This document shows, piece after piece, positions 1 through 64,000 of a stretch of 64,000 nucleotides of DNA; the first letter of the stretch is position 1; each line of letters opens with the position of its first letter. Location of the stretch: positions 62,001-126,000 of the forward strand of contig JASBUR010000020.1 of the NCBI GenBank assembly GCA_030147805.1, given 5' to 3'. Source of the stretch: Sphingomonadaceae bacterium (GTDB lineage Bacteria > Pseudomonadota > Alphaproteobacteria > Sphingomonadales > Sphingomonadaceae). Below the pieces are notes generated by a model. It saw only the letters and a list, made by a program, of their open reading frames with translations. It was not told the DNA's origin and ran no database searches. A program made the translations under genes and the position numbers.

Positions 1-463
1 CATAATCGGTCACCGACTGGACGAGCAGCCGAAAGCGCTCCTCACTCTGCCGCAGTGCCTGTTCGGAGGCACGGCGCTCGGTGAGGTCGCGCGTGATCTT
101 GGCGTAGCCGATGACCTCGCCGGCGTCGCCGCGCACCGGATCGATGACGACATGCGCCCAGAAGCGCGAGCCGTCCTTGCGGATCCGCCAGCCCTCCCTC
201 TCGAAGCGGCCTTCGGTCGCTGCCGTTGCGAGCGCATGGCGCGGCAGTCCCGCGGCGCGGTCCTCCTCGGTGTAGAAGCGTTCGAAATTCTGGCCGATGA
301 TCTCGCCGGCGGCATAGCCCTTGAAGCGCTGCGCACCGGGATTCCAGCTGGCGACCGACCCATCGGCGTCGAGCATGTAGATCGCATAGTCGGTGACGGC
401 GTTGACCAGCAGGCGGAAGCGCGCGTCGTCGGTGAGACTGCCCTCCGCCCTGCGATCCGTCAT
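1..463 (-). CDS. PAS-domain sensor protein, N-terminal part (runs off window)
   Basis: This is the first 154 residues of a larger sensor; the gene continues past the left edge. The ATG follows a GGGGGAGTGAGC ribosome site. Residues about 14-125 form one PAS domain with its PAC tail (RKDGSRFWAHVVIDPV, then GYAKITRDLTER). A second PAS repeat then begins: EERFRLLVQSVTDY closely copies RFRLLVNAVTDY at the start of the first. Tandem PAS modules of this kind usually precede a HisKA or HWE kinase, or a GGDEF output, but the output domain lies outside the window. No signal peptide or membrane segment is visible, so a cytosolic sensor is inferred. Confidence 0.85.
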   Translation of the reverse strand, partial: MTDRRAEGSLTDDARFRLLVNAVTDYAIYMLDADGSVASWNPGAQRFKGYAAGEIIGQNFERFYTEEDRAAGLPRHALATAATEGRFEREGWRIRKDGSRFWAHVVIDPVRGDAGEVIGYAKITRDLTERRASEQALRQSEERFRLLVQSVTDY

Positions 464-551
464 GCTCACTCCCCCGCCGGCCGCATTTTTTTCGACCCTA
501 ACTGCCTGAACGGTTGCCGTCGCAACCGGTTGCAGCGAGCGTTGCTGCCGC

Positions 552-1214
552 TCAGGGCGTCGGCGTGCGGCGCGCGCTGACGATGCGGATCGGCGCGGCG
601 ATCATCTGCCCCTTCATCACCCCGACGCCCTCGGTCGCCGAGGTCGGTGCGCCCATGATCTTCTTCACGACGTCCATCCCCTCGACGACCTGTCCGAAGG
701 CGGCGAAGCCCAGATTGTCGCCCGGCTTGGTGAGATCGGCGTCGAGCGAGGTCAGCGCGCCGATGGTGATGAAGAAGTCGCCGGTCGCCGACCCGGGCGC
801 GCCGCGCGCCATCGAGATCGTGCCGTCGACGTGCGACAGGCCGGTGGTGCTGGTCGGTTCATGCTTGATCGCCGGCAGCGTCGTCTTGGGATTGCCGCGC
901 GTGCCACCCTGGATCAGCCCATAGGCACCGTCGGGCGTCAGCGTCATCGCACGATAGAAGACCGCGCCGTCGAAACGCTTCTGATCGACATATTTCAGGA
1001 AATTGGCGGTGGTGACGGGCGCGCGCTCCTTCTCGAGCTCAAGCAGGATCGGGCCTTCCGCCGTCGTCAGCGTCACGCGCACCGTCGCGGGCTTCGGCGC
1101 CGGCGGCGCCTCGGCGGTCGAGGCGGCAGGCGCGAGCGGGGTGGCGGGAGCGGCGGTCTGGGCCAGCGCGGGCGTCGCCAGCGCGACGAGGGCGAATGCA
1201 AGGAGGGTCTTCAT
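552..1214 (-). CDS. exported cyclophilin-type peptidyl-prolyl cis-trans isomerase
   Basis: This 220-residue protein begins with a Sec signal peptide (MKTLLAFALVALATPALA) followed by an Ala/Pro-rich linker to about residue 45. The cyclophilin domain fills the rest. Family landmarks include FYRAM, which carries the catalytic arginine position, GSATGDFFITIG, and FAAFGQVVEGMDVV near the end. Bacterial cyclophilins of this type catalyse proline isomerisation in periplasmic protein folding. The gene is single and is separated from the divergent acyl-CoA synthetase gene by a perfect hairpin repeat. Its ribosome site is weak. Confidence 0.93.
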   Translation of the reverse strand: MKTLLAFALVALATPALAQTAAPATPLAPAASTAEAPPAPKPATVRVTLTTAEGPILLELEKERAPVTTANFLKYVDQKRFDGAVFYRAMTLTPDGAYGLIQGGTRGNPKTTLPAIKHEPTSTTGLSHVDGTISMARGAPGSATGDFFITIGALTSLDADLTKPGDNLGFAAFGQVVEGMDVVKKIMGAPTSATEGVGVMKGQMIAAPIRIVSARRTPTP

Positions 1215-1249
1215 GCGACGAGCTTAGCGAGATCGGTATCGCACCCCAA

Positions 1250-1281
1250 GCCGTCATCCTGACGCAAGTCAGGATGACGGC
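1250..1281. repeat. perfect 14-bp hairpin (REP-like)
   Basis: GCCGTCATCCTGAC and GTCAGGATGACGGC flank a GCAA loop. It lies between two divergent genes, so it is unlikely to be a terminator. Fifteen bases of the right arm (AAGTCAGGATGACGG) recur at 7475-7489. A dispersed extragenic palindrome is the best reading. Confidence 0.8.
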
Positions 1282-1377
1282 CTCGTGGAGACATCAGCCC
1301 TGCCCAATGCGGCAGCCTACCGCGCCTCGCCCCCGCATGTTAGCGTCGCGGCCAACCAGGACCTGGGGAGGCCCTTC

Positions 1378-2889
1378 TTGCATCCGTACATCCATGCCGC
1401 GAACCATCCCGACAAGCCCGCCATCGTCATGGCCGGGTCGGGCAGGACGATCACCTACCGCGAACTCGAATCCGAATCGAACCGCATCGCGCAGCTGCTG
1501 CGCGCCCACGGTCTGAAGCGTGGCGACGCGATCGCACTGCTGATGGAGAACGGCCCGCACTATCTGCCGATCTGCTGGGCGGCGCAGCGCGCCGGGCTGA
1601 TCTTCACCTGCATTTCGACCAAGCTCGCGCTCGACGAGGCGCGCTACATCGTCGAGGATTCGGGCTCGAAGATCATCTTCGCCTCGCCCGGCCTCGCGCC
1701 GGTGGCGAGCCAGCTCGATGCGCCGGTGGCGCGCTATGCCGTCGGCGGCCCGATCGCCGGCTACGACGATTTCGAGACGGCGATCGCCGCGCAGCCCGAC
1801 GCGCGCATTGTCGACGAATCGCCGGGGCGCGACATGCTCTATTCGTCGGGGACGACCGGCCGGCCGAAGGGCGTGTCGGGCAAGCTGCCCGAGGGTGCGA
1901 TCGACACGCCCAATGCGCTGCTGATGCTCGTCACGATGCTCTACGGCTTCAACGGCGACACGATCTATCTGTCGCCGGCGCCGCTCTACCACGCCGCGCC
2001 GCTGCGCTACTGCATGGCGGTGCAGCAGGCGGGCGGCACCATCGTCGTCATGGAGAAGTTCGATCCCGAGACCTACCTCGCGCTGATCGAGAAATACCGG
2101 ATCACCCACACGCAGCTGGTGCCGACGATGTTCGTTCGGATGCTCAAGCTCCCCGAGGAGGTGCGCCGCAAATACGATCTGTCGAGCCTCAAGGCGGCGG
2201 TCCATGCCGCCGCGCCCTGCCCCGTCGAGGTCAAGCGGCAGATGATCGACTGGTGGGGGCCGGTGATCTACGAATATTATTCGGCGACCGAGGGCGCCGG
2301 CTTCACCGCGGTCAGCCCGCAGGAATGGCTGCAGAAGCCCGGCACCGTCGGCAAGTCGCTGCTCGGCGAGATCCGCGTGCTCGACGACGAGGGCAACCGG
2401 CTGCCACCGGGGCGCGAAGGCCGCATCTATTTCCACGGCGGCGGCGAGTTCGAATATCATCGCGATCCCGACAAGACCGCGAGCGTGATGACCGAGCATG
2501 GCGCCACCTTCGGCGACATCGGCTATGTCGACGCCGACGGCTACCTCTTCCTCACCGACCGCGCCGCCTACATGATCATCACGGGCGGCGTGAACGTCTA
2601 TCCGCAGGAGACCGAGGACGTGCTGGTCATGCATCCCAAGGTCGCCGACGTCGCGGTGATCGGCGTGCCCGACGAGATCATGGGCGAGGCGGTCAAGGCG
2701 GTGGTGCAGCCGCGCGACTGGGCCGACGCCGGCCCCGCGCTCGAAGCCGAGCTCATCGCCTTCGCGCGCGAGCGGCTGAGCCACGTCAAATGCCCGAAGT
2801 CGGTCGATTTCGAACAGGCGCTGCCGCGCCACGACACCGGCAAGCTCTACAAGCGGCTGCTCAAGGATCGCTATTGGGCGAAGGCCTGA
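1378..2889 (+). CDS. AMP-dependent acyl-CoA synthetase
   Basis: This member of the adenylate-forming family (503 residues from this start) activates a carboxylic acid to its CoA thioester via an acyl-AMP. Visible landmarks are the P-loop-like SSGTTGRPKG near residue 155, YYSATEG near 299, and the GDIGYVDADGYLFLTDR core followed by the hinge and C-terminal TGKLYKR. I chose TTG at 1378 because GGGGAGG (1365-1371) sits 6 bases upstream and the protein then begins HPYIHAANHPDKPAI, the usual N-terminus of this subgroup. An in-frame start at 1285 would add 31 unconvincing residues. The substrate is unknown; aliphatic, aromatic or terpenoid acids are all possible. Confidence 0.92.
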   Translation: MHPYIHAANHPDKPAIVMAGSGRTITYRELESESNRIAQLLRAHGLKRGDAIALLMENGPHYLPICWAAQRAGLIFTCISTKLALDEARYIVEDSGSKIIFASPGLAPVASQLDAPVARYAVGGPIAGYDDFETAIAAQPDARIVDESPGRDMLYSSGTTGRPKGVSGKLPEGAIDTPNALLMLVTMLYGFNGDTIYLSPAPLYHAAPLRYCMAVQQAGGTIVVMEKFDPETYLALIEKYRITHTQLVPTMFVRMLKLPEEVRRKYDLSSLKAAVHAAAPCPVEVKRQMIDWWGPVIYEYYSATEGAGFTAVSPQEWLQKPGTVGKSLLGEIRVLDDEGNRLPPGREGRIYFHGGGEFEYHRDPDKTASVMTEHGATFGDIGYVDADGYLFLTDRAAYMIITGGVNVYPQETEDVLVMHPKVADVAVIGVPDEIMGEAVKAVVQPRDWADAGPALEAELIAFARERLSHVKCPKSVDFEQALPRHDTGKLYKRLLKDRYWAKA

Positions 2890-2917
2890 CTTTCCCGCTC
2901 CCCTCAAGGGAGAGGAG

Positions 2918-3694
2918 TCAGATCCCCCGCAATATCTTCGTCGTCGCCTCGTCGGCCGGAAAGAACGCTTCGATCGCCAGCTCCGATAGCGTCACGTCGA
3001 CGGGCGTGCCGAAAACGGTGACCGTGCCGAAGAAGGAGAGGTCGCCCGCCGGCGTGCGCAGCCGCAGTGGCACGACAACGCCGCCATAGTCGGCGTGCGC
3101 GTCCTTCTGTTCGGGCGCCGGATAGGAGGAAAGTTCGGCGTGCAGGTCGATCAGCCCGGCGTCGGCGGTGGCGGCGATCTGCTGGCGCAGCCGTTCGAGG
3201 ATGTGCGCATGCCATTCGGCGAGGTTGAGGATGCGCGGCGCCAGCCCCTGCGGGTGCAGGCTCAACCGCAGCACGTTGATCGGTGCCGCCAGCAGTCCGG
3301 GGGCCACGCCGTCGAGGAAGGGGCCGATCGCGCCGTTCGCCGCGACGAGGTTCCAGTGGCGGTCGACCGCCAGCGCCGGAAACGGCTCGTGCGCCTTGAG
3401 CACGAGGTCGATCGCGGCGCGCGCCGGCGCCAGCGCCGGGTCGTCGAGCGAGCGCTCGCCATAGGCGGGCGCGTAGCCGGCGGCGAGGAGCAGCGCATTG
3501 CGGTCGCGCAGCGGCACGCCGAGCTGGTCGGCGAGATGGAGCAGCAGGTCGCGGCTCGGCACCGCGCGCCCGGTCTCGACAAAGCTCAGGTGGCGCGTCG
3601 AGATATCGGCATCGAGCGCGAGGTCCATCTGGCTGAGCCGGCGGCGCTGCCGCCAGTCGCGCAGCTGGTCGCCGACCGGGCGAAGCTGGTTCAT
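2918..3694 (-). CDS. helix-turn-helix regulator with MmyB-like ligand domain
   Basis: This is a 258-residue transcription factor. Residues about 5-65 are an XRE-type helix-turn-helix (LRDWRQRRRLSQMDLALDAD, then SFVETGRAVPSRDLL). The remaining ~180 residues match the MmyB-like ligand-binding domain seen behind XRE domains in many proteobacteria and actinobacteria (VDRHWNLVAANGA, VLRLSLHPQGLAPRI, ELSSYP). Its ATG overlaps the stop of the upstream thioesterase gene by four bases (ATGA), so the two are co-translated. By analogy with other MmyB-domain regulators it may bind an acyl or other hydrophobic ligand; the adjacent thioesterase fits that idea but does not prove it. Confidence 0.88.
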   Translation of the reverse strand: MNQLRPVGDQLRDWRQRRRLSQMDLALDADISTRHLSFVETGRAVPSRDLLLHLADQLGVPLRDRNALLLAAGYAPAYGERSLDDPALAPARAAIDLVLKAHEPFPALAVDRHWNLVAANGAIGPFLDGVAPGLLAAPINVLRLSLHPQGLAPRILNLAEWHAHILERLRQQIAATADAGLIDLHAELSSYPAPEQKDAHADYGGVVVPLRLRTPAGDLSFFGTVTVFGTPVDVTLSELAIEAFFPADEATTKILRGI

Positions 3695-4515
3695 CGGTCG
3701 CTCCCCGGGTCGCGATAGTAGACGATCTGGTGGCTGGTCGCGAGCAGGCGGCCGTCGGCGCTCCACAGTTCGGCCGTCTGATCGTGGAAGCCGCGGTCGA
3801 ACACGCGGCTGTCGGCGACGCCGAGCACCGCCGCGTCGCCGACCGCCGCGAGGTCGGCGGGCGTCGCGTGGAAGAAGGCGGTCATCGAGACGGTGCCGAA
3901 CGGCACCATCTGTTTGCGGAGGTGCAGGATGCGCCCGAAGAAGCTGTCGCAGAGCGCCACCAGCCCGACCGCGTCGAGCGACCGCGGCGGGTCGTTGCGG
4001 ATCCACAGCACCGAGCGCGTCGCGCCCGGCGCCGCCTTGTCGCCCTGCCAGTCGATCGCCCCCTCGACGAAGCGGAAATCATAGCGGTCGGTCCAGCCGA
4101 GGCCGCCGGTCGGCGTGCGCGGCATCATGTCGAACGCCGGCACCGCCGGGGGCGAGATCAGCCGATGCGCGAAGCTGTCGGGCCGCGTGCCGAACAGCGC
4201 GGTGGCGGTGGCGACTGCCCCGCCGTCGCCCTGGCTCATCTCCATCGTCCAATGCTGCGTCGATCGGTTGGTCCGCGCCGGCCGCGCCACCACCGCGAAC
4301 GCGCCCTTGGCGAGCGCGGCGCAGAAGTTCACCGTCAGCGCCACCGGATCGCCCCGCCGGAGGGGATGGTCCTGTGCGGCGCGGAACAGCGCGGCGGCGA
4401 CGACGCCGCCGAACGGCCCGACCATGTTCCAATAGGCATCGCTGGTCCGGCCGTGCCAGGCGTCGTCGGCGATAGGGTCGAGCGCCAGCGCGGCGTCGAA
4501 GGGATGTTCGGTCAT
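3691..4515 (-). CDS. acyl-CoA thioesterase, double-hotdog (TesB-like)
   Basis: This 274-residue protein has two hotdog halves typical of TesB-like acyl-CoA thioesterases. The N-terminal half contains YWNMVGPFGGVVAAALFRA and LTVNFCAAL, and the C-terminal half contains SMTAFFHATP and DQTAELWSADGRLLATSHQ, the closing motif of the family. It would hydrolyse acyl-CoA to free acid and CoA in the cytosol. I place the start at the second ATG (protein begins MTEHPFDA), which has GAGGA a few bases upstream; an ATG 12 bases earlier is the alternative. Its stop overlaps the HTH regulator start, forming a two-gene operon. Confidence 0.87.
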   Translation of the reverse strand: MTEHPFDAALALDPIADDAWHGRTSDAYWNMVGPFGGVVAAALFRAAQDHPLRRGDPVALTVNFCAALAKGAFAVVARPARTNRSTQHWTMEMSQGDGGAVATATALFGTRPDSFAHRLISPPAVPAFDMMPRTPTGGLGWTDRYDFRFVEGAIDWQGDKAAPGATRSVLWIRNDPPRSLDAVGLVALCDSFFGRILHLRKQMVPFGTVSMTAFFHATPADLAAVGDAAVLGVADSRVFDRGFHDQTAELWSADGRLLATSHQIVYYRDPGSDR

Positions 4516-4660
4516 CGGGATCCTCATCTGACCGCCGATCCTAGGGCGACCGGCGCACCGCTTCCATTACCTCCGACGTAATCGACGCGCCTCGAGTCCG
4601 CGGCGATCCTTGGCGACAGGTCGGGCGATCGGCGCCCGCCGTCCGGAATTGGAGGACCCC

Positions 4661-5059
4661 ATGTCGCACCCTGCCACCTTCCTGCGTCGCGTGCTCGCCG
4701 TCGACGCGATCGGCGCCGCCGTCTCCGCGGTCGCGCTGATCGCCGGCGCCCAAACCGCTGGCGCGTTGCTCGGCCTCCCCGCGGCGCTGATCGAAGGCAT
4801 CGGCATCGCCTTCCTCCCCTTCGCCGCCTTCGTCGGCTGGCTCGCCAGCCGCGAGACGCCGCCGGCAGCGGGAGTCTGGGCGGTGATCCTGCTCAACGCG
4901 CTGTGGGTCGTCGACAGCCTGCTCGTCGCGGCAGGCGTGTGGTTCCAGCCCAGTTCGGTCGGCGTCGCGGTGATCGTCGTCCAGGCGCTCGGCATCGCGA
5001 CGCTCGCCGAGCTCGAATATGTCGGGCTGAAGCGGCTCCGGACGACCGTTACCGCCTGA
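4661..5059 (+). CDS. small integral membrane protein
   Basis: This is a 132-residue protein with four predicted transmembrane helices at roughly residues 9-33, 40-62, 70-92 and 98-118. The ATG follows a strong GGAGGA (4651-4656). I see no catalytic motif. The compact four-helix layout resembles the small uncharacterised membrane proteins found in many sphingomonads and gives no functional clue. It is transcribed alone, convergent with the alkylsulfatase gene. Confidence 0.8.
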   Translation: MSHPATFLRRVLAVDAIGAAVSAVALIAGAQTAGALLGLPAALIEGIGIAFLPFAAFVGWLASRETPPAAGVWAVILLNALWVVDSLLVAAGVWFQPSSVGVAVIVVQALGIATLAELEYVGLKRLRTTVTA

Positions 5060-5091
5060 TTCCACCGCATCGGCCAGGGCCTGCGCCCGAC

Positions 5092-7017
5092 CTACGGCGT
5101 CACCAGCGGGAAGTCGGTGGGCGGCTGCTCGAAGAAGCCGGCGAACCTCATCAGCGCCAGCGGGTTGCCGTCGATCTTCATCACGCCCTTCGCCATCAGC
5201 TCGCGCGCCGTCGCCTGGCGGCCGAGCAGCGCCAGGATCGCCGGGGTCGGTGCGGTAATCGTCGCGCTCGCCTTTTCGGGAGCGCCCTTCTCGTGGATGA
5301 GCACGCCGTTGCGGATGCTCACCAGATGGCGCTCGCCGTCGGCAACGAAGGCGATCTTCATGTCGCTGTCGCCGGCCTTGTCGGGATCGAGGCGCACCGC
5401 CAGAAGGTCGAGCAGCGAGGAGAGCGACATGGCGCGCGCGAGGTCGAACGCCGCGGTCTCGGCCGTCGGCGTCCCGGCAGCGCCGCGCAGTTCGCGCGCG
5501 CCCGACAGGTAGATGTTGCGCCACGGCGCCGCCTCGGCGCGGTAGCCGAGCTGCTCGAGCGCGTCGGCGAGCGCGGCCTTCGCCGGCTCGTTCGCCGGTT
5601 CGGCGAACACCAGCTGCTTCAGCAGCTCGGTCGCCCAGCGATCGTCGCCCGCCTCGCGGACGGCGGCCGCGAGCGTCAGCACCCGGCCCCCACCACCGAG
5701 GGCCGCGACATAGCGCTTCGCCAGATCCTCGGGCGGCAGCGGGTCGAGATTGGACGGGTTGCCGTCATAATGGCCCATGTAGCGCTGGTAGACCGCCCGC
5801 GCGTTGAAGCTGACGCTGCCATAATGGCCGCGGTTGACCCAGGCTCGCGCGAGCGGCCGCGGCAGCTGCAGCCGGTTGCCGATCTCGACGCCGGTATAGC
5901 CGAGGTTCATCAGCCGCACGCTCTGATCGTGGACATATTTATAGGCGTCGCGCTGCAGCGCGACGGTTTCGGCGATGTCCTTCTGCCCCCAGCGCGGCCA
6001 GAAGTGCGAGGTGAACAGCACCTCGCTGCGCCCGCCGTAGCGGCGCAGCGACTCGGTGAGATAGTCGGCCCAGGCCTTGGCGTCGCGGACAAGCGCGCCG
6101 CGCGGCGTCAGGACATTGTGCATCGAGGCGCCGAAATTCTCGGCGAGGCACAGCGCCTTGAGCCCGGGCAGATAGAGGTTCATCTCCGCCGGCGCCTCGG
6201 TGCCGGGCGTCAGCTGGAATTCGATCTCGACGCCGTCGACCAGGATCGTTTCGCCCGTTGCCGTCACCTCGTGCGTCGGGGCGATCAACGTCATGCTGCC
6301 GCCCGCTGCGCGCGGCCCCAGGCCGTTGCCGACATGCCCGTCGGGCCCGGCGGCCAGCCGGGTCCCGAACATGTAGCTGGCGCGGCGGCCCATCGCGTTG
6401 CCGGCGATGACATTCTCGCTGACCGCATGCTCCATGAAGCCCGCGGGGGCGTAGATCGCGACCTTGCCCGCCTTCACGTCGGCCTCGTCGACGATGCCGC
6501 GCACGCCGCCGAAATGGTCGACGTGGCTGTGCGTGTAGATGACCGCGGTCACCGGCCGGTCGCCGAGGTGCTGGCGCACCAGCGCGATCGCGGCGCGCGC
6601 CGCTTCGGCGGTGGTCAGCGGGTCGATGACGACATAGCCTGCCGCCCCCTTGATGATGCTCATGTTCGACAGGTCGAAGCCGCGCACCTGCCAGACCCCG
6701 GGAGTCACCTCGAACAGGCCGTGCATCGCGGTGAGCTGCGCGCTGCGCCACAGGCTCGGGTTGACGCTCGCCGGCGCCTCGCCGCTCAGGAAGCGCCCCT
6801 GGTTGAGATCGCGCACCACCGCGCCCTGCGCGTCACGGATCAGCCCGTCGGGCAGCGTCGCGATGAAGCCGTTCCGCGCGCGTTCGAAGTCGCCGACGTC
6901 ATCGAAGGGCAAGGCCGCCCGCACCGCGGCGTTGGCCGCCTTCGTCGCCTCGCTCGGCGCCGCCGCCTGCACGCCCGACGCCGCCACCAACACCGATATC
7001 GCGATCAGCCCCCGCAT
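5092..7017 (-). CDS. exported alkyl sulfatase-type metallo-beta-lactamase-fold hydrolase
   Basis: This 641-residue protein resembles SdsA1/YjcS alkylsulfatases. A Sec signal peptide (MRGLIAISVLVAASGVQAAA) leads into a metallo-beta-lactamase domain with the zinc motif THSHVDHFGG near residue 160. A dimerisation region follows (ELGYTGVEIGNRLQLP-like, YMGHYDGNPSNLDPLPPE). The C-terminal SCP2-like domain ends in KIDGNPLALMRFAGFFEQP. The family cleaves primary alkyl sulfates such as dodecyl sulfate to alcohol and sulfate. I chose the ATG that follows GGGGAGGG; a longer in-frame start would mask the signal peptide. The gene is single, divergent from the VOC gene. The true substrate is not visible from sequence. 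Confidence 0.9.
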   Translation of the reverse strand: MRGLIAISVLVAASGVQAAAPSEATKAANAAVRAALPFDDVGDFERARNGFIATLPDGLIRDAQGAVVRDLNQGRFLSGEAPASVNPSLWRSAQLTAMHGLFEVTPGVWQVRGFDLSNMSIIKGAAGYVVIDPLTTAEAARAAIALVRQHLGDRPVTAVIYTHSHVDHFGGVRGIVDEADVKAGKVAIYAPAGFMEHAVSENVIAGNAMGRRASYMFGTRLAAGPDGHVGNGLGPRAAGGSMTLIAPTHEVTATGETILVDGVEIEFQLTPGTEAPAEMNLYLPGLKALCLAENFGASMHNVLTPRGALVRDAKAWADYLTESLRRYGGRSEVLFTSHFWPRWGQKDIAETVALQRDAYKYVHDQSVRLMNLGYTGVEIGNRLQLPRPLARAWVNRGHYGSVSFNARAVYQRYMGHYDGNPSNLDPLPPEDLAKRYVAALGGGGRVLTLAAAVREAGDDRWATELLKQLVFAEPANEPAKAALADALEQLGYRAEAAPWRNIYLSGARELRGAAGTPTAETAAFDLARAMSLSSLLDLLAVRLDPDKAGDSDMKIAFVADGERHLVSIRNGVLIHEKGAPEKASATITAPTPAILALLGRQATARELMAKGVMKIDGNPLALMRFAGFFEQPPTDFPLVTP

Positions 7018-7072
7018 CTCGCCCTCCCCTGTTGTTTGGGGCATGCTGCGCGCATCGGAAGGGGGACACAAT

Positions 7073-7447
7073 ATGGCGAAGGTCACAGGGTTGGGCGGCA
7101 TCTTCTACAAGGTGCGCGATACGGCGGCGACGCAAGCCTGGTACCAGGAGAAGCTCGGCGTCGGCGGCGAATGGGGCGCGATGTTCCCCTTCGCGGCGGA
7201 CAGTCCGGATGGCTTCAGCCTGCTCAGCCCGTTCAAGGCCGAGACCGACTATTTCGCGCCGAGCGAGCTGCCGTTCATGATCAACCTGCGCGTCGACGAC
7301 CTCGAAGCCTTCCTCGTCGAGCTGAAGGACAAGGGGGTCGAACCGGTCGGCACGCAGAACGAGGACTATGGCAAGTTCGCCTGGGTCATCGATCCCGACG
7401 GGGTGAAGGTCGAACTGTGGCAGCAGCTCGGGCCGGTGCCGGCCTGA
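7073..7447 (+). CDS. VOC family protein (glyoxalase/bleomycin-resistance fold)
   Basis: This 124-residue protein is a single vicinal-oxygen-chelate domain, with GLGGIFYKVRDTAATQAWYQ at the N-terminus and FAWVIDPDGVKVELWQ at the C-terminus. The latter carries the usual metal-ligand glutamate. The family includes glyoxalases, dioxygenases and antibiotic-binding proteins, so the specific role is open. The ATG lies just after a GGAAGGGGG ribosome site. It is transcribed away from the alkylsulfatase gene and toward the TusA-like gene. Confidence 0.88.
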   Translation: MAKVTGLGGIFYKVRDTAATQAWYQEKLGVGGEWGAMFPFAADSPDGFSLLSPFKAETDYFAPSELPFMINLRVDDLEAFLVELKDKGVEPVGTQNEDYGKFAWVIDPDGVKVELWQQLGPVPA

Positions 7448-7459
7448 TATCCATACATG

Positions 7460-7489
7460 CCGTCGTTCGGACGAAAGTCAGGATGACGG
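7460..7489. repeat. degenerate copy of the CCGTCATCCTGAC hairpin repeat
   Basis: The right arm AAGTCAGGATGACGG is identical to bases 1266-1280. The left arm (CCGTC....GGAC) has lost pairing in its middle. It sits between the convergent VOC and TusA-like genes and overlaps the latter's 3' end. Confidence 0.6.
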
Positions 7490-7717
7490 GCTCTTGAGGT
7501 CGATGAGCCAGCGTATCGTCGCGCCCTCGACCGTCCGGCTGACCAGCTCCCACTGTTTCTCGCGGACAAATGCCGGCACGTCCGCCTCGGCCGCCGGATC
7601 GTCGCTGAGCAGTTCGATCAGCCCGGTTCGGCCCTCCGCCATCTTGCGCAGCCGCAGCACCGGCAGCGGGCAGCGCAGGCCGCGGGCGTCGACATGATTG
7701 ACAGCTTGGCTTTCCAC
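7478..7717 (-). CDS. TusA-family sulfur carrier/redox protein
   Basis: This 79-residue protein carries the SirA/TusA signature GLRCPLPVLRLRK near residues 13-25. It includes the conserved CPxP cysteine that carries persulfide sulfur in TusA. The second half has the expected DDPAAEADVPAFV and the closing VEGATIRWLIDLK strand pattern. TusA relays sulfur for tRNA 2-thiouridine synthesis and other sulfur transfers; stand-alone paralogs often have unknown partners. It is divergent from the SDR gene, and no other sulfur-relay gene is nearby. Confidence 0.9.
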   Translation of the reverse strand: MESQAVNHVDARGLRCPLPVLRLRKMAEGRTGLIELLSDDPAAEADVPAFVREKQWELVSRTVEGATIRWLIDLKSPSS

Positions 7718-7760
7718 CCTCCGCGCTTAGCATGCGGCCAAGGCAATTGGGGAGGCGGCG

Positions 7761-8654
7761 ATGTTCAGGGACGATCTGCTTGCGGGGCACAAGATCCTGG
7801 TGACCGGCGGCGGCACCGGCCTCGGTCGCTCGATGTCGGAGCAGTTCATGCGGCTCGGCGCCGAGGTGGTGATCTGGGGCCGGCGCGGCAGCGTGCTCGA
7901 CGAGGCAGCGGCGGAGATGCGCGAGGCGACGGGGGGCGCCTGCACGACGATGGCGGTCGACATCCGCAACGCCGGCGCCATCGACGAGGCGATGGAGGCC
8001 ATCTTCACGCAGCAGCCGCTGACCGGCCTCGTCAACAACGCCGCGGGCAATTTCATCAGCCGCACCGAGGATCTGTCGGCGAACGCCTTCAATGCCATCG
8101 CTTCGATCGTCGCGCACGGCACCTTCAACACCACCGTCGCCGCCGGCAAGCGCTGGATCGAAGGCGGCCACAAGGGCAGCATCCTGTCGATCGTCACCAC
8201 CTGGATCTGGACCGGCGGGCCGTTCACGGTGCCGTCGGCGATGTCGAAGGCGGGGATCGCCGCGATGACGCAGAGCCTGGCGGTCGAATGGGGGCCCAAG
8301 GGTATCCGCGCCAACGCCATCGCGCCGGGCCCCTTCCCGACCAAGGGCGCCTGGGACCGGCTGATGCCCGAGCCGGCGATGGCCAAGCTCGGCGGCGGCA
8401 GCAGCCTCGGCGCGGGCAGCATTCCGCTGCGCCGGATGGGCGAGCATCGCGAGCTCGCCAACCTCGCCGCCTTCCTCATGTCCGATGGCTGCGATTATCT
8501 GACCGGCGCGGTGATTCCGATCGACGGCGGGCAATATCTGTCGAGCGGCGGCAACTTCCACGCACTCACCAACCTCGACGACGGCGACTGGGGAATGATC
8601 CGCGCGACGATCCAGGCGAGCAACGCCGCCGACCGGGCGAAACGGACGACGTGA
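7761..8654 (+). CDS. SDR oxidoreductase resembling 2,4-dienoyl-CoA reductase
   Basis: This is a 297-residue short-chain dehydrogenase. The cofactor motif TGGGTGLGRSM is near residue 15, and NNAAGNF is in the usual NNAG position. The canonical YxxxK is replaced by SAMSK (in VPSAMSKAGIAAMTQSL). Loss of that tyrosine with retention of lysine is typical of 2,4-dienoyl-CoA reductases, which use a different tyrosine. The C-terminal extension past GGQYLSSGG also fits. Such enzymes reduce 2,4-dienoyl-CoA with NADPH during oxidation of unsaturated fatty acids. The start follows GGGGAGG. It is transcribed toward the MFS gene 40 bases downstream. Confidence 0.85.
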   Translation: MFRDDLLAGHKILVTGGGTGLGRSMSEQFMRLGAEVVIWGRRGSVLDEAAAEMREATGGACTTMAVDIRNAGAIDEAMEAIFTQQPLTGLVNNAAGNFISRTEDLSANAFNAIASIVAHGTFNTTVAAGKRWIEGGHKGSILSIVTTWIWTGGPFTVPSAMSKAGIAAMTQSLAVEWGPKGIRANAIAPGPFPTKGAWDRLMPEPAMAKLGGGSSLGAGSIPLRRMGEHRELANLAAFLMSDGCDYLTGAVIPIDGGQYLSSGGNFHALTNLDDGDWGMIRATIQASNAADRAKRTT

Positions 8655-8694
8655 AAGGCTTCCGCCGCCGTTTCGGCTCTGGCATGACGCCGCG

Positions 8695-9930
8695 GTGACC
8701 TCACCCCCGCTTTCGCGCCACGCGCTCAGCTTCATCTTCATCACGGTGCTGATCGACACGATCGGCTTCGGAATCGTCATTCCCGTGCTGCCGCAGCTGA
8801 TCGTCGAGCTGACCGGCCAGCCCGTCAACGAGGCGGCGCGTCTCGGCGGCTGGCTGGCCTTCGCCTATGCGATCACCCAGTTCGGCTTCGGACCGGTCAC
8901 CGGCAACCTGTCCGACCGCTTCGGGCGGCGGCCGGTGCTGCTCGCCTCGCTGCTCGCCTTCGCAGTCGATTATATGCTGATGGGCATCGCGCCGACGCTG
9001 ACGCTGCTGTTCGTCGGGCGCGTGATCGCAGGGGTCGCCGGCGCCTCCTACACGACCGCCTATGCCTATATCGCCGACATCAGCCCGCCCGAGAAACGCG
9101 CGCAGAATTTCGGCCTGATGGGCATGGCCTTCGGCTTCGGCTTCATCCTCGGCCCGGCGATCGGCGGGCTGGTCGGCGAACAGTTCGGGACGCGCGCGCC
9201 CTTCTTCGTCGCCGGGGGGCTGGCGCTGCTCAACGCCGCCTATGGCTGGTTCATCCTTCCCGAGAGCCTGCCGCGCGAGCGCCGGCGCGCGTTCGACATC
9301 CGCCGCGCCAACCCGGTCGGCACGCTGCTCCAGCTTCGTCGCTACCAGCCGGCGGTGCTCAGCCTGGCGATGGCGCTGTTCATCTGGCAGCTCGGCCACC
9401 AGGCGCTGCAGGGTACCTGGGCCTTCTACACCATCTATCGCTTCGAATGGACGCCGGCGATGGTCGGCGCCAGCCTCGCCGCGGTCGGGGTCACCGCCGC
9501 GATCGTGCAGGGGGGGCTCGTGCGCGTCATCATTCCCCGGATCGGCGAACGGCGCGCGGTGCTTCTGGGCATGGCGTCGGGGCTGGCGGGGTTCCTAGTC
9601 TACGCCTTCGCCGCGCAAGGGTGGATGATGTTCGCCGGCATCGCCGTCGCCGCCTTCTCGGGGCTGGCCTATCCGTCGATGAACGCGCTGATGTCGCAGC
9701 AGGTCGAGTCGAACGCGCAGGGCGAGCTGCAGGGCGCGGTCGCGTCGCTGCTGAGCCTCGCCACCATCATCGGTCCGCCGCTGATGACGCAGCTGTTCGG
9801 CTATTTCACCGGGCCGAACGCCCCCTTCCAGCTGCCTGGCGCGGCGTTCCTGATGGCCGCGGCGCTGACGATCGGCAGCCTGCTGCTCTTCCAACGCGTC
9901 GGGGGGCAGCCGGGCGGCGCGCGCGCCTAG
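8695..9930 (+). CDS. TCR/Tet-type MFS efflux transporter
   Basis: This 411-residue, twelve-helix major-facilitator protein starts at GTG. TM1 begins [21 protein letters not shown], the typical TetA/TCR opening. The A-motif region is [14 protein letters not shown] between TM2 and TM3, and the motif-C region is [12 protein letters not shown]. These features place it with proton-coupled drug efflux proteins of the TetA class, many of which do not transport tetracycline. It follows the SDR gene and may be co-transcribed. Its end overlaps the convergent unknown exported-protein gene by four bases. Confidence 0.88.
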
Positions 9931-10874
9931 CGGATCTGCCGGATCTTGATTCCCCAGACGTGATAGATCTGGGCGAACCCCCAATTGGGGAAAATCCGGC
10001 GTTTCCCGTGGCGTCCGCGCACGATGTAGAGCCCCGAGGGGTGGACCCACATGTTGGAGCCGATCTCCTGCGACTCCTCGACGAGCTTGTCCTTGTCTTC
10101 CGACGAATAGCGCCGATCGAGCTGGACGCGCGGTGCCGCCACCATCGCCGGTCGCGTGAAGCTGCGGTAGATCGTGTAGGCGATGAAGGCGACGAGCATC
10201 GCGATCAGGGCGAACAGCCAGCGCATCCAGCCGAGCGGGGTGTCACCGCTTCCCGCGACGGTGGCCGGACCCGAGCTCACGACGCCGCCCTTGGCGGCCG
10301 GCGCGGTGCCGATCGCGGCCGCCCCCGCCTTGGGATCGACATAGGTCTTGCTGCTCGCGTCGGCGAGCGGCGCCGCGGTGATGGTGCCGTCCTCCGAATC
10401 CATCGGCTCGACCTGGCCGTCGCCACCGTCGGCGAGCATGCCGCCATCGGTATCGACGCTCAGCAGGTAGAGCGGCCGGTTGGTGCAGGCGACCTTCAAC
10501 GTGGTGACGGTGATGGTCTGACGATAGACCTGATAGTGGGTGACGTTGGGGCAGATGCCGCCGAGGCTGTTGACCGAATCGCGGAGCAGGCCGGCGATCT
10601 CGCGGACGTTGCCGCCTTCGTTGAGCGCGATGAACGTCTGCTTGCCGAGCGCGACCGCCTTCGATTCCTCGGGCTTGGGCTGCAGCGCCTCGGCTTCGTT
10701 GACCGGCGCGACGGCGGCCGCCGGCCCGGTCGCCGGCGCCGTCGCGGCCTCCGTAACCGGCGCGCCGCCCGCCGGCGATGGCGCCGGCGCCACGGCAGGT
10801 GCCGCCGTAACCGCCTGCCCAAGCGCGATGAGCATCGCGCCGAACCCCGTCCTGATCGTCGCCGATTTACGCAT
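9927..10874 (-). CDS. exported or membrane-anchored protein of unknown function
   Basis: I do not recognise this 315-residue protein. It has a Sec signal (MRKSATIRTGFGAMLIALG), an Ala/Pro-rich stretch to about residue 65, and a conserved-looking globular part (QTFIALNEGGNVREIAGLL, GGICPNVTHYQVYRQ). A transmembrane helix near residues 210-230 (WMRWLFALIAMLVAFIAYTI) precedes a basic C-terminal tail ending FPNWGFAQIYHVWGIKI. Topology would put residues 25-210 in the periplasm and the tail in the cytosol. It lies just downstream of the CHASE8 kinase on the same strand, separated by 40 bases, so it might share that transcript. Confidence 0.75.
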   Translation of the reverse strand: MRKSATIRTGFGAMLIALGQAVTAAPAVAPAPSPAGGAPVTEAATAPATGPAAAVAPVNEAEALQPKPEESKAVALGKQTFIALNEGGNVREIAGLLRDSVNSLGGICPNVTHYQVYRQTITVTTLKVACTNRPLYLLSVDTDGGMLADGGDGQVEPMDSEDGTITAAPLADASSKTYVDPKAGAAAIGTAPAAKGGVVSSGPATVAGSGDTPLGWMRWLFALIAMLVAFIAYTIYRSFTRPAMVAAPRVQLDRRYSSEDKDKLVEESQEIGSNMWVHPSGLYIVRGRHGKRRIFPNWGFAQIYHVWGIKIRQIR

Positions 10875-10914
10875 TCCCCCCGCCCTAGCGCATATCCGAA
10901 ACGATGTCAGCGGC

Positions 10915-12651
10915 TCAGCCGCGGGCGGCTGCAGCCATCGCATCGTCGAGGGCTTTGGCGAGAGCGTCGAGACGGTAGGGCTTGAGGACGACCGGCAAAT
11001 CCTCGGCGCCGGTGCGGGCGATCTGTTCGCTGTAGCCGGTCGTCAGCACGATCGGCAGGTCGGGGCGCCGCTCGCGGACGAGCCGGGCCAGTTCGATCCC
11101 CGAAATGCCGGGCATGACGACGTCGGAGAACATGACGTCGAAGGGCAGTCCGGAATCGATCGAGGCGAGCGCCTCGTCGGCATTGCGGGCGCGGACGACG
11201 GCGTGGCCGAGCTCGGCCAGCATCGACTCGGCGAAGGCACCGACTTCTTCATTGTCCTCGACCAGCAGGATACGGCCGCGCCGCTGCGCATTCGCCGGAC
11301 CGGTGGTCTCGGGGCCTTTCTCGAGCGGCTTGCCGGTACAGGGCAAGAGCATCGTCACCGTGGTCCCGACGCCGAGCTCGCTGTCGATGCGCACATCGCC
11401 GCCCGACTGCTTGGCGAATCCGTAGACCTGGCTCAGGCCGAGCCCGGTGCCCTTCCCGACGTTCTTAGTGGTAAAGAAGGGCTCGAAGACCCGCCCGAGC
11501 GTTTCCGCGTCGATACCCATGCCGGCGTCGGTGACCGACAGCGCTACGCCCGCCCCATCGCCCTCGATTTCTTCGGGCACGGCCTCGCGCGTTCGGATGA
11601 TGATCCCGCCTCCCTCGGGCATCGCATCGCGGGCGTTGACGATGACGTTGAGCACCGCCACCTCGAGCTGCGTCGGGTCGACCTCGACCGGGCACAGCCC
11701 GGGGCCGAGGTCGGTGCGGACCACGAAGCGCGCGCCGAGCGTGCGTTCGAGCATGTCCATCATCGCATCGACGCGTTCGTTGAGGTCGACGACCTTCGGC
11801 CGCAGCGGCTGGCGGCGCGCGAAGGCGAGCAGCTGCCCGGTCAGCGCGGCGGCGCGCGCTGCCGTCTGCACGATCGCATCGGCGAAGCGCAGCCGCTTGT
11901 CCTCGGGAAGCGCCGGGCGCTTGAGGATGTCGGCGGACCCCTGGATCACCGTCAACAGGTTGTTGAAGTCGTGCGCGATGCCGCCGGTCAGCTGACCGAG
12001 GGCCTGCATCTTCTGCGCCTGCCGCAGCGCTTCCTCGGCATTGGCGCGCTCGACGATCTGCCGCTGCAGCTCGGCGTTGGAATCGGACAGCTCGCGGTTG
12101 GCGCCGCGCAGCGCGGTATGCGCAATCCCGAGCACGACCACGACCAGCGACGCCATGACGACCAGTAGCGCTACCAGCCCATAGCGCGCGACCCGGCGCG
12201 ACAGCGGATCCACCTGCGCCGACAGATAAACGCTGCCGATCCGTTCGCCGCCGCGTTCGACGGGGACGATCGCCTGAAGCAGGTTACCCGATCGCTCGCC
12301 GGCGGCCGAGGCCGCGGGCATGCGGCGCGGCAGCGGCTCGCGCGCGCGCTGATAGCCCGCGAAGAGCTGCCCCGTGCCGTCATAGATGCCAGCCGCAAGC
12401 AACTGCGGATTAACGCGCAGCGCATCGGCCGCCTCCTGCGCCGCGGCGGCATCGCCGAAATCGAGCGCCGCGGTGACGCTCGCGGCCAGAATCCCCGCCT
12501 GGACGCGCGTCTCGTCGGCCTTCTGCGCGCGGTAGCCCTGCTCGTTCTGGTAGATGACGGCGATACCGATCAGCAGCAGCAGGCCGGCGATCAGCGAGGC
12601 AGCGCGCGGGATCGTCTGCCAGCGCCCGGCGAGACGCGTCAGCGGCTTCAT
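10915..12651 (-). CDS. CHASE8-domain hybrid histidine kinase with C-terminal receiver
   Basis: This is a 578-residue inner-membrane kinase. TM1 spans about 18-34. A periplasmic CHASE8-type sensor covers about 40-150 (ILAASVTAALDFGDAAAA, ALRVNPQLLAAGIYDGTG, LFAGYQR). TM2 is at about 157-178, followed by a coiled-coil linker. HisKA is next, with H227 in LTGGIAHDFNN, then the ATPase domain with TGLGLSQVYGF. A receiver domain at the C-terminus has VMFSDVVMP as the phospho-accepting aspartate region. CHASE8 is the periplasmic domain of YfiN-type diguanylate cyclases, which YfiR inhibits; here the output is a kinase instead. The ATG overlaps the yfiR-like stop (ATGA). There is no HPt or output regulator next to it. 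Confidence 0.92.
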   Translation of the reverse strand: MKPLTRLAGRWQTIPRAASLIAGLLLLIGIAVIYQNEQGYRAQKADETRVQAGILAASVTAALDFGDAAAAQEAADALRVNPQLLAAGIYDGTGQLFAGYQRAREPLPRRMPAASAAGERSGNLLQAIVPVERGGERIGSVYLSAQVDPLSRRVARYGLVALLVVMASLVVVVLGIAHTALRGANRELSDSNAELQRQIVERANAEEALRQAQKMQALGQLTGGIAHDFNNLLTVIQGSADILKRPALPEDKRLRFADAIVQTAARAAALTGQLLAFARRQPLRPKVVDLNERVDAMMDMLERTLGARFVVRTDLGPGLCPVEVDPTQLEVAVLNVIVNARDAMPEGGGIIIRTREAVPEEIEGDGAGVALSVTDAGMGIDAETLGRVFEPFFTTKNVGKGTGLGLSQVYGFAKQSGGDVRIDSELGVGTTVTMLLPCTGKPLEKGPETTGPANAQRRGRILLVEDNEEVGAFAESMLAELGHAVVRARNADEALASIDSGLPFDVMFSDVVMPGISGIELARLVRERRPDLPIVLTTGYSEQIARTGAEDLPVVLKPYRLDALAKALDDAMAAAARG

Positions 12652-13199
12652 GACCGGCCCCGCTGCTTGACGCTCAGGGCCAGGCTGAGGAGCTTGGAGC
12701 TGAGCGCCAGGTTGGCACGCGCCGCCGCCGCGTCGTCGATGTGGAAACGCACGCGTCCGGACTTCAACTCGAAATGCACCATGCCACGGTCGCGGCCGAC
12801 GCGGGCATCGGTGACGGTCAGGGTTGGCGACCCCGCCAGCGCCGTCAGCGCCGCCGCGACCGGCTGCGCCGGCGAGCCACCGAGATAGGCGATGTGGCAA
12901 CCCGACCGCCCGTCGATCCGGCTGAGGCGCTGGACGGTGATCGGCGACGAATCGCGGCGCTGGCCCGCGGCCGCCTCGTCGAGCAGCTGGCCGAAGGGAT
13001 CATGACCGACGACGCAGACGACGTAGGGAGTCCCCGCAGGCGGTATCGACGCCGATGGCCACGCTGCATAGGGCGCGAACTTGGGCAGAAAGGCCGCCTT
13101 GACGGCCGTCTCCAGTGGCTGCGCCGCGACGCCGGCGCCAGTCGCCATCGCGGCGACGAGCACCCCGGCAGCGAGCAGCAGGGCGAGAGGGCTGCGCAT
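12648..13199 (-). CDS. YfiR-family periplasmic protein (DUF4154)
   Basis: This 183-residue protein has a Sec signal peptide ending near residue 26 and the family opening VKAAFLPKFAPYAAWP. The body has PYVVCVVGHDPFG and GCHIAYLGG, which place two cysteines as in other YfiR proteins, and ends in a receiver-like beta/alpha pattern (MVHFELKSGRVRFHID, LSSKLLSLA). In Pseudomonas, YfiR sits in the periplasm and represses the cyclase YfiN through its periplasmic domain. Here the downstream, translationally coupled partner is a CHASE8 kinase. Its start overlaps the TonB receptor stop as TGATG. A ligand-relay role from receptor to kinase is inferred. Confidence 0.92.
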   Translation of the reverse strand: MRSPLALLLAAGVLVAAMATGAGVAAQPLETAVKAAFLPKFAPYAAWPSASIPPAGTPYVVCVVGHDPFGQLLDEAAAGQRRDSSPITVQRLSRIDGRSGCHIAYLGGSPAQPVAAALTALAGSPTLTVTDARVGRDRGMVHFELKSGRVRFHIDDAAAARANLALSSKLLSLALSVKQRGRS

Positions 13200-15112
13200 C
13201 AGAAGGTCAGGCGCGTCCCGGCGACGACGCTGCGCGGCAGCAACGCGCCACGCTCGGCGTCGCCGCTCTCATCGCGCCGGTCGTGCAGCAGGTTGCGACC
13301 GGCGACGAACAGCTCGACGATCTCGCTCGGCCGCCAGGCGAGGCGCGCGTCAGCCTCGACGTAAGAATCGACGTGCGGATCGGGAAGCGTGTCGACAGCG
13401 CGCAGCATGACGTCGAACTCGACGTTGGCGGCGAGGTTCATCTGTGAACGGAAACGCGCCTGGACGTCGGCATCGTTACCGAGCGAGATGCCGTTCTCGA
13501 TGTCGACGCGGCCGGGCTTGAGCGCGAAGTCCTTGTCGATCGTGGCGATGCCGGCGGACAGCCGCCACCAGGACGCCACCTCGGCGGTCCCCCAGGCCTC
13601 GATACCGAAGGTGTCGCCCTCGAGCCCGTTCTCCAACCGTACCGGCAGGAAGGCCGTCGTCGAGGCCGGCTCGGTGGTCCGCAGGCCGTCGTACATGTTG
13701 TAGAACAGCGAGATCGACAGCGACGTCTTCGCCGTCGGCTGGCCACGGTAGCCGACCTCGAACGCCGTCAGTTCTTCCGAATTGAAGGTGCCGGCCAGCA
13801 GGATGCCCGGCTCCTGCAGATGGCGGTCGATGCGCGACGGCGTCCGCACCGCGCGCGACACCGCCGTCCACAGCAGCGTCTCGTGGCTCGGCTGGTAGGC
13901 GAGGCGCAGGTTCTGCAAGATTTCGACGCTGGTGAACGACGTCTTCTCGAGCTTGAGCCCGGCGGTGATCGCCAGGCGTTCGGTCAGCGCGAACCGATCC
14001 TGGACGAAGACGTTGCCCAGCCACAGCCTTTTCTCTTCCGGATCGAGCGTGAAGAAGCCGAAATCATTGTCGAACCTGTCGCGCGTCCGGCGCACGCCTG
14101 CGCCGGCGACGAGCTGGTGGCGCCCGCCCGTCCAGCCGAACTGCGCCTCGACGTCTGCCACCTCCAGCTGATCGGAGACCACCGCGAAGCGGCGCTTGAA
14201 GGCGTCATAATAGGCTTGAAGCTGGAAGGTCGCGGAATCGCTCAGCCGCCGATTCCAGCGCGCCAGGACATTGCCGCCATCCTCGCCGTTCCCCGGCGCG
14301 AAGTTCGAATCATTGGTGAAGACGTCGCCCTGGACGGTGAAGCGGTCGTCGCCCGATCCGAAGTCGCTGCGGAAGCCGGCGCGCACCCCTTCGCCGCCAT
14401 CGTCGATCTCGGTCCCCGCGCCCTTGGCGAAATTGTCGCGGTCATAGGCGTTGAGGTAGACGCGGACGTCGCCGTGCTCGCCGAGCCTGCCGCCGTAGCG
14501 CAGCATTCCCGTCCGCTCGCTCGCACCCGCGGTGGCCCGGGCGGTGAAGCCCTGCGTCGAGCCGGCGTCCTTGGTGATGATGTTGATGACGCCGTTGACG
14601 GCGTTGAGCCCGTAGAGCGTGCCGCCGGGGCCGCTGATCACCTCGATGCGGTCGATGTCCTCGAGCGGCAGCTCCTGCAATTCCCAGAAGACGCCCGAGA
14701 ACAGCGTCGAATAGACGCTGCGGCCGTCGACCAGCACCAGCAGGTGCCGCGCCGTCTCGTAGCCGCCGAAGCCGCGCGCGGTGATGGCATATTCGCGCGC
14801 GTTGATGCGACGGACGTCGAGATTGGGGGCAAGCCGCAGCGCCTCGGGCACCGAGGTGTAGCCCGACCGGCGGATATCGTCGTTGGTGATGACGAACAGC
14901 GCGTTGGCGACCTGCGACAGCGGCTCGGCGCGCTTCGAGGCCGAGGTCACCTCGATCTGCGTCAGTTCCTCGATCGAGAGATCGCGGAGCCGGTCGGGAA
15001 GCGCGAGCCCCGCGAACTGCTCCTGCGCAACGGCCGGCAGCGCCGACGCCGCCATGCACAGAATCGACGCCACTCGTAGCCCTGCCCGGAGGCCATCGGA
15101 AGTTCCACGCAT
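13199..15112 (-). CDS. TonB-dependent receptor of the YfiR-linked type
   Basis: This is a 637-residue outer-membrane receptor. After a signal peptide ending AVAQE comes LRDLSIEELTQIEVTSASKR, a plug opening typical of receptors encoded with YfiR. Other plug landmarks are DIRRSGYTSVPEALRLAPN, LVLVDGRSVYSTLFSG, and IEVISGPGGTLYGLNAVNGV. The beta barrel ends in the C-terminal phenylalanine RLTF. No N-terminal signalling (STN) domain is present. The start is uncertain: ATG at 15112 is used, but an in-frame TTG fifteen bases upstream is possible. It heads the receptor-yfiR-kinase operon, with a 1-base stop/start overlap. Confidence 0.9.
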   Translation of the reverse strand: MRGTSDGLRAGLRVASILCMAASALPAVAQEQFAGLALPDRLRDLSIEELTQIEVTSASKRAEPLSQVANALFVITNDDIRRSGYTSVPEALRLAPNLDVRRINAREYAITARGFGGYETARHLLVLVDGRSVYSTLFSGVFWELQELPLEDIDRIEVISGPGGTLYGLNAVNGVINIITKDAGSTQGFTARATAGASERTGMLRYGGRLGEHGDVRVYLNAYDRDNFAKGAGTEIDDGGEGVRAGFRSDFGSGDDRFTVQGDVFTNDSNFAPGNGEDGGNVLARWNRRLSDSATFQLQAYYDAFKRRFAVVSDQLEVADVEAQFGWTGGRHQLVAGAGVRRTRDRFDNDFGFFTLDPEEKRLWLGNVFVQDRFALTERLAITAGLKLEKTSFTSVEILQNLRLAYQPSHETLLWTAVSRAVRTPSRIDRHLQEPGILLAGTFNSEELTAFEVGYRGQPTAKTSLSISLFYNMYDGLRTTEPASTTAFLPVRLENGLEGDTFGIEAWGTAEVASWWRLSAGIATIDKDFALKPGRVDIENGISLGNDADVQARFRSQMNLAANVEFDVMLRAVDTLPDPHVDSYVEADARLAWRPSEIVELFVAGRNLLHDRRDESGDAERGALLPRSVVAGTRLTF

Positions 15113-15230
15113 CTTGCTAGCGCCCAACTCTGCGCCCCCCGCGAACCGCCATGGTCGGCACGCAGCATGCCGTCAAGTCGCGAGGAGCCTGACGGTCAAA
15201 TGAGCATAGATCTCGGATTGTTCAGCGAAA

Positions 15231-15305
<75 letters not shown>

Positions 15306-15383
15306 AGGCCATTTTGCGTCGGGGGCGTATGGGCACCCCGCGATTGCTTGTCAAGCGAAGCCGCGCCTCGCTAAGGACCGATC

Positions 15384-15515
15384 ATGGCCGATGCGACGAA
15401 AGAGACCCGCGAGGAGCGGCTGGCGAAGGCGCTCCGGGCGAATCTCGCCCGCCGCAAGGCGCGCGACCGCGCCGCAGCCGAGCCGCCGCCCGCCGGTGAT
15501 GCCCAGCGCGACTAG
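15384..15515 (+). CDS. 43-residue basic helical protein
   Basis: A short gene begins ATG GCC GAT GCG, with AAGGA eight bases upstream, and ends TAG. The product is MADATKETREERLAKALRAN followed by LARRKARDR and an Ala/Pro tail. It is strongly charged and almost certainly one amphipathic helix. Small proteins with a REERLA-ALRANL-RRK pattern are common in sphingomonads, but I know no function for them. It ends overlapping the msrA stop on the other strand. Confidence 0.65.
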   Translation: MADATKETREERLAKALRANLARRKARDRAAAEPPPAGDAQRD

Positions 15516-16102
15516 CCGACCTTTTTCCACACCTTGGCAAGCGCCGCGTCGCGGCCGCAGCCGATGCGGTACATGCGATAGCGTGCAGGGTTTCTGATGT
15601 GGAAATCCTGGTGCGCCGCCTCCGCCGCGTAGAAGGGCGCAGCCGGCAAAATGCGCGTTGCGATCGGGCCGGGCAGCACGCCGCTCTTCGCCAGCCTCGC
15701 CTTCGACGCCTCGGCGGCGGCGCGCTGCTCGGGGGTCACGAAGATCGCGGTGCGATAATTGGCCCCCTGGTCGCAGAACTGGCCGTCGGGGTCGGTCGGA
15801 TCGATCGACCGCCAATAGGCGTCGAGCAGACGTGCATAGCTGACCTTCTTCGGGTCATAGACGACGCGCACCGCCTCGAGGTGGCCGGTGTCGCTCGACA
15901 CCACCTGCGCATAGCTCGGATTGGCGACCTTGCCGCCGCTGAATCCCGAGGTCGTCGAAATCACGCCGGGTACCTTGTCGAAGGCGACCTCGGTGCTCCA
16001 GAAACAGCCCCCGGCGAACACCGCCACCGCGGTCGCGGCGGGCGCCGCCTGTCCGGCGATGCTGGTCAGCAGCGCCGCCGCGGCGATCGAGATCTTGCGC
16101 AT
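15512..16102 (-). CDS. msrA: peptide-methionine (S)-S-oxide reductase MsrA, exported
   Basis: This 196-residue protein has a signal peptide (MRKISIAAAALLTSIAGQAA) and then the MsrA catalytic motif AGGCFWSTEVAF with nucleophile C33. Further family landmarks are GHLEAVRVVYDP, DGQFCDQGANYRTAIF, and the tyrosine/histidine-rich AAEAAHQDFHIRNPARY. A further cysteine near the C-terminus (MYRIGCGRD) can serve as the resolving residue. It repairs the S epimer of methionine sulfoxide. Its ATG overlaps the msrB stop (TGATG). Export of both enzymes points to periplasmic protein repair. Confidence 0.96.
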   Translation of the reverse strand: MRKISIAAAALLTSIAGQAAPAATAVAVFAGGCFWSTEVAFDKVPGVISTTSGFSGGKVANPSYAQVVSSDTGHLEAVRVVYDPKKVSYARLLDAYWRSIDPTDPDGQFCDQGANYRTAIFVTPEQRAAAEASKARLAKSGVLPGPIATRILPAAPFYAAEAAHQDFHIRNPARYRMYRIGCGRDAALAKVWKKVG

Positions 16103-16602
16103 CAGGCCTTCTCCGCCGGAATGAATTTCAGCGCATCGCCGTTCATGCAGTAGCGCAGGCCCGTCGGCCTGGGCCCGTCGTCGAAGACATGGCCGAGATG
16201 GCCGCCGCAGCGGCGGCAGTGGACCTCGGTGCGCTCCATGAACAGGCTTCGGTCGGTCGTCGTACCGATCGCATCCTTCAGCGGCGCATAGAAGCTCGGC
16301 CAGCCGGTGCCGCTGTCGAACTTGGTCGTCGAACTGAACAGCGGCAGCGCGCAGCCGGCGCAGACGAAGGTGCCGCGCCGCTTCTCGCGATCGAGCGGGC
16401 TGCTTCCCGGCCGTTCGGTGGCGTGCTTGCGCAGCACCGCGAACTGATCGGGGGTCAGCCGCTTGCGCCATTCGGCCTCGCTCAGCTCGATCTCGAAGCG
16501 TTTCGGTGCGGCCTTGCCCGCACCACCGAGCGCGAAGGCGCCGGCCAGGCCGGCAACCCCGGCGAGCAGGCGGCGGCGATCGATCGAAATGCGCATCATC
16601 AT
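16102..16602 (-). CDS. msrB: peptide-methionine (R)-S-oxide reductase MsrB, Tat-exported
   Basis: This is a 166-residue MsrB. The N-terminus MMMRISIDRRRLLAGVAGLA looks like a twin-arginine signal followed by a hydrophobic stretch. The catalytic domain contains the two zinc pairs CAGC and CRRC, FDSGTGWPSFY, the HLGHVFDDGP motif, and the nucleophile in LRYCMNGDAL. It reduces the R epimer of methionine sulfoxide. The first of three tandem ATG codons is used because GGAGAGAC lies directly upstream. It is the promoter-proximal gene of msrB-msrA, with the peroxidase gene on the same strand upstream. Confidence 0.95.
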   Translation of the reverse strand: MMMRISIDRRRLLAGVAGLAGAFALGGAGKAAPKRFEIELSEAEWRKRLTPDQFAVLRKHATERPGSSPLDREKRRGTFVCAGCALPLFSSTTKFDSGTGWPSFYAPLKDAIGTTTDRSLFMERTEVHCRRCGGHLGHVFDDGPRPTGLRYCMNGDALKFIPAEKA

Positions 16603-16661
16603 GTCTCTCCGTTCGCTCCTAGATACGAAGCGGAGAGCGCGCCGGTTACAATCCGCGACTT

Positions 16662-17216
16662 CTAGCCGCGCGTTGCGGCCAGCGCCTTCTCGATCGCCGC
16701 GGTCACTTCGGGCGCGTCGGGTTTGGTCTTCGAGCCGAACGCCGCGATCAGCTGTCCGTCGCGGCCGACGAGATATTTGTGGAAATTCCACTTGGGCACG
16801 TTCTCGTCACCGAGCCTCGCCTTCGCCCACCGGTAGAAGGGCGCGGCCGCGTCGCCGACGACATGCGCCTTCTCGGCCATCGGGAAGCGGATGCCGAATT
16901 TCGATTCGCAGAAGTCGGCGATCTCCTTGTTCGACCCATATTCCTGGCCCTTGAAGTCGCCAGAGGGCACGCCGAGCACGGTGAAGCCCTTGGCGCTGTA
17001 GGTCTCGTGGACCTTCTGCAGGCCTTCGTATTGCGGGGTGAAGCCGCACATCGACGCGGTGTTCACCACCAGCATCACCTGCCCCTTGTACTTCGCCAGC
17101 GGCAGCGGCTTGCCGTCGATCGCGGTCATCCTGAAGTCGTAGGCCGATTTGACGGCGGCGGGCGCGGCAGCGACGAGCGCAATGGCGGCAGCGACGGCGT
17201 AGGCGGGCTTTAACAT
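16662..17216 (-). CDS. glutathione peroxidase family protein, exported
   Basis: This 184-residue protein starts with a Sec signal peptide (MLKPAYAVAAAIALVAAAPA). The thioredoxin-fold peroxidase domain has C57 in NTASMCGFTPQYEGLQ, the position of selenocysteine in mammalian enzymes. KWNFHKYLVGRDG supplies the conserved tryptophan and asparagine. It reduces hydrogen peroxide or lipid hydroperoxides, in bacteria usually with thioredoxin-like donors. The start follows GAGGGAG. It lies 60 bases upstream of msrB on the same strand, so the three genes may form a periplasmic oxidative-repair unit. Confidence 0.94.
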   Translation of the reverse strand: MLKPAYAVAAAIALVAAAPAAVKSAYDFRMTAIDGKPLPLAKYKGQVMLVVNTASMCGFTPQYEGLQKVHETYSAKGFTVLGVPSGDFKGQEYGSNKEIADFCESKFGIRFPMAEKAHVVGDAAAPFYRWAKARLGDENVPKWNFHKYLVGRDGQLIAAFGSKTKPDAPEVTAAIEKALAATRG

Positions 17217-17306
17217 GGGCAGCTCCCTCGAAGTTGCCGCGATCTTACGCGGGCCGTCGCACCAGCGAAAGCGGCCGCACGACCATCGTCCCGCCCCCCC
17301 CCAATC

Positions 17307-17335
17307 ATCGTCATCCCCGCGCAGGCGGGGACGAT
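17307..17335. repeat. GC-rich hairpin TCATCCCCGC/GCGGGGA
   Basis: CCCCGC and GCGGGG pair around a GCAG loop, with outer ATCGT/ACGAT arms separated by a three-base bulge. It lies downstream of the aminopeptidase P gene's minus-strand stop side and upstream of the peroxidase start. It resembles dispersed extragenic palindromes. There is no U tract, so an intrinsic terminator is not supported. Confidence 0.55.
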
Positions 17336-17352
17336 CAGAGGACGCGGGAGGC

Positions 17353-19143
17353 TTAGATCGCCCGCGTCGCCTCGACCAGCCAGCCCTGCACCTCTTCCGG
17401 CAGAAGCGGCGCCAGCTCCGCACGCACGCGGGCATGATAATCGTTGAGCCAGGCGCGCTCCTTCGGCGACAGCATGTCGACGTCGACCAGCGCCAGCTCG
17501 ATCGGCGCCAGCGTCAACGTCTCGAAGCCGAGCATCTCCTTTTCAGCGCCGGGGATATCCTTCTTCACCGTCAGGATGAGATTCTCGACGCGGATCCCGT
17601 AGGCGCCGGTCTTGTAGTAGCCGGGTTCGTCGGACAGGATCATGCCTTCGGCGAGCGGCTCGTCGCCGCCCGACTGGCTGCTGCCCGGCTGCGCGATGCG
17701 CTGCGGCCCCTCATGCACCGCGAGGAAGCTGCCGACGCCGTGGCCGGTGCCATGCGCATAGTCGAGCCCGACCTCCCACAGCGGCGCGCGCGCCAGCGTG
17801 TCGAGCTGGACGCCGCGAGTCCCCTTGGGGAAAACTGCGGTGGCGACGGCGATATGGCCCTTGAGCACACGCGTGAAGCGGTCGCGCATCTCGGGCGTGG
17901 GCGTGCCGACGGCGAGCGTGCGCGTCACATCGGTGGTGCCGTCGACATATTGCGCCCCCGAATCGATCAGGAACAGGCTGTCCCGCTCGATCTGGCGGTT
18001 GGTCTCGGGCGAGACGCGGTAGTGGACGATCGCCCCGTTGGGACCGGCACCCGAAATGGTGTCGAAGCTCAGGTCCTGCAGCATGTTGGTCTCGCGGCGG
18101 AAGCCCTCGAGACGCTCGGCCGCGGTCAGTTCGTCGAGCCCGCCCTTGGGCGCCTCCTGCGCGAACCAGTGGAGGAAGCGCGTCAGCGCCGCGCCGTCGC
18201 GGACGTGCGCGGCGCGCGTGCCCTCGATCTCGACGGCATTCTTTTTCGCCTTCGGCAGGACGCACGGATCGCGCGCCTCGACGATCTTCGCCCCGCCGGC
18301 CTTCAGCCGTTCGAAGATCGCGGCGACGCAGGTCTGCGGATCGGCAACGACGGTGCCGCCGAGCGCCTCGAGCGCCTCGGCGAAGTCGCCGCGCGGGCGG
18401 ACGGTCACGTCGGCGCCGAGATGCGCCTCGAGCGTCGCATCGACCTTGCCCGGATCGACGAACAGGTCGGCCTTGCCGTCGGCGTGGACGATCGCGAACG
18501 CGAGCCCGACCGGGGTGCGCGACACGTCGCGGCCGCGCACGTTGAACAGCCAGGCGATCGAATCGAGCGCCGCGACCACGCCGGCCTGCGCCCGCTTGCC
18601 CTTGAGAAAGTCGGCGACGGCGTGGCGCTTTTCGGCCGACGACTGGCCGGCGAGGTCGTCGCCGTGCGGCATCAGCCGCTCGCCCGACGGCGCCGGGCGG
18701 TCGCGCCACACCCGGTCGATCGGATTCTCGGCAATCGCCACCAGTTCGGCGTCCTTGTCGGCGAGCGCCTTGCGCGTCGCCTCGACCCAGCCCTTGGTAT
18801 GCAGCCAGGGATCATAGCCGATGCGGTCGCCGGCCTTGACCTGCCCGGCCAGCCAGTCGCCGACGCTGGTCTCGGGAACGCTCTGGTAGCTGTAGAGATT
18901 GCCGTCGACCTGGTCGCGGACCTGAAGCGTGTAGCGGCCATCGGTGAAGATCGCCGCCTTGTCGGCGAGCACCGCCGCCGAGCCCGCCGAGCCCTCGAAG
19001 CCGGTGAGCCAGGCCAGCCGCTGCGCGTAGGCGCCGACATATTCGCTCATATGCTCGTCGGTCAGCGGTACCACGAAGCCGTTGAGCTTCTGGCTGCCGA
19101 GCTGCGCGCGCAACGCCTCGATGCGATCCTTGTGCGTGGACAT
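17353..19143 (-). CDS. aminopeptidase P family metalloprotease (M24B, Xaa-Pro)
   Basis: This 596-residue protein has the three-part layout of eukaryotic-type aminopeptidase P: two creatinase-like N-terminal domains (residues 1-310) and a pita-bread M24 domain. All five metal ligands are visible, in LFLIDSGAQYVDGTTDVTR, GTGHGVGSFLAVHEG, LSDEPGYYKTGAYGIRVEN. The C-terminal extension (WLNDYHARVRAELAPLL) is typical of the long form. It removes N-terminal residues preceding proline from peptides in the cytosol; no signal peptide is present. The start follows GGAGG at ideal spacing. It is divergent from the S9 peptidase gene, so two peptide-degrading enzymes share one intergenic region. Confidence 0.95.
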   Translation of the reverse strand: MSTHKDRIEALRAQLGSQKLNGFVVPLTDEHMSEYVGAYAQRLAWLTGFEGSAGSAAVLADKAAIFTDGRYTLQVRDQVDGNLYSYQSVPETSVGDWLAGQVKAGDRIGYDPWLHTKGWVEATRKALADKDAELVAIAENPIDRVWRDRPAPSGERLMPHGDDLAGQSSAEKRHAVADFLKGKRAQAGVVAALDSIAWLFNVRGRDVSRTPVGLAFAIVHADGKADLFVDPGKVDATLEAHLGADVTVRPRGDFAEALEALGGTVVADPQTCVAAIFERLKAGGAKIVEARDPCVLPKAKKNAVEIEGTRAAHVRDGAALTRFLHWFAQEAPKGGLDELTAAERLEGFRRETNMLQDLSFDTISGAGPNGAIVHYRVSPETNRQIERDSLFLIDSGAQYVDGTTDVTRTLAVGTPTPEMRDRFTRVLKGHIAVATAVFPKGTRGVQLDTLARAPLWEVGLDYAHGTGHGVGSFLAVHEGPQRIAQPGSSQSGGDEPLAEGMILSDEPGYYKTGAYGIRVENLILTVKKDIPGAEKEMLGFETLTLAPIELALVDVDMLSPKERAWLNDYHARVRAELAPLLPEEVQGWLVEATRAI

Positions 19144-19273
19144 GACGCCTCCAACTGTTCGTTGGGTTGGAATTAGGCGCGATGCCGGCCGGACGCCAGA
19201 GGTGCGTCCGGCGCGAGCCTTTTCGCGGGCGTGACCCGTCGACGTTCGCGCGCGCACAGATTAGGAGCGGTCC

Positions 19274-21340
19274 ATGTCCATCAGCGCCCCGCCCATCGCC
19301 CCCATCCGCCCGCACAGCGTCACGCATCACGGCCAGACGATCGAAGACGGCTATGCCTGGCTGAAGGACCCCGGCTATCCGCAGGTCACCGACGCCGCGA
19401 TCCTGGCGCATCTCGAGGCCGAGAACGCCTGGTTCGAGACGTCGATCGCGCCGGTCAAGCCGCTGATCGATACGCTGTTCGCCGAGATGAAGGGGCGGCT
19501 GAAGGAGGACGATTCCAGCGTCCCGCAGAAGGATGGCGATTTCCTCTACTGGTGGGCGTTCGAGACCGGCGGCCAGTATCGCAAATGGTGGCGGCGGCCG
19601 GTGGCTGGCGGGCCCGACGAGCTGGTGCTCGACGAGCCGGCGATGGCGGAGGGCAAGGCCTATTTCCGCCTCGGCAGCCTGACCGTCAGCCCCGACGGGC
19701 GGCTCGCCGCCTATCAGGTCGACGACGACGGGTCGGAGCGCTTCAAGCTGCGCATCCGCGACATCGCGGCGAATGTCGACATCGAGACCGTGACCGACGC
19801 CGCGCTCGGCCAGGCGATCTGGAGCGCCGACGGCCGCGCGGTCGCCTGGGCCGAGGTCAACGACAATTGGCGGCCCTACCGCATCCGGCTGCACCGGCTT
19901 GGGCAGACCGGCGACGATGCCGTGCTTTACGAGGAGCCCGACGCCGGCTTCTTCGTCGGCGTGTCGCGCAGCCAGGACCGGCAATGGTTCGTCATCCACG
20001 CCGCCGACCATGTCACCAGCGAGGTGCGGCTGATCCCGACCGCCGACCCTACCGCCGCGCCGCTGCTGGTGTCACCGCGCCAGACCGGCCGCGAATATGA
20101 GGTCGATGCGCGCGAGGGCGAGCTGTTCATCCGCACCAACGACACCCACCCCAATTTCCGTCTCGTCACCGCATCGATCGACGCGCCGGGCGACTGGCGC
20201 GAGCTGATCGCGCCGAGCGACCGCCATTATCTGCGCGGGCTGTCGTCGTTCAGATCGGTGCTAGCGATCGCCGAGCGCATCGACGGACTCGATCAGCTGC
20301 GGCTGCGCACTTACGACGGCGACGAGCACTGGATCGCCTTCCCCGAGGCGAGCTATGCCGCCGGCCTCGCCAACAACCCCGAATATGATCCTGCGGCGCT
20401 GCGGCTGACCTATGAATCGATGGTCACCCCGGGGACGGTCTACGACTATCATCTCGCCGAGCGCCGGCTCGAGGTGCGCAAGGTCCAGACCATCCCCTCG
20501 GGCTATGACGCCAGCGCCTACGAGACGGTGCGGCTGATGGCGACCGCGCGCGACGGCGCGCAGGTGCCGATTTCGGTCGTCTACAAGAAGGGCTTCCCCC
20601 GCGACGGCAGCGGCAAGCTGCATCTCTATGGCTATGGCGCCTATGGGCTGGCGATGCCGCCAGGCTTCTCGACCGCGCGGCTGTCGCTGCTCGACCGCGG
20701 CTTCGCCTATGCGATCGCGCATATCCGGGGCGGCGACGACCTCGGCTACCGCTGGTATCTCGACGGCAAGCTGACCAAACGCTGGAACACCTTCAACGAC
20801 TTCGTCGACTGCGCGAAGCATCTGATCGACGCGGGGCTGACTCGCGCCGGCCACATCTCGATCTCGGGCGGCTCGGCGGGCGGCGAGCTGATGGGCGTCG
20901 CGCTCAACAGCAACCCCGAGCTGTGGGGCGCCGCCGTCGCGCACGTGCCCTTCGTCGACGTGCTCAACACCATGCTCGACGACAGCCTGCCGCTGACGCC
21001 GATGGAGTGGCCCGAGTGGGGCAATCCGATCGCCGACGCGGCCGCGTTCGAGCTGATCCGCAGCTACAGCCCCTATGACAATGTCGAGGCCAAGGCCTAT
21101 CCGCCGCTGATGGTCACCGCCGGGTTGAACGACCCGCGCGTCACCTATTGGGAGCCGGCGAAATGGGTCGCGAAGCTGCGCGCTACGAAGACCGATTCCA
21201 ACCCGCTGATCCTCAAGATCAATATGGGCGCCGGCCACGGCGGCAAGTCGGGCCGCTGGGATTCGCTCGTCGAGGTTGCCGAGGAATTCGCCTTCATCCT
21301 GCAGCAGTTCGGCATGGCGGACGCCGGGGGCAATGGCTGA
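19274..21340 (+). CDS. S9 prolyl oligopeptidase / oligopeptidase B
   Basis: This is a 688-residue serine peptidase with an N-terminal beta propeller (residues about 70-400) and a C-terminal alpha/beta hydrolase domain. The nucleophile lies in ISISGGSAGGELMG near residue 530. The acid is in TAGLNDPRVTYWEP and the histidine in GAGHGGKSGRWD near the end. The spacing and GGSAGG match oligopeptidase B (PtrB), which cleaves peptides after basic residues in the cytosol. The ATG follows TTAGGAGCGG. The downstream thioesterase start lies inside its last codons, so the two genes are translationally coupled. Confidence 0.93.
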   Translation: MSISAPPIAPIRPHSVTHHGQTIEDGYAWLKDPGYPQVTDAAILAHLEAENAWFETSIAPVKPLIDTLFAEMKGRLKEDDSSVPQKDGDFLYWWAFETGGQYRKWWRRPVAGGPDELVLDEPAMAEGKAYFRLGSLTVSPDGRLAAYQVDDDGSERFKLRIRDIAANVDIETVTDAALGQAIWSADGRAVAWAEVNDNWRPYRIRLHRLGQTGDDAVLYEEPDAGFFVGVSRSQDRQWFVIHAADHVTSEVRLIPTADPTAAPLLVSPRQTGREYEVDAREGELFIRTNDTHPNFRLVTASIDAPGDWRELIAPSDRHYLRGLSSFRSVLAIAERIDGLDQLRLRTYDGDEHWIAFPEASYAAGLANNPEYDPAALRLTYESMVTPGTVYDYHLAERRLEVRKVQTIPSGYDASAYETVRLMATARDGAQVPISVVYKKGFPRDGSGKLHLYGYGAYGLAMPPGFSTARLSLLDRGFAYAIAHIRGGDDLGYRWYLDGKLTKRWNTFNDFVDCAKHLIDAGLTRAGHISISGGSAGGELMGVALNSNPELWGAAVAHVPFVDVLNTMLDDSLPLTPMEWPEWGNPIADAAAFELIRSYSPYDNVEAKAYPPLMVTAGLNDPRVTYWEPAKWVAKLRATKTDSNPLILKINMGAGHGGKSGRWDSLVEVAEEFAFILQQFGMADAGGNG

Positions 21341-21731
21341 CCGCCCGGTCTTCGAACTGACGATCGAGCCGGTCGCCGACGACATCGACGAGCTCGGCCA
21401 CGTCAACAACGCGGTCTATGTCCGCTGGATCCAGGACATGGCGACGTCGCACTGGCGCGCGGTCGCACGCCCCGAGGACGTCGACCGCTACGTGTGGGTC
21501 GTGACCCGGCACGAGATCGACTATCGCCGCGCCACGCGGCTCGGCGAGACGCTGACCGCGCGGACCTGGGTCGGCGAGCCGCAGGGCGCGCGCTTCGATC
21601 GCTTCGTCGAGATCCTCGGCCCCGACGGCGGCGTGCGCGTATCGGCGCGGACGGTCTGGGCGCTCGTCGAGCTGAGCACGATGCGGCCGATGCGTATTCA
21701 GCGCGATATGGCGGCGCCATTTCTCGGCTAG
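21333..21731 (+). CDS. hotdog-fold acyl-CoA thioesterase (4HBT type)
   Basis: This 132-residue protein has the 4-hydroxybenzoyl-CoA thioesterase signature DIDELGHVNNAVYVRW near residues 17-32, including the active-site aspartate context. HEIDYRRATRLGETLTARTW forms the central helix-to-strand turn. It is expected to cleave an acyl-CoA thioester; the substrate is unknown. Its ATG overlaps the last eight bases of the oligopeptidase gene. Its stop overlaps the convergent small membrane-protein gene. Confidence 0.9.
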   Translation: MADRPVFELTIEPVADDIDELGHVNNAVYVRWIQDMATSHWRAVARPEDVDRYVWVVTRHEIDYRRATRLGETLTARTWVGEPQGARFDRFVEILGPDGGVRVSARTVWALVELSTMRPMRIQRDMAAPFLG

Positions 21732-21943
21732 CGAACCCGGCCCTTGAGCGGAACGCCGGTCACCAGCGTGACGACGTGCGCTGCCAGCACGCAGAAGGCC
21801 AGAATGCCGATGAACAGCAGCCCATGCCATGGGACGTAGGTCACGTCGCCCAGCCGGCGGACTTTTCGACGAGTACCCCACAACGAGGCACCAACGACGA
21901 CTGCGGCCAGCAGCATAAGCGCTAGGGTGGTCTGAAGGTCCAT
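21728..21943 (-). CDS. 71-residue two-helix membrane protein
   Basis: The short product has two transmembrane helices (TTLALMLLAAVVVGASLW and LLFIGILAFCVLAAHVVTLV) joined by a basic loop TRRKVRRLGDV. That pattern puts the loop in the cytosol. I do not recognise a family. It overlaps the thioesterase stop by four bases in convergent orientation and is divergent from the exported methyltransferase-like gene. Confidence 0.7.
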   Translation of the reverse strand: MDLQTTLALMLLAAVVVGASLWGTRRKVRRLGDVTYVPWHGLLFIGILAFCVLAAHVVTLVTGVPLKGRVR

Positions 21944-22008
21944 GTCCTAGGCTGGTAACCTGATGCCTGCTAAATGACAGCGCCTGATATTGGGGAGGTT
22001 CGTAGAAT

Positions 22009-22851
22009 ATGAAGACCTTGGTTCGCATCGCCTTGCTCGCAGCGGGTACCGCGCTCTCGGCGGGGGCGCTCGCACAGGCCGCCAAACCCGCCGCCGCGCA
22101 TCACGACCATGCCGCGATGCTGCTCGACCAGGCGATCGCCGGCGCGCATCGTTCGGAAGCCAATCGCGCCCGCGACGCCTATCGGCACCCGAAGGAAACG
22201 CTGACCTTCTTCGGCGTGAAGCCCGATATGACCGTCGTCGAAATCTCGCCCGGCGGCGGCTGGTACACCGAGATCCTCGCGCCCTATCTCGCCAACGGCG
22301 GCACCTACTATGCCGCCGGCACGAACCCGGCGGCCAGCGAGCGCGCCGCGAAGGCCGCCGCCGATTTCAAGGCCAAGCTCGCCGCGACGCCCGCGACCGC
22401 CAAGGCGCAGGTCACCAGCTTCGGCAAGGATCATTATGATTCGCTCGCGCCCGCCGGCACCGCCGATGTCGTGCTGACCTTCCGCAACGTCCACAATTGG
22501 TACAGCGCCGACTTCGCGCCGCAGGCGTTCCAGGCCTTCTTCACGGCGCTGAAGCCGGGCGGCACCCTCGGCGTCGTCGAGCATCGCCTGCCCGAGGATC
22601 GCGACGACGCGCTGATGAAGACCAGCGGCTACATGAAGCGCAGTGCGATCGTGAAGATGGCCGAGGCGGCCGGCTTCAAGCTCGCCGGCGAATCGGAGGT
22701 CAACGCCAACCCCAAGGACACCGCCGACTACGCCGACGGCGTCTGGACGCTGCCGCCCAACTACCGGCTCGGCGACACCGACCGCGCCAAATATGCCGCG
22801 ATCGGCGAATCGGACCGCATGACGCTGAAGTTCGTGAAGCCGGCCAACTGA
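22009..22851 (+). CDS. exported SAM-methyltransferase-like protein (COG4798 type)
   Basis: This 280-residue protein begins with a clear signal peptide (MKTLVRIALLAAGTALSAGALAQA). It continues as a class I methyltransferase fold: TVVEISPGGGWYTEILAPYL is the SAM-binding loop, DVVLTFRNVHNW follows strand 4, and LKPGGTLGVVEHRLPE is the post-motif region. A methyltransferase fold behind a Sec signal is odd, because SAM is not thought to be available in the periplasm. Similar predicted methyltransferases with signal peptides are known from other Alphaproteobacteria. It may bind another ligand. The start has GGGGAGG about twelve bases upstream. Confidence 0.82.
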   Translation: MKTLVRIALLAAGTALSAGALAQAAKPAAAHHDHAAMLLDQAIAGAHRSEANRARDAYRHPKETLTFFGVKPDMTVVEISPGGGWYTEILAPYLANGGTYYAAGTNPAASERAAKAAADFKAKLAATPATAKAQVTSFGKDHYDSLAPAGTADVVLTFRNVHNWYSADFAPQAFQAFFTALKPGGTLGVVEHRLPEDRDDALMKTSGYMKRSAIVKMAEAAGFKLAGESEVNANPKDTADYADGVWTLPPNYRLGDTDRAKYAAIGESDRMTLKFVKPAN

Positions 22852-22872
22852 TTGCCGGAGATGGCGTCGAAC

Positions 22873-22900
22873 AAGGGCCGCGTCGCAAGACGCGGCCCTT
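22873..22900. terminator. strong bidirectional hairpin terminator
   Basis: AAGGGCCGCGTC and GACGCGGCCCTT form a 12-bp perfect stem around GCAA, followed by GTTT. It lies between the convergent methyltransferase-like and phaR genes and can serve both strands. Confidence 0.85.
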
Positions 22901-22906
22901 GTTTCC

Positions 22907-23467
22907 CTAGCGCTCGCTCAACTTGTCGAGCTGCGCCTGCAGCGCCGCCATCTGCGCCTTGAGCGCATCGAGCTCGTCGCTGCTCGCCGGCTTGGGCGCG
23001 TCGCCCGCCTTGCGGTTGCCGGTCAGCATGTCGGCCGCTGCCTGGAACATCGCCATATTCTGCTTGGCGAGCGTCTCGAACGGCTTGAAGGCGCCGGCGC
23101 CGAACGCGCCCGACACCGCGGTGCGGAACTGCTCCTGGTTGCGGTGGAAGGCGTTCATCGACGCTTCGAGATAGGGCGGCACCATCGCCTGCATCGAATC
23201 GCCGTACATCGAGATCAGCTGGCGCAGGAACGAGGTCGGCAGCATCGTCTGGCCGCGCGTCTCCTCGTCCATGATGATCTGCGTCAGCACCGAGCGCGTG
23301 ATGTCGTCGCCCGACTTGGCGTCGAGCACCTTGAATTCGCGTCCCTCGCGGGTCAGCAGCGCCAGATGCTCGAGCGTGATATAGCTCGAACTGTCGGTGT
23401 TATAGAGACGCCGATTGGCGTATTTCTTGATGATGATCGGCTCGGGCTTGGTTTCGGATTCGGCCAT
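22907..23467 (-). CDS. phaR: polyhydroxyalkanoate synthesis repressor PhaR
   Basis: This 186-residue protein opens with the PHB/PHA accumulation regulator DNA-binding domain: IIIKKYANRRLYNTDSSSYI, then LALLTREGREFKVLDAKSGDDITRSVLTQII. A second accumulation domain (LPTSFLRQLISMYGDSMQ) and a C-terminal coiled coil (DALKAQMAALQAQLDKL) follow. PhaR binds polymer granules and represses phasin and synthase genes when polymer is scarce. The gene is divergent from the PhaC-like hydrolase gene; their start codons overlap on opposite strands, so regulation of the shared region is likely. Confidence 0.95.
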   Translation of the reverse strand: MAESETKPEPIIIKKYANRRLYNTDSSSYITLEHLALLTREGREFKVLDAKSGDDITRSVLTQIIMDEETRGQTMLPTSFLRQLISMYGDSMQAMVPPYLEASMNAFHRNQEQFRTAVSGAFGAGAFKPFETLAKQNMAMFQAAADMLTGNRKAGDAPKPASSDELDALKAQMAALQAQLDKLSER

Positions 23468-24524
23468 GTCGCCACCCACTGGAGAAGCGCCGAGCCTAGC
23501 ACGCGGCGATGTTGCGCCGCAACAACGCGCCCGCGGCCCGCATCCGCTGCCCGCCTTCCTGCGCGTCATCACCGACGCGGTCGACGGCGACCGCACGCGG
23601 ATGGGCGCCGTCCTGGCGGGCGTTCGCGCCTATCAGGTGCACCCGTACCGGCGCGCGCTGCCCCCACCGCCGCAGCTGGCGCAGATCGGCAATGTGCGGT
23701 TGCTCGACTATGGCGGCAGCGGTCCGCCGGCGGTATTCGTCCCCTCGCTGGTCAATCCGCCGAGCGTGCTCGATCTCGCCGCCGACAATTCGCTGCTGCG
23801 CTGGCTGGCCGGCCAGGACGTGCGGCCGCTGCTCGTCGACTGGGGAAGCCCGGGCGCGGACGAACGGTCGCTGTCGATCGACGGCTATGTCGACGCGCGG
23901 CTGCGGCCGCTTCTCGCCGTGGTCGGCGATGCCGCCGTCGTCGGCTATTGCCTGGGCGGCACGATGGCGCTCGCGGCGGCGCTGGCTTCGCCGCCCCGTC
24001 GGCTGGCGCTGATCGCAACCCCTTGGAAGTTCAGCGGATACGGCGCGCAGGGACGTGAAATGGCTACCGCTGGGAGCCAGATCGAGGCAGCGTCCACGCC
24101 GCTCGGCGCGGTGCCGATGGACCTCATCCAGCCGCTGTTCTGGCGCCTCGATCCCGCGGGCACCGCGGCGAAATTCGAGCGGTTCGGCAGGCTGCCGCCC
24201 GACAGCGAGGCGGCGCGCGCTTTCGTCGCGCTCGAGGATTGGGCGAACGACGGGCCGCCGCTGACGCTGCCGGCTGCGCGTCAGTGCTTTGGCGAGTTCT
24301 ACGGGGCCGATACGCCGGGCTCGGGCCGCTGGCGGGGCGACGCGCGCACGCTCGCCTGCCCGACGCTCAACCTCGTCTCGACGCGCGACCGCATCGTCCC
24401 TGCCGCCGCCGCGCCCGAGGTCGGCGCGCGCGTCGACGTCGACGCCGGTCACGTCGGGATGATCGTCGGATCGCGGGCGCGCAATTTGGTCTGGGAGCCG
24501 CTGCGCGACTGGCTTAAACGATAA
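23466..24524 (+). CDS. compact PhaC-like alpha/beta hydrolase
   Basis: This roughly 350-residue protein resembles the catalytic half of polyhydroxyalkanoate synthase. The nucleophile box is VGYCLGGTMAL, with cysteine in place of the serine of ordinary hydrolases, as in PhaC. The acid appears in STRDRIVPA and the histidine in DAGHVGMIVG. LVNPPSVLDLAADNSLLRWL and LVDWGSPG also match the PhaC core. It lacks the ~200-residue N-terminal part of class I synthases. The start is unclear: ATG at 23466 is the only in-frame ATG before the conserved LPAFLRVI region but has a poor ribosome site. Its position opposite phaR supports a role in polymer metabolism. Confidence 0.78.
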   Translation: MSPPTGEAPSLARGDVAPQQRARGPHPLPAFLRVITDAVDGDRTRMGAVLAGVRAYQVHPYRRALPPPPQLAQIGNVRLLDYGGSGPPAVFVPSLVNPPSVLDLAADNSLLRWLAGQDVRPLLVDWGSPGADERSLSIDGYVDARLRPLLAVVGDAAVVGYCLGGTMALAAALASPPRRLALIATPWKFSGYGAQGREMATAGSQIEAASTPLGAVPMDLIQPLFWRLDPAGTAAKFERFGRLPPDSEAARAFVALEDWANDGPPLTLPAARQCFGEFYGADTPGSGRWRGDARTLACPTLNLVSTRDRIVPAAAAPEVGARVDVDAGHVGMIVGSRARNLVWEPLRDWLKR

Positions 24525-24563
24525 GCCCCCTTTTCTTCGCACCTGCACAATATTAGGTTGCTC

Positions 24564-24569
24564 TATAAA
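24564..24569 (+). promoter_or_regulatory. possible -10 element before the thiolase gene
   Basis: TATAAA sits 22 bases upstream of the ATG in an AT-rich patch that is unusual for this sequence. No convincing -35 is at 17 bases. A promoter in this 66-base gap is plausible but not proven. Confidence 0.3.
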
Positions 24570-24590
24570 ACGAGCAATGGAGACCCAATC

Positions 24591-25766
<1,176 letters not shown>

Positions 25767-25776
25767 CCTTTCTATC

Positions 25777-25891
25777 CCTCTCCCCGCTGGGGAGAGGCTA
25801 GATGAGGGGCCGAGCGCCGCAGGCGCTCGGTTCTGCTCTCGCGGATGGGACGGTGCCCCTCACCCCAACCCTCTCCCCAGCGGGGAGAGGG
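25777..25891. repeat. composite inverted-repeat element of three hairpins
   Basis: Two copies of CCTCTCCCC/GGGGAGAGG hairpins (25777-25797 and 25869-25891) stand in inverted layout. They flank a CCGAGCGCC/GGCGCTCGG hairpin (25810-25830). GAGGGGC at 25804-25810 also pairs with GCCCCTC at 25855-25861. The whole 115-bp unit is therefore a nested palindrome, like a small non-coding mobile repeat. It fills most of the gap between the thiolase and methyltransferase genes. Confidence 0.8.
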
Positions 25892-25937
25892 AGCTAAGGT
25901 CTCGACAAGCGCCCGTCAAACCCTCAGCTTCGGCGCC

Positions 25938-26669
25938 ATGCGTCCGACCGTCGAGGAGCTCCGCGCCTATTACGCCACGCGCGACGGGCAGCGCGTGGCG
26001 CGCGAACTGGCGGCCACCGTGGCGCCCAAAATCCGGCAGGGAAACACCGCACGCCTGCTTGCGCTCGGCTATTGCGCGCCGCTGCTCAGCGGACTCGATC
26101 CGGCGCGGCTCGAACGGCTGGCGCTGGTGATGCCCGAGGACATGGGCGCTCACCGCTGGCCCTATGGCCGCCCCGGCTGCACGACGCTGGCCGACGAATT
26201 CAACCTGCCCTTCGCCGAAGCGATGTTCGATCAGGCGCTGCTCGCGCATGCACTGGAATTCGCCGAGCCGCCGCGCAAGCTGCTGCGCGAACTGTGGCGC
26301 GTGCTGGCGCCGGCCGGTGAGCTGGTGCTGATCGTGCCCAACCGGCTTGGGCTGTGGACGCATTTCGAGGCGACCCCGTTCGGCCAGGGGCGTCCCTGGG
26401 CAAAGGGCGAGCTGGCGCGGCTATTGCGCGAGGCGATGTTCGAGCCGGTTTCATGCCGCACGGCGCTAGTCGCGCCGCCGGTCCGGGGATTGCGCTGGCT
26501 CGACAAGCCGCTGATGCGCGTCGCCGCACGCTTCGGCGGCATCCATTTCGTGCTGGCACGCAAGACCGACGGGCTGGCGCCGACGATGATCGGCCGGGCC
26601 AGCGCCGCGACGGCGCGGGCGTCAGCTCGCCCAGTCGCGATGGAGACGTCGCGACGCGAGGAAGAATAG
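25938..26669 (+). CDS. class I SAM-dependent methyltransferase
   Basis: This 243-residue protein has the Methyltransf_11 pattern late in the domain: LPFAEAMFDQALLAHALEF then LWRVLAPAGELVLIVPNRLG. The SAM-binding region at its front (RLLALGYCAPLLSGL) is degenerate, lacking the usual GxGxG. RGLRWLDKPLMRVAARFGG near the end is a pattern seen in alphaproteobacterial methyltransferases encoded beside glyoxalase II genes; none is beside it here. The substrate is unknown. Its 3' end overlaps the convergent MFS gene by 48 bases. The ATG chosen is the first that avoids the upstream repeat element. Confidence 0.8.
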   Translation: MRPTVEELRAYYATRDGQRVARELAATVAPKIRQGNTARLLALGYCAPLLSGLDPARLERLALVMPEDMGAHRWPYGRPGCTTLADEFNLPFAEAMFDQALLAHALEFAEPPRKLLRELWRVLAPAGELVLIVPNRLGLWTHFEATPFGQGRPWAKGELARLLREAMFEPVSCRTALVAPPVRGLRWLDKPLMRVAARFGGIHFVLARKTDGLAPTMIGRASAATARASARPVAMETSRREEE

Positions 26670-27845
26670 CGCCGCGCTGAGCAGGTAGAAGCTCAGGCCG
26701 ATGAGGATCGAATAGCGCAGCGACTGGTCGCCGAAGCTCGGTGCCAGCTGTTCGGAGATCCAGCCGATCAGCACGGTGCCGACGCCGATGCCGATCAGAT
26801 TGTTGATGAACAGGAAGCTCGCCGACGCCGTCGTGCGCATCGAGGCGGGCGCGATATGCTGCACCGCCGACAGCACTGGCCCCAACCACATCAGCCCCAG
26901 CGCCTGCGGGATCAGGAACATCGCATAGGTCAGCGGCAGCGAGTTGGACAGCACGCCGACGGCGTAGCAGGGCGCGGCGACCAGGAAGGCGATCGCCGGG
27001 ATCCGCGCATAGGCGCCGCGATCGGCGCCGCCGAGCCGGTCGCCCAGCCAGCCGCCGCCCCAGATGCCGATCACGCCGCCGACGAGAATGATCGAACCGT
27101 AAAATTGCGACACCTCGAGGAGTTCGAGGCCATAGGTCCGCGCGAAGAAGGACGGCAGCCAGAAGATCAGCCCGTAGCCGAGAATCGAGCAGGATCCGGC
27201 GCCGAACGACAGCAGCCAGAAGCTCGGCTTGGCAGCGAGCGTTCGCATCACCTCGCCGAAGGGCGGCGCGGTGGTCTGCGCGCGCGGCGGGTCGAAGCGC
27301 CCGCGCACCGGATCGCGGACGACGAGGCGAAAGATCGGCGCCAGCGCGAGGCCGGCGAGGCCGACGACGATGAAGGCGGTGCGCCAGTCGATCGTCGAGG
27401 CGATCCAGCCGCCGAGGAAGATGCCGGCCGCCGAGCCGAGCGGGATGCCGAACGAATAGACCGCGAGCGCGCGCGCGCGCTCGGCCGGCGGGAAATAGTC
27501 GGCGATCAGCGAATAGGCCGGCGCCACGCCGCCCGCCTCGCCGACGCCGACCCCCATGCGCGACAGGAACAGCTGCCAGAAATTCTGTGCGACGCCGCAG
27601 AGCGCGGTGAAGCCGCTCCACAGCGCCAGCGCGACGGTCATGATCCAGACGCGGCTCCGGCGATCGGCGAGCAGGCCGATCGGCACGCCGAGCGCGGTGT
27701 AGAACAGCGCGAACGCCAGCCCGCCCATCATGCCGAGCTGCGTGTCGCTGAGACCGAGTTCGGCCTTGATCGGCCCGGCGAGGATGCCGACGATCTGACG
27801 GTCGATGAAGTTGAAGGTGTAGACGACGATCAGCATGAACAGCAC
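26622..27845 (-). CDS. MFS transporter (spinster-like), N-terminus uncertain
   Basis: This is a twelve-helix major-facilitator protein of at least 407 residues. TM1 contains VVYTFNFIDRQIVGILAGPI, typical of the spinster-like bacterial MFS group often paired with TonB receptors. The A-motif is seen as LLADRRSRVWIM, and SRMGVGVGEAGGVAPAYSL is on TM4. GTG at 27845 would leave almost no cytosolic tail before TM1. The open frame extends to a CTG at 27908 that overlaps the receptor stop as CTGA, giving LTDTPTSTTAATPDGKSYRA ahead of the helix. It is directly downstream of the TonB receptor and likely moves the same substrate across the inner membrane. Confidence 0.85.
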   Translation of the reverse strand: MLFMLIVVYTFNFIDRQIVGILAGPIKAELGLSDTQLGMMGGLAFALFYTALGVPIGLLADRRSRVWIMTVALALWSGFTALCGVAQNFWQLFLSRMGVGVGEAGGVAPAYSLIADYFPPAERARALAVYSFGIPLGSAAGIFLGGWIASTIDWRTAFIVVGLAGLALAPIFRLVVRDPVRGRFDPPRAQTTAPPFGEVMRTLAAKPSFWLLSFGAGSCSILGYGLIFWLPSFFARTYGLELLEVSQFYGSIILVGGVIGIWGGGWLGDRLGGADRGAYARIPAIAFLVAAPCYAVGVLSNSLPLTYAMFLIPQALGLMWLGPVLSAVQHIAPASMRTTASASFLFINNLIGIGVGTVLIGWISEQLAPSFGDQSLRYSILIGLSFYLLSAALFFLASRRLHRDWAS

Positions 27846-27904
27846 GAACGCCCGATAGGATTTCCCATCGGGCGTCGCGGCTGTCGTCGAAGTTGGCGTA
27901 TCGG

Positions 27905-30247
27905 TCAGAAATTATATCCCACGCTCAGGAAGACCTGCCGCGGGTTGCCGTAGAAGGCGGTCAGCGTGCCCTCGCGGCCCAGCGACGGAATGAATTGTCC
28001 CGCCGCATTGGTCAACAGCGCACCCGTCGTCGCGTTCGCGGCGAGGAAGGTATAGCCCGAGGTCTTATACTCCTTGTCGAGGATGTTCTTGCCGTGGAGC
28101 CCGACGCTCCAGCGGCCGCCGTCGGCGCGATAGACGAGGCTCGCGTCGAGCAGCGCATAGGACTTCTGATCGATGAACGGGTTCGGGATCTCGAACTGGT
28201 AGGTCTTGCTGCGGTACGACAGCGTCGTGCTGGCGCTGAGCTCGCCGTTGCCGACCGGCCGCTCGTAGCCGAGCGTGCCGCTCGCCGTCCACTTGGGCGT
28301 ATTCTGGACCTCGCGGAAGTCGGCGACGTCGACCGGGCCGACGCCGGCGATGTTGGTGATGTACTCGCGGAACTCGGCGTCAATGTAGCCGAGGCTGGCG
28401 GCGAGCGTCAGCGCATCGCCCTCGGCCATCATGTCCTCGCCGAGGCGGGTGTTGCCCTCGAACTCGAAGCCCTGGAAGCGCGCCTTGCCGGCGTTGGTGA
28501 CGACGCCGCAGAAGGTCTGGATCCCGCCGACGGTGCAGCCCGCCGAACCGGGAATCTGGACGTCCTGATAATCGGCGCGGAACGCCGCGACGGCGACGTT
28601 GATCCGGTCGAGCAGCCGCGCCTTGTAGCCGACCTCATAGCTGTCGACCGTCTCGGGCGAGAAGCTCAGGAACGCGGCGACCTCGTTTGCCTCGCGCGTA
28701 CCGTTGCCGTTGAGGTCGGGGGCGTTGGCGCCGACGCCGCGCGGGTCGAAGCCGCCGCCCTTGAAGCCCTTCGAATAGCTCGCATAGATCGTGTTGTCGT
28801 CGTTGGGCTTGAAGGTCAGCGACGCGCGCGGCGTGAACTTGTCGAACTGGTTCTTGCCGCTGAAGTTGGTGCTCGGCGCGCCGAACGGCGTGCCGGCGCC
28901 GCCGAACAGCGTCGAACCGCCGCCGAGGTAGTTCTGGCGCAGGATGCTCGCCTGACGCTCGTCCCAGGTGTAGCGGCCGCCGACCGAGACGCCGAACTGC
29001 TCGTTGATCTCGAAGGTCGCGTCGGCGAACACCGCGAAGGTCTCGGTATTGACCACCGCATTGGTGAACGCCGAGAGCCCGGCGACGGTCGAGAACAGCC
29101 GCACGTCGAACGGCGTCTCGGCCTTGGCGTCGAGGAAATAGCCACCGACGAGCAGGTTGAGCGGTCCGCTATCGACGAGCAGCTGCAGTTCTTGGCTGAA
29201 CTGCCGGTTGTTGTAGAGGCCGGCGACGTCGAGGTCGGGGGTGACGAGCGCGTCGAAGTCGATCGGCGTCGAGCTGTCGTCCTTGCGCCACGCGGTGATG
29301 GTGCGGAAGGTCAGCGCCTCGGTCATCTCGAACTCGCCGTTCGCCGAGAAGCCATAGCCCTCGACGTCCTGCGGCGGCACGGTCAGGCCGCCGCGCGTGT
29401 CGAACACATCGCCGAGCACCGGGGCGTTGGTGAACAGGCTGGGGATCAGCCGGTGGCCGCCGCGCGCGTTGCTCTGGTCGTGCGTATAGTCGGCGGCGAT
29501 GCGGACGAAGACGTCATCGTCGTTGTTGATCTCGGCCGACAGGCGCGCCGCCCAGACGTCGCGGTTATAGTTCTCCTCGCCGGTGGTGAGGTTGTCGCCG
29601 AAGCCGTCGCGGGTCAGCCGCGCCAGCGAGCCGCCGACGCGCAGCAAGCCGTCGCCGACCGGCACCGAGCCGCTGACGATGCCGTCGAGCTGCTTGTAGG
29701 TGCCGGCGATGCCGCGCAGCCGCAGTTCGGGCGAATCGGACAGGCGCTTGGTGACATATTTCACCGCGCCGCCGATGGTGTTGCGGCCGTAGAGCGTGCC
29801 CTGCGGCCCGCGCAGCACCTCGATGCGCTCGACGTCGTAGATGTCGAGAACGGCGGCTTGCGGACGGTTGAGATAGACGTCGTCGAGATAGATGCCGACG
29901 CCCTGTTCGAAGCCGGCGACCGGATCCTGCTGGCCGACGCCGCGGATGAAGGCGCTGAGCGTCGAGTTGGTGCCGCGCGAGACCTCGAGCGTGACGTTGG
30001 GGGTGGTGTCGCCGACGTCGGTGATGTCGAGCGCGCCCTGATTCTCGAGTGCCTCGCCGCTGTAGGCGGTGACGGCGATCGGCACGTCCTGGAGATTTTC
30101 GGCGCGGCGCCGGGCGGTGACGACGATCTCGTCGGTCGCCTCGTCGGCCGCGACGACCGGGGCAGCGGTGTCCTGCGCGATGGCGGGGACGGCGATGGCG
30201 GAGAAGGCAACGCCGAGAAGCAGCGTCGAGAGGCTGGTGCGGGACAT
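27905..30247 (-). CDS. TonB-dependent receptor
   Basis: This 780-residue outer-membrane protein has a signal peptide (TLLLGVAFSAIAVPAIAQ), a TonB box region (DEIVVTARRRAENLQDVPI), and a plug with YIDDVYLNRPQAAVLDIYDV and RIEVLRGPQGTLYGRNTIGG. The barrel ends YNF, with the terminal phenylalanine needed for outer-membrane assembly. The opening and YLNRPQ motif match the large sphingomonad group of receptors for plant or terpenoid-like organic molecules; the ligand cannot be told. It is transcribed with the MFS gene. Divergent from it is a TetR gene, with a palindromic operator 75 bases upstream of its start. Confidence 0.93.
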   Translation of the reverse strand: MSRTSLSTLLLGVAFSAIAVPAIAQDTAAPVVAADEATDEIVVTARRRAENLQDVPIAVTAYSGEALENQGALDITDVGDTTPNVTLEVSRGTNSTLSAFIRGVGQQDPVAGFEQGVGIYLDDVYLNRPQAAVLDIYDVERIEVLRGPQGTLYGRNTIGGAVKYVTKRLSDSPELRLRGIAGTYKQLDGIVSGSVPVGDGLLRVGGSLARLTRDGFGDNLTTGEENYNRDVWAARLSAEINNDDDVFVRIAADYTHDQSNARGGHRLIPSLFTNAPVLGDVFDTRGGLTVPPQDVEGYGFSANGEFEMTEALTFRTITAWRKDDSSTPIDFDALVTPDLDVAGLYNNRQFSQELQLLVDSGPLNLLVGGYFLDAKAETPFDVRLFSTVAGLSAFTNAVVNTETFAVFADATFEINEQFGVSVGGRYTWDERQASILRQNYLGGGSTLFGGAGTPFGAPSTNFSGKNQFDKFTPRASLTFKPNDDNTIYASYSKGFKGGGFDPRGVGANAPDLNGNGTREANEVAAFLSFSPETVDSYEVGYKARLLDRINVAVAAFRADYQDVQIPGSAGCTVGGIQTFCGVVTNAGKARFQGFEFEGNTRLGEDMMAEGDALTLAASLGYIDAEFREYITNIAGVGPVDVADFREVQNTPKWTASGTLGYERPVGNGELSASTTLSYRSKTYQFEIPNPFIDQKSYALLDASLVYRADGGRWSVGLHGKNILDKEYKTSGYTFLAANATTGALLTNAAGQFIPSLGREGTLTAFYGNPRQVFLSVGYNF

Positions 30248-30321
30248 GTCGGAACCCCCAAGTGGCATGGATTGGCTTATTGGTCCGGGCTTCTTGCCCG
30301 TAACGTTCCGAGCCTATAATG

Positions 30322-30345
30322 AAAGTTGAACCACCTTTCAACTTT
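30322..30345. promoter_or_regulatory. palindromic operator AAAGTTGAA-N6-TTCAACTTT
   Basis: A perfect 9-bp inverted repeat with a CCACCT spacer lies between the divergent TonB receptor and TetR genes, 17 bases before the TetR start. Its size and symmetry fit a TetR-family operator. Binding could control both genes, with self-repression of the regulator. Confidence 0.75.
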
Positions 30346-30361
30346 GTTCGGGAGCTTGCGC

Positions 30362-30988
30362 TTGGCCAAGTCGAACGCCAGTCTCGGCCCCATGGGGGAA
30401 GCAGATCCCAAGGCCCCGCGCACCGAGCGCGGCCGGCGCACGCTGCGCAGCCTGCTCGATGCGGCGGCAGCGGAGTTCGGCGAGAAGGGCTTCCACACCG
30501 CGTCGATCAGCGGAATAACGACGCGCGCCGGCGCCGCGCTGGGGTCCTTCTATACCTATTTCGACAGCAAGGACGCGATCTTCCGGGCGCTGGTGCGCGA
30601 CATGTCGGGACGGGTGAAGGCGCATGTCGCGCCGGCGCTGCAGGGCGCCACCGACGAACTGGTGGCCGAACGCGAAGCGCTGCGCGCCTTCCTCGAGTTC
30701 GCACGCGAGCACAAGGAAATCTATCGGATCATCGACGAAGCCGAGTTCGTCGATGCCGACAGCTATCGCCAGCACTACGAGACCACCGCCGAGCGCATTC
30801 GCGAGCGTCTCCAGGCCGGCGCGGCGCGCGGCGAGGTCCGCGCCGACGTCGGCGATGTCCACGCCTGGGCGATCATGGGGATGAACGTCTTCCTCGGGCT
30901 TCGCTACGCCGTGTGGTCCGACGAGGAGCCGTCGAAGGTCGCAGCGATCGCCAGCCAGATGATCGCCGACGGGCTCAAGCCAAAGTAG
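30362..30988 (+). CDS. TetR/AcrR-family regulator
   Basis: This is a 208-residue regulator. Its N-terminal TetR helix-turn-helix runs TLRSLLDAAAAEFGEKGFHT, ISGITTRAGAALGSFYTYF, DSKDAIFRAL. The C-terminal ligand domain is helical (EHKEIYRIIDEAEFVDADSY). I choose TTG at 30362 because GGGAG ends seven bases upstream. A TTG at 30326 would fall inside the operator palindrome, and ATG at 30392 has no ribosome site. It is divergent from the receptor-MFS pair and is the likely repressor of it. A hairpin terminator follows the stop. Confidence 0.88.
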   Translation: MAKSNASLGPMGEADPKAPRTERGRRTLRSLLDAAAAEFGEKGFHTASISGITTRAGAALGSFYTYFDSKDAIFRALVRDMSGRVKAHVAPALQGATDELVAEREALRAFLEFAREHKEIYRIIDEAEFVDADSYRQHYETTAERIRERLQAGAARGEVRADVGDVHAWAIMGMNVFLGLRYAVWSDEEPSKVAAIASQMIADGLKPK

Positions 30989-31015
30989 ATCCCTCTCCCT
31001 CGAGGGGAGAGGGAT
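30989..31015. terminator. bidirectional hairpin terminator
   Basis: ATCCCTCTCCC and GGGAGAGGGAT form an 11-bp perfect stem with a TCGAG loop, followed by TTTT on the plus strand. It separates the convergent TetR and metW genes. It shares its core with the other CCCTCTCCC hairpins in the window. Confidence 0.8.
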
Positions 31016-31016
31016 T

Positions 31017-31604
31017 TTACCGCCGCAGCACGAAGATCGCCTGCTCCGCCATCAGGTTGGCGAGCGCCGCGCCGCGCGGGCGGCCGTGCGTCAGGAAGCG
31101 CGCGCGCTCGACGGTCAGCCGCTTCGCGCCGATCAGCGCGCGGAAATCGTCGATCGTGCAGAAATGGATATTCTCGGTCTCGTACCAGGACGCCGGCAAC
31201 GCCCGGGTCGTCGGCATGCGGCCGGCGAACATCAGCGACAGCCGGACGCGCCAATAGGCGAAGTTGGGAAACGACACGATCGCATGGCGGCCGATACGCA
31301 GCAACTGGTCGAGCACCTGGTCGGGGGCGCGCGTCGCCTGCAGCGTCTGGCTGAGGATCGCATAGTCGAAGGCGTCGGTCGGATAGTCGCGAAGGTCGGT
31401 GTCGGCGTCGCCCTGCACCACCGACAGCCCGCGCGCCACCGCCGCCGATACGCCCTCGCGCGACAACTCGATCCCGCGCGCGTCGACGCCCTTGCCGTCG
31501 CGCAGCGCCGCCATCAGCGCGCCGTCGCCGCAGCCGACGTCGAGCACGCGCGCGCCGACGGGTACCGCCTCGGCGATCGCCGCAAGGTCGGGCCGCAAGG
31601 TCAT
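31017..31604 (-). CDS. metW: MetW, methionine biosynthesis protein
   Basis: This 195-residue protein matches MetW: ARVLDVGCGDGALMAALRD is the SAM-like fold motif, FDYAILSQTLQATRAPDQVL the mid-section, and AIVSFPNFAYWRVRLSLMFAGRMP the family hallmark. ALPASWYETENIHFCTIDDF continues it. MetW works with MetX in homoserine acylation for methionine synthesis in many proteobacteria. Its ATG overlaps the stop of the GNAT gene by four bases. It is the last gene of the metX-GNAT-metW operon. Confidence 0.95.
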   Translation of the reverse strand: MTLRPDLAAIAEAVPVGARVLDVGCGDGALMAALRDGKGVDARGIELSREGVSAAVARGLSVVQGDADTDLRDYPTDAFDYAILSQTLQATRAPDQVLDQLLRIGRHAIVSFPNFAYWRVRLSLMFAGRMPTTRALPASWYETENIHFCTIDDFRALIGAKRLTVERARFLTHGRPRGAALANLMAEQAIFVLRR

Positions 31605-32053
31605 GCGGTCATCCGCCGATAGACGTCGGGATCGAGCCGCTGCATCAGACGCCCGACCTGCTCCTCGCTGATCGGCTCGAAGCCGAATTGCGAATAGAGG
31701 CCGTGCGCGTCGCGCGTCACCAGCATCCAGCGGCGCAGGCGCTGGAGCTCGGGATGTGCGATGAAGAAGCCGACCATCGCCTTCGACAGGCCGAGGCCGC
31801 GCGCCGGCGGCAGCACGAAGACGTCGCAGAGATAGGCGAAGGTCGCGTCGTCGGTGACCAGCCGCGCGAAGGCGAGCTGCGCGCCGTCGGGGCCATAGAT
31901 GCCGACACAGCGGCTGTTGGCGATCGCGCGTTCGACGATGGCGCGGGGGATGCCGGGCGACCAATAGGCGTTCTCGGCCAGGAAGCGGTGGATGACGTCG
32001 ACCTGCAGCTCGGCCTTGTCGTCCGAGAGGCGATAGCCCGCCGGCAGGCTCAT
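31601..32053 (-). CDS. GNAT-family N-acetyltransferase
   Basis: This 150-residue protein has the GNAT core: [22 protein letters not shown] gives the acetyl-CoA pyrophosphate loop (RGLGLSK), and [18 protein letters not shown] is the closing strand typical of small-molecule acetyltransferases. It is lodged between metX and metW, with four-base ATGA overlaps on both sides, so all three are co-translated. No methionine-pathway step for it is known to me, and it may simply have been inserted. The substrate is unknown. Confidence 0.9.
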
Positions 32054-33174
32054 GACGCCGCCGCGCGCAGGAAGCCGTCGACGACCCGGTTCATCTCGGG
32101 GACGTCGAGCAGGAAGGCGTCGTGGCCGAGGCTCGAGTCGATCTCGACGAAGCTGACATGCGCCGCCGCGGCGTTGAGCGCATGGACGATGCGGCGCGAT
32201 TCGGAGGTCGGATAGAGCCAGTCGCTGGTGAAGGACATGAGGCAGAAACGCGTCGCGGTCCCTTGGAAGGCGGTGGCGAGCGTTCCGCCATATTCCTCGG
32301 CGAGGTCGAAATAGTCCATCGCGCGGGTGATGTAGAGATACGAATTGGCGTCGAAGCGCTCGACGAAGCGGATGCCCTGGTGGCGCAGATAGCTTTCGAT
32401 CTGGAAGTCGGCGTCGAAGCCGAACGACTTGGCGTCGCGCGCCTGCAGCTGCCGCCCGAACTTGGCGGTCAGCCCCGCCTCCGACAGATAGGTGATGTGC
32501 GCCGCCATCCGCGCGACGGCGAGGCCCGCCGACGGCGGATCGTTCGCCGCATAATAGTCGCCGGCGCGCCAGTTGGGATCGGCCATGATCGCCTGTCGCC
32601 CGACCTCGTGGAAGGCGATGTTCTGCGCCGAATGGCGCGCCGCGCTGGCGATGACGACGGCGGAGCGCACCCGCCCCGGATAGGTCGCTGCCCATTCGAG
32701 CACCTGCATGCCGCCCATCGATCCGCCGACCGCGGCGAGCAGCCGGTCGACGCCGAGATGATCGAGCAGCATCGCCTGCGCGCGCACCATGTCGCGGATG
32801 GTGATGACCGGAAAGCGCATCGCGAAAGGCGCGCCCGTCGCGGGGTCGATCGACGCCGGGCCGCTCGATCCCATGCAGCTGCCGAGCACGTTGGCGCAGA
32901 CGATGAAATGGCGCGCCGGATCGATCGGCTTTCCCGCGCCCACCATCCGCGTCCACCAGCCCTCCTTGCCGGTCACCGGATGGTGGCTGGCGACATGCTG
33001 GTCGCCGGTCAGCGCATGGCAGATCAGGACGGCGTTCGAGGCGTCGGCACCGAGGCGACCGTAGGTTTCATAGGCGATCTCGACCGCCGACAGGCTGCCG
33101 CCCGAATCGAGCCGCAGCGGCGCATCGAGCCGCACGCGCCGATTGAGACCGAACCGCTGATCGTCGTCCGCCAT
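32050..33174 (-). CDS. metX: homoserine O-acyltransferase MetX
   Basis: This 374-residue alpha/beta hydrolase-fold enzyme acylates homoserine, the first committed step to methionine. The landmarks are [15 protein letters not shown], the oxyanion-loop region [17 protein letters not shown], and the nucleophile box [31 protein letters not shown] carries the catalytic aspartate and [10 protein letters not shown] the catalytic histidine. Whether acetyl-CoA or succinyl-CoA is used is not settled by motif alone. Only 41 bases separate it from the RidA gene upstream, leaving no room for a SAM-II riboswitch. Confidence 0.95.
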
Positions 33175-33215
33175 AACGTCCGAGCGGTATTGCCGAGACG
33201 CGGCGCCTGCAAGCG

Positions 33216-33599
33216 TCATCGCGTGGCGATCGCCTCGACCTCGACGAGATAGCCGTGGTGAAGCTCGGGCACCGGCACGACGCAGCGCGCCGGCTTCGCG
33301 TCGCCGAACGCCTCGGCATAGAGGCGGTTGAACGCCGGCCAGTGCGCGATACCGGCGACATAGACGGTCACCTTGAGCACGCGCTCGGGCGACGAGCCGG
33401 CGGCGGCGAGCACCGCAAACAGATTGTCGAGCACCTGCCGCGCCTGCACCTCGAACGGCTGGTCGGCGGTGTGCGTCCCGTCGGGGCGCGATGGCAGCTG
33501 GCCGGAGACGAACACGAGGTCGCCCCACGCGGTCGCCGGCGAATAATGGCCGGCAGGCGGCGCCGCGCCCGCGACGCCGATCCGTTCGATGTCGCCCAT
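33216..33599 (-). CDS. RidA-family protein (YjgF/UK114)
   Basis: This is a 127-residue RidA-like protein. It has [20 protein letters not shown] at the front, [20 protein letters not shown] mid-way, and the closing signature [20 protein letters not shown]. The closing arginine and glutamate correspond to the residues needed for imine deaminase activity. RidA enzymes hydrolyse reactive enamine or imine intermediates made by PLP enzymes. It is coupled (TGATG) to the upstream PLP-enzyme gene, which suggests it removes that enzyme's by-products or intermediates. Confidence 0.93.
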
Positions 33600-34729
33600 C
33601 ACCAGCCTCCGAAGCGTTGCCATGTGCCGACGATCGCGTCGCCGCCGTCGACCACCTGATATTCGCCATGCTGCGCCGCCGTCGCGCAGGAATGGTTGGG
33701 GAGCACGCGCAGCAGCGTGCCCACCGGAAAGCGCGCCACGTCGAGCGGCCCGCCGTCGCGGCGCGCGACGATGCCATGTTCCTGGTTGGCGGACGCGACG
33801 ATCAGATCGCCGAGCGCCCGGCCGCCGGCATCGCATACAAGCCCGTAGCCCTGGTCGACCTGCTGACCCTGCGTACCGCGGTCGCGCGACATCGCCATCC
33901 AGCCGGCATCGATGATCAGCTGCCCGCGCGCCGCCTGATGCCCGATCACGCTAGCGAGCACGCCGACCGCGACATCCTCGACCGCACAGACGCCGAGCCC
34001 CGCCATCACCAGGTCGTGGAAGACGTAGACGCCGACGCGAAGTTCGGTGACGCCGTCGAGGTTTCGCGCGAACAAAGCGGTGGGGGTCGATCCAACGCTG
34101 ACCACCGGGCAGGCGAAGCCGGCGGCGCGCAGATTCTCGGCGGCCCGCACCGCGCCCGAGCGCTCGAGCTCGGCATGCGCGGCCAGACCCTCTTCGGTCG
34201 TCGAATTGTAGGAACCGCCGCCGTGCGTCATCACCCCGCGCAACTCGGCGCCATCGGTGAGCGCGGTCGCGATGGCGGCAAGCGTCGCGGCATCGTCGGG
34301 ACCGACGCCGGCGCGATGATCGTCGCTATCGATCTCGATCAGCGCGGGGAGCGTCACACCATTCTCGCGGCCGAAGGCGGCGACCATCTCGGCCGCTTCG
34401 AGGCTGTCGAGGATCAAGGTCAGGACGCAGCCTTCGCGCGTCAGCCGCGCCGCATGCGCCAGCTTGTTGGGCGCGATTCCGACCGCGTAGAGAATATCGC
34501 GAAAGCCCGCGGCGAAGAAGCGGTCGGCCTCCTTCAGCGTCGATACGGTCACCGCCCCGGGCCAGCCCGCGGTCATCGCCTTTGCGACCTCGACGCTCTT
34601 GCCGGTCTTCAGGTGCGGCCGCAGCATCACGCCATGGCGCCGCGCCGCCGCATTCATTCGCGCGATGTTGGCGCGCATCTTCGCAGCGTCGAGGATCAGG
34701 GCGGGGGTTTCGAGATCGGCGAGCCGCAT
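33599..34729 (-). CDS. PLP-dependent D-amino-acid enzyme (DSD1/D-threonine aldolase family)
   Basis: This is a 376-residue fold-type III PLP enzyme with an alanine-racemase-like barrel. The PLP lysine is in [10 protein letters not shown] near residue 40. The C-terminal domain has the metal site [10 protein letters not shown] seen in D-serine dehydratase and D-threonine aldolase. [19 protein letters not shown] and [11 protein letters not shown] are also family patterns. It would dehydrate D-serine or cleave D-threonine or related beta-hydroxy amino acids. A RidA gene follows with a one-base overlap, fitting an enamine-releasing dehydratase or aldolase. Confidence 0.9.
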
Positions 34730-34766
34730 GCTCGACGATTAAGGGAAGCGCTCTGTAAACAAAACC

Positions 34767-34835
34767 CGTCATTCCGGCGAAAGCCGCAACCCTGGACCTG
34801 CGTATTCCTGGGTTCCGGCTTTCGCCGGAATGACG
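34767..34835. repeat. inverted repeat with 20-bp perfect arms
   Basis: CGTCATTCCGGCGAAAGCCG at 34767-34786 pairs perfectly with 34816-34835 across a 29-base loop; ACCC and GGGT inside the loop add a short inner stem. It lies in the divergent gap between the PLP-enzyme and hisC genes. It looks like a doublet of a dispersed extragenic palindrome, not a terminator. Confidence 0.85.
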
Positions 34836-34891
34836 AGGAAAGAAGCGCAGGCTTCTTGCCATCAAGGGGCGCACGCGCCAGAAGCGCCGCC

Positions 34892-35998
34892 ATGAGCGGA
34901 CCCGTCATGAAGCCCTGGATCGCAGCCATCGACGCCTATGTGCCCGGCCGGGCCAAGGCCGACGGCGCGCAGCGTGTCGTCAAGCTGTCGTCGAACGAGA
35001 ACCCGCTGGGGCCGAGCCCCAAGGCCATCGCCGCGATGGCCGAGATCGCCGGCCAGGCGCACCGCTATCCCGACGGCGCCTCGAACGAGCTGCGCGACGC
35101 GATCGCCGCGCACCATGGTCTCGAATTCGATCGCGTCGTCTGCGGCACCGGTTCCGACGAGATATTGCAGCTGCTCGCCACCGCCTATGCCAGCGCCGGC
35201 GACGAGGTGCTCTATGTCCGCCACGGCTTCATGGTCTATCCGATCGCCGCGATGCGCGCCGGCGCGACGCCGGTCGCGGCGCCCGACGTCGATTACACCG
35301 CCGACGTCGACCAGCTGCTGGCGCATGTCAGCCCGCGCACGCGCATCCTCTACCTCGCCAACCCCAACCACCCGACCGGAACGGTGATCGGCCGCGCCGA
35401 GGTCGAGCGGCTGCACGCCGGCTTGCCCGACGACGTGCTGCTGGTGCTCGACGCCGCCTATGCCGAATATATCGACGATGCGTCGTACGAGGACGGCATC
35501 GCGATGGCGCGGCACCTGCCCAACGTCATCACCACGCGCACCTTCTCGAAGATCTACGGGCTCGCCGCCGAGCGCGTCGGCTGGGCCTATGGGCCGGCGA
35601 GCGTCATCGACGCGATCAACAAGATCCGCGGGCCGTTCAACGTCACCAGCGCCGGCCAGGCGGGGGCGCTCGCCGCGCTCGCCGACCAGGCCTGGGTCGC
35701 CAAGTGCCGCGACCACAACACGCAGTGGCGCGGCTGGCTGGCGGGCGAGATCGCCAAGCTCGGCAACGCCGGGCTGCGCGCGGTGCCGTCGGCGGCGAAT
35801 TTCATCCTCGTGATCTTCGACGAGGGCAGCAACGCAACCGCCGAGGGCGCCAACGCCTTCCTCACCGGCGAAGGCTATCTTACCCGCTGGCTGCCCAAGC
35901 AGGGACTGGGCAACGGGCTGCGCATCTCGATCGGCACCGAGGAGGAGACGCGCGGCGTCGCCGACGCGCTGCGCCGCTTCGTCGAACAGGCCGGCTGA
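34892..35998 (+). CDS. hisC: histidinol-phosphate aminotransferase
   Basis: This 368-residue PLP aminotransferase (fold type I) has KLSSNENPLGPSPKAIAAM at the front and the substrate pocket HRYPDGASNELRDAIA. YLANPNHPTGTVIGRAEVE is mid-way. LVLDAAYAEYIDD gives the cofactor aspartate, and RTFSKIYGLAAERVGWAYG the PLP lysine near residue 220. It transfers an amino group to imidazole-acetol phosphate in histidine synthesis. In many Alphaproteobacteria this enzyme also acts on phenylpyruvate-type acids. Its stop overlaps tyrA (TGATG), which supports a double role in aromatic amino acids. Confidence 0.95.
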   Translation: MSGPVMKPWIAAIDAYVPGRAKADGAQRVVKLSSNENPLGPSPKAIAAMAEIAGQAHRYPDGASNELRDAIAAHHGLEFDRVVCGTGSDEILQLLATAYASAGDEVLYVRHGFMVYPIAAMRAGATPVAAPDVDYTADVDQLLAHVSPRTRILYLANPNHPTGTVIGRAEVERLHAGLPDDVLLVLDAAYAEYIDDASYEDGIAMARHLPNVITTRTFSKIYGLAAERVGWAYGPASVIDAINKIRGPFNVTSAGQAGALAALADQAWVAKCRDHNTQWRGWLAGEIAKLGNAGLRAVPSAANFILVIFDEGSNATAEGANAFLTGEGYLTRWLPKQGLGNGLRISIGTEEETRGVADALRRFVEQAG

Positions 35999-36906
35999 TG
36001 CTGCCGTTTTCCCGGGTCGCGATCATCGGTCTGGGGTTGATCGGGTCGTCGGTGGCGCGCGCGGTGCGCGCCGCGATGCCGACGGTGCGGCTGACCGGCA
36101 GCGACGCCGACCCGACGGTGCGCGAGCGCGTGCGCGATCTCGACCTCGTCGACGACGTCACCGACGGTGCCGGCACCGCGGTGGTCGACGCCGATCTCGT
36201 CATCCTGTGCGTGCCCGTCGGCGCGATGGCGGTGGTGGCGGCCGAGATCGCGCCCGAGCTGTCGCCCGGCGCGATCATCTCCGATGTCGGATCGGTGAAG
36301 GCGCAGGTGCTGAGCGATCTCGGCGCGGCGCTGCCCGGCGTCGCCATCGTGCCGGCGCATCCGGTCGCGGGAACCGAGAACAGCGGCCCCGATGCCGGCT
36401 TCGCGACGCTGTTCCGCAACCGCTGGTGCATCCTGACCCCCGCCGAGGACGCGGACCCGGTGGCGGTCGAGCGCGTCAGGGCCTTCTGGACCGCGCTCGG
36501 CAGCAACGTCGAGGTGATGGAGGCGAAGCACCACGACATCGTGCTCGCGGTGACCAGCCACCTGCCCCACCTGATCGCCTACACGATCGTCGCCACCGCG
36601 TCCGACCTCGAGGACGTCACCAGCTCCGAGGTGATCAAATATTCGGCGGGCGGCTTCCGCGACTTCACGCGCATCGCCGCGAGCGATCCGACGATGTGGC
36701 GCGACGTCTTCCTCACCAACAAGGATGCGGTGCTCGAGACGCTGCAGCGCTTTTCCGAGGACCTGTCGGTGCTGCAGCGCGCCATCCGCTGGAACGACGG
36801 CGATACGCTGCACGCGCTGTTCACGCGCTCGCGCGCGGTGCGCCGCGCGATCATCGACGCCGGGCAGGACACCGCGGCGCCCGACTTCGGTCGCGAGCAT
36901 GAATAG
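35998..36906 (+). CDS. tyrA: prephenate/arogenate dehydrogenase
   Basis: This 302-residue NAD(P)-dependent enzyme has the Rossmann motif VAIIGLGLIGSSVARAV near residues 7-23. The TyrA pattern follows: IISDVGSVKAQVL, then VPAHPVAGTENSGPDAGFA with the catalytic histidine, then HHDIVLAVTSHLPHLIAY. YSAGGFRDFTRIAASDPTMW closes the helical domain. It oxidatively decarboxylates prephenate or arogenate toward tyrosine. It is coupled to hisC by a one-base overlap. There is no chorismate mutase or ACT domain. Confidence 0.95.
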   Translation: MLPFSRVAIIGLGLIGSSVARAVRAAMPTVRLTGSDADPTVRERVRDLDLVDDVTDGAGTAVVDADLVILCVPVGAMAVVAAEIAPELSPGAIISDVGSVKAQVLSDLGAALPGVAIVPAHPVAGTENSGPDAGFATLFRNRWCILTPAEDADPVAVERVRAFWTALGSNVEVMEAKHHDIVLAVTSHLPHLIAYTIVATASDLEDVTSSEVIKYSAGGFRDFTRIAASDPTMWRDVFLTNKDAVLETLQRFSEDLSVLQRAIRWNDGDTLHALFTRSRAVRRAIIDAGQDTAAPDFGREHE

Positions 36907-36973
36907 GTCTTGCTAAGATTTACAGCATAAGCTTCGCTATCGACACTGATGTTGACGGGGCGGAGCGGGGGTC

Positions 36974-38527
36974 ATGGACGCGGGCGACAGCTTCAAACGG
37001 CTGCTGGCGATCGGCGCGGCCATGTCGGGCGAGCGCGACCTCGACCGGCTGCTCGAGATGATCCTGCTGTCGGCCAAGGAATTGACGGGTGCCGATGGCG
37101 GCACCCTGTTCCTCGTCGACGGCGACGACCGGCTCGAAGCGCGCATGCTGCACACCAGCTCGCTCGGCTATGCGAGCGGCGGCAGCACTGGAGTCCCGGT
37201 CGACTTCGAGCCGGTCCCGATCACCGACAATCGCCGCGCCGCCGCCACCTGCGCGCGCGAGGGCCGGGTGATCGCCATCGCCGACGTCTATGCGGAGGGC
37301 CGATTCGACTTCGACGGCTCGCGGCGCTTCGATGCCGCCAACGGCTACCGGACCACGTCGCTGCTGTGCACGCCGATGCGCAACCTCGCCGGCGAGACGG
37401 TCGGCGTCCTGCAGCTCGTCAATGCGGTCGATCCCGCAACGGGCGGCATCATCCCCTTTTCCGACGATGCGATCGCGCTCGCCCGCTCGCTCGCCAGCCA
37501 GGGCGCCGTGTCGATCGACAACCGCCGGCTCATTGACCAGCTCGGCGAGCTGTTCGAGGCGTTCGTCGACACGATCAACACCGCGGTCGACGAAAAATCG
37601 CCCTACACCGGCAATCATTGCAAGCGCGTTCCCGAGCTGACGCTGATGCTCGCCGACGCCGCCGCGGCGGCCGAGGGCGCGCTCGCCGATTTCACGATGG
37701 ACGACGCCGACCGCTACGAGCTCGGCATCGCGGCGCGGCTGCACGACTGCGGCAAGGTAACGACGCCCGTCCACGTCGTCGACAAGGCGACCAAGCTCGA
37801 GACGATCTTCGACCGGATCGCGCTCGTCGACGCGCGCTTCGAGCTGCTGCGCCGCGATGTCGAGATCGACCGGCTGGCCGGCCGCATCGATGACGCCGCG
37901 CGCGACGCGACGCTCGCCGCGCTGGCCGACGAACAGGCGTTCCTGCACGTCGCCAACATCGGCGGCGAGCGGATGAGCGAAGACGACATCGCGCGTGTCC
38001 ATGCCATCGCCGCACGCCGCTGGCGGGCGGCCGACGGGACCGAACGTCCGTTGCTCGATGAGACCGAGGTGGAGAATCTGACCATCGTCGCCGGCACGCT
38101 CACCGGCGCCGAGCGCGGCATCATCAACAACCACATCGTCGCGACGATCAACATGCTCGAGGCGCTGCCCTGGCCCAAGCATCTGCGCCGCGTCCCCGAG
38201 TTCGCCGGCGGCCATCACGAGCGGATGGACGGCAAGGGCTATCCGCGCGGGCTGACGCGCGAGCAGATGTCGGTGCCGGCGCGCATCATGGCGATCGCCG
38301 ACATTTTCGAGGCGCTGACCGCCGACGACCGCCCGTACAAGTCGGCGAAGCCGCTGTCCGAGGCGCTCGACATCCTCGGCAAGTTCAAGCTCAATGGCCA
38401 CATCGATCCCGACCTGTTCGACGTGTTCATCCGCGAGAAGATCTACGCGCGCTACGCCGAACGCTTCCTGCCGCCCGAGCAGGTCGACGCGATCGACGAG
38501 ACCAAAATCCCCGGCTACGTGCCTTAG
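36974..38527 (+). CDS. GAF/HD-GYP cyclic-di-GMP phosphodiesterase
   Basis: This 517-residue protein has an N-terminal GAF domain (residues about 8-170: KELTGADGGTLFLVDGDD, then NGYRTTSLLCTPMRNLAGE). An HD-GYP domain follows, with HD metal ligands in IAARLHDCGKVTTPVHVV and the hallmark GGHHERMDGKGYPRGL. HD-GYP enzymes degrade cyclic di-GMP to GMP. About 100 residues separate the two motifs, longer than usual and containing an acidic helical insert. It is cytosolic, single and follows tyrA after 67 bases. The start has GGAGCGGGGGTC upstream. The GAF ligand is unknown. Confidence 0.93.
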   Translation: MDAGDSFKRLLAIGAAMSGERDLDRLLEMILLSAKELTGADGGTLFLVDGDDRLEARMLHTSSLGYASGGSTGVPVDFEPVPITDNRRAAATCAREGRVIAIADVYAEGRFDFDGSRRFDAANGYRTTSLLCTPMRNLAGETVGVLQLVNAVDPATGGIIPFSDDAIALARSLASQGAVSIDNRRLIDQLGELFEAFVDTINTAVDEKSPYTGNHCKRVPELTLMLADAAAAAEGALADFTMDDADRYELGIAARLHDCGKVTTPVHVVDKATKLETIFDRIALVDARFELLRRDVEIDRLAGRIDDAARDATLAALADEQAFLHVANIGGERMSEDDIARVHAIAARRWRAADGTERPLLDETEVENLTIVAGTLTGAERGIINNHIVATINMLEALPWPKHLRRVPEFAGGHHERMDGKGYPRGLTREQMSVPARIMAIADIFEALTADDRPYKSAKPLSEALDILGKFKLNGHIDPDLFDVFIREKIYARYAERFLPPEQVDAIDETKIPGYVP

Positions 38528-39489
38528 CCGGCGCCGGTCAGCCTCGGACAGGGCGGTTCCTGCGCACGGACCGGCAGCGGCCGGCGCTCGGTCGACGGCA
38601 GGAGCGCGATTTCCCCCGCGCGTCCGCCGACGGCAACCCGCGTCGAGCGGCGGGTACGATATTCGACAGCCGGGACCGGCATTCCGGCAAAGGCGGCCCG
38701 GACGCTGACCGGGCAGACCGTGTCGATCGTCCCGGCGACGCGCAGCGGATCGGTCGGCGTCGCCGACGCGGTCGCCGTCAGCGTCAGCACCTCGCCATGC
38801 GCGTCGGCGAGTGTCAGGGCGCGCAGCTCGACCGTGCCGCCGCGACGCCAGGTCGCGAGATCCCAGACCGGTGCCGACGCGGTGATGCCGATCTGCGCCG
38901 TGAGTTTCAGCGGATCGCCGCCGCCGATGCGAAGGCCGTCGGCGCCGAGCACCAGCTGCGCCTGCTCGGGAAAGGTCGGCGCGCGGCTCGTCGGGTCGGG
39001 CGCTGCAGGTGTCTCGCGGAAGTGCCATTCGAACGAGGTCGCGGTCGCCGCGACCGGCAGCAGCGGCAGCCGGACCCGCGCCTCATTGTGGACCGTCGAC
39101 AGCCGCGCGATGCGGTCGCCGTCGAGGCGCAGGCTCGTCTGCGCGGTGGCCGACTCGACGTCGAAGCGGGCGCCGTCGAGGCTGGCGACGCGCCAGGACA
39201 GGCGCGGCGCCAGCAGGCCGACCGAGGTCAGGTCGGCGCCCCAGGGCTGGCGATTGGCGCGCAGCCGCTCGGCGCTGACCTCGAGCGCATAGTCGCCGTC
39301 ATGCGCCAGCCGCGGCGCGGCGACCTCGGCCTCGAGCCGGTAGGGAAAGCCGCCGACGCCGACCGCCTCGCCGAACACCGCGCCGAGCGTCCGCGCGAAC
39401 GCGTCGCGCTCGCGGTCCCAATACCACCAATAGACGGCCAGTCCGACGACCAGCGGCAGCAGCGACGTCCAGAGCGGCAGGCGTCTCAC
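38524..39489 (-). CDS. DUF2125 domain protein
   Basis: This 321-residue protein is anchored by one N-terminal transmembrane helix (PLWTSLLPLVVGLAVYWWYW). Most of it would be periplasmic. It matches the DUF2125 pattern (VGGFPYRLEAEVAAPRLAH, then LSWRVASLDGARFDVESATA, then GGDPLKLTAQIGITA). The beta-rich repeat resembles bacterial AsmA-like lipid-related proteins, but the function is unknown. It begins at GTG with GTGA overlapping the plsC stop, so it is the last gene of the ftsE-ftsX-YdcF-plsC chain. Its stop overlaps the HD-GYP gene by four bases in convergent orientation. Confidence 0.88.
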   Translation of the reverse strand: MRRLPLWTSLLPLVVGLAVYWWYWDRERDAFARTLGAVFGEAVGVGGFPYRLEAEVAAPRLAHDGDYALEVSAERLRANRQPWGADLTSVGLLAPRLSWRVASLDGARFDVESATAQTSLRLDGDRIARLSTVHNEARVRLPLLPVAATATSFEWHFRETPAAPDPTSRAPTFPEQAQLVLGADGLRIGGGDPLKLTAQIGITASAPVWDLATWRRGGTVELRALTLADAHGEVLTLTATASATPTDPLRVAGTIDTVCPVSVRAAFAGMPVPAVEYRTRRSTRVAVGGRAGEIALLPSTERRPLPVRAQEPPCPRLTGAG

Positions 39490-40169
39490 GGCAGCGGCCG
39501 GTTGATCGCCGCATGGATCCGTGCCTCGGCGTCCCGCCGGTCGAGCCCGGCGGGGATTTCCTCACCGAAGTCGAGCGTGATCGTCCCCGGCCGCTTCACG
39601 AAGGCATTGCGGGGCCAGACCTTGCCGCTGTCGAGCGCGACGGGCACCACCGGCAGCTTGAGCATCTTGTAGAGGCCGGCGACGCCGGGCTTGAGCGGTG
39701 GCGCTTCGCCGACCGGCATGCGCGAGCCTTCAGGGAAGATGATGATCGGGCGATTCTGCGCGACCGCCGCCTCGGCGGCGCGCATCATCGTGCGCATCGC
39801 CTTGGTCGAAGCGTCGCGTTCGACCGGGATCGAGCCCTGGCGGCGCGCCAGATAGCCCCAGAAGGGAATGCGCATCAGCTCGGCCTTGAGGACCACCGCC
39901 GGATCGTCCCACAGATAGAGCGTGGCGATCGTCTCGAAGGCCGACTGGTGCTTCGCGGCGACGATGACCGCATGCTGCGGGACCGTGCCGCGGACGACGA
40001 CGCGGATGCCGAGCACCGGCAGCAACAGGCGAAACCAGTTGGCCCAGAGGCGCGCGGTGCCGCGGATCGCCGGCGTCCAGAACAGGCCGAGGATGGCGCC
40101 GAGCGGCACAATGACGAGCGAGCCCAGGTAGAACAGCAGCGCGAACAGGATTGAGCGGACGAGCGCCAT
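39486..40169 (-). CDS. plsC: 1-acyl-sn-glycerol-3-phosphate acyltransferase
   Basis: This 227-residue membrane acyltransferase has an N-terminal helix (LVRSILFALLFYLGSLVIVP). Its catalytic motif is VAAKHQSAFETIATLYLW; the aspartate of the classical HX4D is glutamate here, as in related alphaproteobacterial enzymes. The phosphate-binding motif IIIFPEGSRMPVG is intact. It makes phosphatidic acid from lyso-phosphatidic acid at the inner membrane. The stop overlaps the DUF2125 start. A 5-base gap separates it from the YdcF-like gene. Confidence 0.93.
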   Translation of the reverse strand: MALVRSILFALLFYLGSLVIVPLGAILGLFWTPAIRGTARLWANWFRLLLPVLGIRVVVRGTVPQHAVIVAAKHQSAFETIATLYLWDDPAVVLKAELMRIPFWGYLARRQGSIPVERDASTKAMRTMMRAAEAAVAQNRPIIIFPEGSRMPVGEAPPLKPGVAGLYKMLKLPVVPVALDSGKVWPRNAFVKRPGTITLDFGEEIPAGLDRRDAEARIHAAINRPLP

Positions 40170-40174
40170 AACGG

Positions 40175-40717
40175 TCAGATCCCGACGAAGGTGGCGGCGC
40201 GGCGCAGCGCATATTTGGCGAACTCGCGCAGCATCGGCCGCAGCGGGCGGTCGACGGGAACGCCATCGGGCACGATCTCGACGCCGTCGTCGAGCCGCGC
40301 CTCGAGCTCGACCTGCGCGCGTCGCATATGGTCGGCAGCCGTCACCAGCCGGACGCTCTTGTACTTGTTGCGACGGATCCAGGCGGCGGTCTCTTCGGCG
40401 TTCGAACGCGTGTCGATCGCCTCGCGCCCAAGGTCGACGCAGCAATCGAACAGCTGCTGGGGCACCTTATATTCGACCGCGAGTTCGACCGGCCGCACCG
40501 AGGGATCGACACCCGAGATCAGCATCCGCTTCGCCGCCTTGACCTGCATCAGCTCGATGCCGCGCGCCACGCGGCGCGGGCCGCCGGTCAGCACGACGAT
40601 GCCGTCGGTGCGTACCCCGGTGCCGAGCGGCCCCGGGGCGGCGAGCACGAACCAGGCGAACCACAGGAAGATGGCGACGATGGCGAAGCCGATCAGCCGG
40701 CCGAGGATGCCGATCAT
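40175..40717 (-). CDS. YdcF-family protein (DUF218)
   Basis: This 180-residue protein has one N-terminal membrane helix (IGFAIVAIFLWFAWFVLAA) followed by the DUF218 fold: DGIVVLTGGPRRVARGIEL, RMLISGVDP, and the closing SVRLVTAADHMRRAQVELEA. Members of this family (SanA, ElyC) act at the cell envelope, and ElyC affects lipid II or enterobacterial antigen synthesis. Their chemistry is not established. Its ATG overlaps the ftsX stop by four bases, and it is always in this block in sphingomonads, which points to an envelope role. Confidence 0.88.
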   Translation of the reverse strand: MIGILGRLIGFAIVAIFLWFAWFVLAAPGPLGTGVRTDGIVVLTGGPRRVARGIELMQVKAAKRMLISGVDPSVRPVELAVEYKVPQQLFDCCVDLGREAIDTRSNAEETAAWIRRNKYKSVRLVTAADHMRRAQVELEARLDDGVEIVPDGVPVDRPLRPMLREFAKYALRRAATFVGI

Positions 40718-41607
40718 AGTTGCGCCCGGAGCGCGCGCCCGACGCTGACCCTTGCCGCGACCATGGCGAGAAGCGCCACCGCGAGCGGCAGCACGGCGAG
40801 TGCCGCCCACCCGTGCCATGGCAGGCCGAGCGTACCGATCGCGCCGCCGCCCATTCGTCCGACCAACAGCCCAATTCCGATCAGAACGCCGAACGCGCAT
40901 GCTACCCCCGCCAAACCGCCGGCCAGTCCGTAGCCCAGGTAGCGGTGCTGGAAAACCCGCGCGATGGCCGCATCCTCGGTGCCCATCAGATGCAGCAGCT
41001 CGATCGTCGGCTGGTAGACGACGAGCGCCGAGCGGACGCCGAGCGCCACCACCGCGACCATCGCCCCGGTCACCAGCAGCACGACCGCCGCGGCGACCCA
41101 CTGCAGCAACTGCACCAGCCCCAGGAGCGGCGACAGCCAGCGTCCATGCTCGTCGAGCCGCGCGTCGGCGGCCACCGAATGGAGCCGGCGATCGATGGCG
41201 ACGGCATCGGCGCCGGGACGCAGCCGGACGTCGACGACCGCCGGAATCGGCAGGTCGGCGGTGACGTTGCCGGCGCCGAGCCAGGGCTCGAGCAGCCGGC
41301 GCATCTCGGCGGGCGACAGCTGGCGCACCGCGGCAACGCCCGGCTCGTGCCGCAACGCTTCCACCACCGCGCGAAGCTGCGGTGCGGCGCGTTCGGGATT
41401 GGCCTGGAGGATCTGCACCGTCGCGGTGCGACCGAGATCGGTCGCAACGCCGCCCGCGGCGCTCGCCAGCGCGATCCCGCCCGCGAGCGCCAGCGCGGTG
41501 AGGAAGGTCATGATCGCGATGACCCAGGGCACGAGCCCCCCCCCCGCCCCCTGCCCCGTCGGGAGGAAGTCGTTGCGCTGGCCCGCCCGAATGAAGCTCA
41601 GCCTCAT
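40714..41607 (-). CDS. ftsX: cell division permease FtsX
   Basis: This 297-residue inner-membrane protein has the FtsX topology: a cytosolic start, TM1 (VPWVIAIMTFLTALALAGGI), a periplasmic loop of about 110 residues, and three closing helices. ALVVYQPTIELLHLMGTEDA is the conserved cytoplasmic loop. FtsX with FtsE forms an ABC-type complex that controls peptidoglycan hydrolases at the septum. The ATG overlaps the ftsE stop (ATGA). The overall family similarity is modest, as is normal for FtsX. Confidence 0.92.
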   Translation of the reverse strand: MRLSFIRAGQRNDFLPTGQGAGGGLVPWVIAIMTFLTALALAGGIALASAAGGVATDLGRTATVQILQANPERAAPQLRAVVEALRHEPGVAAVRQLSPAEMRRLLEPWLGAGNVTADLPIPAVVDVRLRPGADAVAIDRRLHSVAADARLDEHGRWLSPLLGLVQLLQWVAAAVVLLVTGAMVAVVALGVRSALVVYQPTIELLHLMGTEDAAIARVFQHRYLGYGLAGGLAGVACAFGVLIGIGLLVGRMGGGAIGTLGLPWHGWAALAVLPLAVALLAMVAARVSVGRALRAQL

Positions 41608-42326
41608 GGCCGCATCTTCAACGGGCGGAACGGCTTGGGCGGATGCCGCACTGCGCCGGTCGGATCCGACAGGCTGCCGGCGACGAGCCGCAGCATCTGC
41701 GCCCCCGGCAGCCGCGAGACGAGATGGACGTCATGCGTAGCGATGACGATCGTCGTGCCGAGCTTGTTGAGTTCCTGGAACAGGTGAAGCACCCGGTCGG
41801 CCATCTCAGCATCGATGTTGCCGGTCGGCTCGTCGGCAACGAGCAGGTCGGGGCGGCCGATGACCGCGCGGGCGACCGCGACGCGTTGCTGCTCGCCGCC
41901 CGACAGCACCGCCGGCCGCGCCGCCATGCGGTCGGTCAGTCCCACCCACTCGAGCATCTCCTCGACATGCGCCCGCACCTCGTCCTCGGGGCGCCCGGCG
42001 ATTCGCAGCGGCAGCGCGACATTGTCGAAGGCCGACAGGTGCGGGACGAGGCGGAAGTCCTGGAACACCACGCCGATGCGGCGGCGCAGCGCGGGCAGCG
42101 CGTCGCGCGGCAGCCCGGTGACCTCCTCGCCGAACGCCGAGATGAAGCCGCGCGTCGGCCGCTGCGCCAGATAGATGAGCTTGAGGAGCGAGGTCTTGCC
42201 CGCGCCCGACGAGCCCAGCAGGACATGGAACGAGCCACGGTCGAGCGCGAAGGAGAGATCGCGCAGCACTTCGGCGCCCGTGCCGTAGCGCAGGCCGACG
42301 TTTTCGAAGCGAACGACGCTGCTCAC
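41604..42326 (-). CDS. ftsE: cell division ATP-binding protein FtsE
   Basis: This 240-residue ABC ATPase has Walker A ([20 protein letters not shown]), signature [16 protein letters not shown], Walker B ([14 protein letters not shown]) and a switch histidine in [13 protein letters not shown]. It starts at a GTG; two tandem GTG codons are available after GAGGGG, and the second gives the better spacing. It energises FtsX. It is first of the five-gene chain and is divergent from the zinc-ribbon gene. Confidence 0.94.
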
Positions 42327-42423
42327 CACCGGATCCCCTCGCTTCGGCTTACTGGCATGTCGCCTCGAAGGCGTCCAGCGTTGCACTGGACTCGCCGTCA
42401 TGCTTATCGGTCGTGACCCCGAT

Positions 42424-43185
42424 ATGATCCTCACCTGTCCCGCTTGCGCCAAGCGCTATCTAATCGCCGACAACGCCATCGGCCCCGCCGGCCGGACGGT
42501 GCGCTGCGCCGCGTGCGGCCATGGCTGGCACCAGCCGCCGCCGCTCGAACAGGCCGAGCGCGACCTGGTCGCGCCGCCACCGCCCGAGACTGCACCGGCG
42601 CCTGCCGCCGCGCCGGCACGCGAGCCAATCGTTGCGCCGCCGCCGCCGCCGCCGAGCTGGACGGAGCCCCAGCGCCCCGCCGCCGTATCGCCGCGCACGC
42701 CGCCGGCCGATCTCGACTATCGCCCGCCGTCGCGCTTTGCCGAAGAGCGGGCGCCTCGCCGCAACCCTGAGCGGCTGTGGACCGCCGCCGCGATACTCGT
42801 CGCGCTGGCGCTGCTGGCGCTCATCCTGATGATCCGGCCGGGCGGCGTCGCCGGCGTCGATCTCGGCAAGCCGATCGAGCCCGTCTACCAGGGTACCGCG
42901 CTTCGCATCGCCGCTTATGAGCCGATCTGGGGGCGCATCGTCGACGGCCGCACCGTGCTCACCGTCAACGGCCGCATCGAGAACCCGGCGCGACGCGAGG
43001 TCCCCGTCCCCGCGATCCGCGCCCGCCTGCGCGACGGCGAGGGGACGCTCGTCGCGGCATGGACGGCGCCGGCGCCGCTGGCTGAGCTGCCGGCCGGCTC
43101 GACGATCGCCTTCGACACCGCGGCGATCGACGTGCCGGCGCAGGCGCGGACGGTCGAGATCGAGCTCTCGACCCCGCGCGATTAA
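42424..43185 (+). CDS. MJ0042-type zinc-ribbon membrane protein
   Basis: This 253-residue protein begins with an MJ0042 zinc finger ([20 protein letters not shown], then [10 protein letters not shown]) placing four cysteines. A Pro/Ala-rich linker to about residue 105 follows, then a transmembrane helix ([19 protein letters not shown]). A C-terminal DUF3426-like beta domain has [20 protein letters not shown]. The zinc finger would be cytosolic and the beta domain periplasmic. The family is found beside ftsEX across Alphaproteobacteria, with no assigned function. It shares an upstream region with ftsE. Confidence 0.9.
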
Positions 43186-43253
43186 CAGTGGCGCGCCGCG
43201 GTCGCGTGCGTAAGGTGCGCCGCGAAACAGATGGATTCGGCGGGAGGACGCAA

Positions 43254-44549
43254 ATGAACTTCGAATATTCGGACAAGACCAAGGATCTGATCGCGCGGGT
43301 GCGCGCCTTCATGGACAGGCATGTCTATCCGAATGTCGAGCGCTTCGACCGCGAGCTCAACGAGGGTGGCGACCGCTGGAAGGTGGTGCCGGTTCTCGAG
43401 GAGCTGAAGCCGCTGGCCCGCAAGGAGGGTCTCTGGAACATGTTCGTGCCGCCGAGCCATGGCGGGACGCCGGTCCACCAGTTCCACTTCGAGGGCACGC
43501 CGCTCACCAACCTCGAATATGCGCCGCTCGCCGAGGAGATGGGCCGCGTCGGCTGGGCGTCGGAAGTGTTCAACTGCTCGGCGCCCGACACCGGCAACAT
43601 GGAGGTGCTGGCGCGCTACGGCACCAAGGAGCAGCAGGACAAGTGGCTGGTGCCGCTGTCGAACGGCGAGATCCGCTCGGCGTTCCTGATGACCGAGCCG
43701 GCGGTCGCCTCGTCGGACGCCACCAACATCGAGACCGAAATCCGCCGCGAGGGTGACGAATATGTCATCAATGGCCGCAAATGGTGGTCGTCGGGCGTCG
43801 GCGATCCGCGCTGCAAGGTGGCGATCGTCATGGGCAAGACCGACAAGTCGGCGCCCAAGCATCTGCAGCAGTCGCAGATCCTCGTGCCGCTCGACGCGCC
43901 GGGCGTCGAATCGCTGCGCATGCTTCACGTCTTCGGTTACGACGACGCGCCGCACGGCCATGCCGAAGTGGTGCTCAAGGACGTGCGCGTGCCGGTCGGC
44001 AACATGATCCTCGGCGAGGGCCGCGGCTTCGAGATCGCGCAGGGCCGCCTCGGGCCGGGCCGCATCCACCATTGCATGCGCACCATCGGCGCGGCGGAGG
44101 TCGCGCTCGAGAAGATGGTACGGCGCCTGCTCAGCCGCGAGGCGTTCGGCAAGCGCATCTCCGAGCACAGCGTCTGGGAACAGCGCATCGGCGAGGCGCG
44201 CACCGACATCGAGATGACGCGCCTGCTCTGCCTCAAGGCGGCGCACATGATGGACACCGTCGGCAACAAGGTCGCGCGCAACGAGATCGCGATGATCAAG
44301 GTCGCGGCCCCCAAGATGGCGCTCAAGATCATCGACGATGCGATCCAGGCGCATGGCGGCGGCGGCGTCAGCCAGGACTTCGGCCTCGCCAAATCCTACG
44401 CCGGCATCCGCACGCTGCGCCTCGCCGACGGGCCCGACGAGGTCCACAACCGCACCATCGCCCGCGGCGAATATGCCAAATATGCCGGCAACAGCATGCG
44501 CGCGGCGAACGAGGCCGAGGCCTCGACGCAGGTGCCGGGCGCGCGCTGA
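43254..44549 (+). CDS. acyl-CoA dehydrogenase family protein
   Basis: This is a 431-residue flavoprotein of the ACAD10/11-like group. FAD and substrate contacts appear in [20 protein letters not shown] and [14 protein letters not shown], and [20 protein letters not shown] is in the C-terminal helical domain. It oxidises an acyl-CoA to the 2-enoyl-CoA with electron transfer to ETF. ATG follows GGGAGGA at ideal spacing. A thiolase-like gene follows after a hairpin, so a beta-oxidation role is likely, with the substrate unknown. Confidence 0.93.
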
Positions 44550-44566
44550 CCTCACCCTCCCCCTGA

Positions 44567-44589
44567 CCCTCTCCCCTCCCGGGAGAGGG
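44567..44589. repeat. CCCTCTCCC/GGGAGAGGG hairpin
   Basis: A 9-bp perfect stem with a CTCCC loop lies between the acyl-CoA dehydrogenase stop and the thiolase-like start. It is one of several hairpins with the same core. It overlaps the ribosome-binding region of the downstream gene and could damp its translation. Confidence 0.7.
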
Positions 44590-44602
44590 AATGAGGTCTG
44601 CG

Positions 44603-46123
44603 ATGGTCCATCCCCGCACCCCCGTCCTCGTCGGCGTCGCGCAATATGTCGACCGCGACAGCGAGCCGCTGGCGGCGCTGTCGCCGGCCGACATGCTCGC
44701 CAAGGTCGCCCGCGGCGCGATCGCCGATAGCGGCGCGGCGGCCGTCGAAGCGGCGGTCGATACCGTCGCGGTCATCCGGCTGTTCGCCGATTCGGGACCG
44801 GCGTTCGCGTCGCCGTTCGGCGCCTACAGCAACCTGCCGCGGTCGCTCGCCAACCGCCTCGGTGCCGCCCCGCGCGCGCTGATCTATCCGCCGGTGGGCG
44901 GCAACACCCCGCAGATGATGGTCAACCTGCTCGCCGAGCGCATCGCGCAGGGCGACGCCGACGTCGCGCTGATCGCCGGCTGCGAGCCGCTGCGCACGCA
45001 GGCGAAGGCGCAGAAGGCCGGAATCGCGCTCGCCTGGGGCGAGGACACCGGCGACGCGCCCGACTCGCTCTCCAGGGACAAGGCGATGATCTCGCGCCAC
45101 GAGATGGCGCATGGCATCGCGCTGCCGGTGAGCGTCTACCCGCTGTTCGAGAATGCGGTCGGCCATCACTATGGCCGCACCCCGATCGAGCACCGCGCCG
45201 CGATCGGCCGGCTCATGGCGCCGTTCACCCGGGTGGCGGCCGCCAACCCCTATGCCGCGTTGCCGGTCGATCGCACGCCCGAGGAATTGGTCACGCCGAC
45301 CGAGGGCAATCGCTACATCGGCTATCCCTATACCAAATATCTGAATTCCAACATGTTCGTCGATCAGGCGGCGGCGCTGCTGATGATGTCGTCCGCAGCG
45401 GCGGACCGGCTCGGCGTCCCGCAGGACAAACGCGTCTATCTGCACGGCTGCGCCGACACGCATGAGAAGATGCTGGTGTCCGACCGCGTCGATTACTGGT
45501 CGTCGCCGGCGGTGAAGGTGGGTGCCGCACATGCGCTGGCGCAGGCCGGCAAGACCGTCGCCGATCTCAAGCACATCGAGCTCTATTCCTGCTTCCCGGT
45601 CGCGGTCGAGATCGCCGCCGACATGATCGGCATCGCGCACGACGACGCGCGCGGGCTGACGCTCACCGGCGGCCTCCCCTATTTCGGCGGCCCGGGAAAC
45701 AATTACTCGACGCATGGCATCGCCGAGATGGTCGCGCGCTGCCGCGCCGCGCCGGGCAGCTTCGGGCTGGTGTTCGCCAACGGTGGCTATCTCACCAAGC
45801 ACGGCTTCGGCGTCTATTCGACCGAGCCGACGCGGGGCGAATGGCGCCGCGCCGACCCGGCGAGCTACCAGGCCGCGATCGACGCCATGCCGTCGCCGCC
45901 GCTGGTCGAGAAGCCCGAAGGCGAAGCCGTGGTCGAGACCTTCACCGCGATCTTCGACAAGGGCCGCCCGGTGGTCGGAACGATCATCGGCCGCCTTGGC
46001 GGCGGCGAGCGCTTCCTGGCGCAGATGCACGACCGCCTCGACGAACTGATCGACCAGCCGGTGATCGGGCGGGGCATCCGCGTGACGGCGGGCGAGAACA
46101 ACAACCGCGCCAGCTTCGTTTGA
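44603..46123 (+). CDS. thiolase-like acetyl-CoA acetyltransferase (SCP2-type)
   Basis: This roughly 506-residue protein has the non-canonical thiolase fold. Its N-terminal half has VADVALIAGCEPLRTQ-like (DVALIAGCEPLRTQ) and the second half ELYSCFPVAVEIAADMIG. The catalytic-site glycines are in GGLPYFGGPGNNYSTHGIAEM, which holds the conserved histidine. A C-terminal domain of about 85 residues (VVETFTAIFDKGRPVVGTII) resembles the OB-like tail of this group. It would act on an acyl-CoA in degradation. Start ATG at 44603 has TGAGG six bases upstream; ATG at 44591 is an alternative. It follows the acyl-CoA dehydrogenase on the same strand. Confidence 0.88.
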   Translation: MVHPRTPVLVGVAQYVDRDSEPLAALSPADMLAKVARGAIADSGAAAVEAAVDTVAVIRLFADSGPAFASPFGAYSNLPRSLANRLGAAPRALIYPPVGGNTPQMMVNLLAERIAQGDADVALIAGCEPLRTQAKAQKAGIALAWGEDTGDAPDSLSRDKAMISRHEMAHGIALPVSVYPLFENAVGHHYGRTPIEHRAAIGRLMAPFTRVAAANPYAALPVDRTPEELVTPTEGNRYIGYPYTKYLNSNMFVDQAAALLMMSSAAADRLGVPQDKRVYLHGCADTHEKMLVSDRVDYWSSPAVKVGAAHALAQAGKTVADLKHIELYSCFPVAVEIAADMIGIAHDDARGLTLTGGLPYFGGPGNNYSTHGIAEMVARCRAAPGSFGLVFANGGYLTKHGFGVYSTEPTRGEWRRADPASYQAAIDAMPSPPLVEKPEGEAVVETFTAIFDKGRPVVGTIIGRLGGGERFLAQMHDRLDELIDQPVIGRGIRVTAGENNNRASFV

Positions 46124-46176
46124 TCTGCGACCTCCCACTGTGGGAAGGTCGGTATCGAGGCAGAGCGGGAGACATC

Positions 46177-47274
46177 ATGCGCATCGGCATCCTGACCGGC
46201 GGCGGCGACGTGCCGGGGCTCAATCCGTGCATTCGCTCGATCACGCTGTCCGCGCTCGACCGCGGCTGGGACGTCGTCGGCTTCCGCCGCGGCTGGCAGG
46301 GGCTGCTGGCGATCGATCCCGACGACCCGTCGAGCGTCGCCGCGAACAGCCTGCCGCTCGGGCGCGAGAGCGTGCGCGGCATCGACCGGCAGGGCGGCAC
46401 CATCCTCCACACCTCGCGGCTCGATCCGCGGACGGTCAAGGGCGGCGACCGCACCGATCATGTGCTGCGCGTGCTCGAGACGATGGGCGTCGATGCGATG
46501 GTGACGCTCGGCGGCGACGGCACGCTGCGCTTCTCGGCGCATCTCGCCAGCCTCGGCTATCCGGTCGTCTCGGTGCCCAAGACGATGGACAATGACGTCT
46601 ACGGCACCGACTATTGCATCGGCTTCGCCACCGCGGTCAGCCGCTCGGTCGAGGCGATCTCGCGGCTGCGCACCACCACCGAGAGCCACGAGCGCATCGC
46701 CGTCGTCGAGCTGTTCGGCCGGCGCAGCGGCGAGACGGCGCTGCTCGCCGGCTTCCTCGCGCAGGTCGACCGCACGGTGATTTCGGAGGTGCCGGTCGAT
46801 CTCAAGGCGCTGCTGCCGCTGCTCGACGAGGACAAGGCGAGCAACCCGGCCAACTATGCCGTGCTGGTGGTATCCGAGGGCGCGCACATAGCCGGCGAGG
46901 CCTCCGACGAGACGATCGCCAAGTCGGCGACGGCGCGCGACGACGTCGGCATCGGCTTTCGCCTCGCGCGCGCCATCGAGGCGAAGACCGGCCACGGCAC
47001 CGTGCTGCAGGAGCTCGCGTACCTGATGCGCGCCGGCGAACCCGACGCGCTCGACCGGATGGTCGGCTTCGCCTTCGGCGGCCTCGCCGTCCAGCTCATC
47101 GAGGAGAAACGCCATGGCCGCATGCTGGCGCTGAAGGATGGCGCCTATACGCATGTGCCCGCCGCGACCTTGCTCGAGCGCACCAAGTCGGTCGACGTCG
47201 ACGGGCTCTACGACCGCAAATGCTATCGCGCCAAGCTCGCCAGGATCGAGGGCATGCCGATGTTCCTCTATTGA
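46177..47274 (+). CDS. pfkA: 6-phosphofructokinase
   Basis: This 365-residue protein phosphorylates fructose 6-phosphate. It opens RIGILTGGGDVPGLNPCIRS, the pattern of the PFK group that includes actinomycete enzymes. The phosphate-donor region is MVTLGGDGTLRFS, with glycine at the position that favours ATP over diphosphate. VSVPKTMDNDVYGTDYCIGF has the lysine variant PKTMDND. ESHERIAVVELFGRRSGETA forms the substrate site. ATP use is therefore inferred from the glycine but is not certain. ATG follows GCGGGAG. A weak GACCT/AGGTC hairpin lies upstream, and tRNA-Leu follows downstream. Confidence 0.88.
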   Translation: MRIGILTGGGDVPGLNPCIRSITLSALDRGWDVVGFRRGWQGLLAIDPDDPSSVAANSLPLGRESVRGIDRQGGTILHTSRLDPRTVKGGDRTDHVLRVLETMGVDAMVTLGGDGTLRFSAHLASLGYPVVSVPKTMDNDVYGTDYCIGFATAVSRSVEAISRLRTTTESHERIAVVELFGRRSGETALLAGFLAQVDRTVISEVPVDLKALLPLLDEDKASNPANYAVLVVSEGAHIAGEASDETIAKSATARDDVGIGFRLARAIEAKTGHGTVLQELAYLMRAGEPDALDRMVGFAFGGLAVQLIEEKRHGRMLALKDGAYTHVPAATLLERTKSVDVDGLYDRKCYRAKLARIEGMPMFLY

Positions 47275-47395
47275 TTTCCCGCGCCTTTGCCGCGGGCGAA
47301 AGAAAGCGTGGTTCCTCTGTTGCGGCCCCATAACCCTTCTGCTACATGGCGCGCCTTGCCAGCTCGGCAGGCTGATTTGAGGCCTGCTTACACGT

Positions 47396-47482
47396 GCGGT
47401 CGTGGCGGAACTGGTAGACGCGCAGCGTTGAGGTCGCTGTGGCCGAAAGGCCGTGGAAGTTCGAGTCTTCTCGACCGCACCA
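47396..47482 (+). tRNA. tRNA-Leu (anticodon GAG)
   Basis: The 87-nt sequence with encoded CCA folds as a class II tRNA. The acceptor stem is GCGGTCG/CGACCGC with discriminator A. The anticodon arm is CAGCG-TTGAGGT-CGCTG, and the long variable arm is GGCC-GAAA-GGCC. The T-stem is GGAAG/CTTCT. GAG reads CTC codons. Its 3' part is duplicated at 51836-51867, marking it as a probable integration site. Confidence 0.97.
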
Positions 47483-47487
47483 CCGAG
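47456..47487. repeat. attL-like repeat at the 3' end of tRNA-Leu
   Basis: GAAGTTCGAGTCTTCTCGAC and the following GCACCACCGAG match 51836-51867 at 28 of 32 positions. It covers the T-arm, acceptor 3' strand and CCA of the tRNA and runs 5 bases beyond. Direct repeats that rebuild a tRNA 3' end are typical products of integration. Confidence 0.7.
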
Positions 47488-47520
47488 TTATTCTCTGCAA
47501 AATCAACTACTTAGCTGCCA

Positions 47521-47550
47521 GAAATGGCGGGGCGAAAGCCCCGACATTTC
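47521..47550 (+). terminator. hairpin after tRNA-Leu
   Basis: GAAATG-g-CGGGGC pairs with GCCCCG-a-CATTTC around GAAA, with one mismatch. It lies 38 bases past the tRNA and probably ends its transcript, although no T tract follows. A near-homologous hairpin is at 51900-51929. Confidence 0.6.
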
Positions 47551-47740
47551 GGCGGCTTGAACCCCGCGCACCATATCGGTTGCGGCCAGAGAGCTTCCGG
47601 GAGAGGCATCGTGCGGTCTTCAGGCCCTGCCCTTCTCTCTGTTGAAGGCGGCGACCATGCGGGCTTGTATCGCAGCGACAGGCGAAGCCGCCCGAGCAGA
47701 CGCGCTTTCCGCGCGCCAGCCGTTAGCGCTCTGTCGTGAT
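47551..47740. other. gap with no recognisable gene
   Basis: About 190 bases between the tRNA-Leu hairpin and the barrel-protein gene contain only short, uninformative reading frames. No promoter or repeat is evident. Confidence 0.6.
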
Positions 47741-48568
47741 TCAGAATGCGAAAGCCGCCCTCAAGCCAACCGCCACTGTTCGAGTCTTTGGCTCAAACAG
47801 CTCGATGGCGCCTTCTGCGTCTGCGAGTATCGCGCTTCGAGAGCGGTCGATCTGCCACCCTCGCGCGAACGGCCCCACGCTTATGCGGCTGCTTCCGACC
47901 GGTAGGCTCACAGCTGCCGTCAACTCCCAGCCAGTGCCGCTTGGCAGGTCCAGCTTCACATCCGGCACGTCGGGATCGAGCTCAGAGAAGCGCGACACCG
48001 CCTCGCCGTTCGTTACGAAGTTGGCTTGCCCTGATAGCGTCAGCGTTGCCCGCTTGCCGAGCGGCAGACGGGCCGTCACGCCTACGGGCCAATAGCCGTA
48101 GCTGACCTCTCGGTCGTATCCCGCCAGTCCGTCGCTGGTCATGCGGCCGCCGCTATTGTCGTTGAGCACGCGCGCACCCACGCCGGCGTAGGGGGTTAGC
48201 GTCACTGCGCCGACGGCGAAGTCGCGGCCGGCGAGCAGTTCCAGTTGCCCGAAGTCCTGAGGCACGCCGTCGAGCCGTGACCCGTCATCCGACGAATAGT
48301 CGACCGATCCCCAGCCGAGCGTGAGACGGGCCTTCAGGAACCAGCCACTGCCGATCGTCTCGACATAGGTGCCTGTGATGCCGCCGAAAGTGCCGTCGTC
48401 CCGCACGATGGTCGCCCCTCCATCGCGCTCGCGGTAGGAGTAATCGAACAGCTCACCGCCGACCTCAAACCCGCCGTGAGTGCCTATAGAGGTCCCCGCC
48501 TCGGCCACCGCTGGCGTGCCCAACAAGCCGCATCCCAGTGCTATCAGACCTGCACGCAAATTCGTCAT
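47741..48568 (-). CDS. outer-membrane beta-barrel protein of unknown function
   Basis: This 275-residue protein has a signal peptide (MTNLRAGLIALGCGLLGTPA) and then alternating amphipathic strands ending in AFAF, a phenylalanine C-terminus fit for the BAM complex. FDYSYRERDGG, ARLTLGWGSVDYSSDDG, GVGARVLNDNSGG and ARLPLGKRATLTLSGQ are typical of autotransporter-barrel-like or OmpA-like outer-membrane proteins. I do not recognise a precise family. The start follows CGGAGG. It lies inside the putative island and is divergent from the response-regulator gene, so it may be controlled by that system. Confidence 0.8.
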   Translation of the reverse strand: MTNLRAGLIALGCGLLGTPAVAEAGTSIGTHGGFEVGGELFDYSYRERDGGATIVRDDGTFGGITGTYVETIGSGWFLKARLTLGWGSVDYSSDDGSRLDGVPQDFGQLELLAGRDFAVGAVTLTPYAGVGARVLNDNSGGRMTSDGLAGYDREVSYGYWPVGVTARLPLGKRATLTLSGQANFVTNGEAVSRFSELDPDVPDVKLDLPSGTGWELTAAVSLPVGSSRISVGPFARGWQIDRSRSAILADAEGAIELFEPKTRTVAVGLRAAFAF

Positions 48569-48718
48569 CGCAACCTCCGTCCCGGGCCGGCGGATATTCG
48601 CAGGCCATGAGAGGGAGGATCACTGTGGCAGCTTGCCGAACCCTGATACGAGAGCACCCGGCACGTCAGTTTCGCGTAAGCTTCGCCGGCGTACGATGCA
48701 GACGGAAGGGAATGAACG

Positions 48719-49393
48719 TTGCGTATTCTGCTGGTCGAGGACGAACCGGAGCTTGCCGCCGCCACAGCGGCGCTACTCGCTACCAACGGCTTTGTCGTGG
48801 ACCGCGCGAGCAGCCTGGGCGCGGCGATCGAGTCGGTGATGAGCGCCACCTATCGTGCCCTGCTCATCGACCGACGGCTGCCGGACGGCGACGGCCTTTC
48901 GCTGCTTCCGGTACTGCGCACGCGGCCAGTAGCAGCACCTGCCATTATCCTTACGGCGATGGATGACGTGCCCGATCGCATCGCCGGTCTCGATGCGGGT
49001 GCCGAAGATTATCTCATCAAGCCGTTTGCCATCGAGGAGCTGCTAGCGCGCCTGCGCGTGTTGCTCCGTCGCTCTCCCGGGCCGATTGCATCGGCAGCGG
49101 TCCGGGTCGGCCGCCTCGACTACGACCTTGCCGATCGGCAGGTGCGGATAGGAGGCTCAGCGATCGTACTGCCGCGACGTGAGTTGGCGTTGCTCGATGC
49201 GCTCGTCCGCCGTGCCGGTCGCGTGGTCCTGCGCGAGCATCTGGAAAATGACGTCTATGGCTTCGACGATGAGGTTCAGCCCAACGCCCTCGAAGCGGTC
49301 GTCTCGCGGCTGAGGCGCCGCCTCGGAGACGAGGGCGCGGCTGTCGTGCTGCACGGCGTGCGTGGTGTCGGCTACATGCTCCGGCCCGCCTGA
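48719..49393 (+). CDS. OmpR/PhoB-type response regulator
   Basis: This 224-residue protein begins at TTG, eight bases after GGAAGGG-like sequence. The receiver domain has acidic pocket VEDEPE, the phospho-acceptor aspartate in ALLIDRRLPDGDG, and the lysine in YLIKPFAIEELLARL. The C-terminal winged helix carries LPRRELALLDALVRRAGRVV and EAVVSRLRRRLGDEG, the recognition helix, then VRGVGYML. It is coupled to the sensor kinase by TGATG. Its likely targets include the neighbouring divergent barrel-protein gene, by inference. Confidence 0.93.
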   Translation: MRILLVEDEPELAAATAALLATNGFVVDRASSLGAAIESVMSATYRALLIDRRLPDGDGLSLLPVLRTRPVAAPAIILTAMDDVPDRIAGLDAGAEDYLIKPFAIEELLARLRVLLRRSPGPIASAAVRVGRLDYDLADRQVRIGGSAIVLPRRELALLDALVRRAGRVVLREHLENDVYGFDDEVQPNALEAVVSRLRRRLGDEGAAVVLHGVRGVGYMLRPA

Positions 49394-50739
49394 TGCGGCT
49401 TTGGCCTCGACGACCATCGCTTGCGCGCCGCATCGCGATCAGCTTCTTCATGTTTTATGCGCTGGCGCTGCTGTTTGCGGTGCAAGCTCTCTCATTCATC
49501 GCCCTGTTCGAAGACGATGCCCATTTCAGCGCCGATGTCGCGATGCATATGGTGTTCGCCGATTTGGAGAGCAGCGGACGCCTGGCGCTTCCTCCCGACG
49601 CGGAGATCATCGACCTTGCCGAGCGCAATCCCGGCCTATGGTTCGTCGCGCGGCAGGAAGGTCGCCAGCTGACCTTCGGCCCGGTCCCCGACGAAATCAT
49701 ACGGCTCCTCGATTCCGCGCCCGGCACACTGAAGATGCTCGAGCTTCGGCTGCCGGCAGGCGGTGGCCCGACCGCCGACGCTTCGCTTGAGCGTCGCGCC
49801 GCCGAGCGGGGCGAGCTGACAGTGATCGCCGGCGGCGCCGATCCCGCTACAATCGGGCGCGTTGGCTTCAACCTGTACCTGTACCGTCTGGGCGCGGTAT
49901 GGTTCATCATCGGAACGGTCGCTCTGGCGATCCCTGCGATTGCCATTATCGTGCCGCTGGTGCTCCGCGGCGTCCGCCCGCTCGCCGACGAGGCTGCGCG
50001 CATCGATCCGGCCGACCTTGGACATCGGCTCCCTGAGCGGGGCGCCGTTAAGGAGCTGCTTCCGCTCGTGCGCGCCTTCAATAGCGCGCTCGATCGCGTA
50101 GCAGAGGCATTCGATCGCCGGCGCCGCTTCATCGCGGACGTCGCGCACGAGCTTCGCACCCCGCTCGCCGTCCTCAACATGCATGTGGAATCTCTCCCTG
50201 CCGGCGGACGCAAACCCGATCTGCAACGCGGGGTATTCCGACTTGGACAGATGGTCGGACAGATGCTCGATGCCGAGCGGCTCGCGCTGGCGGCGCGGCG
50301 TCGCGAGGCCGTCGATCTCGTCGCGCTTACCCGCGAGACGGTTGCCGATATCGCGCCGCTCGCCGTCGCTAGCGGCTACGAAATCGCCGTCACCGCGGAA
50401 CTCGATTCTTCGCATGTGGAGGCCGATCCGCATGCTATCACTCGCGCAATCGGCAATCTGCTAGGGAATGCCGTCGCCCACGGCGGCAATCGCGGGCTCA
50501 TCGAGACCCGCGTCGGCCCGGGCCCCATTATCGAGGTGAGTGACCAGGGCCCCGGTATCGCTGCCGAGGCGCGGGAGCGCATCTTCGAGCCGTTCCGCCG
50601 AGAACGCTGGGATCGCGACGGCTGCGGACTTGGCTTGCATCTAGTCCGCGAGATCATGACCGCTCATGGCGGCACGGCTGCGCTGGTGAGTTCGTCCAGC
50701 GGGACGACCTTCCGGCTAGCGTTTCCGGCGTCGACCTAG
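49393..50739 (+). CDS. sensor histidine kinase of the island two-component system
   Basis: This is a 448-residue membrane kinase. TM1 is at about 10-40 (RIAISFFMFYALALLFAVQA), followed by a periplasmic sensor of about 120 residues and TM2 near 165-195 (WFIIGTVALAIPAIAIIVPL). A HAMP region comes next, then HisKA with the phospho-histidine in FIADVAHELRTPLAVLNMHV. The ATPase domain has NLLGNAVAHGG, VSDQGPGIA, and DGCGLGLHLVREIM. The sensor domain matches no known family by eye. It is coupled to the regulator upstream and sits two bases before the next gene. Confidence 0.93.
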   Translation: MRLWPRRPSLARRIAISFFMFYALALLFAVQALSFIALFEDDAHFSADVAMHMVFADLESSGRLALPPDAEIIDLAERNPGLWFVARQEGRQLTFGPVPDEIIRLLDSAPGTLKMLELRLPAGGGPTADASLERRAAERGELTVIAGGADPATIGRVGFNLYLYRLGAVWFIIGTVALAIPAIAIIVPLVLRGVRPLADEAARIDPADLGHRLPERGAVKELLPLVRAFNSALDRVAEAFDRRRRFIADVAHELRTPLAVLNMHVESLPAGGRKPDLQRGVFRLGQMVGQMLDAERLALAARRREAVDLVALTRETVADIAPLAVASGYEIAVTAELDSSHVEADPHAITRAIGNLLGNAVAHGGNRGLIETRVGPGPIIEVSDQGPGIAAEARERIFEPFRRERWDRDGCGLGLHLVREIMTAHGGTAALVSSSSGTTFRLAFPAST

Positions 50740-50741
50740 GG

Positions 50742-51701
50742 GTGGTTACCTGCGCACCAGCCATATCCCGACGTCAGCGGCTCGCATGGACGTTGCTCGC
50801 CACGATTCTCACTGGCGCGGCGCCCGTGCCGAGCCCCTATGTCGGACATCTCGACCTCGACGCGAACCGTCCTTATGTCACCGCCGCCATCAACGGCGAA
50901 CTGTTCAGGCTTCGCGTCGACCTCGACGCTCAGGGCTCAGTGGTGCTGAACCGCGAGGCCGCGCGGCGGACGGACTTCCAGCGGGGCGGCAGCGTGACGA
51001 TGAACATCGGGCCGGTTAAGTTTACCGGTCGCTTCGCACCGGCAACGCTCGCATTGGAAGGGCGGCAGGTGCCAGTCCAGGTCAAATGGTTCGTCCGCCG
51101 TGCCGCCAGCGATGCCGACGGCATCATTTCTCCGGCATTGCTACCCTTCGAGAGCGTGACGGTTGCCTACGATGTCCCCAAGGCGCCGAGCCGCCGTCTC
51201 AGCTTCAGCACGTCGCTCGAAGATGAGGCCGGTCTGCATATCCGCATGCCTGTAGGATCGCAGATTGTGAAGGTCCGCTTTTCACCCCGAGGCGAAACGG
51301 TCGCTACTGCCGCTGCCGGAGCCGTAATCGCCGGTTCGCAAGACGGCGCTTGGGGCGGTGACCAGCGGCGGTTGGAGATCGGCTATGGCATCGCGCGACC
51401 GGTCCGCCCGCTCGTGCTCGCCAAGCCGCTACAAGTAGGCCACCTGAGCGTCTATCGGATTCTCGTTCGGTTGGCAGATTTTGCTGGCCGACACGAACTG
51501 CCAGAGGAAGGCAACGCTGACGGCTCGCCCGATGAAATCGTCGTTCAGGCGCGACGGCCGACACAGAGCGCTGTTTATCGCGCAACGATTGGTCGAGAGA
51601 CCCTCGGCAGTTGCTATGCGGCTACGCTGTTTGCGGCGACTGATAGCCTGATCTTGGCATGCGCAGAGGAAAGCAACGCCGCGGGATCCCAACCCGGGTA
51701 A
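50742..51701 (+). CDS. secreted protein with retropepsin-like resemblance, unknown function
   Basis: This 319-residue protein starts at GTG two bases after the kinase stop. An N-terminal hydrophobic stretch (LAWTLLATILTGAAPVPSP) looks like a signal peptide. The next segment, HLDLDANRPYVTAAINGELF then RVDLDAQGSVVLNREAA, resembles the opening of retropepsin-like aspartyl proteases, but the catalytic D-T/S-G triplet is absent, so activity is doubtful. A second region (VVQARRPTQSAVYRATIG) resembles linkers of secreted proteins. It may bind peptide or act as a signal partner of the kinase. Confidence in the family is low. Confidence 0.65.
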   Translation: MVTCAPAISRRQRLAWTLLATILTGAAPVPSPYVGHLDLDANRPYVTAAINGELFRLRVDLDAQGSVVLNREAARRTDFQRGGSVTMNIGPVKFTGRFAPATLALEGRQVPVQVKWFVRRAASDADGIISPALLPFESVTVAYDVPKAPSRRLSFSTSLEDEAGLHIRMPVGSQIVKVRFSPRGETVATAAAGAVIAGSQDGAWGGDQRRLEIGYGIARPVRPLVLAKPLQVGHLSVYRILVRLADFAGRHELPEEGNADGSPDEIVVQARRPTQSAVYRATIGRETLGSCYAATLFAATDSLILACAEESNAAGSQPG

Positions 51702-51835
51702 AAGTCAGGACCCCATAACGTGTTCGCACGCTAGGCACGCAGTCAGGAGCAAACCTTCCTCGACGCGAAGCAAGGGCGGACCATCGCCTTTGAAATGTGG
51801 GCACTATTTTCCCGGAATGATGCCTTCATGGCACC

Positions 51836-51867
51836 GAAGTTTGAATCTTCTCGAGAGCACCACCGAG
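51836..51867. repeat. attR-like repeat, remnant of tRNA-Leu 3' end
   Basis: GAAGTTTGAATCTTCTCGAG and the following AGCACCACCGAG match the tRNA-Leu 3' end at 28 of 32 positions. No tRNA 5' half is recognisable upstream, so it is not a functional tRNA. Confidence 0.7.
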
Positions 51868-51899
51868 CTTTTGCCTTAGAATGCAATGGCTTGAGATTT

Positions 51900-51929
51900 G
51901 AAACGGCGGGGCGCGAGCCCCGCCGTTTC
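51900..51929. terminator. 13-bp perfect hairpin, homolog of the tRNA-Leu terminator
   Basis: GAAACGGCGGGGC and GCCCCGCCGTTTC pair around GCGA. It lies 33 bases past the attR repeat, almost the same spacing as the hairpin after tRNA-Leu (34 bases past attL). It was probably the tRNA's original terminator before insertion. Confidence 0.65.
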
Positions 51930-52023
51930 GCATATGTGCCGTTTGTGCTCTGATACGATAGGGCAGGCGCGGCGGCGCGAGGCAGCGTGTCGCCTTTCGG
52001 GCACTACAGCTGGAGCGAGATCC

Positions 52024-52458
52024 ATGATCGACCGGACGGACATCGGCGCGGTGATCGACGAGATGTATGCGATGATCTCGGGTCCTGCCGGGCCGCGCGA
52101 CTGGTCACGGCAGGCGGCGATCTTCCATCCCGCCAGCCGGCAGATCCGCACCTGGATCGGGCCCGACGGCATGCCCGCGCTGAAGGCGATGACCCCGGCA
52201 CAATATGCGGCCGACACCACGCCCTTCTTCGCCGCCAACCCCTTCTACGAGGTGGAGATCGGCCGGCGCGTCGAGCAGTTCGGCAACATCGCCCATGTCT
52301 GGAGCGCCTATGAAGCGCGTCGCGCGCCCGACGATGCGGCTCCCGAACGTCGCGGCGTCAACAGCATCCAGCTGTTCCGCGACGCCGGCGGCCATTGGCA
52401 GATCATCGCGATGATCTGGGACAACGAACGCGCGGGGGTGTCGGTCGGCGATTTCTGA
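52024..52458 (+). CDS. SnoaL-like/NTF2-fold protein
   Basis: This 144-residue protein has the NTF2-like pattern: a helix (VIDEMYAMISG), the WSRQAAIFHPASRQI segment, then strands VEIGRRVEQFGNIAHVWSAY and GVNSIQLFRDAGGHWQIIAM, which end in a family-like WDNE. Members are small ligand-binding or hydrolase domains of many roles. TGGAGCGAG precedes the start. It is the first gene beyond the island. Confidence 0.85.
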   Translation: MIDRTDIGAVIDEMYAMISGPAGPRDWSRQAAIFHPASRQIRTWIGPDGMPALKAMTPAQYAADTTPFFAANPFYEVEIGRRVEQFGNIAHVWSAYEARRAPDDAAPERRGVNSIQLFRDAGGHWQIIAMIWDNERAGVSVGDF

Positions 52459-52475
52459 CGCCCCGCGGCGCGCGG

Positions 52476-54140
52476 TCAGCCGTCGATGTTGCGCCGATAG
52501 GTCTCGGGCAGGAAGAGCAAGCCGACGACCAGCGTCATCGCGGCGATCGTCACCGGGTACCAGAGGCCGTAATAGATGTCGCCGGTGGCCGCCACCATCG
52601 CGAAGGCGGTGGTCGGCAGGAAGCCGCCGAACCAGCCGTTGCCGACATGATAGGGCAGCGACAGCGCGCTGTAGCGGATCCGCGCCGGGAACAGCTCGAC
52701 GAGCAGCGCGGCCATCGGCCCGTAAACCATCGTCACCGGCAGCAGGATGGCGAACAGGATCGCGACGACCAGCGGCTTGTTCATCGCGGCAGCGTCGGCC
52801 CTTTCCGGATAGCCCGCCGCTGCGAGCGCCGCGCCGACTTCGGCCCGGAAGTCGGCGATCGCCGCCGCACGTGCGGCACCGACGACCTGCCGCGGATCGG
52901 GGGCGACGATCGTAGCGCCGCCGACACGGACTTCGGCGATGTGTCCCGCTGGCGCCTCGACATTGGCATAGTTGGTGCCGCCCTTCGCCAGATAGGCCTT
53001 GGCGATGTCGCAGCTCGTCGCGTCGAAAGTGTTGCGGCCGATCGGATCGAACTGGAACGAGCATTCGGCGTCATGCGCGATCACCGTCACCGGCGCCGTA
53101 TCGACCGCCACCGCAAGCGCCGGATTGGCGGCCTGCGTCAACGCCGCGAACAGCGGGAAATAGCCGATCACCGCGATCAGGCAGCCGGTGACCACCAGCG
53201 GCTTGCGGCCGATGCGGTCGCTGAGCCAGCCGAACAGTACGAAGAAGGGCGTCACCATCGCCAGCGCGATCGCGATCATGATGTTGGCGGTGGCGCCGTC
53301 CACCTTGGCGATCCGCTCGAGATAGAAGAGCGTGTAGAATTGGCCGGTGTAGCCGAGCACCGCCTGCCCCGCGACCGCGCCGAGCAGCGCGATCAGCACG
53401 AATTTCAGGTTCTTCCATTCGCCGAACGCTTCGCGCAGCGGCGCCTTGGAGGTCGTGCCCTGCTCCTTCATCCGCTGGAACACCGGGCTCTCGTTGAGCT
53501 TGAGCCGGATCCACAGCGAGACCGCGAGGAGCGCGATCGACACGAGGAACGGCACGCGCCAGCCCCAGTCGGCGAACGCCGTCTCGCCGAGCGCGAGCCG
53601 CAGCCCGATGACCAGCAGCAGCGCCATGAACAGCCCGGCCGTCGCCGTGGTCTGGACGAAGCTGGTGTAGAAGCCGCGGCGGTCGGCGGGTGCATGTTCG
53701 GCGACATAGGTGGCTGCCCCGCCATATTCGCCGCCGACCGCGAGCCCCTGCAGCAGCCGCAGGCCGACGAGGATCAGCGGCGCGGCGACGCCGATCGCGG
53801 CATAGCTCGGCAGCAGGCCGACGGCGAAGGTCGACAGCCCCATCAGCACCATGGTGACGAGGAACGTGTTCTTGCGGCCGACGAGGTCGCCGACCCGGCC
53901 GAACACCAGCGAGCCGAACGGCCGAACCGCGAAGCCGGCGGCGAAGGCGGCGAGCGCCAGGATGAAGGCGGTGGTCTCGTTGACCCCCGAGAAGAACTGC
54001 GCCGAGATATAGGTCGCGAGCAGGCCGTAGAGGTAGAAGTCGTACCATTCGAACATCGTGCCGAGCGACGACGCCACGATGACGAGCTTCTCATCCTGCC
54101 GCGGCGCTTCGGCGGCCCCTTCCCGATCGGTCGTCATCAT
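52476..54140 (-). CDS. MHS-family MFS transporter with extracytoplasmic insert
   Basis: This 554-residue protein belongs to the metabolite:H+ symporter group (ProP, KgtP type). TM1 is SLGTMFEWYDFYLYGLLATY, the A-motif is GRVGDLVGRKNTFLVTMVLM, and TM4 has RLLQGLAVGGEYGGAATYVA. A segment of about 100 residues between helices (from HDAECSFQFDP through YPERADAAAM) is not seen in standard members. It holds two cysteines and would face the periplasm. The start has GGGGAGGA directly upstream of two ATG codons. It lies 87 bases after the TetR gene on the same strand and may import the product of the cluster. Confidence 0.9.
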   Translation of the reverse strand: MMTTDREGAAEAPRQDEKLVIVASSLGTMFEWYDFYLYGLLATYISAQFFSGVNETTAFILALAAFAAGFAVRPFGSLVFGRVGDLVGRKNTFLVTMVLMGLSTFAVGLLPSYAAIGVAAPLILVGLRLLQGLAVGGEYGGAATYVAEHAPADRRGFYTSFVQTTATAGLFMALLLVIGLRLALGETAFADWGWRVPFLVSIALLAVSLWIRLKLNESPVFQRMKEQGTTSKAPLREAFGEWKNLKFVLIALLGAVAGQAVLGYTGQFYTLFYLERIAKVDGATANIMIAIALAMVTPFFVLFGWLSDRIGRKPLVVTGCLIAVIGYFPLFAALTQAANPALAVAVDTAPVTVIAHDAECSFQFDPIGRNTFDATSCDIAKAYLAKGGTNYANVEAPAGHIAEVRVGGATIVAPDPRQVVGAARAAAIADFRAEVGAALAAAGYPERADAAAMNKPLVVAILFAILLPVTMVYGPMAALLVELFPARIRYSALSLPYHVGNGWFGGFLPTTAFAMVAATGDIYYGLWYPVTIAAMTLVVGLLFLPETYRRNIDG

Positions 54141-54153
54141 TCCTCCCCAGTCG

Positions 54154-54185
54154 GTGACACATCGTCACTCTCTCGCTAGTTAGCG
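54154..54185. promoter_or_regulatory. two inverted repeats upstream of the MHS transporter
   Basis: GTGAC-N5-GTCAC (54154-54168) and CGCTA-N2-TAGCG (54174-54185) lie 14-45 bases before the transporter start. They may be operator half-sites for the TetR protein encoded just upstream. The arms are only 5 bp, so chance is not excluded. Confidence 0.35.
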
Positions 54186-54227
54186 TCTTTTCCACGGGCA
54201 CGGCCCGCGTCGCGCTCCGTTCGTCAC

Positions 54228-54983
54228 TCAGACTCTTTCGGCCCGGCGTTGCTCGCATACCGCGATGAAGCCCGCTGCCATGAAGGTGGCCATGCGCTTC
54301 TTCACCGCGGCGAAATCCTCGGACTTGCAGAGGCCGCCCGACAGCTTGTCGATGCGGCCGGTGCGCGCCAGCGTCAGCATCAGTGCGCCGGTCACGAAAT
54401 GATAGCCCCAGAAGATATCCTCCTCGGCGGCGTCGGGCAGCGCGCGGCGCAGCAGGCCGATCAGCCGCAGCACCACCGGGTCGAAATGCTGGTCCATCAT
54501 CTCGGCGCCCCATTCGGGGGTGTTGGCGACCTGCGCGCCGAGCGCCGCATAGTTCTTCCAGCCCTCGCCGCCCTCGATGTAGAGGTCGAGGTCGGTATCG
54601 AGGAAGGCGTGCAGCGCTCCTTCGACGGTCGGCGTGCCGCCGCTGGCCTTCTCATAGTCGTCGAGCGCCTGCATGCGGCGCTCGCTGGTGACCGCGGCGC
54701 GGCGCGCGAACACCTCGTCGAACAGCTTGCGCTTGTCGTCGAAATAATAGTTGAGCAGCGTGTGGTGGACGCCGACGCGCTTGGCCACGTCCTTCAGCGT
54801 CACGCCGTAGAGGCCGTGCTTGGAGAACAGATATTCGGCGGCGTCGAGGATCTGCTCGGTCGTCTCGGCGCGCCGCTCCGCCTTGGTGGGATTGCGGCGG
54901 CGGGATTTGACCTCTGCAGACAAGACGGGAGCCTTCCGTGTACCAGCCGGGCGCGCCGTCGGAGGGGACGCCGCGCCGCTCAT
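54228..54983 (-). CDS. TetR/AcrR-family regulator of the esterase-ligase cluster
   Basis: This 251-residue protein has a Pro/Ala-rich N-tail of about 40 residues and then a TetR helix-turn-helix (TTEQILDAAEYLFSKHGLYG, VTLKDVAKRVGVHHTLLNYY). The C-terminal ligand domain is helical (DTDLDLYIEGGEGWKNYAAL, WGYHFVTGALMLTLARTGRI). Its ATG overlaps the ligase stop by four bases, so it is co-transcribed with the genes it probably controls. The ligand may be the CoA ester or acid made by the ligase, as for many such regulators. Confidence 0.9.
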   Translation of the reverse strand: MSGAASPPTARPAGTRKAPVLSAEVKSRRRNPTKAERRAETTEQILDAAEYLFSKHGLYGVTLKDVAKRVGVHHTLLNYYFDDKRKLFDEVFARRAAVTSERRMQALDDYEKASGGTPTVEGALHAFLDTDLDLYIEGGEGWKNYAALGAQVANTPEWGAEMMDQHFDPVVLRLIGLLRRALPDAAEEDIFWGYHFVTGALMLTLARTGRIDKLSGGLCKSEDFAAVKKRMATFMAAGFIAVCEQRRAERV

Positions 54984-56572
54984 GCGCCACCATATTCGGA
55001 TCGAAGGCGCATCTTGTCGATCTTGCCGGTCGGCGCCAGTGGCATATTCGCGAGGCGGATCACTGCGTCGGGGATCCACCAGGGCGCGACGCGGCCGCGC
55101 AGCGGCGCCAGCAGCTCCTCGTCGCTGATCGCGCCGTCGTCGGGCGTCTCGACGAGCAGGATCGGTCGCTCGCCCCATTTGGCGTCGGCACGACCGATGA
55201 CCGCGACGAGCGAGACCTGCGGCAGCGCGCCGACCACCGTCTCGATCTCGACCGGGTTGATCCATTCGCCGCCCGACTTGATGAGGTCCTTCGAGCGGCC
55301 GGTGATGAACAGATTGCCGGCGGCGTCGAGCCGCGCGAGATCACCGGTGTCGAACCAGCCATCGGCGTCGGTCGCGGGCTGCGCCTCGCCGAAATAGCGG
55401 TCGACGACCGCGGCGCCGCGCACCTGCAATCGTCCCTCGCCGCCGCGCTGCTCGGCGAGCGGCCGCCCGTCGCTGTCGGCGATGCGCAGGTCGACGCCGA
55501 TCGCCGGCCGCCCCGAGGCGGCGGCGCTGCGCGCCGGATCGTCGGGCGCCGCCATCGTGCCGAGCGGCGACAGCTCGGTCATCCCCCCGCTGGTCTGCAC
55601 CGTGGCGCCGAGCACGCGCTCGATGCGCTTCATCAGCGCCGGCGGCATCGGCGCGCCGCCGACCAGGATGCGCTCGAGCGAGGGAACCGCGCCGCCGGTC
55701 GCCTCGAGGTGCTCGACGAGACCGAGCCAGACGGTCGGCACCCCCGCCGCGACGGTGACGCCCTCGGCGGCGATGAGCCGTGCGAGGCTGGCGCCGTCGG
55801 CATGGCGGCCCGGCAGCACCAGTCTGGCGCCGCAGGCCGGTGCCGCGAACGGCAGCCCCCAGGCGTTGGCGTGGAACATCGGGACGACGGCGAGCACGGC
55901 GTCGGCGGCGGTCAGCGCCATGACGTCGGCCTGCAGCAGCCGCAGCGTGTGCAGAAAGCTCGACCGGTGCGTGTAGGTGACGCCCTTGGGCGCGCCGGTG
56001 GTGCCCGAGGTGAAGCAGAGCCCCGAGGGGGCCGTCTCGTCGAAGTCGCCCCAGTGCGCCTCGCCCGGCGCGTCGGCCACGGCATCGGCGAAAGCCCCCA
56101 CGGCGGGGCGGCGCGCCATCGCGGTCCAGGCGGTGGCAGCGCCGTCGATGACGAGGACCTGTGCGACCGCGGTCGCACGTTCGACGATCTGTTCGGCGAG
56201 CGGCGCGAGGTCGGCGCTGACGATCAGCACGCGCGCTTCCGACTGCAGCAGCATCGCCGCGAGCTGCGGCGCGGTGAGCCGCGGATTGAGCGTGTGACAG
56301 ACCGCGCCGATCCCCATGATGGCGTACCAGGCCTCGACATGCGCGCCGCTGTTCCAGGCGAGCGTCGCCACACGGTCGCCGCGCGCGACGCCGAGCGCCG
56401 CCAGCGCCGCCGAGGCGCGGCGCGCCCGGCGGCGGAGCGCGGCATAGCCGATGCGCTCGACCGCCCCGCCCTCGCCCGCGGTCACCACCTCGGCCGCAGA
56501 ATGCCATTTGGCGGCGTGGTCGAGCAGCTTGTCGAGCGTCAGCGGAAACGCCTGCATCGTGCCGTCGATCAT
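54980..56572 (-). CDS. AMP-dependent acyl-CoA ligase (FadD-like)
   Basis: This roughly 530-residue adenylate-forming enzyme has CFTSGTTGAPKGVTYTHRS near residue 180, LVGGAPMPPALM and SGGMTELSPLGTM mid-way, and the core DGWFDTGDLARLDAAGN followed by hinge GRSKDLIKSGGEWINPVE. The C-terminal lysine loop is PLAPTGKIDKMRLR. It activates a carboxylic acid to acyl-CoA; the aromatic/medium-chain pattern SGGEWI is typical. I use the ATG that overlaps the esterase stop (ATGA); GTG six bases earlier is also in frame. It follows the esterase, which would release the acid. Confidence 0.93.
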   Translation of the reverse strand: MIDGTMQAFPLTLDKLLDHAAKWHSAAEVVTAGEGGAVERIGYAALRRRARRASAALAALGVARGDRVATLAWNSGAHVEAWYAIMGIGAVCHTLNPRLTAPQLAAMLLQSEARVLIVSADLAPLAEQIVERATAVAQVLVIDGAATAWTAMARRPAVGAFADAVADAPGEAHWGDFDETAPSGLCFTSGTTGAPKGVTYTHRSSFLHTLRLLQADVMALTAADAVLAVVPMFHANAWGLPFAAPACGARLVLPGRHADGASLARLIAAEGVTVAAGVPTVWLGLVEHLEATGGAVPSLERILVGGAPMPPALMKRIERVLGATVQTSGGMTELSPLGTMAAPDDPARSAAASGRPAIGVDLRIADSDGRPLAEQRGGEGRLQVRGAAVVDRYFGEAQPATDADGWFDTGDLARLDAAGNLFITGRSKDLIKSGGEWINPVEIETVVGALPQVSLVAVIGRADAKWGERPILLVETPDDGAISDEELLAPLRGRVAPWWIPDAVIRLANMPLAPTGKIDKMRLRSEYGGA

Positions 56573-58200
56573 CGGCACTCCGCCGCCGGCGGCGCCATCG
56601 GCGGCGCGGCGATGCCGACGTTCCAGTTCCAGGGCGTGTCACCCGCGGCGCGGCGGCGGCACACGACGCGCTCGTGCAGCGCGAACGCCCCGCCCATCGG
56701 ACTGGCGGCGGAGCGCGGCCGGTCGGCGAACAACATGAAGGCTTCGCCGCTGGCGAACGCCGGCCAGTCGGGCTGCCCGTCGGCGACCGGCTTCCCGCTT
56801 CGGGCGAACGACGACCAATAGTCCATCACCGCCTCGGTCATCGCGAGACTGGCGCTGCCGTCGGCCTTTGGCCACAGCGCCGGCGTGCGCGACATCGTGC
56901 CGAACACGAAGGGGATTTCGGCGGCGTGGAACGCATGCAGGCCGTTGTCGTCCGAGGCCGGATAGCCATGATCGAAGACGTAGAGATAGCTCGGAACGCC
57001 CGCGGCGGCCTGGCTGGCGGCGAGGCGCTGCGCCGTCCAGCCGTACATGGCATCGCGAGTCGTCGCGAGCATGCTCTCGGCCACGTTGCTCGGCGGATAA
57101 TGCGTCAGGAAGGGCGCGGCCAGCTCGCCATAGCCCTTGCGGATCGCCGCCGCGTAAGCGTCGGCGTCCACCGCCGGCGGCAGCAGGAAGCGCAGGCTGC
57201 GGATCTCGCCGCTGTTGTACCCTGCCAGCAGCGGCACCGGTGCCTGCTCGCCACGGTCGAAGGTCTCGGGAAGCTGGCGCGGCAGCACGCTCCCGTCGAC
57301 GGTGCCGAGCGGGAAATAGCCGGCCTTGGCCGCCGCCGCGGTCAGCGCCGCCGGCGCCATGGCGCGCAGCGCCGCGAGGTCGCTGGCGCCGGCCGCGGCC
57401 GCGATGCGCACGCCGGTCGCCTCCGCAGGCTCCATGCCGAACCGCTGCGCGCGCAGCGACGGCATCGAGATCATGTAGGCGCTCTGCGCGATCGCCCTGG
57501 CGAACAGTCCGTCGGCGGGAGGTGACGCCAGCAGGTACATCACGCTGAGCGCGCCGGCCGACTCGCCCGCGACGGTGACGTTCGCCGGATCGCCGCCGAA
57601 CGCGGCGATGTTGCGCTTCACCCAGTGCAGCGCCGCGATCTGGTCGAGGAGCCCGTAATTGCCCGAAGTCCGCTCGGGCGATTCGGCGCTCAGCGCGGGA
57701 TGCGCGAGGTAGCCGAGCACGCCGAGCCGGTAGTTGATCGTGACGACGACCAGGCCGCGCTTCGCCAGCCGGGTGCCGTCGTACATTGGCTGGCTGCCGG
57801 CCCCGGTGGTGAGCGACCCGCCGTGGATCCAGACGAAGACCGGCAGCTTGTCGGCGTCCTTCGGCGTCCAGACGTTGAGCGACAGGCAATCCTCGCTCAT
57901 CGCGGCGGGCGGTTCGGAATAGATGCTCCCGGGGCGCGAGGGCGGCTGGATGCACGCCGGGCCGAAGCGCGTCGCCTCGCGCTCGCCCGTCCACGCCGGC
58001 ATCGGCGCCGGCGGCTTCCACCGCCCGGCCCCGATCGGTGGCAGCGCATAGGGAAGCCCCTTGAAGATGCGGATGCCGTCGCGCTCGGTGCCGCGCATGG
58101 GGCCGGCGGGCGCCACCACGCGCGGCCCGTCCGCCGCCAGCGCTGGCGGCGCAAGCCCGAGCACGGCAGCGGTCGCCGCGATACGCCACAGGATGTTCAT
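56569..58200 (-). CDS. exported type-B carboxylesterase
   Basis: This 543-residue protein has a signal peptide (MNILWRIAATAAVLGLAPPA) followed by the carboxylesterase family domain. The hallmarks are IFKGLPYALPPIGAGRWKPP, SEDCLSLNVWTP, the oxyanion FVWIHGGSLTTGAG, and nucleophile NVTVAGESAGALSVMYLLAS near residue 210. DHGYPASDDNGLHAFHAAEI carries the histidine region. It would hydrolyse an ester in the periplasm. It stands 115 bases after the TonB receptor in the same direction; two strong hairpins occupy that gap. Confidence 0.94.
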   Translation of the reverse strand: MNILWRIAATAAVLGLAPPALAADGPRVVAPAGPMRGTERDGIRIFKGLPYALPPIGAGRWKPPAPMPAWTGEREATRFGPACIQPPSRPGSIYSEPPAAMSEDCLSLNVWTPKDADKLPVFVWIHGGSLTTGAGSQPMYDGTRLAKRGLVVVTINYRLGVLGYLAHPALSAESPERTSGNYGLLDQIAALHWVKRNIAAFGGDPANVTVAGESAGALSVMYLLASPPADGLFARAIAQSAYMISMPSLRAQRFGMEPAEATGVRIAAAAGASDLAALRAMAPAALTAAAAKAGYFPLGTVDGSVLPRQLPETFDRGEQAPVPLLAGYNSGEIRSLRFLLPPAVDADAYAAAIRKGYGELAAPFLTHYPPSNVAESMLATTRDAMYGWTAQRLAASQAAAGVPSYLYVFDHGYPASDDNGLHAFHAAEIPFVFGTMSRTPALWPKADGSASLAMTEAVMDYWSSFARSGKPVADGQPDWPAFASGEAFMLFADRPRSAASPMGGAFALHERVVCRRRAAGDTPWNWNVGIAAPPMAPPAAECR

Positions 58201-58226
58201 GACTAGTCCCGGATCCAGAGGGCTGC

Positions 58227-58310
58227 GCCCGCCCGGCCGCGCTGCCGCGGCAGCCGGGCCGGGCGGACACGCGAGGCGTGGCCTCCGTGGGGAGAGGTGG
58301 AGGCCACGCC
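58227..58310 (-). other. two intercistronic hairpins between receptor and esterase
   Basis: GGCGTGGCCTCC and GGAGGCCACGCC (58275-58310) form a 12-bp perfect stem. A second GC-rich fold with CCGCG/CGCGG at its tip lies at about 58227-58265. They could stop some transcripts after the receptor or protect the receptor mRNA 3' end. That would let the receptor be made in larger amounts than the enzymes. Confidence 0.6.
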
Positions 58311-58315
58311 GGCGC

Positions 58316-60619
58316 TCAGAGGCTGTAGCCGATCCGGATGCCGACGGTGCGCGGCCGCAGCATACCGAAGCGGCTGGCGAGGAAGGCTTCCGGATGGACG
58401 TAGGTGATCGAATGATCGTCGAACAGATTCTCGACATAGGCGGTTACCGCGAGCGGTCCGCGGGTGATGCCCAGCGCCAGGTTCACATTCTCGAAACTCT
58501 CGGTGTAGGCGAAGGTCGGCGACATCTGCGCCGGCCGGCCCGGGACGCGCGGGAACATGCCGGGGTAGGAGCCGACGTGCGCGATCGTCGCCGACGCGAA
58601 GCCCCTGGTGGTGTCGCTCAGGTCGAAATTGTAGCGCGCCGTCGCTGCGCCCTGGAACTTCGGCGACGCCAGCCGCGCCCCGTCGACCGCGCCCGAGATC
58701 GCGGCCTCGATCGGCGTCAGCCGGTTGACGTTGGCGTCGTTGAACGAGCCGTTGAACGACAGCGTGACGCTGTCGCTCGGGAGCGCCACCACTTCGAACT
58801 CGACCCCCTTCGACACCGCGCCGCCGATGTTGGTGGCGAACTGGATCGAGTCCGACACGCGGTTGGCTTGCACCTGGATGTTCTTCCAGTCGATATAGTA
58901 GGCGGCGATGTTGGCGGTAAGCGCGCCCTCCATCCACCGGCCCTTCAGGCCGAGCTCGTAGCTGGTGAGCTTGTCCGACGAGGCGCCCGCCGGGATGACG
59001 ATGTCGGTCGGATCGACGAGGCTGACCGCGCCGCCGCGCGCGTTGATGATCGGCGTGCGGAAGCCGGTGGCGACGGTCGCGTAGGTGGTGAGCGCCGGCG
59101 ACGGCTTGAACGAGGCGCTGACCTTGTAGGACAGCTTGTCGGCCTTGGCCTTGGGCCCGGTACCAGCGACGATCGGAACGATCGTCAGCGGCCCCGTCGC
59201 GCCGGGCGTCAGCGCCCGCGCCAGATAATTGCTGTTGTAGCCGAAATTCTCGGTCGTCGTCTGCGCGTCGGTGCTGCCGTAGCGCAGGCCGCCGGTCAGC
59301 CAGAACTTGTCGCTGAACCGGTAGGTCAGCTCGCCGAAACCGGCCAGCTCGTTCGCCTTGGTGTGGATGCCGAAATAGTTATAGGTGTCGCTCGGAATTC
59401 CCGGCGTCGTCGGCAGGCCGGTGAAGCCGCGCGACGCCAGATAGGCGTCCGAGGCGCGATAGATGTAATCGACGTCGCGGCGCTTGTAGTAATAGAAGCT
59501 GCCGATCACCCAGTCCCAGTTGCCGCCGGCATCGGAAGCCAGTCGGGTCTCCTGTACGAAGAGGTCGTCGTAGGCGAGCGCGTCGAGCCGGAACGGCAGC
59601 GCGAAGGCGAAGGTGTTGGCGAGGTCGACGAAGAAGCGCTGGTCGAAGGTGCCCGCCGTCGTCGAGCTGGTGAGCCGGGCGCCGTCGAACTGATAGTCGA
59701 GCGTCATGTTGTAGGTCGTCAGCTCGGCGGTGAACAGGTCGGGGAGCGCCGACCGACGCTGCTCGCGCTCGAGCGGCGCGCTGACCAGCGAGCTGTCTTC
59801 GGGATAGCTGTCCTCGTGCGCGGCGGTGAAGCGCAGCGACAAGCGGTCGGTCGGTTCCCAGAGCAGGATGGCGCGACCGCCCCACGCCTCGAGCGTGTTC
59901 GAATTGTGCTCGCCGGTCCCGATGTTGTCGAGATAGCCCTCCTCGTGGCGGTAGAAGCCGACGATGCGCAGGCCGAGCTTGTCTTCGACGAGCGGCACAT
60001 TGACCATGCCGTTGTAGCGCTGGCGGAACGAGTCCGACCCCGTCAGGCCGAAATCGCCCTGCAGCGCATAGTCGGTGGTCGACAGGTTGGGACTCTTCGT
60101 CAGGATGCGCATCGCGCCGGCGAGCGAGCCCGAGCCGAACAGCGTGCCCTGCGGACCGCGCAGGAATTCGACGCGTTCGACGTCGAACAGCGTCGGATCG
60201 AGGATCGTCGAATTGCCGTTGGCCGAGATCGGCAGCTCGTCGATGTAGATGGCGACGGTGCCCTGCAGATTGGCGTTGTAGCCGTTGGTCGCGATGCCGC
60301 GCGCGGTGAAATTGTTGAAGTTGGCGCTCGGCCGATTGACGATGACGCCCGGCGTCTCGTGCGCGATGCCCTCGTAGCCGACGATGCCCTTGGTGGTGAG
60401 CTCCGCCTGCGAATAGGCGGTGACGGCGACCGGCACGTCCTGCAGGCGCGCGTTGCGGCGCGTCGCGGTGACGATGATCTCGCCATCGGGCCGCTCCTCC
60501 ACGGCAGCCGCGGTCGACTGCTCTTCGGTGGTTTCGGGGCCGGCGGTCTGTGCCTGGGCGGCGACCGGGACAAACGCGAGAACGATCGCGGACGCAGACG
60601 CGTAGAGTTCCTTCTTCAT
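58316..60619 (-). CDS. TonB-dependent receptor of the esterase-ligase cluster
   Basis: This 767-residue outer-membrane protein has a signal peptide (SASAIVLAFVPVAAQAQ), a TonB box/plug opening EIIVTATRRNARLQDVPVAV, and the plug landmarks VERVEFLRGPQGTLFGSGS and GAMRILTKSP. The barrel ends VGIRIGYSL. It belongs to the broad sphingomonad receptor group for organic molecules. The ATG follows GGGGAGG. It is first in the minus-strand cluster with esterase, ligase and TetR, suggesting uptake of an ester-bearing compound for the esterase. Confidence 0.93.
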   Translation of the reverse strand: MKKELYASASAIVLAFVPVAAQAQTAGPETTEEQSTAAAVEERPDGEIIVTATRRNARLQDVPVAVTAYSQAELTTKGIVGYEGIAHETPGVIVNRPSANFNNFTARGIATNGYNANLQGTVAIYIDELPISANGNSTILDPTLFDVERVEFLRGPQGTLFGSGSLAGAMRILTKSPNLSTTDYALQGDFGLTGSDSFRQRYNGMVNVPLVEDKLGLRIVGFYRHEEGYLDNIGTGEHNSNTLEAWGGRAILLWEPTDRLSLRFTAAHEDSYPEDSSLVSAPLEREQRRSALPDLFTAELTTYNMTLDYQFDGARLTSSTTAGTFDQRFFVDLANTFAFALPFRLDALAYDDLFVQETRLASDAGGNWDWVIGSFYYYKRRDVDYIYRASDAYLASRGFTGLPTTPGIPSDTYNYFGIHTKANELAGFGELTYRFSDKFWLTGGLRYGSTDAQTTTENFGYNSNYLARALTPGATGPLTIVPIVAGTGPKAKADKLSYKVSASFKPSPALTTYATVATGFRTPIINARGGAVSLVDPTDIVIPAGASSDKLTSYELGLKGRWMEGALTANIAAYYIDWKNIQVQANRVSDSIQFATNIGGAVSKGVEFEVVALPSDSVTLSFNGSFNDANVNRLTPIEAAISGAVDGARLASPKFQGAATARYNFDLSDTTRGFASATIAHVGSYPGMFPRVPGRPAQMSPTFAYTESFENVNLALGITRGPLAVTAYVENLFDDHSITYVHPEAFLASRFGMLRPRTVGIRIGYSL

Positions 60620-60666
60620 CGAAATCCCTCCCCTGGGTGCTTCTCGGTCTTTGCCGAACTGCCCCT

Positions 60667-60695
60667 TTCATCGGACACGTAACGATCGGAGTCAA
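60667..60695 (-). promoter_or_regulatory. candidate promoter of the receptor cluster
   Basis: On the minus strand TTGACT (60690-60695) is followed after 17 bases by GATGAA (60667-60672), about 50 bases before the receptor start. The -35 is good and the -10 is weak. Imperfect repeats TATTCAC and GTGAGTA lie just upstream. Confidence 0.4.
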
Positions 60696-60802
60696 TACTC
60701 ACTCTCGCGCGCGTGAATAACTTTGGAGAGGCGCCTTTTTGCCGGATCGATGACGTGGTTCGCAAGGAGTCAGAGACGGGGGCGGCGGCGCGGCGCCGTC
60801 GA

Positions 60803-61417
60803 TCAGGGGGTCGCCGTGCCCCAGTAGTTGAAGCTCATCGGCCGCGGCCCCGGGATGTACATCGTGTCGAGCCGGTCGAGCGTGAAGCCGCCTTCGCGCA
60901 GCAGCGCCGGGATGTCGCGGTTGAGGTGACAGCCGCCGCCGATCTTTCCCCAGAGGCCGTCGAGCCGGTCCTGCCAGCGCCGCACCGACGCATCGGGGGC
61001 GCGGCCATGTTCGGCGAACAGCAACCGCCCGCCGGGGCGGAGCACCCGCCGCATCTCCTGCAAGGCACCGACGGCATCGGGAATGGTGCAGAGCGTATAG
61101 GTGGTGACGACGGTATCGACGCTGGCATCGTCGAGCGGGATCGATTCACCGGGCAGGCCGATGAACTCGACCGGGAACGGCGCTTCCTTCGCCGCCTTCT
61201 CGGCCATGCGGCGGATCTCGACCGATGGCTCGAGGCCCCAGAGCTTCTCGACCTTCGCCGGATCGTAGAAGGGCAGGTTGAGCCCCGAACCGATACCGAT
61301 CTCGAGCACGCGCCCCTGCGCCTGCGGGACGACCTTGCGGCGCTGGTAGGCGATCGGCTTGGCGCCGCAGGCGGCGTTGATGACGTGCGGGAGAATATAT
61401 CGGTCGTAGAAGCCCAT
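60803..61417 (-). CDS. class I SAM-dependent methyltransferase (Methyltransf_11 type)
   Basis: This 204-residue protein resembles small-molecule methyltransferases of the UbiE/COQ5 and PMT type. GRVLEIGIGSGLNLPFYDP is the SAM motif, DTVVTTYTLCTIPD the acidic post-loop, and LRPGGRLLFAEHGRAPD the closing strand. The N-terminal MGFYDRYILPHVINAACG and WQDRLDGLWGKIGGGCHLNR are typical of a conserved group often annotated as phospholipid or general methyltransferase. It follows the fourth receptor gene with only 10 bases between them, so co-transcription is likely. Confidence 0.9.
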   Translation of the reverse strand: MGFYDRYILPHVINAACGAKPIAYQRRKVVPQAQGRVLEIGIGSGLNLPFYDPAKVEKLWGLEPSVEIRRMAEKAAKEAPFPVEFIGLPGESIPLDDASVDTVVTTYTLCTIPDAVGALQEMRRVLRPGGRLLFAEHGRAPDASVRRWQDRLDGLWGKIGGGCHLNRDIPALLREGGFTLDRLDTMYIPGPRPMSFNYWGTATP

Positions 61418-61427
61418 CGCCGCTCCC

Positions 61428-63482
61428 CTACCGGCCGCCGATGCGCAGCCCGATCCACAAGGTGCGCGGGGTTCCGAGATCGAGCAAGCCCGTTCCCGAA
61501 ATGCCGGCGACTACCTGCTCGTCGAAGAGATTCTCGGCGCGCGCCTGCAGCGTCAGTGACCGGGTCAGCCGCAGCTCGGCGCCGGCGTCGACGGTGAAGG
61601 CGTCGGGCAGCTGCCGGACGCCGAGATCGTCCTCGGCCTGCTTGCCGGCGTAGCGCGCGGTCACGTCGGCCGATACCGCATCGCGCGCCCAGCCGAGCGT
61701 GCCCGACGCCTGGTGCTTCGGCGTCTGCGCCGGCCGTCGGCCGTCGAGCGCCGCGGCGCGCCCGCTCGCCCGCACCCGCGCGTCGGCAAAGGCATAGGCG
61801 CCGCGCAGCCGCCAGTCGCCATAGCCGAGGCTGCCGGTCGCCTCGATCCCGCGCACCCGGATCGCATCGACGTTGCGCCGCTCGCGGAAGGTCCCCGAGA
61901 CGAAGCCGACCTGCGGGAAGGTGCCCGGCCCTTCGCCGAGGCTGACGTTCGAGATCGCGTCTTCGAGCTCGTTCCAATAGGCGGTGAGGCCGAAGCTCAG
62001 CGTATTGAGCGGGCGGAAGTCGATCCCGGCCTCGACCCCGCGTAGCCGTTCGAGATCGAGCCCCGGATTGGCGGCGGTGGCGTCGGCGCCGACGCGGAAC
62101 GGCCGGTAGAGCTCGTTGAGCGTCGGAAGCCGGAAGCCGGCATAAGCGGCGGTGCGCAGGTCGATCGCCGGCGTCGGCCGGTAGACGGCGCCGGCGCGCG
62201 CGGTCGGGCGCCAGCCGTCGCGGTCGGCGACCGCCTGCGACAGCGTCGGCGCGCCGGTCTGCGCATCGACCTCGTCGAGAAAGCCGTCGCTGATCGACCA
62301 GCGGTCGAGGCGCACGCCGCCGGTCAGCGTCCACGCGTCGGATGGCGTCCAGCTGTCCTCGACATAGAATCCGGCGGTCATCGACCGCCCGCCAGCCTCG
62401 CGTAGCCGCGTAAAGCGATCGACCTGGAAACGGAAGCGCTCGCGCGTGCGGCCGTCCTGCGCGCGGACGTCGGCGCCGATCTGCAGCGTGTGCGCCGCCC
62501 CGATGTCGGGCCGCAGCTCGATCTTGCCGCCGAGCCCGGTCGACGGCGTGTTGTACTGGTCGAGCGACGGCGTCGACGACGAGCGGTCGGCGGCGGTGGC
62601 GCGGAAGCCCGAGGTGAAGCGGCGCGCCTGGACATAGGCGAGCGCCTCGAACGGCAGGTCGCCGCGGCCGATCAGCCGCACGCTGGCGTCGGCGCCGCGG
62701 CTGCCCGATTCGGCGCCGACCTGCCCGCGCCGCCGCGCGTCGTCGAACGCCTGGCTGCTCGCCTGCAGCTCGACGTCGTCGGCGACCGCGGTGACGGCGC
62801 GCAGCGCGACGCTCCACGAGCGATAGTCGGCGGGCACGTCGACCGCGCCGCGCTGGCGTTCGGGCACGAGATAATAGCCGTCGCTCTCGTCGTAGCGCGC
62901 CGTCGCGGTGACGAAGCCGTCGCCGAGCCGGGCGCCGCCGCCTGCCGCCGCCGCCACCGACTCGCGGCTGCCGTAGGACAGGCTGGCGAAGGGGCGAAGC
63001 TCGTCGGCGTCGGCGCTGAACAGCTCGATCGTGCCGGCGACCGCGCCGGCGCCGAACGCCCCGGCGCCGCCGCCGCGCGTCACCCGCGCCGCGGAGAGTC
63101 GTTCGGGACTGAGCGACGGCCACGCCACCCAGCCGGCGAAGGGATCGAGCTGCGGCACGCCGTCCAGAAGCACCAGCGCGCGGCTCGAGGCGTTGCCGCC
63201 GAGCGCGCGCAGCGTCGCACCCTGGCTCGTCGGATTGGCGGCACGGCTGTCCGACCGGCGGAACAGCTGGAAGCCGGCGACGTCGCGCAGCGCATTCTCG
63301 AGCCGCCCGCTCGCCTCGCCGGTCAGCCGGCCGCGGTCGATAAGCGTCGTGCCATAGGCGGCGGCGCCGGCGGGCGTCGGCAGGCTGCGCCCGGTGACGA
63401 CGATCGTCTCGGCGGTCGGCGCCGATGGCTGCGCGGCGGCGGGCGCGGCGAACGCCAGCGCGGCGAGGAGCGCGCGCCTCAC
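61428..63482 (-). CDS. TonB-dependent receptor (BtuB/cobalamin-like opening)
   Basis: This 684-residue protein starts at GTG, with GTGA overlapping the Mur-ligase stop. A signal peptide ([17 protein letters not shown]) is followed by [16 protein letters not shown], then [30 protein letters not shown] and [10 protein letters not shown]. Its barrel has repeats such as [16 protein letters not shown]-like sequence and ends RIGGR, with no terminal aromatic. The layout resembles BtuB/CirA-type receptors, but the ligand is not determinable. Translational coupling to a Mur-ligase gene is unusual. Confidence 0.9.
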
Positions 63483-64000
63483 AGCCGCTGCAACAGATCG
63501 GCGGCGAACAGCGACAGCGTGTCGTCGCGCGCGCCCATCACCACGACGCGGTCGCCGGGGCGCGCCAGTTCGATCAGCCGGTCGCCGCAGGCGGCGCGGT
63601 CGGGCAGCGCCTCGGCCTGCCGCCCGCGCGCCGCCACGCCCTCGGTGATCGCCGACGAGCCGATGCTGCGATCGACGGTGCCGCCGAAGTAGACCGGTTC
63701 GGGCATCAGCAGCACGTCGTCCTCGCCGAGATGCGTCGCGAAACCATCGATGAACTCCTGCCGCATCAGCCGCAGCGGCCCGAAGCCGTGCGGCTGGAAC
63801 ATCACCAGCAGCCGGCCGGGAAAGCCGTGCAGCGTATCGAGCGTCGCGGCGATCTTGTCGGGGTTGTGCCCGAAATCGTCGATGACGGTAACGCCCTTGG
63901 CGCTGCCGACGACGTCCATCCGCCGCCGGATGCCGCGGAAGTCGGCGAGCGCCCGCGCTCCCGTCGCCAGCTCGACCCCCGCCGCCCGCGCCGCGGCGAG
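63479..64000 (-). CDS. Mur ligase family protein, C-terminal part (runs off window)
   Basis: Only the last 173 residues are present; the gene begins past the right edge. The sequence [20 protein letters not shown] then [19 protein letters not shown] matches the C-terminal domain of MurC/Mpl-type UDP-N-acetylmuramate ligases. [20 protein letters not shown] is less like housekeeping MurC, and the segment [17 protein letters not shown] is unusual. It could be MurC, Mpl or a MurC-like paralog. Its stop overlaps the receptor start. Confidence 0.82.

Follow-up and report, generated by a model that had tools for sequence, protein, structure and literature searches.

Segments of DNA that are flanked by att sites, and that can be mobilised in cis by an incoming related element, have been described as cis-mobilizable elements (CIMEs) (PMC7563491, PMC5704250). 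In Streptococcus they occur in accretion with ICEs or IMEs; microCIMEs measure 130–220 bp and CIMEs with cargo 1.2–13 kb (PMC7563491, PMC5704250). Insertion in tRNA genes by serine recombinases is also known, although within the open-access literature, to which our comparison is confined, it is called rare (PMC3218068); Mycobacterium AICEs at tRNA-Leu and phage phiRSM1 at tRNA-Ser are elements of this type (PMC3218068).

The locus described here lies in a window of 64,000 nucleotides from a Sphingomonadaceae bacterium, where a tRNA-Leu(GAG) gene is followed by an island of four genes and then by an imperfect copy of the tRNA 3' end (Table 1). We propose that the segment from 47483 to 51862 is probably the remnant of an element that was inserted at the 3' end of this tRNA by a large serine recombinase (LSR, defined by PF00239 together with PF07508), and that the recombinase has been lost. 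The likeness to the Mycobacterium AICEs and phiRSM1 would lie in the serine recombinase and the tRNA target, which in the AICEs is also tRNA-Leu; the hosts differ and the window island has no recombinase, and the elements are likened by type and target, not by recombinase kinship. With the tRNA islands of tyrosine integrases the locus has in common a boundary at the tRNA 3' end, a copy on the far side and a tRNA that is left intact.

Table 1. Features of the tRNA-Leu(GAG) locus and the adjoining island (positions in the window).
Feature	Position	Strand	Basis or remark
tRNA-Leu(GAG)	47396–47482	+	ARAGORN; Rfam RF00005
tRNA-Leu(GAG) 3' end, presumed attB-derived half of attL	47456–47482		
Presumed right arm of element with terminator-like hairpin	47483–47592	+	resembles G241 LSR right arm
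Hairpin in presumed proximal right arm	47526–47542		GGCGGGGC-GAAA-GCCCC
275-aa exported, all-beta, probably outer-membrane protein	47741–48568	-	ORF; GC3 0.75
OmpR/PhoB-type response regulator	48719–49393	+	PF00072 + PF00486; GC3 0.74
Sensor histidine kinase	49393–50739	+	PF00512, PF02518, PF00672; GC3 0.75
319-aa exported protein, no known family	50742–51701	+	ORF; GC3 0.69
Putative distal att half site imitating tRNA 3' end	51836–51862	+	
Post-half-site sequence with hairpin	51863–51930	+	aligns with proximal copy; resembles G557 right arm (L195)

The last 27 bases of tRNA-Leu(GAG) and the five bases that follow them (GAAGTTCGAGTCTTCTCGACCGCACCACCGAG, 47456–47487) recur at 51836–51867 (GAAGTTTGAATCTTCTCGAGAGCACCACCGAG) with 28 of 32 matches; we will refer to these as the proximal and distal copies respectively. 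A repeat search extends the pair to 37 nt (84%, spacing 4380), and a single alignment of both copies covers 96 nt with an identity of 72% (E=2e-6 over the whole genome of 3.56 Mb). With the distal stretch itself excluded, its top match genome-wide is the proximal stretch. A GC hairpin follows each copy, at 47521–47551 and 51900–51930 (84% over 31 nt, spacing 4379), and the pattern CGGGGC-N(3-6)-GCCCCG is found only in these two hairpins on the plus strand of the 81 kb scanned. A first-pass annotation of this DNA had reported both the 32-base repeat, 4.38 kb apart, and the homologous hairpins; both are reproduced here, and the repeat proves to be part of the longer alignment. No third att copy is present as far as the contig end.

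The distal copy differs from the tRNA core at four of 27 positions, two of which are adjacent in the acceptor stem, although the age of the copy could also explain mismatches. Its acceptor end reads CGAGAGC where the tRNA has CGACCGC, with GA for CC at 51855–51856 and a palindrome, TCTCGAGA, at 51849–51856; the junction as a whole (GAATCTTCTCGAGAGCACCA, 51843–51862) combines a left half that resembles the tRNA with changed bases in the acceptor stem. The exact 17-mer TCTTCTCGAGAGCACCA occurs in three of 250 family genomes and its reversed control in none. In G064 it has the orientation of tRNA-Leu(GAG) and follows that gene at a distance of 211 bp; in G245 it is near the end of one contig, with tRNA-Leu(GAG) on another. 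The change from CGACCGC to CGAGAGC is thus shared with G064 and G245, and is seen in a variant junction in G123; the signature pattern was not found in viral contigs. That the distal copy is a decayed tRNA-Leu gene, an outcome which the first-pass annotation had named as contrary to insertion, was considered and rejected: the upstream sequence aligns to the tRNA body with a score of 16 against a shuffle mean of 14.6 (316 of 1000 shuffles score as high), and Rfam finds a single tRNA, with none at the distal copy.

Within the island, the gene for the 275-aa protein is divergent from the two-component genes, with which it shares an intergenic region of 150 bp, and the histidine kinase gene overlaps that of the response regulator. 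The genes for the outer-membrane protein, regulator and kinase are found in G010 with order and orientation kept (52, 68 and 50% identity respectively), and constitute a conserved module. Of 250 family genomes, 37 encode the 319-aa protein or a homologue: the window's own and 36 others, the latter at about 35% identity or less. The module adjoins such a homologue at none of the 19 loci read with flanks. No homologues of the outer-membrane protein were found on plasmids. Neither the 275-aa nor the 319-aa protein matches a Pfam or NCBIfam family, and their single-sequence structure models (pLDDT 31 and 35 respectively) were set aside. The NCBIfam families closest to the histidine kinase are of the heavy-metal type, with scores far under the cut-offs, and we therefore assign no signal to the kinase. 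The simplest idea is that an envelope sensor pair controls the outer-membrane protein, and perhaps also the exported protein encoded behind it.

The composition of the island sets it apart. GC3 of the 40 other genes in the window is 0.881 ± 0.040 (sd), with a lowest value of 0.752, and all four island genes are at or under this minimum; the tetranucleotide deviation of the island ranks with the highest values over 154 positions. Both shifts coincide with the repeat-bounded interval, and the island DNA looks foreign to its surroundings. A deviation of 47.5–51.9 kb in tetranucleotide and codon statistics, a comparison suggested by the first-pass annotation, is thus seen in both measures (GC3 for codons). 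The lowest-GC3 gene outside the island (15515–16471) is located near the window's other tRNA gene, tRNA-Thr(GGT) at 15231–15305, on the side of the tRNA's 5' end. In tetranucleotide composition, the part of the contig that was examined deviates most at about 12501–16885 of L239 (G000:C23, about 138501–142885), near the contig end.

As had been noted in the first-pass annotation, none of the four ORFs of the island encodes an integrase, and there are no recombination, conjugation or mobilization genes among them, nor is a conjugation gene remnant seen in the island. Neither an LSR gene nor a fragment of one is present at the locus or in the window's own assembly (91% complete), where a PF07508 recombinase is likewise absent. 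Because there is no LSR in the window or the assembly, we call the island a remnant and not a member of the LSR integrative elements at tRNA-Leu(GAG), which have that gene at their right end.

The linkage of PFK to tRNA-Leu(GAG) is conserved across many sphingomonads, and the sequence 3' of this pair varies between genera. In the relatives read at this locus, which belong to genera other than the window's own, neither the island genes nor the two genes beyond are found 3' of the tRNA. At E<=1e-60, 115 of 299 family genomes encode LSR homologues, and tRNA-Leu(GAG) is within 1.5 kb at 16 of the best 30 LSR loci read; in G245 the LSR gene is directly 3' of this tRNA, with a DUF2924 gene adjoining. 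Other tRNAs at the best 30 loci (L179–L208) are Arg(TCT), Thr(CGT) and Leu(CAG), with one LSR family at their 3' ends.

The arrangement in the window, in which tRNA-Leu(GAG) is followed by a recombinase-less segment and then by a junction that resembles the tRNA but differs from it in the acceptor stem, is also seen in G123, G068, G148 and G064, and in the first three of these an LSR gene comes after the second junction. In G123 there are 421 bp between the tRNA site and the second junction, CTCGAGAGCACCATACAGTCC, whereas the stretch from the tRNA to TCTTCTCAACTGCACCAAACAGTCC is about 1.92 kb in G068 and G148 and contains one cargo gene. On the tRNA side the acceptor bases are unaltered, GACC in G123, G068 and G148 and GGCC in G064; at the second junction GAGA or AACT takes their place. 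Most genomes with an LSR at tRNA-Leu(GAG) have no tRNA-like far end, and the signature is therefore limited to a subset of the family. The cargo gene of G068 and G148 (L321:17204–18634; L322:3362–4789) encodes a T6SS Tle1-like phospholipase/catalytic domain (PF09994). G009:C2 contains two near-complete copies of tRNA-Leu(GAG), at 25866–25954 and 2585025–2585113. LSR genes are found there at positions 26166 and 2642493, and an element may have duplicated the tRNA in its entirety. A viral contig of 6.8 kb (L161, IMGVR_UViG_3300048835_000673) carries tRNA-Leu(GAG) together with two different LSR genes.

The sequences that follow the two copies were also compared with LSR right arms. The right arms at tRNA-Leu(GAG) begin NNCAGTC after CACCA with at most one change in all 21 cases (4–5 of 5 positions); the CAGTC mark is matched at three of five positions in the proximal copy and two of five in the distal copy, and mostly at 0–2 in non-LSR flanks. 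A profile of the LSR right arms gave no significant match in the window and found neither copy. With single right arms, the top match in 81 kb is the proximal copy for G241 (L202) and the distal copy for G557 (L195), and none of 42 control tRNA flanks without LSR ranks either window copy better than 38th. The hairpin of G241 has the same offset after CACCA as the proximal hairpin of the window, although hairpin position alone is not diagnostic, some non-LSR flanks having hairpins at +32 to +37. The hairpin 3' of the tRNA is best read as belonging to the right arm of the element. The sequence at 51863–51930 would be either a second right arm, as at a tandem junction (compare G123, G068 and G148), or the old chromosomal flank of the tRNA.

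A plausible account of how the locus arose is that, in some LSR elements, attP has a left half which mimics the 3' end of the tRNA, with GAGA or AACT in place of the tRNA's GACC. Because the tRNA side retains its own acceptor bases, the crossover is expected on the 3' side of the altered ones, and strand exchange may take place in or after GCACCA; exchange at this point would therefore leave the tRNA intact, with the altered half site carried to the opposite end of the element. Before insertion, the tRNA-side sequence ending ...CGACCGCACCA would have adjoined the sequence now at 51863. The recombinase would have been lost later, with the cargo (the divergent outer-membrane protein gene, the two-component pair and the exported protein gene) staying between the two att sites. 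The best reading of the sequence is therefore a solitary, CIME-like remnant that would have attL at the tRNA and either attR or a tandem junction at 51836–51862. An integrated element had been placed at 47483–51867 by the first-pass annotation; the repeat, the composition and the layout of relatives with LSR support the element itself, and its right boundary is better set at 51862.

The lost enzyme was most likely an LSR rather than the usual tyrosine integrase. A decayed phage or island that had entered by the classical tRNA 3'-end route would be in keeping with the preference of tyrosine integrases for such ends (PMC8092301), and in viral contigs L157–L160, L162 and L163 such integrases are located at tRNA-Leu(GAG) or bear the 3' end of that gene. 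We nevertheless regard this origin as unlikely, since in the tyrosine-integrase phage at this tRNA (L158/L165) the attP core matches the tRNA exactly, whereas the distal copy has acceptor-stem changes of the type seen in junctions beside serine recombinases. As the tyrosine integrases of L157, L160, L162 and L163, which sit at tRNA-Leu(GAG) too, are unrelated, this tRNA is a shared insertion hotspot.

It is decidedly doubtful that the copies arose by duplication of the 3' end of tRNA-Leu together with its terminator, for instance as a decayed second tRNA-Leu gene or in a segmental duplication, and that the four genes came to lie between the copies in some other way. No resemblance to the tRNA body is found 5' of the distal copy and Rfam recognises one tRNA; both acceptor-stem changes are common to unrelated genomes, and GC3 marks the entire interval as foreign. 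In favour of duplication, the homology does not stop with the tRNA but takes in the terminator hairpin, as expected of a duplicated tRNA-terminator stretch; in a phage, the att copy on the far side normally stops at the core. That these are ordinary chromosomal genes next to a tRNA, with a chance similarity downstream, is highly improbable notwithstanding that tRNA-Leu flanks differ between genera without a visible element and that one non-island window gene (GC3 0.752) matches the top value of the island, given the 96-nt pair (E=2e-6 genome-wide), the GC3 of all four genes at or under the lowest of 40 others, and the exact signature at the same tRNA in other genomes.

Taken as an LSR remnant, the island can be set beside the CIMEs. 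The sphingomonad units resemble CIMEs and microCIMEs in having no recombination genes, in being flanked by putative att sites at the end of the target gene, and often in a tandem arrangement with a recombinase-bearing element; their sizes are also comparable, at about 0.2–0.4 kb in G064 and G123 and 1.9–4.4 kb in G068, G148 and the window. The recombinase family in sphingomonads, however, is serine, and whereas the CIMEs of S. salivarius are farthest from the target gene, the recombinase-less segment in G123, G068 and G148 is next to it. The window island stands alone, unlike CIMEs in tandem accretion. By analogy we describe it as CIME-like in layout and do not claim CIME membership, which would imply derivation by deletion from an ICE or IME. 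The layout in G123, G068 and G148 suggests that such units may be mobilisable in cis after accretion, and a related element inserting alongside the window island, and then co-excising with it, could move it again by CIME-like accretion.

On a broader proposal our judgement is evenly balanced, namely that a widespread sphingomonad LSR family inserts at tRNA 3' ends and spares the tRNA by exchange just 3' of the acceptor stem, and that altered acceptor-stem bases derived from attP are the fingerprint of cargo islands orphaned by recombinase loss. If this is right, a 27-base scar would suffice to name the recombinase family behind an island from which the enzyme is gone, and a widespread case would be added to the insertions of serine-recombinase elements at tRNA genes, which have been called rare (PMC3218068). 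It would also mean that recombinase-less cargo units are situated between tRNA-Leu(GAG) and LSR elements in several sphingomonad genera.
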